A DNA stretch of 64,000 nucleotides from Clostridiaceae bacterium BL-3 (GTDB taxonomy: Bacteria; Bacillota; Clostridia; Clostridiales; Clostridiaceae), in contig CADDXC010000001.1 in NCBI GenBank assembly GCA_902809985.1, positions 2,914,001 through 2,978,000 on the forward strand, in the 5' to 3' direction. Below are positions 1 through 64,000 of this stretch, piece after piece. The translations under genes and the position numbers were made by a program. Position 1 is the first letter of the stretch. Each line of letters begins with the position of its first letter. The notes under the pieces are model-generated. The model saw nothing but the letters and a program-made list of their open reading frames with translations, ran no database searches and was not told the DNA's origin.

Positions 1-4
1 AAAA

Positions 5-385
5 ATGCTCATCAAGGCAGGAGCTGTTATTTTTATTATAGGCTGCTTATTTCAAATCATCGGTATGTTCTACAACAATGAATTACTTAATTATTTTAGC
101 GGAGAGTTAAGTAAAAATGGATTTAAAAATATTTCATATTTGCTGTTCATGATTTCTCTGGCTATCTGGGATATAGCTTTCTATTATTATTATTTTGCTA
201 AAAAATTCGAATTAGTATTAATGGCTTTTCTGTTTTGCGATTTTGTCATATGTGTACCTTTTCTGTTTGTATGGACTTATCTTCCACATCATAAAATGGG
301 AGGCATTGCTTTTATAGTAGGAATTACTTTTATAATAACTTTATTTTTAAGGGTGCATTACGTTAAAATTAAAAAATGGCATTAA
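5..385 (+). CDS. small multi-spanning membrane protein, unknown function
   Basis: A 126-residue reading frame that is mostly hydrophobic, with about four predicted membrane segments (near residues 5-23, 44-63, 70-92 and 98-117) and a basic C-terminal tail ending in KIKKWH. I do not recognise the family. The ATG lies four bases from the window edge, so no ribosome binding site can be seen and the true gene may start further upstream. It runs toward a hairpin terminator at 459-511, which fits its being the last gene of a plus-strand transcript. Confidence 0.55.
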   Translation: MLIKAGAVIFIIGCLFQIIGMFYNNELLNYFSGELSKNGFKNISYLLFMISLAIWDIAFYYYYFAKKFELVLMAFLFCDFVICVPFLFVWTYLPHHKMGGIAFIVGITFIITLFLRVHYVKIKKWH

Positions 386-458
386 GGTATTTATGTCTTC
401 CAACCTTTTTCGCAATTATAAGCCATTTGTGCAACCTCGAAAACTCTTACAACAAGCC

Positions 459-511
459 AAAATAGCTTATATTATCAACTTCTTTTAGAAGTTATAGTAT
501 AAGCTATTTTT
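459..511. terminator. bidirectional hairpin terminator between membrane protein and tRNA-Cys
   Basis: The arms AAAATAGCTTATA (459-471) and TATAAGCTATTTT (498-510) pair over 13 bp and enclose a second small hairpin (AACTTC/GAAGTT). The plus strand runs into TTTTT and the minus strand also ends in a T-run, so it can stop both the upstream plus-strand gene and the minus-strand tRNA-Cys transcript. Confidence 0.75.
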
Positions 512-533
512 AAACTATCAACAATATCAAATT

Positions 534-607
<74 letters not shown>

Positions 608-739
608 ATGTCTAATATTCAACGAAATTTATTATAGCATTAATATGTATGCTCTGTCAATCCAAATTTATCCAATTAATTCTTAATAAATTTATTCCAT
701 AAATTGAATTTATTGCTATAAAAAAAGTATCTACCGATA

Positions 740-750
740 TATGTTATAAT
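740..750 (+). promoter_or_regulatory. extended -10 promoter of the sirtuin gene
   Basis: TATAAT at 745-750 is preceded by TGT, giving an extended -10 element (TGn-TATAAT). No good -35 hexamer is visible 17 bp upstream. It lies 20 bp ahead of the sirtuin start codon. Confidence 0.55.
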
Positions 751-769
751 ACTACATAGAGGTGATATT

Positions 770-1495
770 ATGAGTTATGAAAATTTAAAATCTGCTGTAG
801 ACAATAGTAATAACATTGTATTTTTAGGAGGTGCGGGAGTTTCTACAGAATCAAATATACCTGATTTTAGATCCGAAGCAGGCCTTTACAAAACTAAAAA
901 TAATTTTTCATATCCTCCTGAAGTAATGTTAAGTCATTCATTTTTTATGTCTCATACTGAAGACTTTTTCGAATTTTACAGAAAAAAAATGATATATAAA
1001 GATGCAAAGCCCAACGACGCACATTATGCTCTAGCTGAATTAGAAAAGCAAGGAAAATTAAAAACCATAGTAACTCAAAATATAGACGGCCTTCATCAAA
1101 TGGCCGGATCAAAGAATGTCTTGGAGCTGCACGGTTCAATCCATCGAAATTACTGTACCAAATGCAATAAGTTTTTTGATCTGGATTATATAATAAATAG
1201 TCCTGATACCATACCTAAATGTGATAAATGTAACGGACTGGTAAAACCTGATGTAGTCTTATATGAGGAAAGCTTAGACATGGATGTATTGAATAAATCC
1301 GTTAAATACATAAGTCAAGCTGATATCCTAATTGTAGGTGGAACATCCCTGGTAGTATACCCTGCTGCAGGATTAATTAATTATTTTAAAGGCAAAAAAC
1401 TCGTTCTTATAAATAAATCATCTACTCCTTATGATAACAGAGCTGATATAGTTATACATGATAAAATAGGTACAGTTTTAAAAAGTGTTTTATAA
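770..1495 (+). CDS. NAD-dependent protein deacylase, sirtuin (Sir2/CobB/SrtN family)
   Basis: A 241-residue bacterial sirtuin, which removes acyl groups from protein lysines using NAD+. The sequence shows the NAD-binding GAGVSTESNIPDFRS motif (about residues 22-36), TQNIDGLH (about 104-111), the catalytic histidine in ELHGS, and a structural zinc site made of two CxxC pairs (CTKC and CDKC). GTSLVVYPAA near residue 192 is the second NAD-binding motif. The ribosome binding site is GAGGTGA, spaced well from ATG 770. Length is normal for the family. It is transcribed alone, with a promoter at 740-750 and a terminator just after the stop. Confidence 0.95.
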   Translation: MSYENLKSAVDNSNNIVFLGGAGVSTESNIPDFRSEAGLYKTKNNFSYPPEVMLSHSFFMSHTEDFFEFYRKKMIYKDAKPNDAHYALAELEKQGKLKTIVTQNIDGLHQMAGSKNVLELHGSIHRNYCTKCNKFFDLDYIINSPDTIPKCDKCNGLVKPDVVLYEESLDMDVLNKSVKYISQADILIVGGTSLVVYPAAGLINYFKGKKLVLINKSSTPYDNRADIVIHDKIGTVLKSVL

Positions 1496-1535
1496 GAATA
1501 ATATAAACAAGACTGTCTCAGGAAATTACCCGGAA

Positions 1536-1574
1536 AGTAAAAAATACCTGGATTTGCATAAATCAAATCCAGGC
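1536..1574 (-). terminator. terminator of the parvulin gene (hairpin shared with sirtuin 3' end)
   Basis: The arms CCTGGATTTG (1547-1556) and CAAATCCAGG (1564-1573) form a perfect 10-bp stem with a 7-nt loop. On the minus strand the stem is followed by TATTTTTTAC, a good U-tract for the gene at 1588-2331. On the plus strand it is followed only by CATTTTC, which may also help stop the sirtuin transcript. Confidence 0.85.
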
Positions 1575-1587
1575 ATTTTCCCCAGTG

Positions 1588-2331
1588 CTATTTAAGTTCC
1601 ACCTCATATTTACTTTTCAAACCTTCAGTAAATTGACTATACTTAAAAGCCTGTCTTTCCTGTAATAGCCCTCTCCTAATTGCATCCTTAACCTCAGCAA
1701 AAGTTTTTATTGAAGCCTCTTCCTTATTTTCAACTTTTATAAGGTGATATCCAAATTGGGTTTTTACAGGCTGACTTACTACTCCTATCTCTAGCTGAAA
1801 AGCTGTATTTTCAAATTCAGGTACCATTTGTCCCCTTGTAAATTTTCCAAGGTTTCCTCCTTGTGCTTTTGATGGACACGAAGAGTATTTTTTAGCAGCA
1901 TCTTCAAAAGATAACCCGGTTTTTACCTTTTCTAATACTTCATTTGCTTTTTCAAGGGAATCCACCAGTATGTGTCTTGCTGTTATATTTTCGGGATTTT
2001 TATACATGTTTCTATTAGCTTTATAGTAATCTTCAACTTCCTTATCTGTGACCTTGACATCTTCCAGAATCTTATCTACTGCCACTTGAGTCATCATTTC
2101 TTTTTTTACGGCTTCTAATTTAGCTAAATAACTCTCGCTACTTTCCATGTGTTCATCTTTAGCATAATTATAAATGAGTTCAAAAGATATTATTTCATTT
2201 AACAATTGTTTCCTACCATTTTCAGTTTCCAAGTACCGCTGTCTTTCTGCTGGAAATCTTCTTATCGTATTTTGCAGATCCTGTTCTGTTATTTCCATTC
2301 CATTGACAACTGCCAACACATTATTTTGCAT
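1588..2331 (-). CDS. cytoplasmic parvulin-type peptidyl-prolyl isomerase
   Basis: A 247-residue protein with an N-terminal helical SurA/PrsA-like region and a parvulin PPIase domain (about residues 100-215: ITARHILVDS, GGNLGKFTRGQMVPEFE, GYHLIKVENK). It probably catalyses cis-trans isomerisation of prolyl bonds. Unlike the PrsA lipoprotein at 56995-58020 it has no signal peptide or lipobox, so a cytoplasmic location is inferred. The start is placed at ATG 2331 because AAGGAG lies 7-8 bases ahead of it; a longer in-frame start at 2367 has no ribosome binding site. A single-gene transcript is likely. Confidence 0.9.
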   Translation of the reverse strand: MQNNVLAVVNGMEITEQDLQNTIRRFPAERQRYLETENGRKQLLNEIISFELIYNYAKDEHMESSESYLAKLEAVKKEMMTQVAVDKILEDVKVTDKEVEDYYKANRNMYKNPENITARHILVDSLEKANEVLEKVKTGLSFEDAAKKYSSCPSKAQGGNLGKFTRGQMVPEFENTAFQLEIGVVSQPVKTQFGYHLIKVENKEEASIKTFAEVKDAIRRGLLQERQAFKYSQFTEGLKSKYEVELK

Positions 2332-2399
2332 ATATTTTCTCCTTAACATTATTATATTTATTATCAATTATGACATAATTCCCACATTTTTTCTATATA

Positions 2400-2431
2400 A
2401 AAATTAAAAGTTCCAGATAAACTCTGAAACT
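2400..2431 (-). terminator. terminator downstream of rRNA operon 1 and tRNA-Phe
   Basis: On the minus strand AGTTTCAGA pairs with TCTGGAACT (nine pairs including one G-T) around a 5-nt loop, followed by TTTAATTTTTATA. It lies two bases beyond the tRNA-Phe CCA end. Confidence 0.8.
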
Positions 2432-2433
2432 TC

Positions 2434-2509
<76 letters not shown>

Positions 2510-2522
2510 ATATATGTATTTA

Positions 2523-2638
2523 TCTGGCGACGACCTGCTCTCCCACAGGGCCTCCCCTGCAGTACCATGGGCACTGTGAAGCTTAACCTTCCTGTTCGAA
2601 ATGGTAAGGGGTGTTGCCTTCACGTTATTGCCACCAGA
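2523..2638 (-). rRNA. rrf: 5S rRNA, operon 1
   Basis: About 116 nt whose ends pair (TCTGGTGGC at the 5' end, GCCAGA at the 3' end). It contains the conserved CATTTCGAACAGGAAGG and GTGGGAGAGCAGGTCG segments of 5S rRNA. An identical copy lies 25,289 bp further on. Ends are placed by the terminal stem and may be off by one or two bases. Confidence 0.95.
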
Positions 2639-2649
2639 TATTTTTACCG

Positions 2650-2767
2650 AAAATTACTACTAACTTCGCATTCCTTCGTCAAGTCTTTCGCTGCGGTGCT
2701 CACTTACATGAGTAAGCTCTGCTCCTCACTCGAGTCTTTCCTTGAACTGCTCGCTATTATCAATTTT
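2650..2767 (-). repeat. rRNA-spacer palindromic repeat, copy R1
   Basis: This 118-bp element sits in the 23S-5S spacer. It starts AAAATTACTACTAACTTCG and ends CTCGCTATTATCAATTTT on the plus strand, so the ends are inverted repeats of each other. The interior carries the family core GCGGTGCTCACTTACATGAG. See R2-R7 for the other copies. Confidence 0.8.
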
Positions 2768-2845
2768 CTTGACATATTACCTTATTATTACCAAAGGTAT
2801 AAATCACTACTCCTCAGCTTCAGCTGAGTGAGTTTAGAGAACCCT

Positions 2846-2872
2846 GTTCTCTCAAAATTGCACAGTAAATAT
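2846..2872 (-). other. 3' arm of the 23S pre-rRNA processing stem, operon 1
   Basis: This segment is complementary to 6319-6345 at 25 of 27 positions. The two arms bracket the whole 23S gene, as expected for the RNase III processing stem. The identical arm of operon 2 is at 28135-28161. Confidence 0.8.
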
Positions 2873-2891
2873 CCCATCCATGTCTTCTTTT

Positions 2892-5785
<2,894 letters not shown>

Positions 5786-5794
5786 TTTGCTTCG

Positions 5795-5912
5795 AAAATT
5801 ACCATCAGCTTCACAATATTTCGTCAAAACTCTCTTTCCGGTGCTCATTTACATAAGTAAACTCCGCTCCTCTATCGAGTCTTTCCTTGTCTTGTTCGCT
5901 GCTGCCAATTTT
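5795..5912 (-). repeat. rRNA-spacer palindromic repeat, copy R2
   Basis: A 118-bp copy in the 16S-23S spacer, beginning ten bases beyond the 23S 5' end. It starts AAAATTACCATCAGCTTC and ends TTCGCTGCTGCCAATTTT. Its core is more diverged than those of R1 and R3. Confidence 0.8.
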
Positions 5913-5928
5913 CTATTACTCTGATTGA

Positions 5929-6046
5929 AAAATTGCTACTAACTTTGCATTTCATCGTCAAGTCTTTCGCTGCGGTGCTCACTTACATAAGTAAGCTCTG
6001 CTCCTCCCTCAAGCCTTTCCTCGAACTGCTCGTTACTGCCAATTTT
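5929..6046 (-). repeat. rRNA-spacer palindromic repeat, copy R3
   Basis: A 118-bp copy in the 16S-23S spacer. It starts AAAATTGCTACTAACTTTG and ends CTCGTTACTGCCAATTTT. Its core is very close to that of R1, suggesting recent copying or conversion between them. Confidence 0.8.
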
Positions 6047-6143
6047 CTATTACTTAGTTATAAATCTTACCTTAAATGTTTTTTTAACTTCAATCTTAGT
6101 TATAACTTGCTTTACTACAAAGGTTATTTCTAACCTTAGCTCT

Positions 6144-6262
6144 AAAATTACCATTAGCTTCCTACAGCTGCGTCAAATGCCTCACTGCGGTGCTCATTTA
6201 CACTAAGTAAACTCCGCTCCTCCTTTGGCCTTTTCCTTGCTGTACTCGCTGCTGCCAATTTT
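6144..6262 (-). repeat. rRNA-spacer palindromic repeat, copy R4
   Basis: A 119-bp copy in the 16S-23S spacer. It starts AAAATTACCATTAGCTTCC and ends CTCGCTGCTGCCAATTTT. It is separated from R3 by about 97 bp of AT-rich DNA with no gene. Confidence 0.8.
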
Positions 6263-6268
6263 AGCTTT

Positions 6269-6311
6269 AAAATTGCCACTAACTTCGTATAAACATACTC
6301 GTTACTGCCAA
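6269..6311 (-). repeat. rRNA-spacer repeat, internally deleted copy R5
   Basis: Only the two ends of the repeat remain: AAAATTGCCACTAACTTCG followed after a short gap by CTCGTTACTGCCAA. This 43-bp relic supports the view that the inverted-repeat ends define the element. Confidence 0.7.
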
Positions 6312-6318
6312 CTCTATT

Positions 6319-6345
6319 ATATTTACTGTGCAATTTTCAAAGAAC
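6319..6345 (-). other. 5' arm of the 23S pre-rRNA processing stem, operon 1
   Basis: Complementary to 2846-2872 at 25 of 27 positions. It lies outside copies R2-R5, so those copies are inside the excised precursor stem. The operon 2 counterpart is 31608-31634. Confidence 0.8.
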
Positions 6346-6433
6346 AAATTTCTTTCAATCTGCAGTGTTTAATTCACACTGCACAATTGGGTGAAGAATT
6401 CAACTGTCAATTCTTGATTGTCAACTGACTTCT

Positions 6434-6453
6434 GATCCTTCAAAATTAAACAG
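6434..6453 (-). other. 3' arm of the 16S pre-rRNA processing stem, operon 1
   Basis: Complementary to 8403-8422 at 18 of 20 positions, so the pair brackets the 16S gene as an RNase III-type processing stem. The operon 2 counterpart is 31723-31742. Confidence 0.8.
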
Positions 6454-6521
6454 AATAAACGGATACTTACATAAGACAAACCTTTTAAGAAAGCCTTTCT
6501 CAGGCTCCCTTTCGACTCCCT

Positions 6522-8035
<1,514 letters not shown>

Positions 8036-8055
8036 AGTTGTCTTTGACTCTGTTG

Positions 8056-8173
8056 AAAATTGTTATTAACTTCGCAATACTGTGTCAAAATACTCACTGC
8101 GGTACTCATTTACTCAAGTAAACTCTGTTCCTCCTTCGCATTTTTCCTTGTCTTGCTCGTCACTAACAATTTT
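8056..8173 (-). repeat. rRNA-spacer palindromic repeat, copy R6
   Basis: A 118-bp copy in the 16S leader, starting about 20 bases upstream of the 16S 5' end. It starts AAAATTGTTATTAACTTCG and ends CTCGTCACTAACAATTTT; the two ends have changed together so they still pair. Confidence 0.8.
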
Positions 8174-8192
8174 AGACTTACTGCCTTTGTTG

Positions 8193-8309
8193 GAAATTGC
8201 CATTAACTTCGTCCAGCTTCGTCAAATGCTTCATTCCGGTGCTCATTTACCTAAGTAAACTCTGCTCCTCATTCGGCCTTTTCCTTGCTGTACTCGTTAC
8301 TGTCAATTT
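8193..8309 (-). repeat. rRNA-spacer palindromic repeat, copy R7
   Basis: A 117-bp copy in the 16S leader. It starts GAAATTGCCATTAACTTCG and ends CTCGTTACTGTCAATTTC, the terminal base change being matched on both sides. It lies between the 16S gene and the 5' processing arm. Confidence 0.8.
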
Positions 8310-8402
8310 CAAGCATATTACTTACGAAATTACTTTCTTTGCTGCTGTCGCAGCTCAAAAGAATTGCTGGTTTATTCTCATATAAGTTTCCCTATATTTA
8401 TT

Positions 8403-8422
8403 CTGTTCAATTTTCAAGGATC
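8403..8422 (-). other. 5' arm of the 16S pre-rRNA processing stem, operon 1
   Basis: Pairs with 6434-6453 at 18 of 20 positions. Copies R6 and R7 lie between this arm and the mature 16S 5' end. The operon 2 counterpart is 33692-33711. Confidence 0.8.
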
Positions 8423-8460
8423 ATCTCAAGCTGCCTGCTCTTCTTTAAGACAGCTTTTAT

Positions 8461-8489
8461 AGTATATCATCTGTAACTACATTTGTCAA
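8461..8489 (-). promoter_or_regulatory. rRNA operon 1 promoter P1
   Basis: On the minus strand TTGACA (8489-8484) and TATACT (8466-8461) are separated by exactly 17 bp, a near-consensus housekeeping promoter. It reads toward the 16S leader about 40 bp before the processing arm. Confidence 0.88.
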
Positions 8490-8549
8490 TGTTCTTTTCT
8501 GAATTTTTATTATTTTTTTAAAACATAAAAAATTGAAAAACATTGATTC

Positions 8550-8578
8550 TATCATGTTGCCGCTTCATTTCGTGACAA
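8550..8578 (-). promoter_or_regulatory. possible rRNA operon 1 promoter P2
   Basis: On the minus strand TTGTCA (8578-8573) and ATGATA (8555-8550) are 17 bp apart, 89 bp upstream of P1. Tandem promoters are common before rRNA operons, but this one is weaker by sequence. Confidence 0.45.
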
Positions 8579-8727
8579 CAGTTGATATTCTATCATATTT
8601 CATTTTATTTTCTCTGCAGTATATATCCTTAAAACCAATTTATCTTATATTTCCTGCTGTATAATAGCTTTTTCCATACCATTCGTATACTGATACACTA
8701 GGTGCTGTTTATTTTATAATTTCATCA

Positions 8728-9870
8728 TCATGAACTGTGAATTTCTCTTAAAAAGCACTGTGCCATATCACATTTACACTTGAATCCAAAATGCTCTAAA
8801 GCTCTTTGAAGAGAATATAAAGTATGGACTACTAGATCTTCTCTAGCATTTTCACCCATATGCCCTATTCTAATCACCTTCCCCTCCAAATATCCAAAAG
8901 AACCTGCTATCAGAACATTAAAATTGTCCACCATGTATTGTCTCAACTTCTTTTCATCTATACCTGCCGGTACTTCAATAACACTTACAGTATTGGAATA
9001 TCCATTTCTTGTATACAAATGCAGTCCAGCTTCTATAATAGCTTTTCTCATGCTTTTTCCGATTCTTTCATGCCTTTTTAGAACACCATCATCTGATAAA
9101 ATATTGTCCACCGCTGTTCTCAATGCAATTATATCACTTATAGGTGGGGTATATGGAAACCACTTTTCTTCATAATAATTTTTCCAAATCAGTAGATTAC
9201 AATAAAAAGACTTTATAGGGCTCTTTCTGCTTTCCATTGCAGAAAACGCATCTTTACTGATACTGAGCAGTGAAAGACCCGGAGGTGCTGAAATACATTT
9301 TTGAGATCCTCCTACAACTATATCTATTTTCCAATTATCAACTTCTAGATTTTCACCTCCCATAGCGGAAACACTATCCACTAGAGTCAATATACCTTTT
9401 TCCTTGAGCATAGGACATATTTTTGACAAATCATTCAGTACTCCTGATGGAGTATCACAGTGCACAACCGTGGCATACTTAAAATTGCTGTCCTTATCTA
9501 AAAATCTCTTTAAATCCTCTAAATTTATTTCTTCTCTCCTGTCTCCCTTAAAAAACACCACTTCGCCATCATACAATTTGATTAAATCTGCAAATCCCTC
9601 TCCAAATATTCCATTGTCAATTACAAGTACTCTATCCCCTTTTTCAGTGAGAGAGGCACAGGCAGCCTCTAAACCAAGCATACCTTCGCCGCCTAATATT
9701 CTAACTTCATTTTTAGTTTTTAAAAGTTCACTTATCTTTTTACAAGTTTCCTTATAAAAATCATAGAATTTAATATCTAAATCAGGATTTGTGCATCGCA
9801 CACTTCTAGCCAGCCTCACATTTTCTCTAACTTCTGTGGGCCCCGGCGTCATTATATATGGAACTTTCAA
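8728..9870 (-). CDS. class V pyridoxal-phosphate aminotransferase (serine/alanine-glyoxylate type)
   Basis: A 380-residue PLP enzyme of the serine-pyruvate/alanine-glyoxylate aminotransferase group. It opens with the family signature MTPGPTEV and has GGEGMLGLEAA (PLP phosphate region), DSVSAMGGE with the cofactor-binding aspartate, and GGSQKCISAPPG, whose lysine should form the Schiff base. The substrate cannot be fixed from sequence; relatives act on serine, alanine or glyoxylate, and some are mis-annotated as a hydrogenase subunit. The start is placed at TTG 9870, six bases after GAGGTG; the upstream in-frame GTG at 9879 overlaps that ribosome binding site. The gene lies just upstream of rRNA operon 1 in the same direction. 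Confidence 0.88.
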   Translation of the reverse strand: MKVPYIMTPGPTEVRENVRLARSVRCTNPDLDIKFYDFYKETCKKISELLKTKNEVRILGGEGMLGLEAACASLTEKGDRVLVIDNGIFGEGFADLIKLYDGEVVFFKGDRREEINLEDLKRFLDKDSNFKYATVVHCDTPSGVLNDLSKICPMLKEKGILTLVDSVSAMGGENLEVDNWKIDIVVGGSQKCISAPPGLSLLSISKDAFSAMESRKSPIKSFYCNLLIWKNYYEEKWFPYTPPISDIIALRTAVDNILSDDGVLKRHERIGKSMRKAIIEAGLHLYTRNGYSNTVSVIEVPAGIDEKKLRQYMVDNFNVLIAGSFGYLEGKVIRIGHMGENAREDLVVHTLYSLQRALEHFGFKCKCDMAQCFLREIHSS

Positions 9871-10038
9871 CAAAATCACCTCTTAAACAATTTAACAGCA
9901 TTATATCATCAGCATATTTATTTGCAAATGTATTGGTACAATTATGCTAAAAGTAGATAAATTATTTCATTTAAAAAGTATATATATGTTAAAATGTAAG
10001 AAAATATAATTGATAAAATATTAGAAAGGAAATCTTTT

Positions 10039-10638
10039 ATGAATGATATAGAAGAAAGGCTTAGAAAAAAAATTAAAGAAATTTGTGACAATTACAAGGA
10101 GTCTCCAATAGGCGGATATATATCAGGAGATGGTCCCATTCCCTGTGACGTATTATTTGTAGGTGAGGCTCCCGGTAAAACAGAAGTAGAAAGGGGTAAA
10201 CCTTTTGTGGGCATGGCTGGCAAAACTTTTGAAAAATACCTAAACCTAATAAATTTAGAAAGGAAAATGGTTCGAATAACTAACAGCTGTTTTTTCAGGC
10301 CTATTAAGATAAAAGAAGGTAAAAACGGAAGAAAAACTGTAAGCAACAGAACTCCAAAGATTTCTGAAATAAAACTGTTCAAGGATATACTGAATAAAGA
10401 AATTGAACTGGTAAATCCTAGAATAATTATAACTTTGGGAAATACACCTTTAAAAATATTTACTGAATTCAACTCTATAGGAGAGTGTCACGGAAATATC
10501 TATTTTAATGAACAGCTTAAAAAACATATATTTCCTATGTACCACCCCTCTGCTCTGACTTACAATAGAAATAGCAATTTTGAATCTACCTATAAAAACG
10601 ACTGGCTAAAATTAAAGAACGCTCTAAATAACCTTTAG
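10039..10638 (+). CDS. uracil-DNA glycosylase superfamily protein (family 4-like)
   Basis: A 199-residue protein with motif A GEAPGKTEVERGKPFVGMAG (about residues 42-61) and motif B HPSA near residue 171, the two catalytic motifs of family 4 and related uracil-DNA glycosylases, which remove uracil from DNA in base excision repair. Classical family 4 enzymes carry four iron-sulfur cysteines including an N-terminal CxxC. Here only single cysteines at about 16, 36, 83 and 149 are seen and the CxxC is absent, so a cluster of the usual type is doubtful. AGAAAGGA precedes ATG 10039. It converges on the VanZ-like gene with overlapping stop codons. Confidence 0.85.
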   Translation: MNDIEERLRKKIKEICDNYKESPIGGYISGDGPIPCDVLFVGEAPGKTEVERGKPFVGMAGKTFEKYLNLINLERKMVRITNSCFFRPIKIKEGKNGRKTVSNRTPKISEIKLFKDILNKEIELVNPRIIITLGNTPLKIFTEFNSIGECHGNIYFNEQLKKHIFPMYHPSALTYNRNSNFESTYKNDWLKLKNALNNL

Positions 10639-10658
10639 AGCTCTTTAGCCCTTTTTTT
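10621..10658. terminator. bidirectional terminator built from two overlapping gene ends
   Basis: The arms GCTCTAAA (10621-10628) and TTTAGAGC (10634-10641) form a perfect stem with a 5-nt loop. It covers the last codons and stop of the glycosylase gene and the stop of the convergent gene. The plus strand continues into CCCTTTTTTT. The minus strand has a weaker T-rich tail. Confidence 0.75.
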
Positions 10659-11066
10659 GTACCAGTAATAACATATCAAAAATCCCACCATTCCACCTGC
10701 AGTATCTATTATTACATCTTTCATTCGAGCAGTTCTTCCCAACACAAACAGCTGATGAAATTCATCTGAACAGGAATACAAAAATATTACTGAAAGTGAA
10801 AAAGCAGCTAATTTTTTCAACTTGAAATTCTCTTTTCCCGCGTTGAATATAAGTACTGATAATATTAAATACTCTAAAAAATGAGAAACTTTTCTCACTA
10901 CAAAATTGGCTAAGTTTCCAAATATACTATTTAAATCAATCCCTAACATCTGAAATATATATATAACAAATTCGCTTTTATCATTTGACACAACTGCTTT
11001 CTGATTGGAAAAAGCAAATATTATTATCATCCATAATACTACTAAAATCCACTTAAATTTTCTCAT
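10635..11066 (-). CDS. VanZ-like membrane protein
   Basis: A 143-residue VanZ-family protein with about four membrane segments and the conserved signature around WMIIIFAFSNQ (residues 12-22), VVRKVSHFLEY and YSCSDEFHQLFV with its acidic/aromatic cluster. VanZ relatives are associated with low-level teicoplanin resistance and envelope functions, but most members have no proven role. The stop codon overlaps that of the convergent glycosylase gene. It sits 45 bp downstream of the third M42 gene on the same strand and may be read from that operon. Confidence 0.85.
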   Translation of the reverse strand: MRKFKWILVVLWMIIIFAFSNQKAVVSNDKSEFVIYIFQMLGIDLNSIFGNLANFVVRKVSHFLEYLILSVLIFNAGKENFKLKKLAAFSLSVIFLYSCSDEFHQLFVLGRTARMKDVIIDTAGGMVGFLICYYWYKKRAKEL

Positions 11067-11111
11067 TTCACATTTAAGCCTTTCTAAATAACCTTAATCG
11101 AATATTCATTT

Positions 11112-12083
11112 TTACAGAAGACTACTAAAATTCCCCAAATGTTTTAATACCTTTATAGTATCTTCCACGTCATCAATAGATATCATTTCTGAAGCAGAAT
11201 ACTTATACCTACAGGGTATCGCAATTTCACCAGTTCTTATACCAATTCTCTCTTTATGCAATAATCCTCCTTCAGATCTGTCTGTACTTATGCTGTACTG
11301 AAGGTTTACATTTGCCTTCTGGGCTGCATTTTCCAATATATTCTTTACATCTCTGTGCATTATAAGAGAATTATCCATGATCTTGAGCACAGGACCTTCT
11401 CCCATGTTTATATTTGTATCCGGTTTTTCTGAATTTTTTGCCTTATCAGTTCCCACTACTATACAATAATCAGGCTTTATATTATTCGCCGCAATTCCTG
11501 CTCCTATTCCTCCGACTTCACCCTGAGAGGCAAACACAAAATCAATCTCAATTCCATCCTCCATTTCAATTTCCTCTATAAGCCTCAAAAGTATATAACA
11601 TCCTACTTTACTGTGTAAAAGCGGACTTATTATATTATTATCCCCTGCATTTAAATAAGGTCCTACGAGTAATGCCATGTCACCTTCTTTTACTTTTTTC
11701 AATACCTCTTCCTTTTCTTTTACCCCTATATCAACAAACATATCTTTGGAAGAAGTATATATTTTACCCAATGTGCCATTCTCAAATCTTATAAAACTGT
11801 GGGATATATCTTCCTTATTAAAATGACCTATATTGCTGACTCTTATCATTCCATTATCATCTACATGATTTACTATAAATCCAACTGAATCCATATGGGA
11901 ACACAACATAATTTTAATTTCTCCAGATCCTAATTTCAATATTACGTTACCTATACCATCCTCATATACGCTCTGATCTATGTTATTTAGATAATCTTTT
12001 ATTACCCGCTTAACTTCATATTCCCTACCGCTAATTCCAAAAGAATTGATTAATTTTATTAGAAGTTTATCCAAAATTCTCAC
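11112..12083 (-). CDS. M42-family peptidase homologue, active site largely lost
   Basis: A 323-residue homologue of M42 aminopeptidases (FrvX/PepA/CelM). The first metal-binding pair HMD (H63, D65) remains. The bridging aspartate of the usual AxDNRxG is replaced (LLHSKVG, His157), the catalytic EE pair has become GE (188-189), and the last metal histidine of MHTSxE is missing (RYKYSASEM). It is therefore unlikely to be a normal peptidase; a structural or regulatory role is inferred. It is the third gene of an M42 trio, 25 bp after its neighbour. GTG 12083 touches the GGAGGGG ribosome binding site; TTG at 12074 may be the real start. Confidence 0.85.
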   Translation of the reverse strand: MRILDKLLIKLINSFGISGREYEVKRVIKDYLNNIDQSVYEDGIGNVILKLGSGEIKIMLCSHMDSVGFIVNHVDDNGMIRVSNIGHFNKEDISHSFIRFENGTLGKIYTSSKDMFVDIGVKEKEEVLKKVKEGDMALLVGPYLNAGDNNIISPLLHSKVGCYILLRLIEEIEMEDGIEIDFVFASQGEVGGIGAGIAANNIKPDYCIVVGTDKAKNSEKPDTNINMGEGPVLKIMDNSLIMHRDVKNILENAAQKANVNLQYSISTDRSEGGLLHKERIGIRTGEIAIPCRYKYSASEMISIDDVEDTIKVLKHLGNFSSLL

Positions 12084-12108
12084 CCCTCCACCTTTTAACT
12101 AAACCATA

Positions 12109-13113
12109 CTATAATTCCTTCAAATAGTTTTTCAGCAACTCCAACGTATTTTGATAGTCAGCTTTACTGCATAGAGATATATTGCAATTCATATACCTGC
12201 AGGGCATTAGTACAGCCGCAATCTTGCAATCATTCACACTAAGACGGACTGCCTTAAGTTCTCCCTCTTTCTGAGTACCTCCAACTTTTTGATAGGGAAT
12301 ACCTCTATTAATTGCTTCATTCCTAATAGATTCTCCAATATCTTTGTCAAATATTGACTCTCCCCCTTTAAATGGTATAATAGGGCCATCCGTCAATTGG
12401 ATGGTTTTTAAATAATCTGGGGTTTCTAACATATCCATACTATTTATCGCATCTAAAATTATAGCAACATCTGGATTAATATTATAAGCTGCACCATAGA
12501 TTCCCCTTTGCCCTATATTGCCCTGTACACTAAATACACCATATAAATTGCATTTGAAATCCTGTTTCAATAATTCCATAAGTATGGAACAACCTATTCT
12601 GCTATCCAGAGCTTTTCCCTCTATATAGTCATCTCCAAAATAACAAAAATGATTGTCAAACACCGCAAAATCTCCCAGTGAAACAATTTTGCTGCATTCT
12701 TTCCTACTGAAAGCACCTATATCTATACACATATTTTCACAGGATAAACTCTCATTTACTTCCTTCTTGTTCTGGAGATGTATTGGTTTTATTCCTATAA
12801 TTCCCGATACTTTTTCATCACCAATCAGAATAGTTTTACAGGGCAGTGAATTTTTATCCACGTTTCCTATAGTTGAAAATTTTAAAGTTCCATCTTCATT
12901 ATAACCTGTTATTATAAGCCCCAATTCATCCATATGCGAGATCACCATTACTTTAGGAGAATTGGAACTATTATTTTTATGAACCACAACATTTCCCATT
13001 TTATCTACATTTATATCTTTGGTCAACATTCCCAGCTCATCTAAGATAACTTTCCTTGTTTCACCTTCATATCCGGAGGGTCCCATGGAATTACAGAGTT
13101 TTTCTAAAAACAA
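12109..13113 (-). CDS. M42-family peptidase homologue with degenerate catalytic residues
   Basis: A 334-residue M42 homologue. It keeps HMDELG (H60, D62), ALDSRIG (D170) and an aspartate near 221, but the catalytic and metal glutamates of QEEVG are replaced by QGNIG (198-199) and the C-terminal MHTSVE has become MNCNIS, removing the last metal histidine. Catalysis by the normal two-metal mechanism looks impossible. The start is TTG 13113, seven bases after GGAGG. It overlaps the end of the intact paralogue by 10 bp, indicating translational coupling. M42 enzymes form dodecamers, so it could join the active subunit in a mixed particle (inference). Confidence 0.88.
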   Translation of the reverse strand: MFLEKLCNSMGPSGYEGETRKVILDELGMLTKDINVDKMGNVVVHKNNSSNSPKVMVISHMDELGLIITGYNEDGTLKFSTIGNVDKNSLPCKTILIGDEKVSGIIGIKPIHLQNKKEVNESLSCENMCIDIGAFSRKECSKIVSLGDFAVFDNHFCYFGDDYIEGKALDSRIGCSILMELLKQDFKCNLYGVFSVQGNIGQRGIYGAAYNINPDVAIILDAINSMDMLETPDYLKTIQLTDGPIIPFKGGESIFDKDIGESIRNEAINRGIPYQKVGGTQKEGELKAVRLSVNDCKIAAVLMPCRYMNCNISLCSKADYQNTLELLKNYLKEL

Positions 13114-14135
13114 AACAATCCCTCCAATTCATTTGCTTTTAATTCCTGAATAAACCTGGCCAGAAGCCTTCCCGTATTTCTAATGTCTCTTAAATTCACC
13201 ATCTCCACGGAAGTATGCATATACTTTATCGGAATAGATATTAAAAGGGTGGGTATTCCACCAACAGCAGTCTGAATGTCCCAGGCGTCCGTCCCGGTGT
13301 TTCCCGGCTCCACTTCAACTTGATAGGAAATATTATGTCTATCTGCCGTCTCTATTATCCTGCTTTTAAGTTTAGGATGCACATTGGGTCCTATACATAT
13401 GACGGGTCCCTCTCCCAATTTATTTTCTCTGTCAGTATCCCCGAATATTCCTCCATCAAAGGTCACATCAACAGCTATGCCTATATCCGGTTTGATTTCA
13501 TAGCTTGCCATGCCAGCTCCTCTGTGTCCCACTTCCTCCTGACAGGAGCATACAAAATAAACATCCAGGTCCGGAGTGACATTTTTGAGTTCTGCTGCAC
13601 ATATATGCATAGCTGCAATACTTGCCCTATTATCTATGGCTTTACAGCATACATTCTCATTTAAAAGCTGAATCATATTTCTTTTTAAAGTAATATAATC
13701 CCCTATATTGACTAAATCATTTAATTTATCAAAATTATATCCGGTGTCTATATACAAATTTTCCATTTTGACCTTATTTCTGTCTTTATCCTCATATTCG
13801 GGTTTTAAAGCCACAATTCCCTTTATCCTCTCTTTCCCATGAATGACAACCTCCTGGGATACAAGACTTTTAGGATCTATTCCCACAGCTTTGAATTTTA
13901 AAAATCCTTCCTTTGAAATCTCATTTACCATTAAAAACACTTCATCTGCATGGGCCATTATCATTATTTTACTGGAACTTTTTCCTTTTTTATATATGTA
14001 AATATTATTCATTTTGCTCATGGTTATATTCCCAAATTCCTTAAAACCATCTTCTATGATAGAGTACAGCCAATCCTCTCTCCCACTAGGTGCATCGGCT
14101 TCACAAACTTTTTTTAAAAAATCCAAATCTTCCAT
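13104..14135 (-). CDS. M42-family metalloaminopeptidase, catalytically complete
   Basis: A 343-residue glutamyl/leucyl aminopeptidase of the M42 family. All expected residues are present: H62 and D64 (AHADEV), bridging D168 (AIDNR), catalytic E200 and metal ligand E201 (CQEEVGHRGA), D223 (AVDVT) and H307 (MHTSVE). Family members cut N-terminal residues from peptides in the cytoplasm and assemble into hollow 12-subunit particles. GGAGGTAGG precedes ATG 14135. It is the first gene of a three-gene M42 operon, with an extended -10 promoter at 14169-14178. Confidence 0.93.
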   Translation of the reverse strand: MEDLDFLKKVCEADAPSGREDWLYSIIEDGFKEFGNITMSKMNNIYIYKKGKSSSKIMIMAHADEVFLMVNEISKEGFLKFKAVGIDPKSLVSQEVVIHGKERIKGIVALKPEYEDKDRNKVKMENLYIDTGYNFDKLNDLVNIGDYITLKRNMIQLLNENVCCKAIDNRASIAAMHICAAELKNVTPDLDVYFVCSCQEEVGHRGAGMASYEIKPDIGIAVDVTFDGGIFGDTDRENKLGEGPVICIGPNVHPKLKSRIIETADRHNISYQVEVEPGNTGTDAWDIQTAVGGIPTLLISIPIKYMHTSVEMVNLRDIRNTGRLLARFIQELKANELEGLFCF

Positions 14136-14168
14136 TTCCTACCTCCAGCCAAATATATTGGTAATTTA

Positions 14169-14178
14169 ATTATAGCAT
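14169..14178 (-). promoter_or_regulatory. extended -10 promoter of the M42 operon
   Basis: On the minus strand TATGC-TATAAT gives an extended -10 element, 34 bp before the first M42 start. A -35-like ACAATT lies about 17 bp further up, inside the end of the M28 pseudogene. Confidence 0.55.
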
Positions 14179-14180
14179 AA

Positions 14181-14690
14181 CTACAAGGGACAATTGTTAT
14201 CAGAAGAGAAATCATCATTTGATAATGAATTTATAATAGTATCTGTAACTAATTTAAGTTTTGATTCATCTATAAGTGAGATTGTATCCTGTGAACTGTT
14301 TATTTTCAAATTTTTGTCATAAGCCTGTCCTATACACAATGCCGGAATTTTATTTGCATCAAAAGCAACATAATCGCTAAACTCACGATCTGTTTTCTTT
14401 ATATTAATATCTTTTGGTTTTCTTTTTAATAATGTAACGGCAAAATTTTCCTTTCCACTTATGGTAAATATATATGGTTTACTACCGCCTTTCTGTGCTA
14501 TTGAATCAATATTTATAACTGCTTTTATATTTTTTTATCATTAGAGGATAAATTTTTTATGTAATGATTTGAACCTACTCCTCCCAATTCTTCACCACCA
14601 AAGAAAATAAATCTTAATTCATAATTACTATGATGATAAAGCTATCTCAAAAATAGTACTGCTTGTATTGGGCTAACTTCTTAAATTTAC
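14181..14690 (-). pseudogene. M28-family peptidase pseudogene (frameshifted, 5' truncated)
   Basis: Reading the minus strand in pieces gives clear M28 aminopeptidase sequence. NTSSTIFEIA is followed by a stop. In another frame comes LRFIFFGGEELGGVGSNHY, the family block with the metal/catalytic EE. After a run of seven A a third frame continues AVINIDSIAQKGGSKPY through FSDYVAFDANKIPAL to a TAG at 14183-14181. At least two frame breaks, and no start codon or ribosome binding site upstream, mark it as dead. It may be the relic of a peptidase gene once next to the M42 operon. Confidence 0.8.
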
Positions 14691-14752
14691 AGTATTACCT
14701 AGTCACTACTCCTTTTTTTAGTTCATGGATACTTATAATTTTTTAATAAAAA

Positions 14753-15970
14753 CTATTTGATTTTTACTTTCGTTGTCTCTATATTTGTATAAGGTTCACC
14801 ATTTGAGTAATTAAGTTGATTTATCACTAGATACAATTTATTTGTTCTGTTAAAGTAAGGACTTTCAAATGATAAATTTATACAATTTTCCGAATCCATG
14901 CTTACCAGAGCATTCCCCGAAATACTATATTTATTTCCTTTCTCATCTGTCAAATAGGGTAACTTGCTGGTATCCCCTCCAACTATTCTTCCGATTGAAT
15001 TGCATTGAGATTTATCAATACTGTTTTTACCCAATTGTATTCTTATTTCAGTATGGGTAGGGTAGATTTTTACACTCTTAAAAGTGAAATTAGTATTATT
15101 AATTGAAAATGGAATATTATCATATTCTTCCGGTTTTTGTGATTTTAGGTTTTTGTCAAGTTTTATTTCAAAATTCCAATTGCCGGATATATTTTTGGGT
15201 TCTCTATTGAATTTTGAAGTAAAATTATTGTAAGCTTCCTTAGAATAAGACATATTATATGCTTCAGTAATACCTGAAATCATTAAATTTATTTCATCAG
15301 GTATTTTCATATCCTTTATACTTATCAACTCTATGGAACCAAAAGTTTTCTTATTTTTAGAATAATTTTCAATAGAATTACCCAATGATGAAATTATACA
15401 TTTATAATTTGTGTTGCTTAAGGATAGACTATCTTGATTTTTATTATTCAGCTTAGGCGGAAGTCTTTGTGATTTAAAATCATCACTGCTCAAGAGAGTT
15501 TTTCCATTGTTGTCACTTATAGAAAATTTTTTCATCAGAAGATTCTTGATATCCTCATCAGCTGTTGTTCCATTTAACGTATATAATATAAATATATCTT
15601 TATCATCTGTAATTACATTATCAACAGTGATACTTATATTCTTGTCTTTTTGAATTTTACTTATATTTTGAGACAAATTTTGATTTACAGCACTATCTAT
15701 ATTTTTATCATAATGAAATTGTACAGCATTGGCTATAGATGATATTACAGGCACATCACTTAGTGACTCCGCAAAAGCAGGCACAAAATTGACACTGCTG
15801 ATGAAAATAATAATCAATGAAGCTATTGCAGCATTAATCTTAATCAGCCTTAGTTTTATAGTTCTTATTTTTTTATCTCTTTTTGCTTTTGAAATAGACT
15901 TTTTAATTACATCATCAAGCCTGCTTGATATGTCAATTTTTTCAAACCCATTTTTAGGATCATGCTTCAT
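14753..15970 (-). CDS. membrane-anchored anti-sigma factor (DUF4179 type)
   Basis: A 405-residue protein with a short basic cytoplasmic N-terminus (residues 1-45), one membrane segment (about 46-66) and a large extracellular part rich in beta-strand-like segments. The region after the membrane segment (FAESLSDVPVISSIANAVQF) matches the DUF4179 proteins found next to ECF sigma factors in Firmicutes. It is inferred to hold the adjacent sigma factor at the membrane until a signal arrives. Its ATG directly follows the sigma stop codon, so the two are translationally coupled. Confidence 0.82.
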   Translation of the reverse strand: MKHDPKNGFEKIDISSRLDDVIKKSISKAKRDKKIRTIKLRLIKINAAIASLIIIFISSVNFVPAFAESLSDVPVISSIANAVQFHYDKNIDSAVNQNLSQNISKIQKDKNISITVDNVITDDKDIFILYTLNGTTADEDIKNLLMKKFSISDNNGKTLLSSDDFKSQRLPPKLNNKNQDSLSLSNTNYKCIISSLGNSIENYSKNKKTFGSIELISIKDMKIPDEINLMISGITEAYNMSYSKEAYNNFTSKFNREPKNISGNWNFEIKLDKNLKSQKPEEYDNIPFSINNTNFTFKSVKIYPTHTEIRIQLGKNSIDKSQCNSIGRIVGGDTSKLPYLTDEKGNKYSISGNALVSMDSENCINLSFESPYFNRTNKLYLVINQLNYSNGEPYTNIETTKVKIK

Positions 15971-16513
15971 TTAAATACACCCCTTTTCCAATTCAACTTT
16001 TAATTTTTTTAACGCTCTTCTTAAATAAACTTTCACAGTGCCTTCCGGGTATTCTAAAAGCTTAGAAATTTGAGGAATAGTCATATCCTGAAAATATTTT
16101 AAAATGATTAAGTTTTTATATTTTATACTCAAATTATCCATAGCATTATATAAGTCAACATTTTTAGATATGTTAAACTCCATTTCTGAAATATTATTAT
16201 CCTTGTCTAATAAATTATAGTCATGAACATAAATAATATTTTTATTACTTTTTAACTTATTTATAGATAAATTTATAAGTATCTTTATAATCCAACTGCT
16301 AAAATACTGTGATTCCCTTAATTTATTTATATTCATATAGGCTTTATATACAGTATCGCTTACAATATCCAGAGCATCCTGTTCATTTCTTACATATATA
16401 AATGCCATTTTATAAAGATTTTCTTTATAAAAATTTATCAACTCAACAAACGATCTATCATCTCCTTTTTTAGCATTATTTACAAGAATTTGAACTTTAT
16501 CCGTTTCTTTCAC
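15971..16513 (-). CDS. ECF-type RNA polymerase sigma factor
   Basis: A 180-residue sigma-70 family protein of the extracytoplasmic-function class. Region 2 is visible in VELINFYKENLYKMAFIYVRN-EQDALDIVSD, and region 4 near the C-terminus in MTIPQISKLLEYPEGTVK followed by RRALKKLK, a helix-turn-helix for the -35 element. The start is placed at GTG 16513, nine bases after GGAGG; a longer frame to 16555 has no suitable binding site. It forms a two-gene operon with the anti-sigma factor and probably controls its own promoter, but no matching target promoter was identified. Confidence 0.88.
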   Translation of the reverse strand: MKETDKVQILVNNAKKGDDRSFVELINFYKENLYKMAFIYVRNEQDALDIVSDTVYKAYMNINKLRESQYFSSWIIKILINLSINKLKSNKNIIYVHDYNLLDKDNNISEMEFNISKNVDLYNAMDNLSIKYKNLIILKYFQDMTIPQISKLLEYPEGTVKVYLRRALKKLKVELEKGCI

Positions 16514-16698
16514 TACCTCACTCCTCCACAAAGATATCTGGAAACAATTTATCACACATTAATTAGACAATTTTAATATATAAAAAGTTACACTTAATAT
16601 CAATTATTAAGTTAATAAAAGTTCTAAATAAAAAAATAAATTACCATGATCTTACGATAATTTATTCTAAAATCGAGTTTATTTTTTTAAAAATGTGT

Positions 16699-16704
16699 TA
16701 AAAT
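16699..16704 (+). promoter_or_regulatory. extended -10 promoter of the orphan small RNA
   Basis: TAAAAT preceded by TGT aligns exactly with the TGA-TATAAT element of the homologous small RNA at 20122-20208. No clear -35 is seen. Confidence 0.4.
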
Positions 16705-16710
16705 ATAATT

Positions 16711-16791
16711 AAAAGAAGCCATTGCGGCTTTATTATTGAATTGGATTTTCAGTTAATTAAATGCACTCTCGCAAAGTGCATTTAATTTTTT
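16711..16791 (+). ncRNA. candidate antitoxin-like small RNA, copy 1
   Basis: An 81-nt non-coding segment with a promoter at 16699-16704 and a strong terminator (AATTAAATGCACT at 16755-16767 pairing with AGTGCATTTAATT at 16775-16787, then TTTTTT). It contains a 5' hairpin AAGCC-ATTGC-GGCTT. It is clearly homologous, in order and sequence, to the minus-strand RNA at 20122-20208; the hairpin stems differ by paired changes. It converges on the PH-domain gene at 16858-17274. Expression has not been shown. Confidence 0.6.
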
Positions 16792-16857
16792 GAGCTTTTA
16801 TTTTAGTCTTTTTCCAAAATAAAAAGGTGATCATGCCTTTTTATAATAAATAAAATT

Positions 16858-17274
16858 TTAAATTTGTGAAGCAATTCGCTTGTTGAGTACATCAATAAAT
16901 TCCTGTTTTTTATCTGGAGAAATTAATATAGAATCACAGAAAGAATTTTTATAATATTTAATTTCTAATCTATCCATAGATAACGCTGGAGAAGATATTA
17001 TGTTATTACTCTCTTTAAATGAAATAATATCTCCATAATTAATCTTAATATTTAATATTAGCCCACTTCTTATATATAAATATGAATCTTCAAAAACATA
17101 ATAAGTAAGAAAATATCTTGGTAAAATAAATAATATTAATAAAGAAATGAATAAAATAAATGCTAAAGATCCTATTTTATTTATAATATATAAATAAAAC
17201 AACCATAAAGTTATAATTGTAAATAATACTACTGTAATATGAAACCACCAACCAATTTTCGAATTAAATTTCAT
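16858..17274 (-). CDS. PH-like-domain membrane protein, unknown function
   Basis: A 138-residue protein with two closely spaced membrane segments (about residues 12-30 and 34-52), then a cytoplasmic domain (YVFEDSYLYIRSGLILN... MDRLEIKYYKN... LISPDKKQEFIDVL) with the pattern of bacterial PH-like (bPH) domains. Function is unknown. GGAAGGG lies seven bases before the ATG. Upstream on the same strand is a degenerate copy of the leader seen before the 61-residue protein at 19950, and downstream lies a convergent small RNA, so it occupies the payload position of a second cassette. Confidence 0.7.
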   Translation of the reverse strand: MKFNSKIGWWFHITVVLFTIITLWLFYLYIINKIGSLAFILFISLLILFILPRYFLTYYVFEDSYLYIRSGLILNIKINYGDIISFKESNNIISSPALSMDRLEIKYYKNSFCDSILISPDKKQEFIDVLNKRIASQI

Positions 17275-17309
17275 CCTTATACCCTTCCATAAAATTTATC
17301 GATTTTCAA

Positions 17310-17412
17310 TAACCGATCTCTGTTATCAATTAGCCATAAATACCCTCTTTGCAAGAGATAAAATCTGGAGAGTGGCCAATTAAAAAACTTTATTTTCTTA
17401 ATAGATATTATA
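17310..17412 (-). promoter_or_regulatory. degenerate cassette leader with -10 element
   Basis: TATAAT (17412-17407, preceded by TGA) is followed on the minus strand by a segment that aligns with 19852-19945. Shared blocks include CTCCAG, ATTTTATCTCT and ATAACAGAG against CAACAGAGG. The AGGAG binding site and ATG of the leader peptide found in the other copy are destroyed here (AAGAA and GTT), so no leader peptide is expected. Confidence 0.5.
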
Positions 17413-17479
17413 TCATATTAAAAAAGATATTTTTATGTAAAAAAACTAAAGCTGGAAACTAGCATTTATGTTATTATAA

Positions 17480-17617
17480 TATAAAAAGCCAGTAGGAATT
17501 TTTCAAATTTTAAATGGAATATATTTTTATAAACAAAATAAAAAATCCGATGGAATATTGCTAATCTTAGTAGGTATATTTATTTTTGCCGTTATAGTTA
17601 AAATTTCAATATTTTAA
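17480..17617 (+). pseudogene. fragment of a membrane-protein gene
   Basis: A plus-strand frame of 45 codons between two stops reads YKKPVGIFQILNGIYFYKQ and then ILLILVGIFIFAVIVKISIF. It looks like the C-terminal membrane segment of a lost protein. There is no start codon and no ribosome binding site. Chance cannot be excluded in such AT-rich DNA. Confidence 0.3.
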
Positions 17618-17662
17618 CTATGCGAGCATAGAAAAATACCCATTTTTTTATATACTTTAAAA

Positions 17663-18448
17663 CTAAACTAGTGTATATCCCCAATCATATAAAGCATGAA
17701 ATATAGATGGTGCAGTGACATTTTCAGTTTTAATCATCATATATCCCAAGAACAAACTGAAAAAAACTAAACCAAACATACTCGTAAGGGTTTCAGTTAA
17801 AGTCATTTTCCCAATAAAAATTCTTTGAGGTAAATGCATTAAAGCCATTAAAGCAGAAGCAGTCATCCATCCTTTGTTTTTTCCCATCCATGCAATCAAA
17901 CGGGTTTGTAAATATCCCCTAAATATGAACTCTTCAGAAAATCCAATTACAGCACAGTTTAATAACGCCCAAAAATGGCCAATGTTTAAATGAGTTATTA
18001 CTTTATCGACATTTATATTCATATAAAATAGCGACAATATTATAAATATAATACCTGAGATTGTACCAATACCAATTGATTTTTTCAGATTATGCCTTGA
18101 CACCCCTGTACTTGCCCATGATTGTTTAAAAAATTTCTTTGTTAATAATATAGGGCTTATAATTATTAAATACAATAATGCATTTGACAGAACAGTAGAA
18201 AAATTATAAGTTACACTTGTCTGTATATCAGTATTTGATTTACCAGTATAATTTACAAAAAATATTATAAGCGTAATTAAAAAAATACTTATAAAAACTG
18301 CAGCAAAAGCATGTAATCCGGATTTTCTTGGATCATTAAAATTATATTCTTTGTGCTCAAATCCTAGTTTTGAAGTTAAAATGTATACGATTAGCCCCGA
18401 AATCAATAAAAATATACCCCGACTTATAATATCTTTTAAAAAATTCAT
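17663..18448 (-). CDS. CPBP-family (CAAX-type) intramembrane metalloprotease
   Basis: A 261-residue, eight-segment membrane protein with the family motifs in order: EEFIFRGYLQTRL (catalytic EExxxR), a histidine in MALMHLPQR, and TAPSIFHALYDW carrying the second metal-binding histidine. Bacterial members act as intramembrane proteases or bacteriocin self-immunity proteins; no substrate is suggested here. The start is placed at ATG 18448, eight bases after GGAGGG; a longer frame to 18487 lacks a binding site. It stands alone beside an IS630-type element. Confidence 0.85.
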   Translation of the reverse strand: MNFLKDIISRGIFLLISGLIVYILTSKLGFEHKEYNFNDPRKSGLHAFAAVFISIFLITLIIFFVNYTGKSNTDIQTSVTYNFSTVLSNALLYLIIISPILLTKKFFKQSWASTGVSRHNLKKSIGIGTISGIIFIILSLFYMNINVDKVITHLNIGHFWALLNCAVIGFSEEFIFRGYLQTRLIAWMGKNKGWMTASALMALMHLPQRIFIGKMTLTETLTSMFGLVFFSLFLGYMMIKTENVTAPSIFHALYDWGYTLV

Positions 18449-18539
18449 ATTATTAACCCTCCCGATCATTTTAATCAATTGTACCATAAATGGTGGTTTA
18501 TAGTACTTTTAAATAAAATAAAACCAGAATATTTTTACT

Positions 18540-19705
18540 CTATATAGAAAGTAAAAATGGTTCAAAGCTTTATACAAAGTCTGTCAATAACCTCTGAGTT
18601 GGATAAATTGATACGTTTAATAAACTCTCTGACAGCTGTCCTTATTTCTTTTACTGTGGGATAAAATACATTATTTATAATGTCAGATTTAAGCCACTTC
18701 CACAGACCTTCAATAAGGTTAAGCTGTGGGCTGTATGGTGGAAGAAATACAAGTTTCAATCGAGGGGTTGCCTCCATAAATGGCTGTATAAGTTTTGCGT
18801 GGTGAATACGAGAATTATCCAGGATCATTACTATCTTTCCAGAAGGATACTGCTGTACAATTTCCTTTAGAAATTTAAGAAATACTTCAGCATCATACTT
18901 TTCGTCTTCACTGCAATATACTTGTCCAGTTTCATAGTTTAATACACCTAAAAGTTTACTCCCCTATGCTTACCAGTAGTAGGAATAATGCGCTGTCTGC
19001 CTTTTATAAACCATGTTTTTGCTATGGCCTGGTAATCCCGAATCATTGATTCATCCTCAAAAAGAATATAATCTATATGACCTTTCATTAATTTTTTTTT
19101 AAAAGTTCAAACTGGTCTTTGAATTCTTTTTGTCTTGATTCATCAGCTTTTTTCAAAGAATACGTCGGCCGGGTGAAACTTAAATTATTTCTGTATAATA
19201 CTTCAAGCATTCCTCTTTGACAGTAGGAAACACCATAAAGTTTCATTACCAGCTTCCTTATTATCGTAGTATCCCACTTTTTCCTCGCAGTAAAGCCTTC
19301 TTCATCGGGGGTTCTGGTTGTAATTATTTTAATTAGTTCTAATTCCTGGGCATTGGTTAGATGACGGGGAGCTCCCGGGCTTTTGCCAATAACCAGACCA
19401 CTTAATCCAGACGATTTATATTTTTTAACATATACACCTACAGTTTGAAAAGATATATTGTTCATATAGGCAATCTCGTTAAGCTTGTATCCCTGGAGAT
19501 AGTTAAGTATAACAATATATCTTATATGCATTCTCTTATTTGAGTTATTTTTCAGTGCCTGATTGACTTCTTCAAAATCTGATTTTTCAGCATAATAATT
19601 TATTCTATCATGTACTTTTTTCATTCCTGTCCACAATCCTATAGTCAGAATTATTATATTTTTATAATTCCACATTAGTGGACAAACTTCAGAACACTCT
19701 ATTTA
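18540..19705 (-). mobile_element. IS630-family insertion sequence, copy A (inactivated)
   Basis: The element starts at CTATATAGAAAG (18540), a border shared with the truncated copy B, and extends to about 19705. The right end is uncertain because I could not match clear terminal inverted repeats; ATAGAAAGT at one end and ATAGAGTGT at the other are only a weak match. It carries one transposase gene on the minus strand, broken by two frameshifts. Confidence 0.65.
18562..19624 (-). pseudogene. IS630-family transposase, two frameshifts
   Basis: The N-terminal part (19624-19088) has the helix-turn-helix region LNEIAYMNNISFQTVGVYVK. The frame breaks in a run of nine A at about 19090, continues with HIDYILFEDESMIRDYQA (first DDE aspartate), breaks again near 18960 where one base is missing, and finishes with MILDNSRIHH (second aspartate) and PYSPQLNLIEGLWKWLK (glutamate). 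All three DDE motifs survive, so inactivation seems recent. The A-run alone could be a programmed frameshift, but the second break cannot. Confidence 0.8.
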
Positions 19706-19732
19706 TAAAAATATCCCAGCAATAAGAAACAA

Positions 19733-19760
19733 GCCCCGGGTTAAATCAATAACTCGGGGC
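19733..19760 (-). terminator. GC-rich hairpin terminator
   Basis: GCCCCGGGTT and AACTCGGGGC form a 10-bp stem with one G-T pair. The minus strand continues into TTGTTTCTTATT. It lies between the IS element and the toxin-like cassette and would insulate one from the other. Confidence 0.6.
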
Positions 19761-19834
19761 AATAATTAATTCTGTGCTTAACTACAAGGTAGAATATGGA
19801 TAAACTTTATAAATATAGATTCGTGGTTAAAATT

Positions 19835-19845
19835 TATGCTATAAT
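19835..19845 (+). promoter_or_regulatory. extended -10 promoter of the 61-residue protein cassette
   Basis: TATGC-TATAAT ends at 19845, an extended -10 element. No strong -35 is seen. The predicted transcript starts near 19852, just before the leader ORF. Confidence 0.55.
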
Positions 19846-19864
19846 AATTATCAGGAGAATAAGG

Positions 19865-19924
19865 ATGTTTTTAGTTAGTCACCCTCCAGGATTTTATCTC
19901 TCCCATGGAAGTCGTTACGGTTAA
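19865..19924 (+). CDS. 19-residue leader peptide ORF
   Basis: ATG 19865 is preceded by AGGAG at a good distance and opens a 19-codon frame, MFLVSHPPGFYLSHGSRYG, ending at TAA 19922-19924. It lies 25 bp before the 61-residue protein gene. The second copy of the cassette keeps the surrounding bases but has lost this start and binding site. Such an ORF could couple translation or form part of a control element. It is an inference that it is translated. Confidence 0.45.
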   Translation: MFLVSHPPGFYLSHGSRYG

Positions 19925-19949
19925 TCCGACAACAGAGGGGGTGACATAA

Positions 19950-20135
19950 ATGAGTGATTCTATTACTATTACATCTATAGTATGCGTTACAATAGTGAGT
20001 ATAGTTGGTATTTTTGCTATGCTTGCATACTTAAAAGAAAGAGCCATTCTTAAATATAAGAACAGCTCTAAACACAGTAATAATGAAATATCTATTACTG
20101 CGGATAGTTATAAAGAAAATAACTTAAAAAATTAA
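19950..20135 (+). CDS. 61-residue single-span membrane protein, candidate type I toxin
   Basis: The protein has one hydrophobic segment (about residues 5-27) followed by a basic, polar tail (LKERAILKYKNSSKHSN). A strong GAGGGGGTGA site precedes ATG 19950. Its stop codon lies inside the stem of the hairpin at 20130-20165, and a convergent small RNA (20122-20208) overlaps its 3' end. Size, topology and antisense arrangement resemble type I toxins of Firmicutes, though I cannot assign it to a named family. It is flanked on both sides by IS630 sequence, so horizontal transfer is plausible. Confidence 0.6.
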   Translation: MSDSITITSIVCVTIVSIVGIFAMLAYLKERAILKYKNSSKHSNNEISITADSYKENNLKN

Positions 20136-20208
20136 AATGCACCCTAGCGTAAGTGCATTTTAATTAACTAATAACATTTAACAATCAAAAACCGTAACGG
20201 CTTCTTTT
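20122..20208 (-). ncRNA. candidate antitoxin-like small RNA, copy 2
   Basis: A minus-strand segment of about 87 nt running from an extended -10 promoter (20220-20215) to a terminator. It starts with a hairpin AAGCCG-TTA-CGGTTT and ends with the 13-bp hairpin at 20130-20165 followed by TTTTTT. Its last part is antisense to the 3' end of the 61-residue protein gene. It is homologous to the plus-strand RNA at 16711-16791. Type I antitoxin activity is inferred from layout only. Confidence 0.6.
20130..20165. terminator. shared convergent terminator of the cassette
   Basis: AATTAAAATGCAC (20130-20142) pairs perfectly with GTGCATTTTAATT (20153-20165). The minus strand continues into TTTTTTAAG, a strong stop for the small RNA. 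The plus-strand tail (AACTAATAAC) is poor, so the mRNA may read through. Confidence 0.75.
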
Positions 20209-20214
20209 AAATAT

Positions 20215-20220
20215 ATTATA
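20215..20220 (-). promoter_or_regulatory. extended -10 promoter of small RNA copy 2
   Basis: On the minus strand TGA-TATAAT, with transcription expected from about 20208. The -35 region is not recognisable. Confidence 0.45.
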
Positions 20221-20306
20221 TCACAATTTATTATTTTAAATCATATTTTGTGGTATTAATTTTATTTATCTTTAAAAATTATACTAAAATTTTAAAAAAT
20301 ATATTA

Positions 20307-20644
20307 CTATATAGAAAGTAAAAATGGTTCAAAGCTTTATACAAAGTCTGTCAATAACCTCTGAGTTGGATAAATTGATACGTTTAATAAACTCTCTGAC
20401 AGCTGTCCTTATTTCTTTTACTGTGGGATAAAATACATTATTTATAATGTTAGATTTAAGCCACTTCCACAGACCTTCAATAAGGTTAAGCTGTGGACTG
20501 TATGGTGGAAGAAATACAAGTTTCAATCGGGGGGTTGCCTCCATAAATGGCTGTATAAGTTTTACGTGGTGAATACGAGAATTATTCAGGATCATTACTA
20601 TCTTTCCAGAAGGATACTGCTGTACAATTTCCTTTAGAAATTTA
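20307..20644 (-). mobile_element. IS630-family fragment, copy B (truncated)
   Basis: This 338-bp stretch repeats 18540-18877 of copy A (shift 1,767 bp) with several scattered base changes. It contains only the transposase C-terminus, including PYSPQLNLIEGLWKWLK. The second catalytic aspartate is changed (MILNNSRIHH instead of MILDNS). The homology stops abruptly at 20644. It cannot move by itself. Confidence 0.85.
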
Positions 20645-20680
20645 TGTTAAATATATAAAATAATACCAATTAAAGCAATA

Positions 20681-20721
20681 AAAAATAGTAGCCCTGTCTG
20701 CAAATAGTGACTACTATTTTT
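20681..20721 (-). terminator. terminator of the ABC transporter operon
   Basis: AAAAATAGTAG (20681-20691) and CTACTATTTTT (20711-20721) form an 11-bp stem around a 19-nt loop. On the minus strand the stem ends in TTTTTTATTG. It lies 49 bp after the permease stop codon. Confidence 0.75.
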
Positions 20722-20769
20722 AATCAATAAATTTAGTAATACCAGTTGCCTAAGAATCATTTTATATTA

Positions 20770-23157
20770 TCATTCGCTGTACCTGATCCTGTCAATTATG
20801 GATTCCTTTTTTAATCTGCCTTCAATGAGGTAGGTTATCAGTATTTCCAGCAAAATAAACACCACAATAACTGCAAGTATAGATATCAGAGGGAATTCAT
20901 ACTCTGCATAATCCGCTCCTGCCTTTTTAAACAGTTTAAAGCAGAAGTATCCAAGACCGGTTCCAAAAATCACCGACAGTAAAGAACTTATACCAGCATA
21001 GTATATGCCTTCTATCTGAAGCATCTGCCTCAGCTGTTTGTTTGACAGACCCACTGCCTGGAGCATTCCATACTCTCTTTTTCTTGTGAGTATACTTGTG
21101 AGCATTGTATTTATGAGATTCAAAATTCCTATGAGGGCTATTATTCCAGTAAAACTCATTGCTGTTATCTCTATTGCCATAAACTGATTTTCCAGTTCCT
21201 TCTTCCAGTCCGTATTTGACTCATACATTATCCTGCTGTCCCTATTTACTATGGCTTTGAGCCTGCTTTTTATGGCCTCAAATTTACTGCTGTCTATATC
21301 TATATAAATGTCAGTTAATTTGTTGTCCCTGTTATCTGCCAGGCTGTCTTTAAATTCTTTCTTTGTAAATACATCCTCATGAGTTATAAATTCATACCCT
21401 CCCACAATCCAGCCGGAGCCTGCAATATTGTCACTTAATATACCTGCTACGGTAAACTTTTTATTCATGACCTCTCTCAAATTTCCACTGCTGTCCTTTT
21501 TCCTGATTGAAACGGAGATTTTGTCCCCCACCTTGTATTTGCAGTTGATACTGCCATCTTCATTTTTTCTGCCCACTATGAGAACTTCATCTCTGTTTTT
21601 CAGATTTTCGCTGGATATATTCCCTCTTATCAGATACTTATTTAACCTGTTCAGCATATAATCATCATATCCATATAGAATGCTGCGTGCATTGTCTACA
21701 AAAACATTTAATGTATTTTTCTTGATATAGACATTTTTCACTCCATCCATGCTTTTTATATCATCAATCAATTTTTTATTCAATGGACTTCCGTAGGTAT
21801 TTGTAACCGAAAGATCAAATTCATATTTAAAATCATGCTTGACCATATTGTCTACATTCATGCTTTTTAAAACACTGCACATTATGATAAATAGAACTCC
21901 GCTCATGGTCAGAGAAAGCATGGTCATAATCGTACGCTTCTTATTTCTCCACAGATTCAGCCGTGCAATTTTAGCTATGGATATCTTTTTTAATGAAGCC
22001 CTCTCCTTTTTACTGGAACTTATTTTTACACCGCTGTATTTCATAGATTCTACAGGAGATATCTTCGAAGACAGCCTCCCTGGTTTTATAAGAGAGATTG
22101 CCACTGCAGCCAGACTTATAAATACACATACAATCACAATGTATGGAGAGGACTTCATTCTTATATTAGAAATCTGTGAAAAAAGATATCCAATCATAAA
22201 AGCAGCAATGTGGGCAAGTATAATCCCCAGTGGAATTCCTACCACAGACAGCAGAAGTCCCTCCCTGAATATTATCTTTCTGATCTGTTTCCTGGTGGCT
22301 CCCACTGCTGCAAGCAGCCCGAACTGTTTTATCCTTTCAATAACGGATATATAAAATATATTATATATGACCACCACTGTCGTCAGAACAACAATTACTG
22401 CTATCACGGCAAACGCTGCCAGCATCATGGGATCTCCTCCTGAGGCATCTATATACATGGAGTTTTTGATTATATTTTTGTCTTTTATCCCAGTACTATG
22501 ACCTACGTCAGTGATACTCTTTTCCACGTCTCTATGGTTTTTTATCCTTACAAAGCAGTCCTTTTTTACATTTGGCAAGTTTTCATATACAAATTTTTTT
22601 GACACCAGCCCTGTACTCACGTTTTGCTGCTTGTGCATTGTACTGTCCTTCAATATACCACTTAGTACAAAGTCTGCAGCTGAAGAGGTATTTCCATATT
22701 CAATATGTATGGTTTCCCCTAAAGCACTTTTTACATCTAATTTTTCAAGTACCCATTTTTCCAGGGCTATTTCAGTGCTTTTTTGTGGAAGCCTACCCTT
22801 CTCCAGTTTAATATTTGTCATATCTGCTGCTTTGGAATCTGCGTAAATTAAGGATATGTCCGGATAATTGGAATTTTTTCTCTTTACGCTCTCAAATGGA
22901 ATGTATTCTCCTGCACTTTCAATTTTTATGTTGTTCTTCAATATTTCAATCTGCCTGTCATTCACATTTTTGTAGATTCCATGATAATTTCCGGATTGTT
23001 CTTCGGTGGAAGCTATTACCATATTTTGAATGCTGTAGATCACTATACCAGAGGCAGTTATGAGACATGTAGCAAGTGCTATGGTTATTATGACAAGAAT
23101 ATTTTTAGTCTTTGAGAATTTTAAATTTTTTCTGGCCAGATTTGATATACAGTTCAT
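20770..23157 (-). CDS. ABC transporter permease with two FtsX domains
   Basis: A 795-residue permease. It has an N-terminal membrane segment (about 15-37), an extracellular domain, a first FtsX block of three membrane segments (about 250-365), a second anchor near 415, another extracellular domain, and a C-terminal FtsX block (about 680-785). This is the layout of the peptide-antibiotic efflux/sensing and MacB-like permeases. The start is placed at ATG 23157, seven bases after AGGTGAT; the stop of the ATPase gene lies between site and start. The operon with an ATPase and a two-component system suggests response to an envelope-active compound, which is inference. Confidence 0.88.
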   Translation of the reverse strand: MNCISNLARKNLKFSKTKNILVIITIALATCLITASGIVIYSIQNMVIASTEEQSGNYHGIYKNVNDRQIEILKNNIKIESAGEYIPFESVKRKNSNYPDISLIYADSKAADMTNIKLEKGRLPQKSTEIALEKWVLEKLDVKSALGETIHIEYGNTSSAADFVLSGILKDSTMHKQQNVSTGLVSKKFVYENLPNVKKDCFVRIKNHRDVEKSITDVGHSTGIKDKNIIKNSMYIDASGGDPMMLAAFAVIAVIVVLTTVVVIYNIFYISVIERIKQFGLLAAVGATRKQIRKIIFREGLLLSVVGIPLGIILAHIAAFMIGYLFSQISNIRMKSSPYIVIVCVFISLAAVAISLIKPGRLSSKISPVESMKYSGVKISSSKKERASLKKISIAKIARLNLWRNKKRTIMTMLSLTMSGVLFIIMCSVLKSMNVDNMVKHDFKYEFDLSVTNTYGSPLNKKLIDDIKSMDGVKNVYIKKNTLNVFVDNARSILYGYDDYMLNRLNKYLIRGNISSENLKNRDEVLIVGRKNEDGSINCKYKVGDKISVSIRKKDSSGNLREVMNKKFTVAGILSDNIAGSGWIVGGYEFITHEDVFTKKEFKDSLADNRDNKLTDIYIDIDSSKFEAIKSRLKAIVNRDSRIMYESNTDWKKELENQFMAIEITAMSFTGIIALIGILNLINTMLTSILTRKREYGMLQAVGLSNKQLRQMLQIEGIYYAGISSLLSVIFGTGLGYFCFKLFKKAGADYAEYEFPLISILAVIVVFILLEILITYLIEGRLKKESIIDRIRYSE

Positions 23158-23158
23158 T

Positions 23159-23833
23159 TTACATATCACCTGCCCTTATTTTTCCATCCTCTATTCCAAC
23201 TATTCTGTCACCCATCTGGGCTATCTTTTCATCATGAGTTATCATTACAAGTGTCTGATTGTATTTTTCCACTGACATTTTAAGCAGCGACATAACCTCC
23301 TGGGCAGTTTTGGAATCAAGATTTCCCGTAGGCTCATCTGCAAGCATTATGGAGGGCTTGCTGGCAAGTGCCCTGCAGATGGCGGTCCTCTGCTGTTGTC
23401 CGCCTGAAAGTGTATTGGGAAGTGAATTTCTTTTATCATATATGTTTAGAGTTTCCATAAGTTCTCTTATATAATTTTCATCTACCTTCTTATTGTCAAG
23501 ACCTATGGGCAGCGTCACATTTTCCCATACATTTAAGACAGGCACAAGATTGAAGGCCTGAAATACAAAACCTATATTCCTCCTTCTGAATATGGCCAGA
23601 TCGTCTTCCTTCATTGAAAATATATCTCTTCCCTCAATATACACATTTCCTGAAGTAGGCCTGTCTAGTCCACCCATCATATGAAGCAGCGTACTTTTTC
23701 CCGATCCCGAGGTACCTACTATTACAATAAATTCTCCCTCCTGTACAGTAAAACTTATATCATCCACAGCTTTGACCAAATTTTCACCTCTACCGTAGTA
23801 TTTCTTTAAAGACTTCGTTTCCAATACCTTCAT
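23159..23833 (-). CDS. ABC transporter ATP-binding protein (LolD/MacB/BceA type)
   Basis: A 224-residue ATPase with Walker A GTSGSGKST (about 40-48), Q-loop FVFQAFNLVP, signature LSGGQQQR and Walker B IMLADEPTGNLD, plus the H-loop in MITHDEKIA. It powers the FtsX-type permease encoded directly downstream, whose start follows this stop by one base. GAGAGGTAA precedes the ATG at 23833. The gene is 68 bp after the sensor kinase on the same strand, so the four genes may form one transcript. Confidence 0.93.
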   Translation of the reverse strand: MKVLETKSLKKYYGRGENLVKAVDDISFTVQEGEFIVIVGTSGSGKSTLLHMMGGLDRPTSGNVYIEGRDIFSMKEDDLAIFRRRNIGFVFQAFNLVPVLNVWENVTLPIGLDNKKVDENYIRELMETLNIYDKRNSLPNTLSGGQQQRTAICRALASKPSIMLADEPTGNLDSKTAQEVMSLLKMSVEKYNQTLVMITHDEKIAQMGDRIVGIEDGKIRAGDM

Positions 23834-23901
23834 GTTATTACCTCTCTTTTACATTTGATACACAGATCATAACATGGCAATATTACATATCACTTTCAAA
23901 C

Positions 23902-25161
23902 TCACTTACACTTCTGTAAGAAAAGGCTAAACCTGCTTCCTTTCCCCACTTCTGAATCCACCATGATATTTCCACCCTGCCGCTCCAGTATCCTCCTGGT
24001 AAGATACAGTCCAACTCCGGATCCTTCACATTCCTGAACCACCCTGGAATTTCCCCTATAAAATCTTTTGAAAATCTTGTTGAAATCTTTCTTTGGTATA
24101 CCTATTCCATTATCCTCTATATCGATCCTTATAAAAAAATTCGTTTCAATCATACTGATATTGATCTTTCCACCCGAATCCGTGTATTTTATAGCATTTT
24201 CAAGCACATTGATTATTGCCTCCTTGGTCCACCTGGGATCATGAAAAACAAAATACTCATGAATATCTTCAGCATCTATCTCTATATTTCTATGAAGTGC
24301 TTTTGAATATACTCCCTTTATGGATTTATATATTGTATCCTTTATGGATTTTTTCTCTTTTTTAAATGTGATCATGCCTGCTTCAAGCCTTGACAGCTTT
24401 ATAAGAGATCCTGTAAGCCATTCTAACTTTAGCACCTCTTCTTTTATAGTATGTAAAAATTCTCTTCTTTCATCTGTATTCATATTTTCATCTTCTATTA
24501 GAAGGGAGTTGAAGAGTTTTATGGAGGACAAAGGTGTTTTAATCTGATGTGATATATCTGTAACAAGGGACTTTATATTTTCCTTTTCCCTGTCCAGCTT
24601 ATTTATATTCAGCTCAAGTATTCTGGTCATTTGATAAAGCCCTGAATATATTTTAGATAAAATCCCCTCTTTATCATTATCAGCCTTTATGGAAAATTTG
24701 CCGTCTATTATTTTATCAACTACATTTAAAATTTCCTCAAGTTCTTCTATAATCCTCAGACTGCAGTATCTAAAAATACATATGCCTCCAGCAAGAGCCA
24801 GTATAAACACAACCAGATCGTCAATTGCCATATCATATACATTTTTATTAAATGCAGTATCGTTCCAGGCTTTAACTTTATCATCATATCCATATTTTTT
24901 TATGATGCTCTCACCATAATTTAAATCCTCAGAATTGTACTTTTTTAGCAAAATGGTTTTTACAATTTCCTCTTCATCTTCTGGATGTGATCTTGCAAGA
25001 GATCCCACCAATTGTACTGTGGAATTCATCTGATTTACATAGATCTTATTTATCATATAATAATGCAAAAAGCAGACAGCCATGGAAATAAGCATGGTAC
25101 CTAAAGCCACTGTTATAAATGCCCTTTTAAATAGTGGATTTTCTTTTAAATATTCAATCAT
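23902..25161 (-). CDS. two-component sensor histidine kinase
   Basis: A 419-residue membrane kinase with two membrane segments (about 14-34 and 120-140) around an extracellular sensor of roughly 85 residues. A dimerisation domain follows with the phosphorylated histidine in DISHQIKTPLSS, then an ATPase domain with N box NVLENAIKYT, G1 box DNGIGIPK and G2 box GSGVGLYLT. The start ATG 25161 overlaps the regulator stop as ATGA, a typical coupled start. The extracellular sensor sets it apart from BceS-type kinases, which lack one. The signal is unknown. Confidence 0.92.
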   Translation of the reverse strand: MIEYLKENPLFKRAFITVALGTMLISMAVCFLHYYMINKIYVNQMNSTVQLVGSLARSHPEDEEEIVKTILLKKYNSEDLNYGESIIKKYGYDDKVKAWNDTAFNKNVYDMAIDDLVVFILALAGGICIFRYCSLRIIEELEEILNVVDKIIDGKFSIKADNDKEGILSKIYSGLYQMTRILELNINKLDREKENIKSLVTDISHQIKTPLSSIKLFNSLLIEDENMNTDERREFLHTIKEEVLKLEWLTGSLIKLSRLEAGMITFKKEKKSIKDTIYKSIKGVYSKALHRNIEIDAEDIHEYFVFHDPRWTKEAIINVLENAIKYTDSGGKINISMIETNFFIRIDIEDNGIGIPKKDFNKIFKRFYRGNSRVVQECEGSGVGLYLTRRILERQGGNIMVDSEVGKGSRFSLFLQKCK

Positions 25162-25850
25162 ATTTTTGCACAGCTCTCCGCCCATATGTATCCTATTCCC
25201 CTGACGTTTTTTATATATTGAGGATGTGAAGGATCATCTTCTACTTTTTCCCTGAGCCTTCTTACGTTTACAGCTATAGTATTTTCATCTATAAACGTAC
25301 TGTCTATATGATAAAGTTTATCTAAAAGCTGATCTTTGCTTATTATTTGCCCCGAATTATCCATTAAATATTTCAAAAGTTTTACCTCATTCCTGCTCAG
25401 AAACAATTCTTTTCCTTTTTTCAACACCTTCATATCATTAACATAGAAGACTATATCCCCGGATATGATTTTACTGTTTCCTCCTTTATCACAGTTTCTT
25501 CTAAGCAAGGCATTTATCTTCGACATCAGTACCATAAGGCTGAAAGGTTTAGCAATATAATCGTCTGCACCCAAGTCAAGTCCTGTTACAATATCAACTT
25601 CCTCATCACAGGCAGTTAAAAATATAATGAGCAAATCACTATTTTTTCTGATTTCACTGCAAAAATCAAATCCATTTCCATCTGGAAGTCCTACATCAAG
25701 GATCATAAGATCAACACTTTTGCTGTACAATATTTTTTTCCCTTCTTCTATACTTCTGGCCGAAAATACTCCATAGCCTTCTCTGTCCAATTTAAAACTG
25801 ATTCCTCTGTTCAAGGATCTGTCGTCTTCTACAAGCAGTATATTTTTCAT
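25158..25850 (-). CDS. OmpR-family response regulator
   Basis: A 230-residue regulator: receiver domain with the acidic pair in VEDD, phosphorylated Asp52 (MILDVGLPDG) and the conserved lysine in YIAKPFS, then a winged-helix DNA-binding domain ending in NVRRLREKVEDDPSHPQYI with GIGY. The start is placed at ATG 25850 after GGAGG; a longer frame has no good site. It is the first gene of the two-component/ABC cluster and likely activates the transporter genes. Confidence 0.93.
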   Translation of the reverse strand: MKNILLVEDDRSLNRGISFKLDREGYGVFSARSIEEGKKILYSKSVDLMILDVGLPDGNGFDFCSEIRKNSDLLIIFLTACDEEVDIVTGLDLGADDYIAKPFSLMVLMSKINALLRRNCDKGGNSKIISGDIVFYVNDMKVLKKGKELFLSRNEVKLLKYLMDNSGQIISKDQLLDKLYHIDSTFIDENTIAVNVRRLREKVEDDPSHPQYIKNVRGIGYIWAESCAKI

Positions 25851-25925
25851 ATCGGCGTCCTCCATATTTTTACTTAACAAGAATACATTAATATATTATC
25901 ATAGGGTTATTTAAATTTGATACCA

Positions 25926-25954
25926 TTGTCACTATAAAAATATTATAATAAAAT
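25926..25954 (+). promoter_or_regulatory. promoter of the HD-domain gene
   Basis: TTGTCA (25926-25931) and TAAAAT (25949-25954) are 17 bp apart, 33 bp before ATG 25988. It lies in the divergent gap shared with the response regulator. Confidence 0.5.
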
Positions 25955-25987
25955 CAATAGAATATAAACCACAAGGAGGAAATTATC

Positions 25988-26482
25988 ATGAACATAACAA
26001 GCCATATCATGAAAAAAATGATAACTTATTTTGGAAATGATGCTAAAAGAATAAATCATGCTCTAAAAGTCTACGGCTTCAGTAAAACCATAGGTGAGCT
26101 GGAAGGGTTAAATAAAAATGACCTGCTTATACTGGAAATAGCCGCCATACTGCATGATATAGGAATTAAAGAAAGCGAGAAAAAATACAACAGTTCAGCG
26201 GGAAACTATCAGGAAATTGAAGGGCCTCCCATAGCCAGAAAATTGCTTAAAGACATTGACATAGATAAAAATGTAGTTGACAGAATATGCTTTTTAATAG
26301 GCAGTCACCACAGTTACAATAAAATTGACAAAATAGATTTACAGATATTAATCGAAAGTGATTTTCTGGTAAATGCCTATGAAGACAACATTAAAAAACC
26401 TGACATAGAATTTATGGATGAAAAATATTTCAAGACCTCCGCCGGCAGACAATTTCTGCATACAATTTATTTTAAAAAATAA
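25988..26482 (+). CDS. HD-domain phosphohydrolase
   Basis: A 164-residue HD-superfamily protein. Metal-binding residues are visible in NHALKVYGF (first His), ILHDIG (His-Asp), GSHHSYN and ESDFLVNAYED (last Asp). Such proteins hydrolyse phosphoester bonds of nucleotides or related molecules; the substrate cannot be deduced. AGGAGGAAA precedes the ATG. It ends 23 bp from the end of the convergent XRE-cupin gene, with no hairpin terminator visible between them. Confidence 0.85.
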   Translation: MNITSHIMKKMITYFGNDAKRINHALKVYGFSKTIGELEGLNKNDLLILEIAAILHDIGIKESEKKYNSSAGNYQEIEGPPIARKLLKDIDIDKNVVDRICFLIGSHHSYNKIDKIDLQILIESDFLVNAYEDNIKKPDIEFMDEKYFKTSAGRQFLHTIYFKK

Positions 26483-26505
26483 GTATACACTGAGGATGCA
26501 GCCAA

Positions 26506-27060
26506 TTATTTAAAATAGTAAATTATATTTTGAAAGCTTGCTAAAGTATTTGATATATTTTTATAGCAATGGGCTTTATTGGCCATATATCTTATGGCAT
26601 CACCATATTTCAATTTATATTTATCATCTCCTATTATCATTTCCATTTCACCTTTATTGACAATAATATATTCCTCTATTCCATCATTGTGTGGAGGAGA
26701 TTGATGGCTGCATCCCGGTTCCAATTCAATATTGAATATTTCAAATCTTCTCTTGCTGTCATAGGGGAAGAGAGGGTACACTCTCATTTTCCCGTCACCT
26801 TCAATTATGGGTTTAATATTATCGTGAGTTACACAAGTAACTTCATGAGATTTTTCTTCCATAAAATAAGAAAATGAAACATTGAGACCTGTAGCTATCT
26901 TCCACAAGGTTGTCACAGTAGGATTAGAATTTCCCCTTTCTATCTGTGCCAGCATGGCCTTACTGACTCCAGTTAGTAAAGCTACTTTATCCAGACTTAA
27001 ATTTTTTTGTTTTCTTATGCTGTTTAAATTTTTCCCTATTATAAAATTAAAATCTTTCAA
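26506..27060 (-). CDS. XRE-family transcriptional regulator with cupin sensor domain
   Basis: A 184-residue regulator. The N-terminal 60 residues form a helix-turn-helix (SLDKVALLTGVSKAMLAQIERGN), and the C-terminal half is a cupin barrel (HQSPPHNDGIEEYIIVNKGE, then YMANKAHCY) with histidine and glutamate residues that could bind metal or a small ligand. Relatives repress genes for amino-acid or polyamine metabolism. It is divergent from the YbaK-type gene; a palindrome in the gap (27091-27126) is a likely operator. GGAGGGAATTG precedes the ATG. Confidence 0.88.
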   Translation of the reverse strand: MKDFNFIIGKNLNSIRKQKNLSLDKVALLTGVSKAMLAQIERGNSNPTVTTLWKIATGLNVSFSYFMEEKSHEVTCVTHDNIKPIIEGDGKMRVYPLFPYDSKRRFEIFNIELEPGCSHQSPPHNDGIEEYIIVNKGEMEMIIGDDKYKLKYGDAIRYMANKAHCYKNISNTLASFQNIIYYFK

Positions 27061-27090
27061 ATCAATTCCCTCCTGGATATTATATGTTAT

Positions 27091-27126
27091 AATATATATA
27101 TGTATAATATATTGTACATATATATT
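27091..27126. promoter_or_regulatory. palindrome in the XRE-cupin/ybaK divergent region (candidate operator)
   Basis: AATATATATATGTA (27091-27104) and TACATATATATT (27115-27126) are inverted repeats with arms of about 12 bp. The site sits in the 112-bp gap between the two divergent genes, where a helix-turn-helix regulator could control both. The sequence is very AT-rich, so chance symmetry is a concern. Confidence 0.4.
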
Positions 27127-27172
27127 ATCATATTATTTAAATTAATTAAACAAAATGAAGGGGGCAATTTTC

Positions 27173-27652
27173 ATGTCATCTAAACTCAGCAAAAGTGCTG
27201 AAAAAATACAAAGTGTACTTAATAAATTCGGATATGAATTAAATGTATTAGAACTATCCGGCTCTACTCGAACTTCACAGGAAGCAGCCGACACAATAGG
27301 CTGCAGTGTAGGGCAAATAGCTAAATCTTTAATTTTCAAAGGAAAAGTCTCAAATAAGCCTATATTAATAATAGCAAGTGGCGCAAATAGAGTAAATGAA
27401 AAAGTAATTAAAAAATATGTTGGAGAAAAAATACAAAGGCCGGATGCTGACTTTGTTTTAAAAGAAACGGGCTTTGCTATAGGCGGCATCCCACCCATTG
27501 GACATAAAGATAACATAACCACCCTAATAGATGAAGATCTAACGAAATATGAAGAGATATGGGCTGCCGCCGGTACACCCCATGCAGTCTTCAAGTTGAC
27601 TCCTCAAATTCTAAAAGATATAACGCAGGGCAAAATTATTTCCATTAAGTAA
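27173..27652 (+). CDS. YbaK/ProX-type aminoacyl-tRNA deacylase
   Basis: A 159-residue protein of the YbaK/prolyl-tRNA editing family, which hydrolyses mischarged tRNA such as Cys-tRNA(Pro) or Ala-tRNA(Pro). Conserved features are the lysine in IAKSLIFKGK, GGIPPIGH and WAAAGTPHAVF. The start is placed at ATG 27173, eight bases after GGGGG; an upstream ATG at 27155 lies before that site. It is divergent from the XRE-cupin gene, which may control it. Confidence 0.88.
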   Translation: MSSKLSKSAEKIQSVLNKFGYELNVLELSGSTRTSQEAADTIGCSVGQIAKSLIFKGKVSNKPILIIASGANRVNEKVIKKYVGEKIQRPDADFVLKETGFAIGGIPPIGHKDNITTLIDEDLTKYEEIWAAAGTPHAVFKLTPQILKDITQGKIISIK

Positions 27653-27693
27653 TCTAAAATTCAGATGGAGTTTGCTTATAAGATTTTTTACAA

Positions 27694-27723
27694 GTAAAAA
27701 AGGAAGTATATTAACATACTTCC
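27694..27723 (-). terminator. terminator downstream of rRNA operon 2 and tRNA-Lys
   Basis: On the minus strand GGAAGTAT pairs with ATACTTCC around a 6-nt loop and is followed by TTTTTTAC. It starts three bases beyond the tRNA-Lys CCA. Confidence 0.85.
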
Positions 27724-27725
27724 TC

Positions 27726-27801
27726 TGGTGGCTCACCGGGGAATCGAACCCCGGACAACATGATTAAAAGTCATGTGCTCTACCAACTGAGCTAGTGAAC
27801 C
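27726..27801 (-). tRNA. tRNA-Lys (TTT)
   Basis: A 76-nt cloverleaf on the minus strand with acceptor arms GGTTCAC and GTGAGCC, anticodon loop CTTTTAA with anticodon TTT, T-arm GTTCGATTC and an encoded CCA. It lies 10 bp after the second 5S gene and is likely cotranscribed with operon 2. Confidence 0.97.
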
Positions 27802-27811
27802 ATAAAATTTA

Positions 27812-27927
27812 CCTGGCGACGACCTGCTCTCCCACAGGGCCTCCCCTGCAGTACCATGGGCACTGTGAAGCTTAACCTTCCTGTTCGAAATGGTAAGGGG
27901 TGTTGCCTTCACGTTATTGCCACCAGA
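27812..27927 (-). rRNA. rrf: 5S rRNA, operon 2
   Basis: Same sequence as 2523-2638 except the last base, where the duplication begins. All conserved 5S segments are present. Confidence 0.95.
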
Positions 27928-27938
27928 TATTTTTACCG

Positions 27939-28056
27939 AAAATTACTACTAACTTCGCATTCCTTCGTCAAGTCTTTCGCTGCGGTGCTCACTTACATGA
28001 GTAAGCTCTGCTCCTCACTCGAGTCTTTCCTTGAACTGCTCGCTATTATCAATTTT
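27939..28056 (-). repeat. rRNA-spacer repeat R1, operon 2
   Basis: Same sequence as 2650-2767, in the 23S-5S spacer of operon 2. Confidence 0.8.
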
Positions 28057-28134
28057 CTTGACATATTACCTTATTATTACCAAAGGTATAAATCACTACT
28101 CCTCAGCTTCAGCTGAGTGAGTTTAGAGAACCCT

Positions 28135-28161
28135 GTTCTCTCAAAATTGCACAGTAAATAT
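28135..28161 (-). other. 3' arm of the 23S processing stem, operon 2
   Basis: Same sequence as 2846-2872; pairs with 31608-31634 at 25 of 27 positions. Confidence 0.8.
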
Positions 28162-28180
28162 CCCATCCATGTCTTCTTTT

Positions 28181-31074
<2,894 letters not shown>

Positions 31075-31083
31075 TTTGCTTCG

Positions 31084-31201
31084 AAAATTACCATCAGCTT
31101 CACAATATTTCGTCAAAACTCTCTTTCCGGTGCTCATTTACATAAGTAAACTCCGCTCCTCTATCGAGTCTTTCCTTGTCTTGTTCGCTGCTGCCAATTT
31201 T
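31084..31201 (-). repeat. rRNA-spacer repeat R2, operon 2
   Basis: Same sequence as 5795-5912. Confidence 0.8.
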
Positions 31202-31217
31202 CTATTACTCTGATTGA

Positions 31218-31335
31218 AAAATTGCTACTAACTTTGCATTTCATCGTCAAGTCTTTCGCTGCGGTGCTCACTTACATAAGTAAGCTCTGCTCCTCCCTCA
31301 AGCCTTTCCTCGAACTGCTCGTTACTGCCAATTTT
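31218..31335 (-). repeat. rRNA-spacer repeat R3, operon 2
   Basis: Same sequence as 5929-6046. Confidence 0.8.
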
Positions 31336-31432
31336 CTATTACTTAGTTATAAATCTTACCTTAAATGTTTTTTTAACTTCAATCTTAGTTATAACTTGCT
31401 TTACTACAAAGGTTATTTCTAACCTTAGCTCT

Positions 31433-31551
31433 AAAATTACCATTAGCTTCCTACAGCTGCGTCAAATGCCTCACTGCGGTGCTCATTTACACTAAGTAAA
31501 CTCCGCTCCTCCTTTGGCCTTTTCCTTGCTGTACTCGCTGCTGCCAATTTT
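31433..31551 (-). repeat. rRNA-spacer repeat R4, operon 2
   Basis: Same sequence as 6144-6262. Confidence 0.8.
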
Positions 31552-31557
31552 AGCTTT

Positions 31558-31600
31558 AAAATTGCCACTAACTTCGTATAAACATACTCGTTACTGCCAA
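31558..31600 (-). repeat. rRNA-spacer repeat R5 (deleted copy), operon 2
   Basis: Same sequence as 6269-6311; only the two inverted-repeat ends remain. Confidence 0.7.
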
Positions 31601-31607
31601 CTCTATT

Positions 31608-31634
31608 ATATTTACTGTGCAATTTTCAAAGAAC
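31608..31634 (-). other. 5' arm of the 23S processing stem, operon 2
   Basis: Same sequence as 6319-6345; pairs with 28135-28161. Confidence 0.8.
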
Positions 31635-31722
31635 AAATTTCTTTCAATCTGCAGTGTTTAATTCACACTGCACAATTGGGTGAAGAATTCAACTGTCAAT
31701 TCTTGATTGTCAACTGACTTCT

Positions 31723-31742
31723 GATCCTTCAAAATTAAACAG
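31723..31742 (-). other. 3' arm of the 16S processing stem, operon 2
   Basis: Same sequence as 6434-6453; pairs with 33692-33711. Confidence 0.8.
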
Positions 31743-31810
31743 AATAAACGGATACTTACATAAGACAAACCTTTTAAGAAAGCCTTTCTCAGGCTCCCTT
31801 TCGACTCCCT

Positions 31811-33324
<1,514 letters not shown>

Positions 33325-33344
33325 AGTTGTCTTTGACTCTGTTG

Positions 33345-33462
33345 AAAATTGTTATTAACTTCGCAATACTGTGTCAAAATACTCACTGCGGTACTCATTT
33401 ACTCAAGTAAACTCTGTTCCTCCTTCGCATTTTTCCTTGTCTTGCTCGTCACTAACAATTTT
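33345..33462 (-). repeat. rRNA-spacer repeat R6, operon 2
   Basis: Same sequence as 8056-8173, in the 16S leader. Confidence 0.8.
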
Positions 33463-33481
33463 AGACTTACTGCCTTTGTTG

Positions 33482-33598
33482 GAAATTGCCATTAACTTCG
33501 TCCAGCTTCGTCAAATGCTTCATTCCGGTGCTCATTTACCTAAGTAAACTCTGCTCCTCATTCGGCCTTTTCCTTGCTGTACTCGTTACTGTCAATTT
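33482..33598 (-). repeat. rRNA-spacer repeat R7, operon 2
   Basis: Same sequence as 8193-8309, in the 16S leader. Confidence 0.8.
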
Positions 33599-33691
33599 CA
33601 AGCATATTACTTACGAAATTACTTTCTTTGCTGCTGTCGCAGCTCAAAAGAATTGCTGGTTTATTCTCATATAAGTTTCCCTATATTTATT

Positions 33692-33711
33692 CTGTTCAAT
33701 TTTCAAGGATC
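33692..33711 (-). other. 5' arm of the 16S processing stem, operon 2
   Basis: Same sequence as 8403-8422; pairs with 31723-31742. Confidence 0.8.
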
Positions 33712-33749
33712 ATCTCAAGCTGCCTGCTCTTCTTTAAGACAGCTTTTAT

Positions 33750-33778
33750 AGTATATCATCTGTAACTACATTTGTCAA
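33750..33778 (-). promoter_or_regulatory. rRNA operon 2 promoter P1
   Basis: TTGACA, 17-bp spacer and TATACT on the minus strand, identical to operon 1. Confidence 0.88.
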
Positions 33779-33838
33779 TGTTCTTTTCTGAATTTTTATT
33801 ATTTTTTTAAAACATAAAAAATTGAAAAACATTGATTC

Positions 33839-33867
33839 TATCATGTTGCCGCTTCATTTCGTGACAA
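33839..33867 (-). promoter_or_regulatory. possible rRNA operon 2 promoter P2
   Basis: TTGTCA, 17-bp spacer and ATGATA on the minus strand, identical to operon 1. Weaker by sequence than P1. Confidence 0.45.
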
Positions 33868-34054
33868 CAGTTGATATTCTATCATATTTCATTTTATTTT
33901 CTCTGCAGTATATATCCTTAAAACCAATTTATCTTATATTTCCTGCTGTATAATAGCTTTTTCTATACCATTCATATACTGATACACTAGGTGCTGTTTA
34001 TTTTATAAGTGCAAGATGATCAATTATATTGGAACATACTATCGACTGATAAAA

Positions 34055-35431
34055 TTAAAGTTTACACACTATCTCCTTAAAGCTGTTTCCTCTAACTTCA
34101 AAATTTGGAAACATGTCGAAGCTAGCGCAAGCTGGTGAAAGAGTAATAATATCTCCATTCTCTGCCAGCTCTCTGGCTTTATTAACTGCATCAAATAAAG
34201 AATTAACTACAACTATTGGTACATGAATTCCCTTTTCATTTTTCAATTTATCAAACGCTTCTTTTATCTTACCTTTTGTAGCACCCATTAGTATTAGAGC
34301 TTTTATCTTTTTATATCCTTCTTCTGCCAAAACATCAAAGGGTATTTTTTTATCATATCCACCTGCTATCAATATGACGGGTTTCTCAAAAGCCTTGAGC
34401 CCGGCCAAAGTTCTAGTAGGGCTTGAAGCAATGGAATCATTATAATATCTTACTCCATCCACAATTCTTACAAATTCACATCTGTGTTCCACGCCAGAAA
34501 AATTAATGGCTACTTCCCTCATATCGCCAATATCCGCATCATCTTTCACTGCACAAAAAGCTGCTAAAAAATTTTCAACATTATGCATTCCCCTAATTTT
34601 AACTTCCTTTACTTTGCAAACTTCATTCTCATCTATATATAAACTATTATTTTTTACATATCCTCCTCTATTTAACACCCTTTTACTGCTGAACTGCCTT
34701 ACACTTCCCGGAGCTTCCGCCACCATGGAATTTACTATGTCATTATCCCTATTTAGCACAAGCAAATTACTTTTATCTTGATATCTAAATATATTCTTCT
34801 TAGCATTTATATACTCATTCATATCTTTATGGATATCCAAATGATTGGGGCTAATATTTGTTATAATTGCAACTTCAGGTGATACATTCATAGTCATTAA
34901 TTGAAAACTTGACAGCTCCAATACAACTTTATCTTCACTTCTCATTTCACCTATTTTAGAAAATAGTGGAGTGCCTATATTTCCTCCCACCCATGTCTTA
35001 TATCCGTGCTCTTTTAAAATATTATACATAATAGTAGTAGTAGTAGTTTTGCCATCACTTCCAGTTACTCCATATATCTTAGCAGGACAGTACTTAATAA
35101 ATTCCTCCATCTCAGAAGTTATATAGGCTCCTTTCTGCCTGGCTCTTACAAGATACGGATTATCTATTCTCATAGAAGGTGTTTTGAATATCACCTGAAA
35201 ATTGTTTAAATTATGAAGGTAATCTTCTCCTAATATAAGATTTATATTCTTTTCCCTAAATTCTTTTGCTATTTTTCCTAATTGATTTTCATTTTTTTTA
35301 TCAAAAGCAGTAACTTTAGCACCTAAGTTCAATAAAAAATTAATTAGAGGCCTGTTACTTATGCCTATGCCAACTACCGCTGTTCTCTTACCTTTTATAA
35401 ACTCCTTAAACTCTTCAAAGTTTTTCTTCAT
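34055..35431 (-). CDS. murD: UDP-N-acetylmuramoylalanine--D-glutamate ligase MurD
   Basis: A 458-residue cytoplasmic Mur ligase that adds D-glutamate to UDP-MurNAc-L-Ala using ATP in peptidoglycan synthesis. It shows the N-terminal UDP-binding Rossmann region (VVGIGISN), the ATP-binding P-loop [10 protein letters not shown] (about 118-127), the central-domain block [14 protein letters not shown], and the C-terminal ligand-binding region with [12 protein letters not shown] and [11 protein letters not shown]. Length is normal. GGAGG lies seven bases before ATG 35431. It stands alone between rRNA operon 2 and a small RNA, away from other cell-wall genes. Confidence 0.96.
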
Positions 35432-35641
35432 AAAATTACCTCCATACCAAATCCATTACAATAATTTATATTTCGATTATATAATAACACAACATATTAT
35501 AAAATAATATACCGTAAATTTTGAATGAAATTTAATACGAAGCATTGTTATCATACCATATAGATATTGTCAAAATAAAATATGTCGATTATAGTCAAAA
35601 TTATGAGAAAATATTTAATTTAACAACTTTATTGTTGGCTA

Positions 35642-35671
35642 TTGAAAGTTATTCTATTACTATGCTATACT
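35642..35671 (+). promoter_or_regulatory. promoter of the C-rich small RNA
   Basis: TTGAAA (35642-35647), an 18-bp spacer and TATACT (35666-35671) preceded by TATGC, so the -10 is extended. It reads into a segment with no ORF that ends in a strong terminator. Confidence 0.7.
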
Positions 35672-35677
35672 AAGATT

Positions 35678-35789
35678 GTGCCGTAAGGAAACATTAATAT
35701 AATTCCCCAAGTTTTAATTAAACATATAACATATCCCCATGATTAAACCCTAATTTACCGAATAACTAAAGTTATTCGGTAAATTTTTT
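35678..35789 (+). ncRNA. candidate trans-acting small RNA with CCCC motifs
   Basis: A segment of about 112 nt bounded by a good promoter (35642-35671) and a 16-bp terminator hairpin (35752-35787) with a T-run. It has no ribosome binding site or convincing ORF. It carries unpaired C-rich motifs, ATTCCCCAAG and TATCCCCATG, and an ACCCTA, complementary to GGGGA-type Shine-Dalgarno sequences. This design recalls RsaE/RoxS-type small RNAs of Firmicutes, though I cannot claim homology. It runs opposite to its neighbours murD and glyS. Confidence 0.6.
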
Positions 35790-35790
35790 A
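35752..35790 (+). terminator. terminator of the C-rich small RNA
   Basis: AATTTACCGAATAACT and AGTTATTCGGTAAATT form a perfect 16-bp stem with a 2-base centre, followed by TTTTTTA on the plus strand. Confidence 0.85.
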
Positions 35791-35800
35791 TTTGAATTTA

Positions 35801-35839
35801 CCGCACTAATCACATGTCTTTAAATCAAGATTAGCACGG
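35801..35839 (-). terminator. hairpin after glyS (probable terminator)
   Basis: On the minus strand CCGTGCTAATC pairs with GATTAGTGCGG (11 pairs, two of them G-T). It lies eight bases after the glyS stop. The following bases are AT-rich but lack a clean T-run. Confidence 0.5.
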
Positions 35840-35846
35840 CATACTA

Positions 35847-37238
35847 CTAAAATTGTATTTTATTTTCAATAAATCCCTTTAAGTTCTCTATTTTAACCCT
35901 AATCTGTTTCATGGTATCTCTATCTCTTATAGTAACAGTATCATCTTTCATAGTATCAAAGTCTATTGTTATACAATAAGGAGTCCCAATCTCATCTTCC
36001 CTTCTATATCTCTTACCTATACTTCCTGCATCGTCATAATCTATATTAAAATCTCCCTTTAACATGTTATAAACTTCTAGAGATTTTTCCGACAGCTTCT
36101 TGCTAAGACAAAGAACTGCTGCTTTAAACGGTGCTATTGCAGGATGGAAATGCAATACTGTCCTTACATCTCCCCCTTCTAGTTCTTCTTCATCATAGGC
36201 ATCAACTAAAAATGCAAGCACTGCTCTATCTGCTCCTACAGAAGGTTCTATACAATAAGGTATATATTTTTCCTTAGTCATAGGATCCATATAAGTCATT
36301 TCTCTCCCCGAGTGATTTTGATGTTGGGTCAAATCGTAGTTCGTTCTATCTGCTATTCCCCAAAGTTCTCCCCAACCAAAGGGAAATAAATATTCTATAT
36401 CGGAAGTTGCATTACTGTAGTGAGAAAGCTCTTCTTTACCATGATCTCTAAATCTTATATTTTCTTCTTTCATACCAAGGTTCAATAAAAATTTCCAGCA
36501 ATAATCTTTCCAATAGCTATGCCACTTTAAATCACTTCCCGGTTTACAGAAAAATTCAAGTTCCATTTGCTCAAACTCTCTAGTTCTAAAAGTGAAATTT
36601 CCAGGGGTTATTTCATTTCTAAAAGCCTTACCTATTTGAGCTATTCCAAAGGGGATTTTTCTCCTGCTCGTTCTCTGGACATTTTTAAAATTTACAAATA
36701 TACCTTGAGCCGTTTCAGGCCTTAAATATATCTCTGACTTTGAATCTTCTGTAACTCCCTGAAATGTTTTAAACATAAGATTAAACTGTCTTATATCAGT
36801 GAAATTTTTTTTCCCACAGCTTGGGCATACAATATTATTTTCATCTATATATTTTTTTAATTTTTCATTGCTCCATCCATCCGCGCTGGCCTTTTCTATT
36901 CCCTTTGAAGTCATGTGTTCCTCTACTAGTTTATCTGCTCTAAATCTGGCTTTACATTCTTTACAATCCATAAGTGGATCAGTAAAATTTCCCACATGGC
37001 CTGAAGCCACCCAAACCTCGCTGTTCATAAGTATTGCACAGTCTATTCCCACATTGTGTTCATTTTCATGGACAAATTTCTTCCACCAAGCTTTTTTTAC
37101 ATTATTTTTGAGTTCTACTCCAACGGGTCCATAATCCCAAGTGTTTGCAAGTCCTCCGTATATATCTGAACCAGGATATACAAATCCCCTATTTTTAGCT
37201 AAAGCCACTATTTTATCCATAGTCTTTTCAAAATTCAT
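35847..37238 (-). CDS. glyS: glycyl-tRNA synthetase, single-chain class II type
   Basis: A 463-residue homodimeric glycyl-tRNA synthetase that charges tRNA-Gly. Class II motif 2 ([21 protein letters not shown]) and motif 3 ([15 protein letters not shown]) are clear. Two CxxC pairs (CKEC and CPSC) can hold zinc in the insertion. The C-terminal anticodon-binding domain begins near residue 365. AAGGAG precedes ATG 37238. Expression is controlled by the T-box leader at 37313-37500, which senses uncharged tRNA-Gly. Confidence 0.96.
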
Positions 37239-37312
37239 TTATATTTCTCCTTCCCATAAATTATTCAGTTTTTATAATTAATTATTTTTAAACACAAATT
37301 ATGATTTTAGGT

Positions 37313-37500
37313 ATAAAAAAAGAGCTTGACGTAAAGGGACGAATTAACTCCGCGGTTCCACCCTATTTAGCGTAGGCTCATCTTTCACATATCCAGCTCA
37401 AAAGCTCCTCTAGCAAAAAATTTCGTTGTTTACACCACCCACAACTTCTCTTTAGAAATTTATAGTGCTATTTTTCTCTATCATAGCTGCTTATTAAATT
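37313..37500 (-). promoter_or_regulatory. T-box riboswitch (glycine) upstream of glyS
   Basis: The minus strand contains the T-box sequence GGGTGGAACCGCGG at 37363-37350, whose UGGN bulge pairs with the acceptor end of uncharged tRNA. Before it lies a stem I region with AGAGA; after it a hairpin and the run TTTTTTTAT at the end of the leader form the terminator. The leader precedes glyS directly, so tRNA-Gly is the expected ligand. I could not fix the specifier codon. Confidence 0.88.
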
Positions 37501-37572
37501 GTTTATATAAACTTTATTATACCCCATAATATGCAAATGTAAATATTAATTCATTAAAATTGTAGAATAAAA

Positions 37573-37647
37573 TGGCTCCGTGGAGAGGGCTCGAACCTCC
37601 AACCCTTCGGTTAACAGCCGAATGCTCAACCATTGAGCTACCACGGA
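37573..37647 (-). tRNA. tRNA-Asn (GTT)
   Basis: A 75-nt cloverleaf on the minus strand: acceptor arms TCCGTGG and CCACGGA, anticodon loop CTGTTAA with anticodon GTT, T-arm GTTCGAGCC and an encoded CCA. It lies between lysS and the glyS leader. Confidence 0.97.
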
Positions 37648-37725
37648 ACGACTTACATGTATAATTATATCATGCAATTTAAAAATTGCAATATATTTAT
37701 ACCTTAAAAATAATTAAAATCGCAT

Positions 37726-37768
37726 TATAAAAAGTTAAGACCTTTTTGGTTAAAAAGCCTTAACTTTT
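37726..37768 (-). terminator. terminator after the greA-lysS operon
   Basis: AAAAGTTAAG (37730-37739) and CTTAACTTTT (37759-37768) pair; the inner AAGGC/CCTTT parts extend the stem. The minus strand ends in TTTTTATAA. It lies 50 bp after the lysS stop. Confidence 0.8.
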
Positions 37769-37817
37769 ATATGTTAATTTTAAATATAAAATATCTATGA
37801 ATACATGTTCAGACTTA

Positions 37818-39329
37818 CTACTGTTGCTGATTGGGTTTCATTGTAGGGAAAAGTATAACATCTCTTATAGAATAGGAATCCGTCAAAAACATTATAAGTC
37901 TATCTATCCCTACCCCCAACCCTCCAGTCGGCGGCATACCTATTTCAAGTGCATTTATAAAATCTTCATCCATCATATACGCTTCATCATCACCTAATTC
38001 TCTTTCCTTTAATTGCTGCAGAAATCTTTCTCTCTGAACTATAGGATCATTTAATTCCGAATAAGCGTTACATATTTCCCTTCCAAACACAAAGCCCTCA
38101 AATCGCTCTGTGAACTTATCATTTCCTCTCTTTTTCTTGGTCAGCGGAGATATTTCCACCGGATAATCCATTACAAAAGTAGGCTGAATAAATTTCTCTT
38201 CACAAAATTCTTCAAACACCGCATCTAATATATCTCCCCTTGTACAATCTCCCAGGGCTTTCTTAAGCTCAATATCTTTATCACTGGCAATCTTTCTGGC
38301 CTCTTCATCGGTTTTTATTTCATCGAAATCTATTCCTGTAAACTTTTTAACCGCATCCACCATGGTAATTCTATTCCATGGTGGTTTAAAATCTATTTCT
38401 GTATTTTGATATATTACCTTAGTACTTCCCAGTACTTTTTCACATACATAGGCTATCATATTTTCAGTCAGTTCCATCATATCATTGTAATCGGCAAAGG
38501 CTTCATATAATTCAATCGATGTATATTCCGGATTGTGCCTTATATCCATACCTTCATTTCTAAAGCATTTACCAATTTCATATACTTTTTCGAAACCGCC
38601 AACTATAAGTCTTTTAAGATATAGTTCTGTAGCAATTCTTAAATACATATCTATATCAAGTGCATTATGATGGGTCGTAAAAGGCTTTGCTGCAGCTCCA
38701 CCAGCTATTGAAGAAAGTATTGGTGTCTCCACTTCTATATAGTCCTTGTTATCTAGGAATTCTCTCATTGATTTTATTATGGCAGTTCTCTTCAAAAAAG
38801 TATCTCTCACTTCTTGATTTATTATCAAATCCACATACCTTTGTCTATACTTTAAATCCGGATCCTTGAGCCCGTGCCATTTTTCTGGAAGAGGTTTTAA
38901 AGATTTAGATACCAGCTGAAAATCTATAATATGAATCGTTATCTCACCAGTTTTAGTTTTGAATACTCTGCCTGTTACGGATAAAATATCACCTATATCA
39001 TAGGATTTATATTCCTTGAGCTTATCTTCACCCACATCATTTATTTTTATATACAGTTGAATCTTTCCATACCTGTCATATAAATCTGAAAACCCGGCTT
39101 TACCGTGTACTCTTTTTGATATCAATCTTCCCGCAACAGTTACATCTTTTCCCTCTAGAGTTTCATAGTTATCCCTTACTTCTTTAGAAGTATGAGTCCT
39201 ATTTACTTTATAAACTTCAAAAGGATCCTTTCCTTCTTCTTTCAAAAGCTCTAATTTTTGCAATCTTTCCTTTATCAATTCATTAGAATTTTCTTCCAGC
39301 ATGTGTATACTCTTCTCCTCTTTAGTCAT
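37818..39329 (-). CDS. lysS: lysyl-tRNA synthetase, class II
   Basis: A 503-residue class II synthetase that charges tRNA-Lys. The N-terminal OB-fold anticodon-binding domain covers about residues 55-160 ([18 protein letters not shown]). Catalytic motif 2 is [20 protein letters not shown] and motif 3 is [15 protein letters not shown]. Length and order are typical. GGAGGG precedes ATG 39329. It follows greA by 16 bp, an arrangement common in Firmicutes, so the two form an operon. Confidence 0.97.
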
Positions 39330-39345
39330 GAATATTACCCTCCAA

Positions 39346-39825
39346 TTATCTTCTTATACTCAGTATTTTATATTTACTAACACCATCAGGAACTTGTATT
39401 TCAATTATATCCCCCGCTTTTTTCCCCACTAGTCCTTTACCTACAGGTGATTCATTTGATATTTTATTATTAACAGGATCAGCTTCTGCAGATCCTACAA
39501 TTAAATATTCAACCTCTTCATTAAAATCATAATCTTTCACCTTTACAATGGAACCCACGCTGACTACATCCGGTGGTATTTCATCCTCATCTACTATAGT
39601 AGCATTTTTTAGCATATTTTCAAGTTGAACTATTCTTCCCTCTACAAATGCTTGTTCATTTTTAGCACTATCATATTCTGAATTTTCACTCAAATCCCCG
39701 AACGAAAGAGCTGTTTTAATCTTTTCCGTAATTTCTTTCCTCTTAACTGTTTTTAAATTCTCCAATTCCTGTTCAAGTTTTCTTATTCCCTCATAAGTCA
39801 TTACATATTTTTTTGACGTGCTCAT
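39346..39825 (-). CDS. greA: transcription elongation factor GreA
   Basis: A 159-residue factor that enters the secondary channel of RNA polymerase and stimulates cleavage of backtracked RNA. The N-terminal coiled coil (residues 1-75) includes [19 protein letters not shown] with the acidic tip residues. The C-terminal globular domain has [10 protein letters not shown] and [14 protein letters not shown]. The start is placed at ATG 39825, where GGGGAG lies six bases ahead; the frame extends upstream to 39939 without a binding site. Confidence 0.96.
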
Positions 39826-39997
39826 TCTGCTCTCCCCTTTTATAATTATATAAAATTCTATCATATCCCATAATATCTTGAATTTTATTACTATTAATTG
39901 CCCTTCTCCATTATCATTTAAGTAATTATAAAACAGCACTACTATATTGTCAACGTAATAAAAATTTCATTTCATTAGTTTATAGTTCTCCCCGTTT

Positions 39998-40822
39998 CTA
40001 TAAAATCAATTCATCTTTATTAAATTTTATTTTATTTAAAAACACACCATTGGAGTGCAAAGATCTCTCTACATTTCTTTCGCCTAATTGACAAAGTATA
40101 GATCCCAAAAGCTCAAAGGATATGTTTTCATACTTAAAACTCCAGGGAATCTTATATCTAATATCATTAACTATAATATTATTTTTATAATAAGGTATAT
40201 AGCTATTATCCAGATACCATATATATGCCTTGCTATTTATATCAATTCCCCTAGAAGTTATAATAAAATCTGCACTTTTAAAAGAAAAATTCATATCCGA
40301 CGTGACTATAGGTGTTACACCATAATTTGCCGTAACATACTGTCTGATCCCATTTGACCTCATAATATTCTTAGAAAGCAGAACTATAAACTTAGCTTCT
40401 TTAGCTAAAAAGCATATAGTGTCAAATAAAATAGGCTCTGAAGCATCATAAACAACCATACAACTGCGTCTTATACTTTTTTTTCTATTTCTAAGTATGA
40501 TTTTCGAACTTGTTACAATACTAAAGGCCATCAATTCCCTTTGGAATTTATTGTACAAATTATAATCAAAATATCTATAAATTTTAGGCGCCAACTGCAT
40601 ATCTTTTATTTTTGACACCTTTTGAGCTCTCAGAATATTATTTTTATAGGAATTAATATTAATATTCAATGGAAATCTTACAATTCCAATTTTGACTCCA
40701 AATTCTTTTATAAAAAGTTTTTCCTCCACTCTTATTTTAAATCTATCTTTCATCCTTCCCCAAAAACTATTGTCATCATAAAATATGTTTCTGTCAGATC
40801 TAGCATACAAAATAGATTTCAA
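39998..40822 (-). CDS. conserved-type hypothetical protein between dusB and greA
   Basis: A 274-residue soluble protein that I do not recognise. It is rich in lysine, isoleucine and tyrosine. The middle part alternates hydrophobic strands and polar helices (SCMVVYDASEP, AKFIVLLSKN, ADFIITSRG), suggesting a Rossmann-like alpha/beta fold with no visible catalytic motif. The start TTG 40822 has AAAGGA eight bases ahead. It lies between dusB and greA on the same strand, 58 bp from dusB, so it may belong to the same transcript. Confidence 0.7.
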   Translation of the reverse strand: MKSILYARSDRNIFYDDNSFWGRMKDRFKIRVEEKLFIKEFGVKIGIVRFPLNININSYKNNILRAQKVSKIKDMQLAPKIYRYFDYNLYNKFQRELMAFSIVTSSKIILRNRKKSIRRSCMVVYDASEPILFDTICFLAKEAKFIVLLSKNIMRSNGIRQYVTANYGVTPIVTSDMNFSFKSADFIITSRGIDINSKAYIWYLDNSYIPYYKNNIIVNDIRYKIPWSFKYENISFELLGSILCQLGERNVERSLHSNGVFLNKIKFNKDELIL

Positions 40823-40880
40823 GCTTGTTATCCTTTTAAATTAGTTACAATATTATTCTATTCTCCCTTTAAATCAAAAA

Positions 40881-41843
40881 TTACAATAGATCTCTATATT
40901 TATCTAAAATTTCAAATACACCTTCACTGTGCTTTTCATAGTTTATTTTATCTTTTATTTCCTTACTATTTTTCAAACCTTTTATATACCATGCTATATG
41001 CTTTCTCATTTCCTTAACCGCTCTATTTTCACCGCTGTAATAAATTGACTTTTTATAATGTCTTATACACACATCCACCCTTTCCCTAGGTGTAGGATAT
41101 TCTACAGGACAATTATTCACATACTGCAGTATTTGATTAAATATCCAAGGATTCCCCATAGCCCCTCTTCCAATCATTATTCCATCACACTGCGTTTTAT
41201 TTAAAATTCTATCTGCATCCTCTGCTGTAAATATGTCTCCATTGCCTATAACTGGAATTTTAACTGCTTTCTTTACTTCCCCTATTATATCCCAATTAGC
41301 TTTGCCAATATACATTTGAGCACTAGTTCTGCCATGAACAGCTATAGCATCTGCCCCAGATTGTTCCATACATTTCGCAAAATCTATTACATTTATATTG
41401 CGATCATCAAACCCAATTCTCATTTTCACAGTAACAGGCTTTAAAGAAGCCCTTTTCACTTCTTTTACTATTTGTGATGCAAGAATAGGGTTTTTCATCA
41501 GGGCAGATCCCTCTCCGTTTTTTACTATTTTATGGGCCGGACACCCCATATTTATATCTACAAGAACAATCTTTTCATTATCGTTAAAAAAATCACAGGA
41601 CTTAGCCATCACAAGGGGATCACTCCCAAATATCTGCACTCCTACAGATTTTTCTTTAGAAGAGGTCAGAAACATATCCTGAGTTTTTTTATTTCCATAA
41701 AACAAAGCTTTAGAGCTTATCATCTCCGTATAGGCAAATCCACACTGCATCTCCCTACATATTTCCCTAAATGCCCTATCTGTAACACCCGCCATGGGAG
41801 CTAAAAATACATTATTACAAAATTCCGCTTTCCCTATTTTCAT
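40881..41843 (-). CDS. dusB: tRNA-dihydrouridine synthase DusB
   Basis: A 320-residue flavin enzyme that reduces uridine to dihydrouridine in the tRNA D-loop. The TIM barrel shows MAGVTDRAFR (FMN site), the catalytic cysteine in DINMGCPAHKIVKNGEGSAL, the phosphate-binding GNGDIFTAED, and IGRGAMGNPWIF. The ATG at 41843 overlaps the coaX stop codon (TAATG), so translation is coupled. The AAGGAG site lies inside the end of coaX. Confidence 0.95.
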   Translation of the reverse strand: MKIGKAEFCNNVFLAPMAGVTDRAFREICREMQCGFAYTEMISSKALFYGNKKTQDMFLTSSKEKSVGVQIFGSDPLVMAKSCDFFNDNEKIVLVDINMGCPAHKIVKNGEGSALMKNPILASQIVKEVKRASLKPVTVKMRIGFDDRNINVIDFAKCMEQSGADAIAVHGRTSAQMYIGKANWDIIGEVKKAVKIPVIGNGDIFTAEDADRILNKTQCDGIMIGRGAMGNPWIFNQILQYVNNCPVEYPTPRERVDVCIRHYKKSIYYSGENRAVKEMRKHIAWYIKGLKNSKEIKDKINYEKHSEGVFEILDKYRDLL

Positions 41844-42631
41844 TAAGATATCGGCTCCTTATTTTTGTCATAAATTATTCTAAGTCCTGTTAATGTCAAT
41901 ATGGAATCAATTATATCTATGGACTTAGTTCCTTCCTTTATAAGCTTGGCAAGACCTCCAGTTGCTATCACAAAGGGTTCATCCTCGCCTAAATCCATCA
42001 TTTCCTTTTTCATTCTCTTAACTATGTAATCTACCTGTCCAATATATCCATATACTAGGCCAGCTTGTATACTAGAGACAGTATTTTTACATATAACCCC
42101 AGCGGGTTTAATAATTTCTACTCTAGGAAGTTTAGCAGCCTTTTCAAATAGAGCATCTGAAGATATCTTTATTCCAGGGCATATAGTTCCTCCTAGATAA
42201 TCCCCTTTAGCAGTAACTGCACAAAATGTAGTAGCTGTTCCAAAATCTATAATAATTATAGATCTCTTGTATATTTCATGAGCAGCTACAGCATTCACTA
42301 TTCTGTCTGCTCCCACTTCTCTCGGATTGTCATATCTGACATTTATTCCAGTCTTTACTCCAGGCCCAACTATAATGGGAATAACTTTAAAATACTTTAT
42401 TACCATATGTTCCAATGAATACATGATATTAGGTACTACAGAAGATATAATAGCTCCTTTTATATCCGATAAATTCAATTTATTTTGTAGGAATAGTTCC
42501 ATTACTTGAACTCCATATTCATCTGCTGTCCTTTTATCATCTGTGGATAATCTCCATACTGAAATAAGCTCATTATCGTCATATACCCCCAATACAATAT
42601 TGGTATTACCCACATCCAAAACTAAAATCAC
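41843..42631 (-). CDS. coaX: type III pantothenate kinase CoaX
   Basis: A 262-residue kinase that phosphorylates pantothenate in the first step of coenzyme A synthesis. It opens with the ASKHA-fold nucleotide motif [11 protein letters not shown], has the pantothenate-site [10 protein letters not shown], and the second nucleotide motif [12 protein letters not shown], plus ATGGLAKLI near the end. Type III enzymes need a monovalent cation and are insensitive to CoA feedback. It starts with GTG 42631. It is the first gene of a coaX-dusB operon led by the promoter at 42752-42779. Confidence 0.95.
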
Positions 42632-42684
42632 TAAACAACACCATCTTTCTAAATAAAATTAGTAAATCATTTTATTCATAATAT

Positions 42685-42726
42685 ACATAATTCTAGAGCA
42701 ACTTTAAAGCTGCTCTAGAATTATGT
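42685..42726. other. long perfect hairpin in the coaX leader
   Basis: ACATAATTCTAGAGCA (42685-42700) and TGCTCTAGAATTATGT (42711-42726) are perfect 16-bp inverted repeats with a 10-nt loop that itself contains CTTTAAAG. No clear T-run follows on either strand. It lies between the thioesterase stop and the coaX start, downstream of a promoter, so it could be a terminator for the former or a leader structure for coaX. Confidence 0.7.
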
Positions 42727-42751
42727 CAAGCTCTGTCAAAATTATAATTTA

Positions 42752-42779
42752 ATTGTATCAATAAAATTCTATTTGTCAA
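42752..42779 (-). promoter_or_regulatory. promoter of the coaX-dusB operon
   Basis: On the minus strand TTGACA (42779-42774), 16 bp, then TACAAT (42757-42752). A second TTGACA lies about 50 bp downstream, just before the hairpin. Confidence 0.7.
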
Positions 42780-42799
42780 GATAAATCGCGTTCATTTCC

Positions 42800-43204
42800 C
42801 TATTGTATTTTTTTCATGAATTCCTCACTATTTACTATATATCTAACATGGGATCCCTCTCCAATTTTGCCCTTATTGTCCCAGGCTTCAACTTTAAAAA
42901 ATAACTTCTTCCTGTCAATCTTTTCAAGAATTGCTTCACATCTAACTTTTACATTTACTGGTGATGGCTTAATATGTTTTACGTTTACCTCTATTCCCAC
43001 CGTAGTGTAGCCTGAAGGAAGGTGAAGATCCACACAGTTTTTACATGTATTTTCAATAAGCGCTATCATTGCAGGCGTAGCAAATACATCCAAATCACCA
43101 GAACCCATTTTTTTTGCTGTATCATTCTTAGTTATTTGTATCTCCGCAGTAGAGGTAATACCCTCTTTTAAATTAAATTCCACTATAATCATCTCACTCC
43201 GCAT
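42800..43204 (-). CDS. hotdog-fold thioesterase (fluoroacetyl-CoA thioesterase-like)
   Basis: A 134-residue hotdog-fold protein. The segment DVFATPAMIALIENTC and the following VEVNVKHIKPSP-like stretch (GIEVNVKHIKPSP) match FlK-type thioesterases, including the threonine, glutamate and histidine used for catalysis there. It presumably hydrolyses small acyl-CoA esters; the true substrate is unknown. GGAGTGAG lies before the internal ATG at 43192, which may be the real start. The gene appears to be a separate transcript between coaX and ftsH. Confidence 0.85.
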   Translation of the reverse strand: MRSEMIIVEFNLKEGITSTAEIQITKNDTAKKMGSGDLDVFATPAMIALIENTCKNCVDLHLPSGYTTVGIEVNVKHIKPSPVNVKVRCEAILEKIDRKKLFFKVEAWDNKGKIGEGSHVRYIVNSEEFMKKIQ

Positions 43205-43300
43205 AAAATTTACACTTTATAAAACACATAGATTTATTATATCACTGTCAGTTAAGTTTTAAAATATATTACTTACAAAACCATTCTTAGTTTACAATAT

Positions 43301-43329
43301 AAAAAATCCTATGTAACATAGGATTTTTT
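43301..43329 (-). terminator. terminator of ftsH
   Basis: AAAAAATCCTATG (43301-43313) and CATAGGATTTTTT (43317-43329) pair perfectly around a 3-nt loop, giving a strong T-run on either strand. It lies 16 bp after the ftsH stop. Confidence 0.88.
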
Positions 43330-43344
43330 ATATATCGTATTAAA

Positions 43345-45147
43345 TTAAGCTTGAGCAAAAACCTCTTCAAATTCATCTGCCTCAAGTTTTTCTTTTTCAA
43401 GCAGTTTCTCAGCAACAGCCCTCAATCTGTTCATATTCTGTGAAAGAAGTTTCTCAGCTTTATTATAGCCTTCATCTATCAATTTCCTTATTTCCTTATC
43501 TATTTCAAAAGCTACTTCTTCACTATAATTCTTACCTTTTCCCAAATCCCTTCCTAAAAACACCTCATCATGCCCCGAGCCAAATGCAATAGGTCCAAGA
43601 TCACTCATTCCATAATCCATTACCATCTTTCTAGCTATAGTCGTAGCTCTCTCAATATCATTTTTAGCTCCAGTACTAATATCACCGATAACTAACTTTT
43701 CTGCCACTCTTCCTCCTAGAAGCCCTACAATTTCATCTTCCAACTTTGCTTTTGACATATAGGAGCTGTCTTTTTCAGGTAGGTGCATGGTATATCCGCC
43801 AGCCATTCCTCTTGGTATTATGCTTATCTGATGAACCGGATCTGAATTAGGTAAAAGCTTCATAACCACTGCATGACCTGCCTCATGGTATGCAGTAAGT
43901 CTTCTATCTTCTTCATCAATAACCTTACTTTTCTTCTCAGGGCCTGCTATAACTCTAGTTACTGCTTCTTCCAATTCATCCATTCCAATTAAAGTTTTAT
44001 TTTTTCTAACTGCCAAAAGAGCAGATTCATTCATCAGGTTTTCTAAATCAGCACCAGTAAACCCTGGAGTCCTCTTTGCCAAAACATCCAATTTCACCTC
44101 ATCGGATAAATGCTTATTCCTGGAATGAACTTTTAATATTTCCTCTCTTCCCTTGACATCTGGAGCACCCACCAATATCTGTCTATCAAATCTTCCAGGT
44201 CTTAACAAGGCAGGATCCAGTATATCAGGTCTATTTGTAGCCGCTATCATTATTATTCCTTCATTAGCGCCAAATCCATCCATCTCAACCAATAGTTGAT
44301 TTAGAGTCTGCTCCCTTTCATCGTGACCTCCACCAAGTCCAGCTCCTCTTTGCCGTCCAACTGCATCTATTTCATCTATAAACACTATACAAGGTGAATT
44401 TTTCTTTGCCTGCTCAAATAAATCTCTTACCCTAGAAGCACCTACACCAACAAACATCTCTACAAAATCAGAACCCGATATGCTAAAAAATGGTACCCCT
44501 GCCTCACCGGATATTGCCTTTGCCAAAAGTGTTTTACCCGTTCCTGGAGGCCCTACGAGTAAAACTCCCTTAGGTATCCTAGCTCCCATCTCTATATATC
44601 TCTTAGGCTGCTTTAGGAAATCCACTATTTCCGCTAGTTCTTCTTTTTCTTCATCTGCCCCCGCAACATCTGCGAAAGTCACTTTTTTCTTATCCGGAGC
44701 CGCCATCTTAGCTCTACTCTTACCAAAATTCATAACATTCCGGTTCCCTCCACCGCCTTGCGACTGCTGAATAAACATGAACCAAAATGCCACAAGCATA
44801 AGTATTACCAGAACTGTAGGTAAATACTGAACCCACATGGGCATTGTAGCTGGCTTGACGTACATTTCTTGAACTTCACCATCTTTAGGATGTTCTCCTA
44901 TAAATTGAAACAGTCTTTCAGATGGAACTACAGTTTCATAAGGTGTTCCATCTTTTAAACTTCCTTGAACTGTCATTTTATCTTCTCTAAGTTGAAAACT
45001 TTTTATATCGTTATTTAACCAATCCTTTTGAAAATCATTGAAAGTAATAGATACTGAATTATTATCGGTTCTCAATAATAGTAATGCAGCAAGAATTACT
45101 AATATAAAAACTATAACCCAGGCCGTTGCACTTGAAAATTTTTTCAT
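43345..45147 (-). CDS. ftsH: ATP-dependent zinc metalloprotease FtsH
   Basis: A 600-residue membrane-anchored AAA protease that degrades damaged membrane proteins and regulators. Two membrane segments (about 8-26 and 108-128) flank an extracytoplasmic domain. The AAA module has Walker A GPPGTGKT, Walker [10 protein letters not shown] and the second region of homology [19 protein letters not shown]. The zinc-binding HEAGH (about residue 417) marks the M41 protease domain. GGGGGG precedes ATG 45147. It follows hpt, as in Bacillus. Confidence 0.97.
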
Positions 45148-45229
45148 TAAAGGCCCCCCTCTCTTTCCAGTTTAATACTGTAAAATTGTATCATAAGTAA
45201 TATCTCTTTACAATAAATTTTAATGCTAA

Positions 45230-45775
45230 TTATTTATAAACTTCCTCCTTTAATATACCAATATATGGAAAATTCCTATATTTTTCTGCATAATCCAATC
45301 CGTATCCTACTAAGAAGTAATCGGGGACTTCAAATCCTATATATTTAACTTTAACATTGACTTTTCTTCTTTCAGCCTTATTTAAGAGAGAAGCTATTTC
45401 TATGCTTTTAGCTTTCCTGCCTTTTAAATAATCAACTAAATATGCCAAAGTTGTACCTGAATCTATAATATCCTCCACTATCAACACATACTTACCTTCT
45501 ATTTCATAATCCAAATCTTTTAAAATTCTTACAACACCTGAACTTTTCGTAGAGTTTCCATAACTGGAAACCGCCATAAAATCCATACTACATGGAATAG
45601 TTATCTGTCTCAGCAAATCTGCCATAAATGGGACTGATCCTTTTAATATACCCACCAGCAATAGATCTTTGCCCTCATAATCTCTACTTACTTTTTTTCC
45701 TATTTCCCTAACTTTTCCTTTTATCGTGTTCTCATCAAGCAATACTTCTCTAATATCATCACTTATAGTACTCAT
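45230..45775 (-). CDS. hpt: hypoxanthine phosphoribosyltransferase
   Basis: A 181-residue purine salvage enzyme converting hypoxanthine or guanine plus PRPP to IMP or GMP. The PRPP-binding motif is VLIVEDIIDSGTTL (about 98-111), and VGILKGSVPFMADL and the purine-site segment around VPDYFLVGYGLDYAEKYRN are present. The GGGGAAC binding site lies in the end of tilS, whose stop is three bases before this ATG. The order tilS-hpt-ftsH is conserved in Firmicutes. Confidence 0.96.
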   Translation of the reverse strand: MSTISDDIREVLLDENTIKGKVREIGKKVSRDYEGKDLLLVGILKGSVPFMADLLRQITIPCSMDFMAVSSYGNSTKSSGVVRILKDLDYEIEGKYVLIVEDIIDSGTTLAYLVDYLKGRKAKSIEIASLLNKAERRKVNVKVKYIGFEVPDYFLVGYGLDYAEKYRNFPYIGILKEEVYK

Positions 45776-45778
45776 GAT

Positions 45779-47167
45779 TTATAGTTCCCCGCTTTCAAAT
45801 CCTATAGTTAAAATGGTTTTACTATTTTTATCAACTTTAAAAAGTTCACTTATTCTATATCCAACTACCCATCCAATTTTGTCGCCAAAACATATTAATT
45901 GGACGTTATCCCTTGTGTCTTTGGGTACCTTTAAATCTATAAAAAGATCTTTTAGTTTCTTTTTCCCTGTCATTCCAAGTGGTATTATCCTATCCCCCTT
46001 TTTTCTATTCCTCAACACTATATCTCCCTGTATCTTATCATAATCAAAATATTGAATAAACCTATTTTGATTATAGCTCACATATCCTCCCATGTCAGTT
46101 AGTTTCAAATAGATTCTTGAATTAATATTCGGAATGTAATTGCACCCAATTTTCAATTTATATTGTTCCGAGCAGAATTTATTAGTTTTCATTGTATTTT
46201 TTCTTATTATTATATTACCATAGTCATTCACTGCTAAAATATTATGCGGAAGCATCAGCTCTTTACCTGTGGAATGTTTTTGAATATCTATTATGCCAAG
46301 TATATGAACTTTTTCAAAGTCTATCAAACTTTTAGCTATACTTTTTAATGAAAACCTAACTATTCTAGTTAATATGGCTTTTTTCTCTAAAAATGCCTCC
46401 TTAAATATTATAACCTTTTCTGGCTTTATATCACAATATTTTTTAAATTTTTCCCTTGAAATATATTCTAAATAGTCATTATCTACTTTTATTGTCTCCG
46501 AAAATCTATTTAATACTTCAATTATATCCTTATTAAAATTTTTCTGTATATATGGTATAAGCTCTAATCTTATTTTGTTTCTGGAATATACCGTTTCAAA
46601 ATTAGTCTTATCAACTCTGGGTTGAAGGTTATTATCACTGCAATATTTTTCAATTTCAGTTCTGGTATTATGTATTAGTGGTCTTACAAAGATGTCATCT
46701 CTTATCGGTCTTATCCCAATAAGTCCATTTAATCCAGCTCCCCTTATAATTCTCATTAAGATCGTTTCTGCCTGATCATTAGCATTATGTGCTATAGCTA
46801 TCTTTTGAGCTCCCAGCTCAATTTTAAGTCTTTTAAAAAACTTATATCTTTCTTCTCTTCCTGCACTTTCACAGGAAATATTCCTCTTTTTAGCTATACT
46901 ATCTATATCTATCTTTAAGCTTTTAAATTCAATTTCTAGGTTTTTACAAAATCTTTTTACATATAATTCATCCTCATCAGCCTCAATACCCCTCAGACAA
47001 TGATTTACATGGGCTGCAACCAGTGTAATATTTAATTTCTTACGTAAAATATATAATATATGTAACAGGCATATAGAATCTGGCCCTCCCGACACAGCCA
47101 CTATTACTTTATCATTGCTATTAAACATCTTATTTTTTTTTATAGTATTCAATACAGATTCTATCAA
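45779..47167 (-). CDS. tilS: tRNA(Ile)-lysidine synthetase TilS
   Basis: A 462-residue enzyme that attaches lysine to C34 of tRNA-Ile2 so that it reads AUA codons. The N-terminal PP-loop AVSGGPDSICLLH (P-loop pyrophosphatase motif) and HNANDQAETILMRIIRGAGL are diagnostic; C-terminal TilS domains include LRNRKKGDRIIPLGMTGKKKLKDLF. The start is placed at TTG 47167, eight bases after GGGAAG. The long C-terminal half fits the Bacillus-type enzyme. It is translationally close to hpt (three bases apart). Confidence 0.94.
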   Translation of the reverse strand: MIESVLNTIKKNKMFNSNDKVIVAVSGGPDSICLLHILYILRKKLNITLVAAHVNHCLRGIEADEDELYVKRFCKNLEIEFKSLKIDIDSIAKKRNISCESAGREERYKFFKRLKIELGAQKIAIAHNANDQAETILMRIIRGAGLNGLIGIRPIRDDIFVRPLIHNTRTEIEKYCSDNNLQPRVDKTNFETVYSRNKIRLELIPYIQKNFNKDIIEVLNRFSETIKVDNDYLEYISREKFKKYCDIKPEKVIIFKEAFLEKKAILTRIVRFSLKSIAKSLIDFEKVHILGIIDIQKHSTGKELMLPHNILAVNDYGNIIIRKNTMKTNKFCSEQYKLKIGCNYIPNINSRIYLKLTDMGGYVSYNQNRFIQYFDYDKIQGDIVLRNRKKGDRIIPLGMTGKKKLKDLFIDLKVPKDTRDNVQLICFGDKIGWVVGYRISELFKVDKNSKTILTIGFESGEL

Positions 47168-47267
47168 AACAAGCACTTCCCAAATCAAAAATCTTTATCA
47201 TAATATGTTATTACATTATACCATAAATATATTATTTTTTGTGGTCAAATAGTATACTACCTATTTA

Positions 47268-47297
47268 GGCTGTTGATCCTATAAATCATCAACAGCC
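47268..47297 (-). terminator. hairpin after spoIIE (possible terminator)
   Basis: GGCTGTTGAT (47268-47277) and ATCAACAGCC (47288-47297) pair perfectly over 10 bp. The minus-strand tail TAAATAGG is not a good T-run, so it may act as an mRNA 3'-end structure. It lies 50 bp after the spoIIE stop. Confidence 0.5.
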
Positions 47298-47346
47298 CAA
47301 CTCTTATAATATAAAAAATTCTCAATTCTATCATCATCATATCCCA

Positions 47347-49734
47347 TTAATAAAGACTATATATTTTTTCAACTATCACTGTCATATCATCCTTTATTTT
47401 TCCGCCAGACAATTCTTTAGCTCTGTCAATTATTTTCTGACACATTTCTTTTGGATCTGTGCAATCCAACTTTTTTAAAAATTCCACCATCCACTGAAAA
47501 TTCCCCGTAGTTTCACTGTCATAATCCAGTACTCCATCACTTACCATTACTACAAAATCTCCATTAATTATTCTTTTGTCGGTTATATCTATATCCGGTT
47601 TATCCAATACCCCTATAGGAAGAGTTTTGGATTTTATAACTATTATGTCATCTCCCCTTTTTATAAAGCTAGCTGCTGCCCCCATCTTTATAAAATTTAT
47701 CTCCCCTTCATATAAATTCACACTACTTAAATCCAAAGTGGAAAATTTTTCATCCTCATTAAATTTAATACCCATGATAGAATTCACTGTATTAATGGCA
47801 GTCATTTTTTTAAACCCTGAATTAGTAAACTTTTCTATAAGTTCAACTGTAGCAGTGCTCTCTTGACCTGCCTGAGGCCCCGAACCCATGCCATCACTTA
47901 TTATTGTCATATATGTCCCGTCTGGCAATTTGCCAAAGCTATAACTATCTCCATTATATTTTTCACCATCTTTGCAATTTCCACTGACATAAGTTGCTAC
48001 ATGATATTTAGGCATTTCCTCAAAAGTTATACTGCAGGTACCCATAGAATAATTTATATTGCACCCCTTATCATTTACACACATTAATTTGCCTGAAACA
48101 CTATTTATAAGTGGCAGCACATCCTTCATGCACTTTTGTTTCCCTCCACAAGCTTCCATAGATAAATTCACAATTAGATGATTTTTTCTATCATTAAAAC
48201 AAAATACATCTTTATAACGTATATTTTCCTTATTTAAAATTCTTCGGATATCATTTTCAATTTCAGGATTAAATTTTATATCAGAATCAAAATCTTCCGC
48301 TATTTCTGCCACTGTTCTGCCCATGTTTTCTATCTGAGACGCTAGAAGTTCCCTGCATTCTCCCAGTCTTATTCTCCACATCTCATCCACAATATAATTG
48401 TTTATGATTTCCTCAGTATTTTTCATTAGAAGGGTTCGCTTAATACATTTCCTTTGAATTTCCTCTGGAATATGTTTTTTATTTTCCTGATAATTTTGTA
48501 TTAATTCCACAAATGCATTATAGGTATAAAAAGTTTCTCTTCTCCAGCACATGGACTTCATATCACAGCTCGTGCAAACCCTATCTGCTAAATTTTCCAC
48601 AAGAGCACTGCTCTTATTTTTCATAGCCAGTTTATCATTTTCAGCCAGTTCAGCTAGAACAGATGACATATTAACAAGCACACCAGAGAAGTTGTCCAAT
48701 TTTTTTGTGAAAATAGATTTGATTTTGCCTGCATAATTTTCTTTTAAATATTCCTGCTTTTTCCGGCAATCCAACTCCAATTCCACCTTTTTATATATTC
48801 CTTTAGGTATGGCAAGGAATATAATGCAGCTTATAATTACCTCTATAATTTTAAATTCGGCACCTATATTAGAATACATCTTCAATATAGCAAAGGCTAC
48901 AATATAAGCTGAACCACTAAACCATTTACCTGTTTCTCTAAATACACCTGATACAAGCCCACATAACCCATAAACTGCAGTGTAAATTATCACATCATTA
49001 GAGGTAACTCCTATAATAGTTCCCATTGCCACCCCTGCTGCTGCACCTGAAGTACTTCCTTTTACATAACCTAATATGAGAATAAAACTCAAGGCTATTA
49101 TATTCCTAATGGATATTCCGCCTATACTGCTTCCCCAAGTTCCCGCTATAATTAAAGATATAGTTATAGCCATGCTAATTATCTCTTCACTGTTATATAA
49201 ATGCCGCGTTTTTGATTTTTTAAAGCATATTATAGAATAGCTAATAATATAATATAATGAGAAGATACATAGAATTTCAAAAACGGAATTAAATGCAGCT
49301 ACTCCAGCAGTTAATTTAACTACAATAAGTTTATAAAAAAAGAATTCTAAAAATGTAGTTGAAAACAACCAAACAAGCTTCTTATTTTTATCTATACTTT
49401 TTAAAATATAATTCAACAAAGCTAATGTGACAGTTATTGTACAGTATACTGGTAAATACTTTACATTTCCATATATAGATATATATCCGAGAAGCGTGCC
49501 AAGAGCTGCTGCTAGTGAAGGTATCTGCTTTTCACACGCCGCTATTGATATGAAAAATGCTATTCCAAAAGGTGCCATAAGATTTACCATCATAACTCTT
49601 CCCACTAAGAAACCTGCTAAAAAGTAAAATGCCAGTTTAATAATAAGATCTAGATTTTTAAATTTACTCTTTTTCCTCTCACTACTTATTTTTTTTGTTC
49701 GTTGATAAGGAAAAACTTCTGCTCCGTATTGCAT
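47347..49734 (-). CDS. spoIIE: stage II sporulation protein E, serine phosphatase
   Basis: A 795-residue sporulation protein. The N-terminal third has about ten membrane segments (residues 35-330), a middle region follows, and the C-terminal PP2C-type phosphatase domain (about 585-795) has SDGMGSGPQAGQES and VMVSDGVLDYD with metal-binding aspartates. SpoIIE dephosphorylates SpoIIAA to release sigma-F in the forespore and acts in asymmetric division. A cysteine cluster (CTSCDMKSMCW) sits in the middle region. The start is placed at ATG 49734, five bases after GGGGTGA. The upstream promoter at 49769-49801 has a 21-bp spacer. Confidence 0.97.
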   Translation of the reverse strand: MQYGAEVFPYQRTKKISSERKKSKFKNLDLIIKLAFYFLAGFLVGRVMMVNLMAPFGIAFFISIAACEKQIPSLAAALGTLLGYISIYGNVKYLPVYCTITVTLALLNYILKSIDKNKKLVWLFSTTFLEFFFYKLIVVKLTAGVAAFNSVFEILCIFSLYYIISYSIICFKKSKTRHLYNSEEIISMAITISLIIAGTWGSSIGGISIRNIIALSFILILGYVKGSTSGAAAGVAMGTIIGVTSNDVIIYTAVYGLCGLVSGVFRETGKWFSGSAYIVAFAILKMYSNIGAEFKIIEVIISCIIFLAIPKGIYKKVELELDCRKKQEYLKENYAGKIKSIFTKKLDNFSGVLVNMSSVLAELAENDKLAMKNKSSALVENLADRVCTSCDMKSMCWRRETFYTYNAFVELIQNYQENKKHIPEEIQRKCIKRTLLMKNTEEIINNYIVDEMWRIRLGECRELLASQIENMGRTVAEIAEDFDSDIKFNPEIENDIRRILNKENIRYKDVFCFNDRKNHLIVNLSMEACGGKQKCMKDVLPLINSVSGKLMCVNDKGCNINYSMGTCSITFEEMPKYHVATYVSGNCKDGEKYNGDSYSFGKLPDGTYMTIISDGMGSGPQAGQESTATVELIEKFTNSGFKKMTAINTVNSIMGIKFNEDEKFSTLDLSSVNLYEGEINFIKMGAAASFIKRGDDIIVIKSKTLPIGVLDKPDIDITDKRIINGDFVVMVSDGVLDYDSETTGNFQWMVEFLKKLDCTDPKEMCQKIIDRAKELSGGKIKDDMTVIVEKIYSLY

Positions 49735-49768
49735 CAATATCACCCCACCCTATAAAATCACTTTCTTT

Positions 49769-49801
49769 ATTATAGCAATATCTTATGGAAATAAATGTCA
49801 G
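49769..49801 (-). promoter_or_regulatory. spoIIE promoter with 21-bp spacer (Spo0A-type)
   Basis: On the minus strand CTGACA (49801-49796) and TATAAT (49774-49769) are 21 bp apart. In Bacillus subtilis the Spo0A-activated spoIIE and spoIIG promoters have the same unusual spacing. A TTCTGACA overlapping the -35 resembles, imperfectly, the reverse of the 0A box TGTCGAA. Confidence 0.6.
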
Positions 49802-49925
49802 AAGGTGAGGTGTATTCATATTTTTTTTAGGACATTAATTTCTATGTTTTTTCTATAATTTTCCTTTTAGACAATTAGGCTTAAAAAATACCATTGAATT
49901 TTAATATATGTACTGGAAAATTTTT

Positions 49926-50020
49926 TTATCCACATGTAATCATCAATATTTATCTACAATGTTTATAATTCTACTTATATTATAAAATCCACAAAATCCA
50001 ATGTAGAACTTTGTGTATAA
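49926..50020. promoter_or_regulatory. cluster of DnaA boxes upstream of spoIIE
   Basis: TTATCCACA (49926-49934, plus strand) is a perfect DnaA box. TTATCTACA (49950-49958) differs by one base, and TTATACACA is present on the minus strand (50020-50012), fitting TTATNCACA. AAATCCACA (49985-49993) is a weaker match. All lie in a very AT-rich, gene-free gap between the tRNA cluster and spoIIE. Apart from these and the spoIIE promoter I see nothing else in this gap. Confidence 0.5.
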
Positions 50021-50041
50021 ATGTTTATTATTTAAACATAA

Positions 50042-50069
50042 AAGGACTTGTTAAATTTAACAAGTCCTT
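50042..50069 (-). terminator. terminator of the tRNA cluster
   Basis: AAGGACTTGTTAAA and TTTAACAAGTCCTT form a perfect 28-bp palindrome followed on the minus strand by TTATGTTTAA. It is six bases beyond the tRNA-Met 3' end. Confidence 0.75.
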
Positions 50070-50074
50070 ACTAT

Positions 50075-50151
50075 TGGTAGCGGAAATAGGAATTGAACCT
50101 ATGACACTTCGGGTATGAACCGAATGCTCTCGCCATCTGAGCTATTCCGCC
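50075..50151 (-). tRNA. tRNA-Met (CAT), elongator
   Basis: A 77-nt cloverleaf on the minus strand: acceptor arms GGCGGAA and TTTCCGCT region, anticodon loop TTCATAC with anticodon CAT, T-arm GTTCAATTC and encoded CCA. The paired first position (G with C) and anticodon stem TTCGG/CCGAA distinguish it from the initiator beside it. The CAT anticodon could in principle be lysidine-modified for Ile, given the tilS gene nearby, but I call Met. Confidence 0.88.
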
Positions 50152-50165
50152 ATATTATATACAAT

Positions 50166-50241
<76 letters not shown>

Positions 50242-50250
50242 TCATTATTC

Positions 50251-50339
50251 TGGTGCTGAAGACCGGAATCGAACCGGTACGGGTTTTAAAGCCCGCAGGA
50301 TTTTAAGTCCTGTGCGTCTGCCTGTTCCGCCACTCCAGC
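50251..50339 (-). tRNA. tRNA-Leu (TAA)
   Basis: An 89-nt class II tRNA with a long variable arm (GCGGGCTTTAAAACCCG). Acceptor arms start GCTGGAG, the anticodon loop is CTTAAAA with anticodon TAA, and CCA is encoded. First gene of the Leu-fMet-Met cluster. Confidence 0.96.
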
Positions 50340-50433
50340 AATATTTAACAGTTTCTCAACTTGACGACATAAGTTATTATATATGATAAATAGAATATTG
50401 TCAACAATTTTATAAAACTTTTATTTTAAAACA

Positions 50434-50458
50434 AAAGAGGTCATCTGCAGACCTCTTT
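50434..50458 (-). terminator. terminator of the yabP-yabR gene group
   Basis: AAAGAGGTC (50434-50442) and GACCTCTTT (50450-50458) pair over 9 bp. The minus strand continues TGTTTTA. It lies 11 bases after the yabR stop. Confidence 0.8.
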
Positions 50459-50468
50459 AAATTTATAA

Positions 50469-50879
50469 TCAATAATTAGACGATTTTTTATAACCTTTTC
50501 CTTTAGAATCCTGATGTTTTTTTATGTCTTGAAATCTCTCTTCACTATCTTTTAAAAACTTAGATAACCTGTCTTCAAAACTGCCTTGATTTTGCTTGTT
50601 ATTTTCCTTTTGCCAGTCTATCTCTAATGGTCTCAAACTCTTCTTATCCTGATCTACTTGCTTCATAGATAAACTTATCTTGCCATTATCATCGATAGAA
50701 ATCACCTTAACTTTTACCTTATCCTTTTCCTTTAAATAGTCCCTTATATTTTTAACATAAGTATCTGATACCTCAGATATATGGACTAACCCAGTTTTAC
50801 CCTCAACTTCTACAAAGGCTCCAAAACTAGTAATATTGACTACCGTACCTTCTAGTATGCTTCCTGCCTTCAAGGTCAT
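50469..50879 (-). CDS. yabR: S1 RNA-binding domain protein (YabR)
   Basis: A 136-residue protein with an N-terminal S1 domain (residues 3-72: GSILEGTVVNITSFGAFVEV, TGLVHISEVSDTYV, VKVKVISIDDNGKISLSMK) and a charged, lysine-rich tail. It is related to the S1 domain of polynucleotide phosphorylase and presumably binds RNA or the ribosome. AGGAGGAG precedes the ATG. Its position after divIC matches Bacillus yabR, which supports the name. Confidence 0.9.
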   Translation of the reverse strand: MTLKAGSILEGTVVNITSFGAFVEVEGKTGLVHISEVSDTYVKNIRDYLKEKDKVKVKVISIDDNGKISLSMKQVDQDKKSLRPLEIDWQKENNKQNQGSFEDRLSKFLKDSEERFQDIKKHQDSKGKGYKKSSNY

Positions 50880-50924
50880 ATTAAAAAGACTCCTCCTTAA
50901 AAATAATACTTATATACTAATATT

Positions 50925-50990
50925 TTACTCTTCTAGTTTTAATAGAGTAGGACTTCTTGGATCTTGCCCAAAAATTTTTCCTGCTTCCAC
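50925..50990 (-). CDS. possible 21-residue ORF between divIC and yabR
   Basis: GTG 50990 is preceded by GGAGG ten bases ahead and opens a frame of 21 codons (MEAGKIFGQDPRSPTLLKLEE) ending at TAA 50927-50925. The 179-bp gap holds little else. The composition is coding-like rather than simple AT-rich, but I cannot tell whether it is translated or the tail of an older gene. Confidence 0.35.
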   Translation of the reverse strand: MEAGKIFGQDPRSPTLLKLEE

Positions 50991-51058
50991 AATTATTTAT
51001 CCTCCATCATCCTGCAGATATAATTTAAAAATTCTGCTATAGTTTTTTATAATATAAT

Positions 51059-51331
51059 TCATTTATTATTATCTATTACAGGAGTTTCACCTTGTTTAAT
51101 AAGACCCAACTTCTCTCTGGCTAATTTTTCTATATATATGTCAGATGCAGACATTTTAATTTCATCCTGTAATTTTTGGTTTTTTACCTTCAGCTTTTGT
51201 TCTTCAGTTTTTCTCTCGACTATTTGCTTTTTTATATTCTGCATAGTAATCTGCTGGCTTACGAATATATAGCCTATGTATAAAACTAACAGTAAAAAGA
51301 ATATATTCTTCCATTTAACCTTTATCTTCAA
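51059..51331 (-). CDS. divIC: septum formation initiator DivIC/FtsB family
   Basis: A 90-residue bitopic protein: short basic N-terminus, one membrane segment (about residues 9-26), then a coiled coil (IKKQIVERKTEEQKLKVKNQ) and the family's C-terminal EKLAREKLGLIKQGE-like block (IEKLAREKLGLIKQGETPV). It is part of the divisome complex with FtsL and FtsQ/DivIB. Two adjacent TTG codons can start it; the second (51331) is better placed after GGTGAT. The gene order yabQ-divIC-yabR is as in Bacillus. Confidence 0.9.
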   Translation of the reverse strand: MKIKVKWKNIFFLLLVLYIGYIFVSQQITMQNIKKQIVERKTEEQKLKVKNQKLQDEIKMSASDIYIEKLAREKLGLIKQGETPVIDNNK

Positions 51332-51465
51332 CAATAATCACCAGTTTCTTTAATTAAAACTTTTATCTAAACTATATTAGATGCCTATGAGAACATAATC
51401 TTATCTTCAATTATCACAAATAACATTATATTTATATTGTAATTTGATTTTTAATTTTCTTCAAG

Positions 51466-51876
51466 TTAATTCTTATAATTTCTTTTATTTTTTTTCTTAA
51501 TTATATAAATAACGTACTGAAAAAAATATACTAGAGTATTTAAAATTACCCTGAATACCCTTCCCAATATTCTAAACAATTTTTCATAAAAGCCTATAAA
51601 TATGCGGCTAAAAATTTTTAAATACAAATATATACCCACTGCCAATAAAATGTATACATACATTCTTAAATAAGCATAATTAGTATACATCAAAAATACA
51701 AATACAATTACAGCTGTAAACAACCAAAATAGAGTGTCTTCTATAAACATTATTATTTTATTTAAGCCACTTAATCCCCTTATTAACCTGTAAAAATCAA
51801 ACAGCACCCCAGTTATTATTCCTGCCATAATACTAAACAATATAATTCTGACCTGATCACCTATTGATATAATCAT
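51466..51876 (-). CDS. yabQ: spore cortex/coat biosynthesis protein YabQ
   Basis: A 136-residue membrane protein with about four segments. The N-terminal block IRIILFSIMAGIITGVLFDFYR is typical of YabQ, a forespore-surface protein needed for cortex formation and coat attachment in Bacillus. The C-terminus is strongly basic (IIKKKNKRNYKN). It lies 11 bp after yabP and is likely expressed with it from the sigma-E-like promoter at 52203-52231. Confidence 0.87.
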   Translation of the reverse strand: MIISIGDQVRIILFSIMAGIITGVLFDFYRLIRGLSGLNKIIMFIEDTLFWLFTAVIVFVFLMYTNYAYLRMYVYILLAVGIYLYLKIFSRIFIGFYEKLFRILGRVFRVILNTLVYFFQYVIYIIKKKNKRNYKN

Positions 51877-51887
51877 AATAATCCTAA

Positions 51888-52178
51888 CTACTTAAACATT
51901 TTAGACAATAAATTATGCTTTTTCTTCTTAGGCTCATTATTTATATAAACACAGGAATTTATAGTGCCTATTATACTAACATCACCATTTTGGACATCTA
52001 ATTTATTCATCTTTAAATCTTTACCCTTAATATCAAGAATTCCAAGATTGGTATTTAACGATATTTGATCCTCATTAAAACTTATAACTTCAATAATACC
52101 TGTTAGTATTAACTTTTTCCTATTTTCAAGACTTAGTAGGCTCTTTTTGTCTTCAAGCTTTATTTCTTTTTTCTCCAT
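51888..52178 (-). CDS. yabP: sporulation protein YabP
   Basis: A 96-residue protein of the YabP/YqfC family, predicted all-beta. NRKKLILTGIIEVISFNEDQ and ILDIKGKDLKMNKLDVQNGD are the family core. It acts with YabQ at the mother-cell side of the developing spore. GGAGGGGATG precedes the ATG. A sigma-E-like promoter lies in the 57-bp gap before it, so this gene and yabQ can be switched on separately from rqcP upstream. Confidence 0.9.
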   Translation of the reverse strand: MEKKEIKLEDKKSLLSLENRKKLILTGIIEVISFNEDQISLNTNLGILDIKGKDLKMNKLDVQNGDVSIIGTINSCVYINNEPKKKKHNLLSKMFK

Positions 52179-52202
52179 AAAACATCCCCTCCACCTATAA
52201 TA

Positions 52203-52231
52203 AATATATGTGGCTGGAATAATTTATATTA
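52203..52231 (-). promoter_or_regulatory. sigma-E-like promoter of yabP-yabQ
   Basis: On the minus strand TAATATA (52231-52225), 14 bp, then CATATATT (52210-52203). This fits the sigma-E pattern (ATA-type -35, CATA-type -10, 14-16 bp spacer). In Bacillus, yabP and yabQ are expressed in the mother cell from a sigma-E promoter. Confidence 0.55.
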
Positions 52232-52235
52232 CTTT

Positions 52236-52496
52236 CTATTTCACATCTTTTGTCTCCGCAATTATTTTATACATATTTTGAACATCTTCCTTTTTAACAT
52301 AATTTTTAACATTTAAAATTTTTGCTTTAAGACTATTGTTTGCATATATGATTTCTATTACGTCTCCCTCTTTGATCTCAGTGCTAGGTTTTGCCACTTT
52401 ACCGTTTACTATAACCCTTCCACTTTCACAGGCTTCTTTTGCAACGGTTCTTCTCTTTATTATTCTAGATACTTTAAGATATTTATCTAACCTCAT
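52236..52496 (-). CDS. rqcP: S4-domain RNA-binding protein RqcP (YabO)
   Basis: An 86-residue protein made almost wholly of an S4 domain (MRLDKYLKVSRIIKRRTVAK, GRVIVNGKVAKPSTEIKEGD). It belongs to the Hsp15/YabO group; in Bacillus this protein (RqcP) helps RqcH add alanine tails to stalled peptides on 50S subunits. AAGGAG precedes the ATG. It follows hup after a hairpin at 52518-52547. Confidence 0.92.
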   Translation of the reverse strand: MRLDKYLKVSRIIKRRTVAKEACESGRVIVNGKVAKPSTEIKEGDVIEIIYANNSLKAKILNVKNYVKKEDVQNMYKIIAETKDVK

Positions 52497-52517
52497 GCAA
52501 ATTCTCCTTTTTAAAGC

Positions 52518-52547
52518 AGAAAACCCAGATTTTCATCCAGGTTTTCT
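52518..52547 (-). terminator. hairpin between hup and rqcP (attenuator or weak terminator)
   Basis: AGAAAACC and GGTTTTCT pair, with inner GAT/ATC pairs around GAAA. The minus-strand tail is GCTTTAAAAAGG, only a short T-run, so partial read-through from hup into rqcP is likely. Confidence 0.6.
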
Positions 52548-52556
52548 GAAAATATA

Positions 52557-52832
52557 TTATTTATTTACTTTATCTTTAAATTCTTTACCCGCTTTAAATA
52601 CAGGAACTGTTGACTCTGGTATGTTTATCTCCTCTTTAGTTCTAGGATTCCTTCCCATTCTAGCAGCTCTTTTTCTCACTTCAAATGTTCCAAATCCAAC
52701 TAATTGAACTTTTTCCTTTTTTTCAAGTGTTTCCTCTACACTTTCTATAAATCCCTTTAAAGCTGCCTCTGCATCTTTCTTCGTTAACTTTGACTTTTCT
52801 GCTATACTAGCAATTAATTCTGATTTATTCAC
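52557..52832 (-). CDS. hup: DNA-binding protein HU
   Basis: A 91-residue histone-like protein that bends and compacts DNA as a dimer. MNKSELIASIAEKSKLTKKDA at the N-terminus and the DNA-gripping signature GFGTFEVRKRAARMGRNPRT are nearly consensus. The start is GTG 52832 with GGAGG eight bases ahead. The hup-rqcP-yabP order matches Bacillus and other clostridia. Confidence 0.96.
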   Translation of the reverse strand: MNKSELIASIAEKSKLTKKDAEAALKGFIESVEETLEKKEKVQLVGFGTFEVRKRAARMGRNPRTKEEINIPESTVPVFKAGKEFKDKVNK

Positions 52833-53096
52833 CTTTTTTACCTCCTCTTATTTTCATAGACATATGTGCAAAATCATGCAAATATCTTTACAAATTACTC
52901 CCAATTAAATTCAATTAGGAACTATAGAAAGTAATAAACATTCATGTATTCGTACAAAAACAACTAACCTTTAACTTATGTATATTGCATACGTAATTAA
53001 ATTATTTATCACTTACTATATTTAATTATAATATATATAGCCATATTCTGCACTAATTTATAAACTCCTTCTTTTTTTTGCATATAAAACTCAGAT

Positions 53097-54542
53097 TTAT
53101 TTATTTTTAGATTCCTCCCAAAGTTTATCCATTTCCTCTAATGTCATATCCATCATATCTAAACCATGAGCCATAGCACTTTTCTCTATATATGCAAAAC
53201 GTTTTATAAATTTCTCTATAGTATAATTTAATGCAAATTCAGGGTCGATGTCAAGGAATCTTGCTACATTTACACATGCAAATATTAAATCCCCTATTTC
53301 TTCTACTATTTTTACCTTTTCTTCACTTTTATATACATTTTTTACTTCATAATATTCCTCTAAAACTTTATCCAGTGCACTTTCAACTTTGTCCCAATCA
53401 AATCCCACATCTGCAGCTTTTTTCTGAACCTTTACTGCTCTCATAAGACCCGGCAAAGTTTTAGCTACATGTATAAGCTCATCTGTATATGTTTTTAGGC
53501 CCTGTTCTTCCTTTTTTATAATATTCCAATTCGTAAGTACCTGCTCTGTATTGTCTATATTCTCACTTCCAAATACATGAGGATGCCTATTTATCATCTT
53601 ATGGCATATGCCATTAATTACATCCCTTATATTAAAAAATCCCTCCTCTTCTCCTATTTGACAGTGAAATATTATCTGAAATAATACATCACCAAGTTCT
53701 TCTACAAGATTTGCATCGTCTTTTTCATTTACAGCTTCCATCACCTCATAACTTTCTTCTATAAGATATTTTTTTAAGCTGTCGTGATTTTGCCCTTTAT
53801 CCCAAGGGCATCCTGTATCACTTCTTAATTTCTTCATTATATCCAATAAATCCTTTAAATCATATGTAATTTCTAAATTTTTAGGTATATAAACTGTTGT
53901 TAAATAATCTATATCGCTTTGCCTATCTAACTCATATAATTTTATTTTCCTTATAATCTCACTGTTTTTAATTCCTGCAGACTTTATAAAATATATTTCA
54001 ATATCATCTCCATAGTACTCCATCAAGGCCAATTTAACCTGGGATGCAATTAATTTATCGTACACTTGGGTTATTATGATACCAGTTCTTTTGTCCAGCA
54101 TCTGATTTTTTATGTTAAAAGCATCAATTATTTTCAACCCGTCGCCAGCATCTATATTCAGTCTCTCTATAATAGTATCTATAAAACTGACTGACGGTAC
54201 TATATCTATATCCAAAGATCTTTTTCTGCATAGTTCTATCAATAATTGAACTGACTTTTCCGCTACTAGAGGATGACCTGGAACTCCATAGGCTATCTGT
54301 TTGAACTTTTCATCTTTTTGTACCAAATCCTCTGCAATAGATTTATATACATCTTCAAATTTATCTTTGTCTTTGTACATATAGTCATAGGTATGAAAAC
54401 TTATGCCTAATTTTTTTAAATAATTTACAGTGGGATGTTTTTCTGTTCTCAAATAGACTTCATCTGAATTTTTAAGTATATTTACGGCACCCAAGGTAAG
54501 AGATTCTACTGAGCCTGGACCTAGGCCTACTACCTTAATCAT
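53097..54542 (-). CDS. mazG: tetrapyrrole-methylase-like/MazG nucleotide pyrophosphohydrolase fusion (YabN)
   Basis: A 481-residue two-domain protein. Residues 1-220 form an SAM-dependent methylase-like domain (KVVGLGPGSVESLTLGA, AYGVPGHPLVAEK), and residues 230-480 carry MazG nucleotide pyrophosphohydrolase repeats with metal sites (CPWDKGQNHDSLKKYLIEESYE, EELGDVLFQ, EEIGDLIFA). MazG enzymes hydrolyse non-standard NTPs. The fusion is the normal YabN architecture of Firmicutes. AAGGAGG precedes the ATG, and the gene follows the flippase gene by 12 bp. Confidence 0.95.
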   Translation of the reverse strand: MIKVVGLGPGSVESLTLGAVNILKNSDEVYLRTEKHPTVNYLKKLGISFHTYDYMYKDKDKFEDVYKSIAEDLVQKDEKFKQIAYGVPGHPLVAEKSVQLLIELCRKRSLDIDIVPSVSFIDTIIERLNIDAGDGLKIIDAFNIKNQMLDKRTGIIITQVYDKLIASQVKLALMEYYGDDIEIYFIKSAGIKNSEIIRKIKLYELDRQSDIDYLTTVYIPKNLEITYDLKDLLDIMKKLRSDTGCPWDKGQNHDSLKKYLIEESYEVMEAVNEKDDANLVEELGDVLFQIIFHCQIGEEEGFFNIRDVINGICHKMINRHPHVFGSENIDNTEQVLTNWNIIKKEEQGLKTYTDELIHVAKTLPGLMRAVKVQKKAADVGFDWDKVESALDKVLEEYYEVKNVYKSEEKVKIVEEIGDLIFACVNVARFLDIDPEFALNYTIEKFIKRFAYIEKSAMAHGLDMMDMTLEEMDKLWEESKNK

Positions 54543-54554
54543 TTGTAAACCTCC

Positions 54555-56087
54555 TTATCTTTTTAAAAATTTACTTTTTATATAGTTATACCTAAATATT
54601 TTAAATATAACTATAAGCGGAATATAGATGATCAATCCTGAAATTATAGCCAGAAAACATGCTATTCTACTGCTTACTGTATAATTATAGACGCACATAT
54701 AGATAATTACAACAGCTATTATCATAAAAATAGAAGCAAAGGCGGGTTTAACTACGATTTCAAAATAATTTACATCTATTTTTAATTTTCTAACAAGAAA
54801 TATTATATTTAAAATACAAGTCAGAACATAGCCTGCTATGCTTCCACAAATGGCTCCATAAATATTTACATGGGGAATTGCTACTAAAAATGAAGTCAAA
54901 ATTACTTTTACAATACATCCTAAAGATAGATTGAGTACAGGCCTAATATAATATCCTACCCCTTGTAATATAGCGGTAGATGTCTGCACCAATATTATAA
55001 ATGGTATTGATAGTGCAGAATACTGAAGTATACTAGAACCGGCAGATTGACCTGGAAATATCAAATCTAAAATCGGATAAGCCAAAGTATACAATCCAAG
55101 CATAGAAGGAAGAGCAATCACCATAGAAAGTCTAAAGGATAAATCCACCTTGTTAATCACATCTAATTTTCTATTTAATATGTGTGATTCTGCAATTATA
55201 GGCATTAAGGAGGCACATAATGCAGCTGATATAGTAAGAGGTATGTTTATCAATATAAATGCTTTTCCCGTAAGTTGTCCATATAATATTGCTGCATCTT
55301 TATATGTAAAACCTGCTTCTAATAACTTCTGAGGCACCAGTGCCGAATCTATAAGACTCATTATACTACTGACGGCAGCCCCTAAAGATACTGGAATTGC
55401 TATATACAACAGTCTGCTCAGTATATCTTTGTTATCTGCCACTTTAACATTTATTTCTTTTCTTATAGGAATATATTTTATTATTAAATATATTCCCCCA
55501 AATAATCCACCTGCAGCTGCCCCCAAAGCCGCTCCACCTGCAGAATATTCTATGCCTTTAGGTAAAAGCAAGTATGCAAGTCCAACTCCAACTACCACTC
55601 TTCCTATCTGCTCTATAATCTGAGATACAGCGGTATAGTTCATATTTTGAAGTCCCTGAAAAAAGCCTCTAAATGCACTCATTATAGATATGAACATAGG
55701 TGCAAAGGCTATAGCTACCAGTGAATAGTAGGACTTTCTATCCCATTTTAGAAAATGTATAATTGGATTTGAGAATATAAGAAGCACTGCCGTAAAACCT
55801 GTTCCTAAAATGAACATTAAAAGTAAAGACTTTCTCAATACTTGAATAATACCTTTATAATCCCCAAGTGCATTTTTTTCCGATACCATTTTAGATACAG
55901 CCACAGGTATACCCGATGCAGCTGCAACAAAAAACATATAAAGGGGGAAAGACATCTGATAATATCCCACCCCTTCATCTCCCACTAGCATTTGAAGTGG
56001 CCATCTAAAAAATAATCCTAGAAATTTGGATATTATACCTGCTGCTCCTAATATAATCGTACCTTTTATAAGTGACTGTTTTTTCAT
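54555..56087 (-). CDS. polysaccharide/lipid flippase of the SpoVB/MurJ-like MOP family (YabM)
   Basis: A 510-residue integral membrane protein with about 14 segments. It opens with GTIILGAAGIISKFLGLFFRWPL, typical of SpoVB/YabM-type MOP exporters, which flip lipid-linked sugars for cell wall or spore cortex. The position between spoVT and mazG is that of yabM in Bacillus. Whether it serves vegetative or spore wall cannot be told. GGAGG precedes the ATG. It shares an operon with mazG. Confidence 0.9.
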   Translation of the reverse strand: MKKQSLIKGTIILGAAGIISKFLGLFFRWPLQMLVGDEGVGYYQMSFPLYMFFVAAASGIPVAVSKMVSEKNALGDYKGIIQVLRKSLLLMFILGTGFTAVLLIFSNPIIHFLKWDRKSYYSLVAIAFAPMFISIMSAFRGFFQGLQNMNYTAVSQIIEQIGRVVVGVGLAYLLLPKGIEYSAGGAALGAAAGGLFGGIYLIIKYIPIRKEINVKVADNKDILSRLLYIAIPVSLGAAVSSIMSLIDSALVPQKLLEAGFTYKDAAILYGQLTGKAFILINIPLTISAALCASLMPIIAESHILNRKLDVINKVDLSFRLSMVIALPSMLGLYTLAYPILDLIFPGQSAGSSILQYSALSIPFIILVQTSTAILQGVGYYIRPVLNLSLGCIVKVILTSFLVAIPHVNIYGAICGSIAGYVLTCILNIIFLVRKLKIDVNYFEIVVKPAFASIFMIIAVVIIYMCVYNYTVSSRIACFLAIISGLIIYIPLIVIFKIFRYNYIKSKFLKR

Positions 56088-56250
56088 AAAAATACCTCCA
56101 AATTGCTATAGTTGCAAATAATTTATTTCCATGTTTATAATTATTTAAAATTTGAAAGTATTATTACTTTAAGTGAATATTTTTTATATCACAGTCAATA
56201 CTTCTTTAATAGATTAAATGACTGTTACACTGAGATGAAGTTTGCCCATA

Positions 56251-56280
56251 AAAAAATGGCAGCTAATGCCGCCATTTTTT
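56251..56280 (-). terminator. terminator of spoVT
   Basis: AAAAAATGGC (56251-56260) and GCCATTTTTT (56271-56280) pair over 10 bp, giving a T-run on either strand. It begins directly after the spoVT stop codon. Confidence 0.88.
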
Positions 56281-56281
56281 C

Positions 56282-56830
56282 CTATTGTTCCATTTGCTTT
56301 CCAAGAAATGAAGATGCTGTTTCAGCCAGCTTAGTTTCCACATTGCCAAATTTAGCTTCCTCTTTGGATGCTATTATTACAGCTCCAATAGCATCTCCAC
56401 CAGATATTATAGGGCATATAACTTGAGCAGAATATTTTCCCTGAATATCTTCATCATCATATATGGGTATAATTCCTTTTCCTTCAGAAGCTGAAACTGT
56501 CTTTCTATCATCTATTAATTTTTCCAATTCTGAACTTATTTTTTTATCCACATATTCCTTTTTAGGAGCTCCACTTATGGATACAACACTATCTTTATCA
56601 CATATCATAATTATATGACCTACAGTCTGCTGTAGTGATTCAGTATATCCCTTGGAAAAATCACTGAGCTCACCAATAGGCGAATACTTTTTTAATATAA
56701 CGCCTCCTTCTCTGTCCGTAAATATCTCTAAAGGATCCCCCTCTCTTATTCTAAGTGTTCTTCTTATTTCCTTCGGTATGACAACTCTACCTAGGTCGTC
56801 TATACGTCTAACAATTCCTGTTGCTTTCAT
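56282..56830 (-). CDS. spoVT: stage V sporulation transcriptional regulator SpoVT
   Basis: A 182-residue regulator of late forespore genes. The N-terminal 50 residues are an AbrB-type swapped-hairpin DNA-binding domain (MKATGIVRRIDDLGRVVIPK, EIRRTLRIREGDPLEIFTD); residues 60-180 form a GAF domain that may bind a small ligand. AGGAGG precedes the ATG. It is monocistronic, with its own terminator, and lies between prsA and the flippase gene. Confidence 0.97.
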   Translation of the reverse strand: MKATGIVRRIDDLGRVVIPKEIRRTLRIREGDPLEIFTDREGGVILKKYSPIGELSDFSKGYTESLQQTVGHIIMICDKDSVVSISGAPKKEYVDKKISSELEKLIDDRKTVSASEGKGIIPIYDDEDIQGKYSAQVICPIISGGDAIGAVIIASKEEAKFGNVETKLAETASSFLGKQMEQ

Positions 56831-56936
56831 GTTTAGAATTCCTCCTCAAAAATAATAATATATAACTTGTATTAATATTATTTTTCTAAATATGAAATTT
56901 TATACACAATTGTTATTTAAATTATAAAATTAAAGA

Positions 56937-56963
56937 GAACTATGACATAAATCATCATAATTC
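56937..56963 (-). terminator. hairpin after prsA (probable terminator)
   Basis: On the minus strand GAA-TT-ATGA pairs with TCAT-AG-TTC, with a two-base internal mismatch, followed by TCTTTAATTTT. It begins about 32 bases after the prsA stop. Confidence 0.5.
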
Positions 56964-56994
56964 CCTATATGGTACTTATATGTAAAATATATAT

Positions 56995-58020
56995 TTACAT
57001 AATATTTTTTTCCTTTTTGGTTATACTTGCAGCATTTTTCCACTGCTGTAATTTCTGGGAAACCAGTTTGCTTTTTTGATCACTTTCCAGTTGTTTTTTT
57101 ATCTCATCTTTAACCTTACTGAGAGGCTTAACAGGATATTTGACTTTATCTATACACTTTATTATATGATATCCGAAACTACTCTGTACCGGATCCGATA
57201 TTTCTCCTCCTTTTAACGCCTTTGCCCCTGCCATAAACTGAGCGTCATACTGGGAATCATCATATTTTATAGTGCCTAAATCTCCACCCTTATTTTTTGT
57301 TGCTGTATCCTGGGAAACTTCTTTCGCAACCTTTGAGAAATCTTCCCCCTTATCCAGCCTTGTCTTTACCTTTTCAGCTTCAGCTTTAGTCTTTACAAGG
57401 ATATGTGCCAGGTGCATTTTATTGGGCAGTTCCGTATATTTATCCTGATTTGCCTTATAATAATCCTCTATTTGTTTATCTGTTATCTTTATATTTTTTG
57501 TAATGCTATCACTTACTTTTTGTTGCATTTGCTGTTCTCTAAGCTGAGATAAATACATGCTTTTAAATGAATCTTCAGTAAATCCCTGAGCTTTTAGTGC
57601 CGCATCAAATTGCTCAGTACTATTTCCAAACTGCTGCTTTTTTATTTGGGCAATTTGATTGTTCATATCTGTCTTAAGCTTTTTTTCATCTGGCAAAAGT
57701 TTTAACTCTTTAGCCTTCTGTTCAATTATTTTATTTGTAATCATATCCTCAAGTATTTGCTCTTTTTGGCTTTTTATAGTATTTACAGCTTCTTCATTTT
57801 TCTCATAATCCTCTCCATATTGCTGTTTAGCCTGACTTAACAGTTGCATGGTATATGGATTTTTGTCTAAATCGCCTCTGGTGATTTTTTCTCCATTAAC
57901 TACCGCTACAGTACTATTAGCTATAGCTTCTGGCGTTTTTTCTATCATATTACAACCGGCAATTGAGAACATGAACGTCATTATACACATAGCGGTTGCT
58001 AACCTTTTTATATTTTTCAC
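56995..58020 (-). CDS. prsA: foldase lipoprotein PrsA (parvulin-type PPIase)
   Basis: A 341-residue exported foldase. The signal peptide ends in the lipobox SIAGC (Cys23), so the mature protein is lipid-anchored outside the membrane. A long SurA-like helical region (40-190) precedes the parvulin domain (about 200-300: KMHLAHILVKTKAEAEKV, KGGDLGTIKYDD, SSFGYHIIKC). It helps secreted proteins fold. The start is GTG 58020 with GGGGGAA ahead. It sits directly downstream of mfd, as in many clostridia. Confidence 0.95.
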   Translation of the reverse strand: MKNIKRLATAMCIMTFMFSIAGCNMIEKTPEAIANSTVAVVNGEKITRGDLDKNPYTMQLLSQAKQQYGEDYEKNEEAVNTIKSQKEQILEDMITNKIIEQKAKELKLLPDEKKLKTDMNNQIAQIKKQQFGNSTEQFDAALKAQGFTEDSFKSMYLSQLREQQMQQKVSDSITKNIKITDKQIEDYYKANQDKYTELPNKMHLAHILVKTKAEAEKVKTRLDKGEDFSKVAKEVSQDTATKNKGGDLGTIKYDDSQYDAQFMAGAKALKGGEISDPVQSSFGYHIIKCIDKVKYPVKPLSKVKDEIKKQLESDQKSKLVSQKLQQWKNAASITKKEKNIM

Positions 58021-58090
58021 AATTATTCCCCCACTCTTTCTATGTTAAAATACAGATTTATTTTAACATAAAAGTATTTTTACCACAAAG

Positions 58091-61000
58091 CTATTTTTGT
58101 TCATATATTTGTAGCATATAATTAATAATTTTCTTAATATCACTTAAAATATTTTCTCTTTTTACATTTTCTAATCTATATCCAAAACCAGGCTTTTTAT
58201 TCATTTTTAGTACTATTTTTCTTGAATAATTTTTTAAAAGGCCCTTCATTACATTTTGATCCACTCTATTTTGACTTTCAAATGTAAATACAACTTCTCT
58301 CTTTACTTCTTTTATCTCCTCTATCCCAAGTTCCTTACCAATACTCCTTATATAGGCTATATCCATAAGATTTTGTACTGAAGATGGTATACTAGAAAAT
58401 CTATCTTCCAATTCTTCTTTTACATCCAGCATATCATCATAGGAATCTATAGCAGCTATCTTCTTATACACTTCTATTTTCTGAACTTCATTTTTTATAT
58501 AACTATCCGGTATATAAGCATCTATCTTCAATTCCACAGTAGTCTCCACCGGCTCTTTGTGTATTTCACCTTTTATAAGCTTCACAGTGTCCTCAAGCAT
58601 TCTACAATATAGATCATACCCTATGGCAGCCATATGTCCATGCTGTGATGCACCCATCATATTGCCTGCCCCTCTTATCTCCAGATCCTTTAAAGCTATC
58701 TTAAATCCAGATCCTAACTCTGTAAATTCCTTAATGGCCTTCAGTCTTTTCTCAGCTACTTCTGTCAGAACCTTATCTTTTCTATAAGTCAAGTAACAAT
58801 AAGCTATTCTATTTGTTCGTCCCACCCTTCCTCTTAATTGATAGAGCTGAGATAACCCCATCTTATCTGAATCATATATTATCATGGTATTTACATTCTG
58901 TATATCCATGCCAGTTTCTATAATAGTTGTAGACACAAGAACATCATATTTACCTTTCATAAAATCTATTATTATATTCTCAAGTTCTCTTTCCTGCATT
59001 TGGCCATGGGCCACTGCTACTTTGGCCTCTGGAACTAATTTTGATACATAGGCGGCCATTTCTTTTATGTTCTCGACCCTATTGTATACAAAATAAATCT
59101 GTCCCTTTCTATTTATTTCTCTGAGCATAGCATCTCTAATCAATTGATCATTGTATTCTACCACATAGGTTTGTATAGGATATCTCTCCTCTGGTGGTGT
59201 TTCTATTACACTTATGTCTCTGACTCCTACAAGTGACATGTGGAGAGTTCGCGGTATAGGTGTAGCACTTAAAGTCAATACATCTACATTTTTTCTGATT
59301 TTCTTAATTTTTTCTTTATGACTGACGCCAAATCTTTGCTCCTCATCTATTATAAGAAGTCCTAAATCTTTAAATTGAACATCCTTTTGTAATATCCTAT
59401 GAGTGCCAATTAATATATCCACATTTCCCACCTTCACAGCCTTTATAGTAAGCTTTTGTTGAGCAGGGGTTCTAAACCTACTTATCATATCTATTTTTAC
59501 AGGAAAATCAGAAAATCTTTGAACGAAATTATTATAATGCTGTTGTGCCAATATAGTAGTTGGAACTAAAAAGGCAACTTGTTTGCCGTCCATTACAGCT
59601 TTAAAAGCTGCTCTTACAGCAACTTCAGTTTTACCGTAGCCCACATCACCACAGAGCAATCTATCCATAACTTTATCTGACTCCATATCTTCTTTTATAT
59701 CCTGAATGGTTGATAATTGATCTGGCGTCTCTTCGTATGGAAATTCATCTTCAAATTGTTTTTGCCAAACGGTATCCTTTGAATATCTATAGCCTTTTAA
59801 AGTAGATCTAATAGCATATAATTTTACTAAATCCTCCGCTATCTGCTCTATAGACTTCTTAGCCTTTTTTTTGGCCTTCGCCCATTCCGAGCTTCCTAAT
59901 TTATTTATTTTGGGAGTTTTACCTTCAGCCCCTATATATTTTTGTACCATATCAAGTTGTTCCACCGGCACATATAATTTGTCATCAGATTCATATACAA
60001 GCTCTAGATAATCCTTTTTATGCTCCTGAAATTCCAGTTGTTTTATACCTTTATAAACACCTATTCCATGATTGACATGAACTACAAAATCCCCAGGTTT
60101 TAACTCAGTAAAACTTTTGATCTTACCTGCACCCTTTTTCACGGCCTTTTTTATATTCTTTCTCCTAGCTTCTCCAAAGACTTCTTTACTTGAAATAACA
60201 CTCAACTTGAGCTCTGGATATTCAAAACCCTTTAGCTGGCTTCCAAAAGTTATAACCACTTCCCCAGGCATAATTTCACGTACTACATCCTTATAGCTGC
60301 TATCTATATCCCTATCTCTCAAGGTATCAACCAATCTTTCTCCTCTAGGTCTTGTACCTGATAAAATCAATATTCTAAAACCCTTAGATTTTCTATCTCT
60401 TATATCTTCAATAAGCAGATCTATTTGTCCATGATAATCATTGAGAGTTATCTGCGAAAAATTTATTACTGATTTGGGTAAAAATGTTTTAACTGATTTG
60501 GCAATGGGATCTAATATAATGCTCTTTCTCCTCTTGAGTTCTTCAATTAGCTGAGATTTACCAATGAGCATTTTACTCTGTTTAAGAAGTATATTTCCTC
60601 TTTGTAAAAAGCTTTTATAGTTTTCTTCAAATTCAAAATATACACTATTTAATTTTCCCTCGCATCTTTGAACATCATCCACGATTATAAAATAATCCTT
60701 TACATAATCAAAAAAAGTTGATGGATTTTCATAAAAATAAGGTAAAAAGCTATCAATAGTTTCAAAATTCCAGCTTTGTTCAAGAACTTCTAAATTTTTT
60801 ACGGTAATTTCTTTTATTCTCTTAACTGCCTCATTGTCTTTTAATTTTTTTAATTTCTCAACTACTATTGCCAGATCTTCTTTTATTCCCTCTTCCCCGG
60901 CTCTAATTCTACTTTTGTCAAGTATAATTTCTCTGGCAGGAAAAATTTCTATACTATCCACTTTTTCAATACTTCTTTGAGATTCCAGATTAAAACTTCT

Positions 61001-61612
61001 AATAGATTCTATTTGGCTGCCAAACAACTCCAGCCTATATGGTTCCGCAGAAATTGGAGAATATATGTCCATTATACCCCCTCTTATAGAAAACTGGCCT
61101 TTTGCATCTACAACTTCACTTCTTTCATATCCACATTGAATTAGTCTTTCTGCAATATCCTTTAAATCTAAGACATCTCCAACGGATACTTTAAACATAT
61201 ATCTTCTATATAATTCTACAGGAATATATACTGAACTCAATGATTCCACACAAGTTATTATAATTTTCTTGCGTGAATTCAATATCTGTCTTATTACCTT
61301 CAATCTTTCCCATCTCAAATCTCCAGATATAGCATCTATATTGTAGAATACCACTTCTTTAGTTGGAAAATAATATACCTGAGACAAATAAAAGGATAAA
61401 TCCTCATACAATTTCCTAGCCTCTACATCACTGTGAGTAACAATCAAGATCGGCTTATCTAAAGTTTCATATATTCCATATGTTAAATAACTTCTCGCAG
61501 ATTCTGAAAGTCCATACACTCCTATAGGAAATTTATCTCTGGATATTTCCTTTATGACACTTTTAAACTTATCACTTTTTTTAATGGGTTTCATAAGCCC
61601 TTCTAATCTCAT
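58091..61612 (-). CDS. mfd: transcription-repair coupling factor Mfd
   Basis: An 1,173-residue ATP-dependent translocase that removes RNA polymerase stalled at DNA lesions and recruits UvrA. An N-terminal UvrB-like module contains IRGGIMDIYSP. The RNA polymerase-binding CarD-like domain is at about 490-560 (DFVVHVNHGIGVYKG). The helicase core has Walker A GDVGYGKTEVA, DEEQRFGVSHK and TATPIPRT-like SATPIPRTLHMS, and the RecG-like TRG region contains GRVGRTNRIAYCYL. The start is placed at ATG 61612 after GGGTGG. Confidence 0.96.
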   Translation of the reverse strand: MRLEGLMKPIKKSDKFKSVIKEISRDKFPIGVYGLSESARSYLTYGIYETLDKPILIVTHSDVEARKLYEDLSFYLSQVYYFPTKEVVFYNIDAISGDLRWERLKVIRQILNSRKKIIITCVESLSSVYIPVELYRRYMFKVSVGDVLDLKDIAERLIQCGYERSEVVDAKGQFSIRGGIMDIYSPISAEPYRLELFGSQIESIRSFNLESQRSIEKVDSIEIFPAREIILDKSRIRAGEEGIKEDLAIVVEKLKKLKDNEAVKRIKEITVKNLEVLEQSWNFETIDSFLPYFYENPSTFFDYVKDYFIIVDDVQRCEGKLNSVYFEFEENYKSFLQRGNILLKQSKMLIGKSQLIEELKRRKSIILDPIAKSVKTFLPKSVINFSQITLNDYHGQIDLLIEDIRDRKSKGFRILILSGTRPRGERLVDTLRDRDIDSSYKDVVREIMPGEVVITFGSQLKGFEYPELKLSVISSKEVFGEARRKNIKKAVKKGAGKIKSFTELKPGDFVVHVNHGIGVYKGIKQLEFQEHKKDYLELVYESDDKLYVPVEQLDMVQKYIGAEGKTPKINKLGSSEWAKAKKKAKKSIEQIAEDLVKLYAIRSTLKGYRYSKDTVWQKQFEDEFPYEETPDQLSTIQDIKEDMESDKVMDRLLCGDVGYGKTEVAVRAAFKAVMDGKQVAFLVPTTILAQQHYNNFVQRFSDFPVKIDMISRFRTPAQQKLTIKAVKVGNVDILIGTHRILQKDVQFKDLGLLIIDEEQRFGVSHKEKIKKIRKNVDVLTLSATPIPRTLHMSLVGVRDISVIETPPEERYPIQTYVVEYNDQLIRDAMLREINRKGQIYFVYNRVENIKEMAAYVSKLVPEAKVAVAHGQMQERELENIIIDFMKGKYDVLVSTTIIETGMDIQNVNTMIIYDSDKMGLSQLYQLRGRVGRTNRIAYCYLTYRKDKVLTEVAEKRLKAIKEFTELGSGFKIALKDLEIRGAGNMMGASQHGHMAAIGYDLYCRMLEDTVKLIKGEIHKEPVETTVELKIDAYIPDSYIKNEVQKIEVYKKIAAIDSYDDMLDVKEELEDRFSSIPSSVQNLMDIAYIRSIGKELGIEEIKEVKREVVFTFESQNRVDQNVMKGLLKNYSRKIVLKMNKKPGFGYRLENVKRENILSDIKKIINYMLQIYEQK

Positions 61613-61722
61613 CCTAACAACCACCCTATAAATTTATTCATCCATCATAACTTAATAAAATTATCTATCACAATATCTACTTACAAATTCCAACTTTAAA
61701 CATTTTTAATTGAACGCACAAT

Positions 61723-61768
61723 AACCGTCAATCTCTTCCTTATTAGAGAGATTATACGGTTTTTTTAT
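61723..61768. terminator. hairpin between pth and mfd with plus-strand T-run
   Basis: AACCGTCAATCTCT and AGAGATTATACGGTT form an interrupted stem of 13-14 bp. The seven-T run lies on the plus strand, whereas the neighbouring genes are on the minus strand, where the tail is only TTATTG. Confidence 0.55.
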
Positions 61769-61787
61769 ACTATTTTATTTATACAAA

Positions 61788-62351
61788 CTATAAAAGCAAC
61801 CCATTGAATCTGTTCATGGCTTCTTCTACGCCATTTTTCAAAATACATTCTACTGCCTCTCGGCTGACCTTTAGAACTTTTTCCATATAAATTTTATCAT
61901 TTTTAGAAAATCTACCCAAAACATGGGATATAAGCTGACCTTCAGGTTGTCCTATGCCTATCTTCACTCTTACAAATTGATCTGTAGCCAGGTTAAATAT
62001 TATATTTTTTACCCCGTTATGACCTCCGGCACTTCCATGAGTTTTTATTCTAAGTCTTCCAACAGGAATATCTATATCATCATGTATTATTATTATATTA
62101 TTGCCCATTATTTTATAAAAATTTACAGCTTCCACCACACTTTCTCCACTCAAGTTCATATAAGTATCTGGTTTTAATAATACAACTTTATTATTTTCTA
62201 TAATACCTTCTCCACAAGTTCCTTTAAATTTTTTCTTACTTAAAACAATATTGTACTTACTACTTAACAGATCTACAGCATCAAATCCTATATTATGGCG
62301 CGTGTGTTCATATTCAATCCCTATATTTCCTAAGCCAACTATTAAAAACAT
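61788..62351 (-). CDS. pth: peptidyl-tRNA hydrolase
   Basis: A 187-residue enzyme that releases tRNA from prematurely dropped peptidyl-tRNA. The catalytic histidine is in [15 protein letters not shown] (about residue 19-20), the conserved asparagine in [11 protein letters not shown], and [15 protein letters not shown] and [12 protein letters not shown] are diagnostic. The start is placed at ATG 62351 after GGAGTGA; the TTG just before is also in frame. It precedes mfd, as in Bacillus. Confidence 0.96.
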
Positions 62352-62374
62352 CAATTCACTCCAATCTTACTATT

Positions 62375-63580
62375 TTATCTTTGATTATCCTTTTGAATTT
62401 GAGACAAAGTTATCTGCATTTCTATAATTTCCCCATTTCTCCAAATTTTACCTAAAATTTTTTCTCCTAATTTATGTCCTCCTAATATAGCTTCTATATC
62501 TGACATACTCTTTACTTTATTCCCATCTAATTCTATCAGTATATCCGTAGGCTTTATACCCGCCACCGAAGCACCACTGTTTTTCTCCACTTGCTGAATA
62601 TATATTCCCTGAACTCTATTATCCTGCGATATTACACTCTCTCCATTTATACCCAATTCCGGCCTCGAAACTTGACCATTGCTTATAAGTGACTTTATTA
62701 TATTTTTTGCCTCGTTTATAGTTATAGCAAAACCAATTCCCTCTACCTTGGAACCAGCACTTAATTTCAGGCTATTTATACCTATGACATAACCCTGTAT
62801 ATTGCAAAGAGGGCCTCCGCTATTCCCTGGATTCATAGCTGCATCAGTCTGAATAACCTTATATATAACTCCATTATACTCTATCTTCCTATTTATTGCA
62901 CTTATTATACCTGCTGTAACTGAGCCTGGAAATTCTTCGCCTAAAGAATTTCCTATGGCAATAGCAGCATCTCCAACTTTCACTTTAGAAGAATCCCCCA
63001 GTTTAGCTATTGGAAGATTTTTTGCATTTACTTTTATTACAGCTAAATCAGACCTTTCATCCACACCAGCTACAGATGCATCCAGTATTTTTCCGCTGGA
63101 CAATTTAACCATAACTTTATCCGCACCCTGTATTACATGATAATTTGTAACTATATATCCATTTGAATCTATTATTATCCCGGAACCACTCCCTAAATCC
63201 TGCAGTCCAAAATAATCTTCTGCTTTATTACTTATACCCACTACTGCTGGACTCACAGCTTCTGCCACCTCAGTTATAGAATTCTCCGACGTATTTCCCG
63301 ATTTATCTTCCGATTTAGCCCTATTAACATTTTCATTGGATTCAACTACTACCTGATTATTATTAGGTGTATAAATTTTAGTAACTTCCTTTTTACTACT
63401 CATATAAGCTCCAGATAATCCTCCCGAAACAGCAGCTATCAGAATAAAACAACACATTTTCCCTAATTTCACCATATTTGATCTTCTCTTGCTATTTATA
63501 AATTTTATTTTTGCTTTACTGGACTCTACGTTTTCCCATGAAACATCCTTTATGTTATCATATCTGTTGTTATCATCCAT
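62375..63580 (-). CDS. HtrA/DegP-type serine protease with PDZ domain
   Basis: A 401-residue membrane-anchored protease for misfolded extracytoplasmic proteins. One membrane segment lies at about residues 40-60, then a low-complexity linker, a trypsin-like domain with the catalytic triad His (VTNYHVIQGAD), Asp (DERSDLAVIKV) and Ser (MNPGNSGGPL), and a C-terminal PDZ domain (about 305-395: GIYIQQVEKNSGASVAGIKPTD). The start is placed at ATG 63580, six bases after GAGGTG. It ends 23 bp before pth and may share a transcript with the kinase upstream. Confidence 0.93.
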   Translation of the reverse strand: MDDNNRYDNIKDVSWENVESSKAKIKFINSKRRSNMVKLGKMCCFILIAAVSGGLSGAYMSSKKEVTKIYTPNNNQVVVESNENVNRAKSEDKSGNTSENSITEVAEAVSPAVVGISNKAEDYFGLQDLGSGSGIIIDSNGYIVTNYHVIQGADKVMVKLSSGKILDASVAGVDERSDLAVIKVNAKNLPIAKLGDSSKVKVGDAAIAIGNSLGEEFPGSVTAGIISAINRKIEYNGVIYKVIQTDAAMNPGNSGGPLCNIQGYVIGINSLKLSAGSKVEGIGFAITINEAKNIIKSLISNGQVSRPELGINGESVISQDNRVQGIYIQQVEKNSGASVAGIKPTDILIELDGNKVKSMSDIEAILGGHKLGEKILGKIWRNGEIIEMQITLSQIQKDNQR

Positions 63581-63663
63581 TAAATACACCTCATAATATC
63601 TAAAATCTAGAATTATTATAATAAAAAAGTTTTACACAAATATGAACAAAATAAAATAATTTG

Positions 63664-64000
63664 TTAAACTCTTTTCAAAGTAAAAGTAAACATAACCCCA
63701 TTAGGTTCCTTATTCTCAGCCCATATATCTTCGCCTAGTTGGGTAAGGATGCTCCTTACAATAGGAAGTCCAAGCCCTGTACTTATTTTTGAAGTCCTGG
63801 ATTTATCACGCTTATAGAATCTATCCCATATATATTTCATATCAGGCTCTGGTATATTAGAGCCATCATTATATATGGATACCAATACCTTCTCGCTTTT
63901 TATCTTAGTAAAAATCTTTATATTTCCATCTTGATTTACATATTTAATAGCATTATCGATTAAATTCGTAACTACCTGGGTTATTCTATCCTTGTCTGCT
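63664..64000 (-). CDS. sensor histidine kinase, C-terminal part (cut by window edge)
   Basis: The frame is open to the right edge and encodes the last 112 residues of a histidine kinase. The N box VTNLIDNAIKYVNQDG, a G1-like NDGSNIPEPD, the F box WDRFYKRDKS and the G2 box TGLGLPIVRSIL belong to the ATP-binding domain. The gene continues beyond the window, so the sensor and phospho-acceptor parts cannot be seen. It lies 83 bp upstream of the HtrA protease gene on the same strand, which suggests an envelope-stress role (inference). Confidence 0.88.
   Translation of the reverse strand, partial: ADKDRITQVVTNLIDNAIKYVNQDGNIKIFTKIKSEKVLVSIYNDGSNIPEPDMKYIWDRFYKRDKSRTSKISTGLGLPIVRSILTQLGEDIWAENKEPNGVMFTFTLKRV

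What the first reader, a model, noticed from the sequence alone, without database searches (positions are those of the whole stretch)
19835..20220. Candidate type I toxin-antitoxin locus: 61-residue membrane protein with convergent small RNA
A short single-span membrane protein with a basic tail is preceded by an extended -10 promoter and a strong Shine-Dalgarno site. A minus-strand RNA of about 87 nt with its own promoter converges on it, sharing a perfect 13-bp terminator stem that contains the toxin stop codon. The 5' leader has GAAGTCGTTACGGTT, and the same sequence with one change (GAAGCCGTTACGGTT) occurs on the minus strand at the 5' end of the small RNA; the core CCGTTACGG is nearly self-complementary, so the two RNAs could kiss, or the mRNA ends could fold together. 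The layout matches known type I systems but I cannot match the protein to a named family.
Basis: partly seen in the sequence, partly recalled or inferred. Interest (0 to 1): 0.82.

Follow-up and report, generated by a model that had tools for sequence, protein, structure and literature searches.

The report
Clostridial toxin-like gene, leader-mimic antisense RNA
A family of small clostridial membrane-protein genes, probably self-poisoning toxins held in check by an antisense RNA, has messages whose two ends are conserved to pair with each other, which suggests that the tail of the message helps decide whether the protein is made.

Summary
The locus is real and belongs to a multicopy family: 4 full copies plus fragments in the host genome. 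I compared 27 loci (7 genomes of the genus; one has a broken ORF) and 13 distant loci (9 genomes, 6 other genera). Layout: extended -10, structured leader, single-span membrane protein of about 55-70 residues, a hairpin that suits ending of the minus-strand RNA, and a convergent antisense RNA.

The leader instead complements the plus-strand sequence opposite the sRNA, in two segments. Both pairings are locus-specific (0/20000 permutations in each set), and the 15-bp helix persists where its sequence has changed completely. At fixed positions, non-Watson-Crick pairs are 62 G.U against 3 A.C, which points to one plus-strand RNA that spans both ends. The Shine-Dalgarno (SD) site lies in a covarying stem.

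Best reading: a type I toxin-antitoxin-like family with a 5'-3' long-distance interaction; the sRNA copies the leader's pairing segments and so takes the mRNA's 3' strands. Whether that interaction opens or locks the SD is inferred. Transcripts and toxicity are untested.

The parts
19837..19845 (+). extended -10 (TGCTATAAT) of the toxin-like gene; mRNA start about 19852 (estimated)
   Evidence: sequence; TGnTATAAT in 25 of 27 genus loci and a TGnTATAAT-like element in 9 of 13 distant loci
19854..19864 (+). P0 5' strand at the mRNA 5' end
   Evidence: pairs with 19892-19903; cognate above non-cognate 2/20000 (27 loci) and 0/20000 (13 distant)
19863..19877 (+). seg1: leader strand of long-distance helix 1, abuts the anti-SD
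   Evidence: cognate duplex -9.07 v -7.61 kcal/mol, 0/20000 permutations; 13 distant loci 20.8 v 15.2, 0/20000
19878..19886 (+). anti-SD strand of the SD-sequestering stem
   Evidence: 99.2% of cells paired in 27 loci, 2 pairs with changes on both sides
19892..19903 (+). P0 3' strand in mid-leader
19908..19922 (+). seg2: leader strand of long-distance helix 2
   Evidence: 15 pairs with 20190-20204, 99.0% of cells paired in 27 loci, 3 pairs with changes on both sides
19937..19945 (+). Shine-Dalgarno, 3' strand of the sequestering stem
19950..20135 (+). 61-aa single-span membrane protein, toxin-like (toxicity not tested)
   Evidence: hydropathy; ORF intact in 26 of 27 genus loci
20130..20165 (.). 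hairpin with the stop codon; suits termination of the minus-strand RNA better than of the mRNA
   Evidence: T in the 12 nt after the stem core: minus 9.4, plus 6.3, minus above plus in 26 of 27
20165..20178 (+). seg1': 3' strand of long-distance helix 1, if the mRNA reads through
20190..20204 (+). seg2': 3' strand of long-distance helix 2, if the mRNA reads through
20122..20208 (-). predicted antisense RNA; its 5' segment and middle resemble the leader's pairing segments
   Evidence: promoter and terminator anatomy; loop and middle hypervariable between close copies
20215..20223 (-). extended -10 (TGATATAAT) of the antisense RNA
   Evidence: TGnTATAAT-like in 27 of 27 genus loci and 11 of 13 distant loci

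Best explanation
The locus is one copy of a type I toxin-antitoxin-like family. A plus-strand mRNA encodes a small single-span membrane protein. Its SD is closed by a 9-bp stem in the leader. The mRNA is inferred to run past the hairpin so that its 3' end pairs back on the leader in two places: seg1 just below the SD stem and seg2 in that stem's loop. A convergent antisense RNA starts opposite seg2' and covers seg1' and the hairpin. It is therefore complementary to both 3' strands and looks like the leader. By binding the 3' end it removes the mRNA's ability to pair its two ends and, as in other Gram-positive type I systems, would also expose the mRNA to RNase III. My preferred sign for the long-distance interaction is activating: it competes with the SD stem, so the sRNA keeps the SD closed. 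Shown by comparison: the helices, their locus specificity, the covariation and the G.U strand bias. Inferred: read-through, the sign, RNase III, and toxicity.
For: Helix 2: 99.0% of cells paired in 27 loci with 3 doubly changed pairs. With the 3' partners of all three counted helices slid by 1-3 columns, paired cells fall from 98.3% to 44-51%. Cognate above non-cognate, 0/20000, for both segments in the genus and in 13 distant loci. Distant leaders and 3' sides have changed together (L116, L122, L148, L149, L154). At fixed positions in the genus: 335 Watson-Crick, 62 G.U, 3 A.C, 5 other; this favours pairing within a plus-strand RNA over a DNA repeat, a protein site or minus-strand pairing. 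SD stem 99.2% paired, with covariation. Nested folding: mean P(SD stem) 0.89 in the short form, 0.32 with the native 3' tail, 0.87 with shuffled tails; lower than the shuffled control by more than 0.2 in 19 of 27 loci, higher in none. The hairpin is followed by fewer T on the plus strand. Among 35 pairs of loci with ORFs at least 88% identical, the antisense loop (0.57) and middle (0.61) diverge more than ORF (0.93), leader (0.86) and sRNA promoter (0.88), as expected if paralogous antitoxins must not cross-react. Precedent: SR4 binds the 3' side of bsrG mRNA and extends SD sequestration from 4 to 8 bp (PMC6562991, PMC7430163; passages).
Against: No transcript data, no toxicity data, and no mapped mRNA 3' end. 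The folding result excludes pseudoknots, so it forces the SD stem and helix 2 to compete; if they coexist the SD stays closed. Even in that model the mean SD unpaired probability rises only from 0.02 to 0.27. In distant loci the 3' tail changes little in L147, L148, L150 and L151, and the SD stem itself is weakly predicted in L112, L146 and L149. Helix 2 beats the SD stem in only 16 of 27 loci. Cognate pairing is best in its row for 10 of 13 and in its column for 9 of 13 distant loci, and the non-cognate maximum is 40. The first version of that test, on gapped duplex energies, gave best-of-row in 7 of 13. In L146 the best seg1 match lies away from the homologous place. P0 is weak in L148 and L149. 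Permutations do not correct for relatedness. Distant segments were chosen as best local matches with G.U scored above mismatch, so their 25 G.U to 3 A.C is biased. dN/dS is not uniformly low: median 0.56 over 276 of 325 pairs.
Confidence: 0.6

Rival explanations
1. Hok/AapA-like lock: the long mRNA is silent because its 3' end clamps the leader; trimming back to the hairpin removes seg1' and seg2' and frees the message, while the sRNA marks long mRNA for decay.
For: In aapA1 a 5'-3' long-distance interaction keeps the full-length mRNA inactive until 3' processing (PMC8167048, passage); processing of inactive toxin mRNAs is described as classical in Gram-negative bacteria (PMC11228461, abstract and Discussion). 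Helix 1 ends within -2 to +5 nt of the SD stem in 12 of 13 distant loci, as coaxial locking would predict.
Against: Trimming would remove nearly all of the sRNA's target, whereas antitoxins in the described two-step systems target the processed mRNA. The SD stem alone already closes the short form (mean P 0.89).
Confidence: 0.25
2. The repeat lets sRNA and leader kiss directly.
For: Near-palindromic core in the window copy; about -12 kcal/mol in 14 of 27 loci; weak cognate signal, 381/20000.
Against: -4.3 to -9.5 kcal/mol in the other 13; no signal for the second segment (9907/20000); 20.3 v 19.8 in distant loci.
Confidence: 0.03
3. The inverted repeats are kept at the DNA level (templated repair or gene conversion between arms) or as sites for a DNA- or RNA-binding protein.
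For: Arms are inverted repeats in DNA; leaders and ORFs look mosaic among copies (L021 and L025 share a 3' middle but carry different protein types).
Against: The strand bias of mismatches, 62 G.U against 3 A.C at fixed positions, has no reason to exist at the DNA level; a protein site would not follow locus-specific complete sequence changes.
Confidence: 0.05
4. The protein is not a toxin but a regulatory small membrane protein whose dose is tuned by the antisense RNA and the mRNA structure.
For: Toxicity is untested; the tail is not strongly basic (net charge after the best hydrophobic stretch 0 to +6); two relatives (L152, L153) show no such leader or sRNA (by eye).
Against: Copy number, decayed copies and tight control are typical of type I toxins (recalled; several loci per genome also in the review PMC6563280, sections 2 and 3).
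Confidence: 0.2

Closest known systems
bsrG/SR4 of Bacillus subtilis (passages of PMC6562991 and PMC7430163)
   Same: The RNAs meet at their 3' ends; antitoxin binds the 3' side of the toxin mRNA, including the 3' part of helix P1; SD held in a stem; antitoxin binding strengthens SD sequestration.
   Different: No sequence comparison with bsrG was made; here two long-distance helices in pseudoknot order, a 9-bp SD stem (4 to 8 bp in bsrG), a shorter predicted sRNA (about 87 nt v 180 nt), many paralogues.
CD2517.1-RCd8 and related Clostridioides difficile type I systems (review PMC6563280, sections 2 and 3)
   Same: Small membrane proteins with overlapping convergent antisense RNA in a clostridium; several loci per genome.
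   Different: Sequences were not compared here. In the review they are linked to prophages and CRISPR arrays; the queries I used found nothing in phage records and, in plasmids, only 12 short Borreliella matches.
aapA1/isoA1 of Helicobacter pylori, and hok/sok (aapA1: passage of PMC8167048; hok partly recalled)
   Same: 5'-3' long-distance interaction in a type I toxin mRNA that involves the SD region.
   Different: There the long form is silent and the antitoxin meets the processed form; here the sRNA covers the 3' strands themselves.
timPR of enterobacteria (PMC11228461, abstract, start of the introduction, and Discussion)
   Same: Strong SD stem, a pseudoknot that controls translation, sRNA binding that destabilises it without mRNA processing.
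   Different: In timP the pseudoknot is inside the 5' UTR; here leader and 3' end are joined.
par/Fst of Enterococcus (recalled; PMC7472228 seen in a search listing only)
   Same: Convergent small RNAs around a small membrane toxin gene.
   Different: As recalled, par uses direct repeats that make the RNAs complementary; here the repeats are inverted and no direct-repeat family was found in 19680-20330.

Membership tests
type I toxin-antitoxin system | small hydrophobic protein with one membrane span | tested here: met
   Best 19-residue hydropathy 1.96-3.06 in the 26 ORFs translated; 1 of 27 loci had no ORF by the script. Hydropathy only, no topology program.
type I toxin-antitoxin system | the protein is toxic when expressed without its antitoxin | not testable with these tools
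   No experiment possible
type I toxin-antitoxin system | antisense RNA antitoxin transcribed over the toxin mRNA | tested here: inconclusive
   Promoter-like element in 27 of 27 and 11 of 13 loci and terminator-like site in the window copy; transcription itself not seen
type I toxin-antitoxin system | antitoxin acts by base-pairing with the mRNA | not testable with these tools
   Complementarity is given by the layout; hypervariable loop and middle fit specificity but do not prove it
hok/aapA-type long-distance control | conserved 5'-3' pairing within the toxin mRNA | tested here: met
   for the complementarity; presence in one transcript is inferred from the G.U bias
hok/aapA-type long-distance control | long form inactive, 3' processing activates | not testable with these tools
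   Folding in a nested model points the other way but excludes pseudoknots
bsrG/SR4-type control | binding of the 3' end by the antitoxin strengthens SD sequestration | tested here: inconclusive
   Model only: mean P(SD stem) 0.32 with the native tail, 0.89 without it
par/Fst | direct repeats shared by the two RNAs (recalled) | tested here: not met
   0 direct-repeat families in 19680-20330; the repeat is inverted
any named protein family in Pfam or NCBIfam | score above the curated cut-off | tested here: not met
   Window protein in both libraries; 13 members in NCBIfam gave only weak matches, best E 0.011
any Rfam family | gathering score | tested here: not met
   No hit over the locus in the window scan; permissive scan best E 0.99, below gathering

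The most novel reading that the evidence does not exclude
The antitoxin RNA is a mimic of the toxin mRNA's own leader. The mRNA's 3' end is a built-in translation activator that invades the leader at seg1 and seg2 and opens the SD; the sRNA silences by occupying that 3' end in the leader's place. The recognition parts of the sRNA diversify between paralogues so that many such switches can work side by side in one cell.
Probability: 0.38. Interest if true: 0.8.

Novelty: new variant of a known kind. Interest (0 to 1): 0.62.

Why it matters
Processing of inactive toxin mRNAs is described for Gram-negative type I systems; the timPR authors name Gram-positive systems only as candidates for control by refolding (PMC11228461, Discussion). 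Here covariation over several genera predicts a leader-3' interaction in a clostridial family, with matched natural variants ready for testing. The family has many paralogues in some genomes (14 protein matches in G011), with antisense recognition regions that differ far more than the genes, which makes orthogonality of antisense switches directly testable. In six searches of the held paper library I saw no description of this family in the listings; papers outside the library, including two likely relevant ones, were not seen.

Tried and rejected
Kissing of sRNA and leader: see the rival list. Upstream ORF in the leader (ATGTTTTTAGTT...): rejected as a family feature by eye, because several leaders lack a start codon there (for example L004, L012, L013, L023, L045). 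Known RNA or protein family; PADLOC gave one weak match for 1 of 13 members (E 0.0022), not pursued. Mobile vehicle: phage and plasmid DNA and protein searches gave nothing of use. Wider spread: at E 1e-7 in a sample of 391 genomes of the class, only 4 genomes matched, all of the host genus. Leader-only loci were first taken for a second RNA class; several proved to be leaders followed by the end of an IS110-family element. The first multi-copy alignments had three copies on the wrong strand and were discarded; one search replaced them.

Rows dropped before counts. The 27 genus loci were picked by eye from the loci fetched for having leader, gene region and sRNA end. Left out were loci without a leader (L014-L016, L024, L027, L029, L035, L042, L049; also L056), leader-only or truncated ones (L006, L026, L028, L047, L048, L050-L055), L005 (no sRNA end), L007 (sRNA end only in that search), and short AT-rich matches (L008, L018-L020, L030, L031). 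The 13 distant loci are those with all parts among 24 fetched (15, 9). The 11 left out are L113, L114, L115, L118, L120, L121, L123, L124, L125 (broken, decayed or leader only; some of these are from the host genus) and L152, L153 (protein without a recognisable leader or sRNA, judged by eye).

Full report
WHAT IS THERE. The finding's coordinates and elements are correct. The locus sits between pieces of IS630-family transposase genes (18562-19675 and 20329-20595, minus strand; families for the first stretch, the second by likeness of its translation). Reading the plus strand: extended -10 19837-19845; leader about 19852-19949; ORF 19950-20135; hairpin 20130-20165; then the region opposite the sRNA, up to its extended -10 at 20223-20215.

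FAMILY. A DNA search of the host genome gave 9 matches, of which 4 are full copies, 3 are fragments and 2 are short AT-rich stretches. All 13 genomes of the genus gave a match, but some only short AT-rich ones. The genus includes C. tyrobutyricum: the genome-contig scan found one locus, on a 133270-base contig of that species, and a contig of that length is in genome G012. That G002 is C. kluyveri is recalled from its chromosome size. I worked with 27 loci from 7 genomes (G000 4, G002 4, G003 3, G004 1, G007 3, G011 10, G012 2). A leader covariance model hit 17 of 206 genomes of the family, in 4 of 46 genera. A protein profile hit 38 of 204, in 13 of 46 genera, many of them weakly. From these I used 13 distant loci in 9 genomes of 6 other genera.

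PROTEIN. 26 of the 27 genus loci have an intact ORF of 59-66 residues by the script; L044 has none. Types differ in the membrane span but most share a C-terminal NEISIT-like motif. Selection: median dN/dS 0.56 over 276 of 325 pairs with dS 0.1-1.2; of the 40 pairs with lowest dS listed, 25 are below 0.5 and 15 at or above, up to 1.38. That fits purifying selection between close copies, but it is not a clean result. For the window locus no family in Pfam, NCBIfam or Rfam reached its cut-off.

LEADER. The SD stem is paired in 99.2% of cells with two pairs changed on both sides; RNAalifold found it independently. In 13 distant loci a matching stem of 9-13 positions is found by local alignment. 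A further helix, P0, joins the mRNA 5' end to mid-leader (cognate against non-cognate 18.5 v 17.0, 2/20000; distant 18.9 v 14.0, 0/20000; weak in L148 and L149). P0 crosses the SD stem, so the two form either a pseudoknot or alternative folds.

THE REPEAT. Equivalently, the plus strand opposite the sRNA complements the leader. In 27 loci seg2 has 14-15 of 15 pairs and 99.0% of cells paired, with three pairs changed on both sides. For the counted structure as a whole (SD stem, seg2 and hairpin together), sliding the 3' partners drops pairing from 98.3% to 44-51%. Seg1 is shorter and its 3' partner shifts in position. Both segments are cognate-specific (0/20000 each). In distant loci seg2 pairs over 12-20 alignment positions at the homologous place in 13 of 13, with scores 25-42 against a non-cognate mean of 22.0 and a shuffled mean of 19.6; the cognate is best in its row for 10 of 13 and in its column for 9 of 13. 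Seg1 gives 20.8 against 15.2 (0/20000) and ends within -2 to +5 nt of the anti-SD in 12 of 13; in L146 the best match lies elsewhere. Examples of complete co-change are L122 (AGAAGCTGTTGAGAG with its exact complement), L148 and L154. These permutations do not model relatedness; the distant co-changes are the stronger argument.

WHICH STRAND. If only similarity or a DNA repeat were kept, mismatches should fall as often into A.C as into G.U. At fixed positions in 27 loci there are 62 G.U (8 helix positions), 3 A.C (2 positions) and 5 others among 405 cells. So the pairing selected for is between plus-strand RNA segments. The cells are not independent, and the distant count, 25 to 3, is biased by the alignment scores, so I do not lean on it. 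The simplest molecule that holds both segments is an mRNA that reads through the hairpin. The hairpin is followed by more T on the minus strand (9.4 v 6.3 of 12; 26 of 27 loci), and the terminator scan called minus-strand sites only. Read-through is an inference.

HOW IT MAY WORK. In a nested folding model the native 3' tail lowers mean P(SD stem) from 0.89 (short form) to 0.32; shuffled tails give 0.87. It is lower than the shuffled control by more than 0.2 in 19 of 27 loci and higher in none. Helix 2 is favoured over the SD stem in 16 of 27 (median difference -1.2 kcal/mol), so the two are nearly balanced. In distant loci the means are 0.72, 0.31 and 0.68, with little change in L147, L148, L150 and L151. 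Against this: the model cannot hold pseudoknots, SD bases are unpaired only 27% of the time in the long form, and the abutment of helix 1 on the SD stem would also suit a lock. I prefer activation because the sRNA covers the two 3' strands, so binding would close the switch, as SR4 does in bsrG. In a Hok-like scheme the trimmed mRNA would lose most of the sRNA's target. The sign is open.

SPECIFICITY. Among 35 pairs of loci with ORFs at least 88% identical, mean identities are ORF 0.93, leader 0.86, 3' segment opposite the sRNA 5' end 0.94, sRNA promoter 0.88, but hairpin loop 0.57 and middle 0.61. Either the recognition parts diversify, or genes and leaders are homogenised while the middles are not; L021 and L025 share a middle but carry different protein types, so exchange does occur. 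The pairs are not independent.

PLACE AMONG KNOWN SYSTEMS. Convergent layout and sRNA over the 3' end put it with Gram-positive type I systems (review PMC6563280, sections 2 and 3; passages of PMC6562991 and PMC7430163). A conserved 5'-3' interaction recalls aapA1 (passage), and a translation-controlling pseudoknot recalls timPR. It passes the anatomical tests for a type I system; the defining functional tests (toxicity, transcription of the sRNA, antisense action) could not be run.

Noticed in passing
L059 (about 1491-3240), L058; also L064-L067, L073, L074, L078, L088, L089: An IS110-family element (PF01548, PF02371) splits the leader between CAGCAGAG and the SD. Of 15 loci with its end examined, 9 follow this leader or a decayed form of it (some judged by eye), 4 follow other sites ending in GAG, and 2 hold only an inner piece. 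IS110 elements are RNA-guided (recalled), so a guide aimed at this leader is possible.
   Followed up: partly
window 16690-17400, minus strand: A decayed second copy: leader-like match 17306-17400, IS110-end-like scar by eye, a bacterial PH-domain gene 16858-17274, and the hairpin and sRNA end 16690-16804.
   Followed up: partly
L021 and L025: Same 3' middle beside different protein types: the gene seems to have been exchanged next to a kept antisense region.
   Followed up: no
L152, L153: Close relatives of the protein without a recognisable leader or sRNA (by eye); how they are controlled is unknown.
   Followed up: no
L118, L114, L123: Leaders of this family followed by unrelated or displaced sequence.
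   Followed up: no
window 2437-8033 and 27729-33322, minus strand: Two rRNA operons with a tRNA behind each, in the same orientation, about 25 kb apart.
   Followed up: no
window 18562-19675 and 20329-20595, minus strand: IS630-family transposase pieces flank the locus; the first copy is split into separate reading frames.
   Followed up: no
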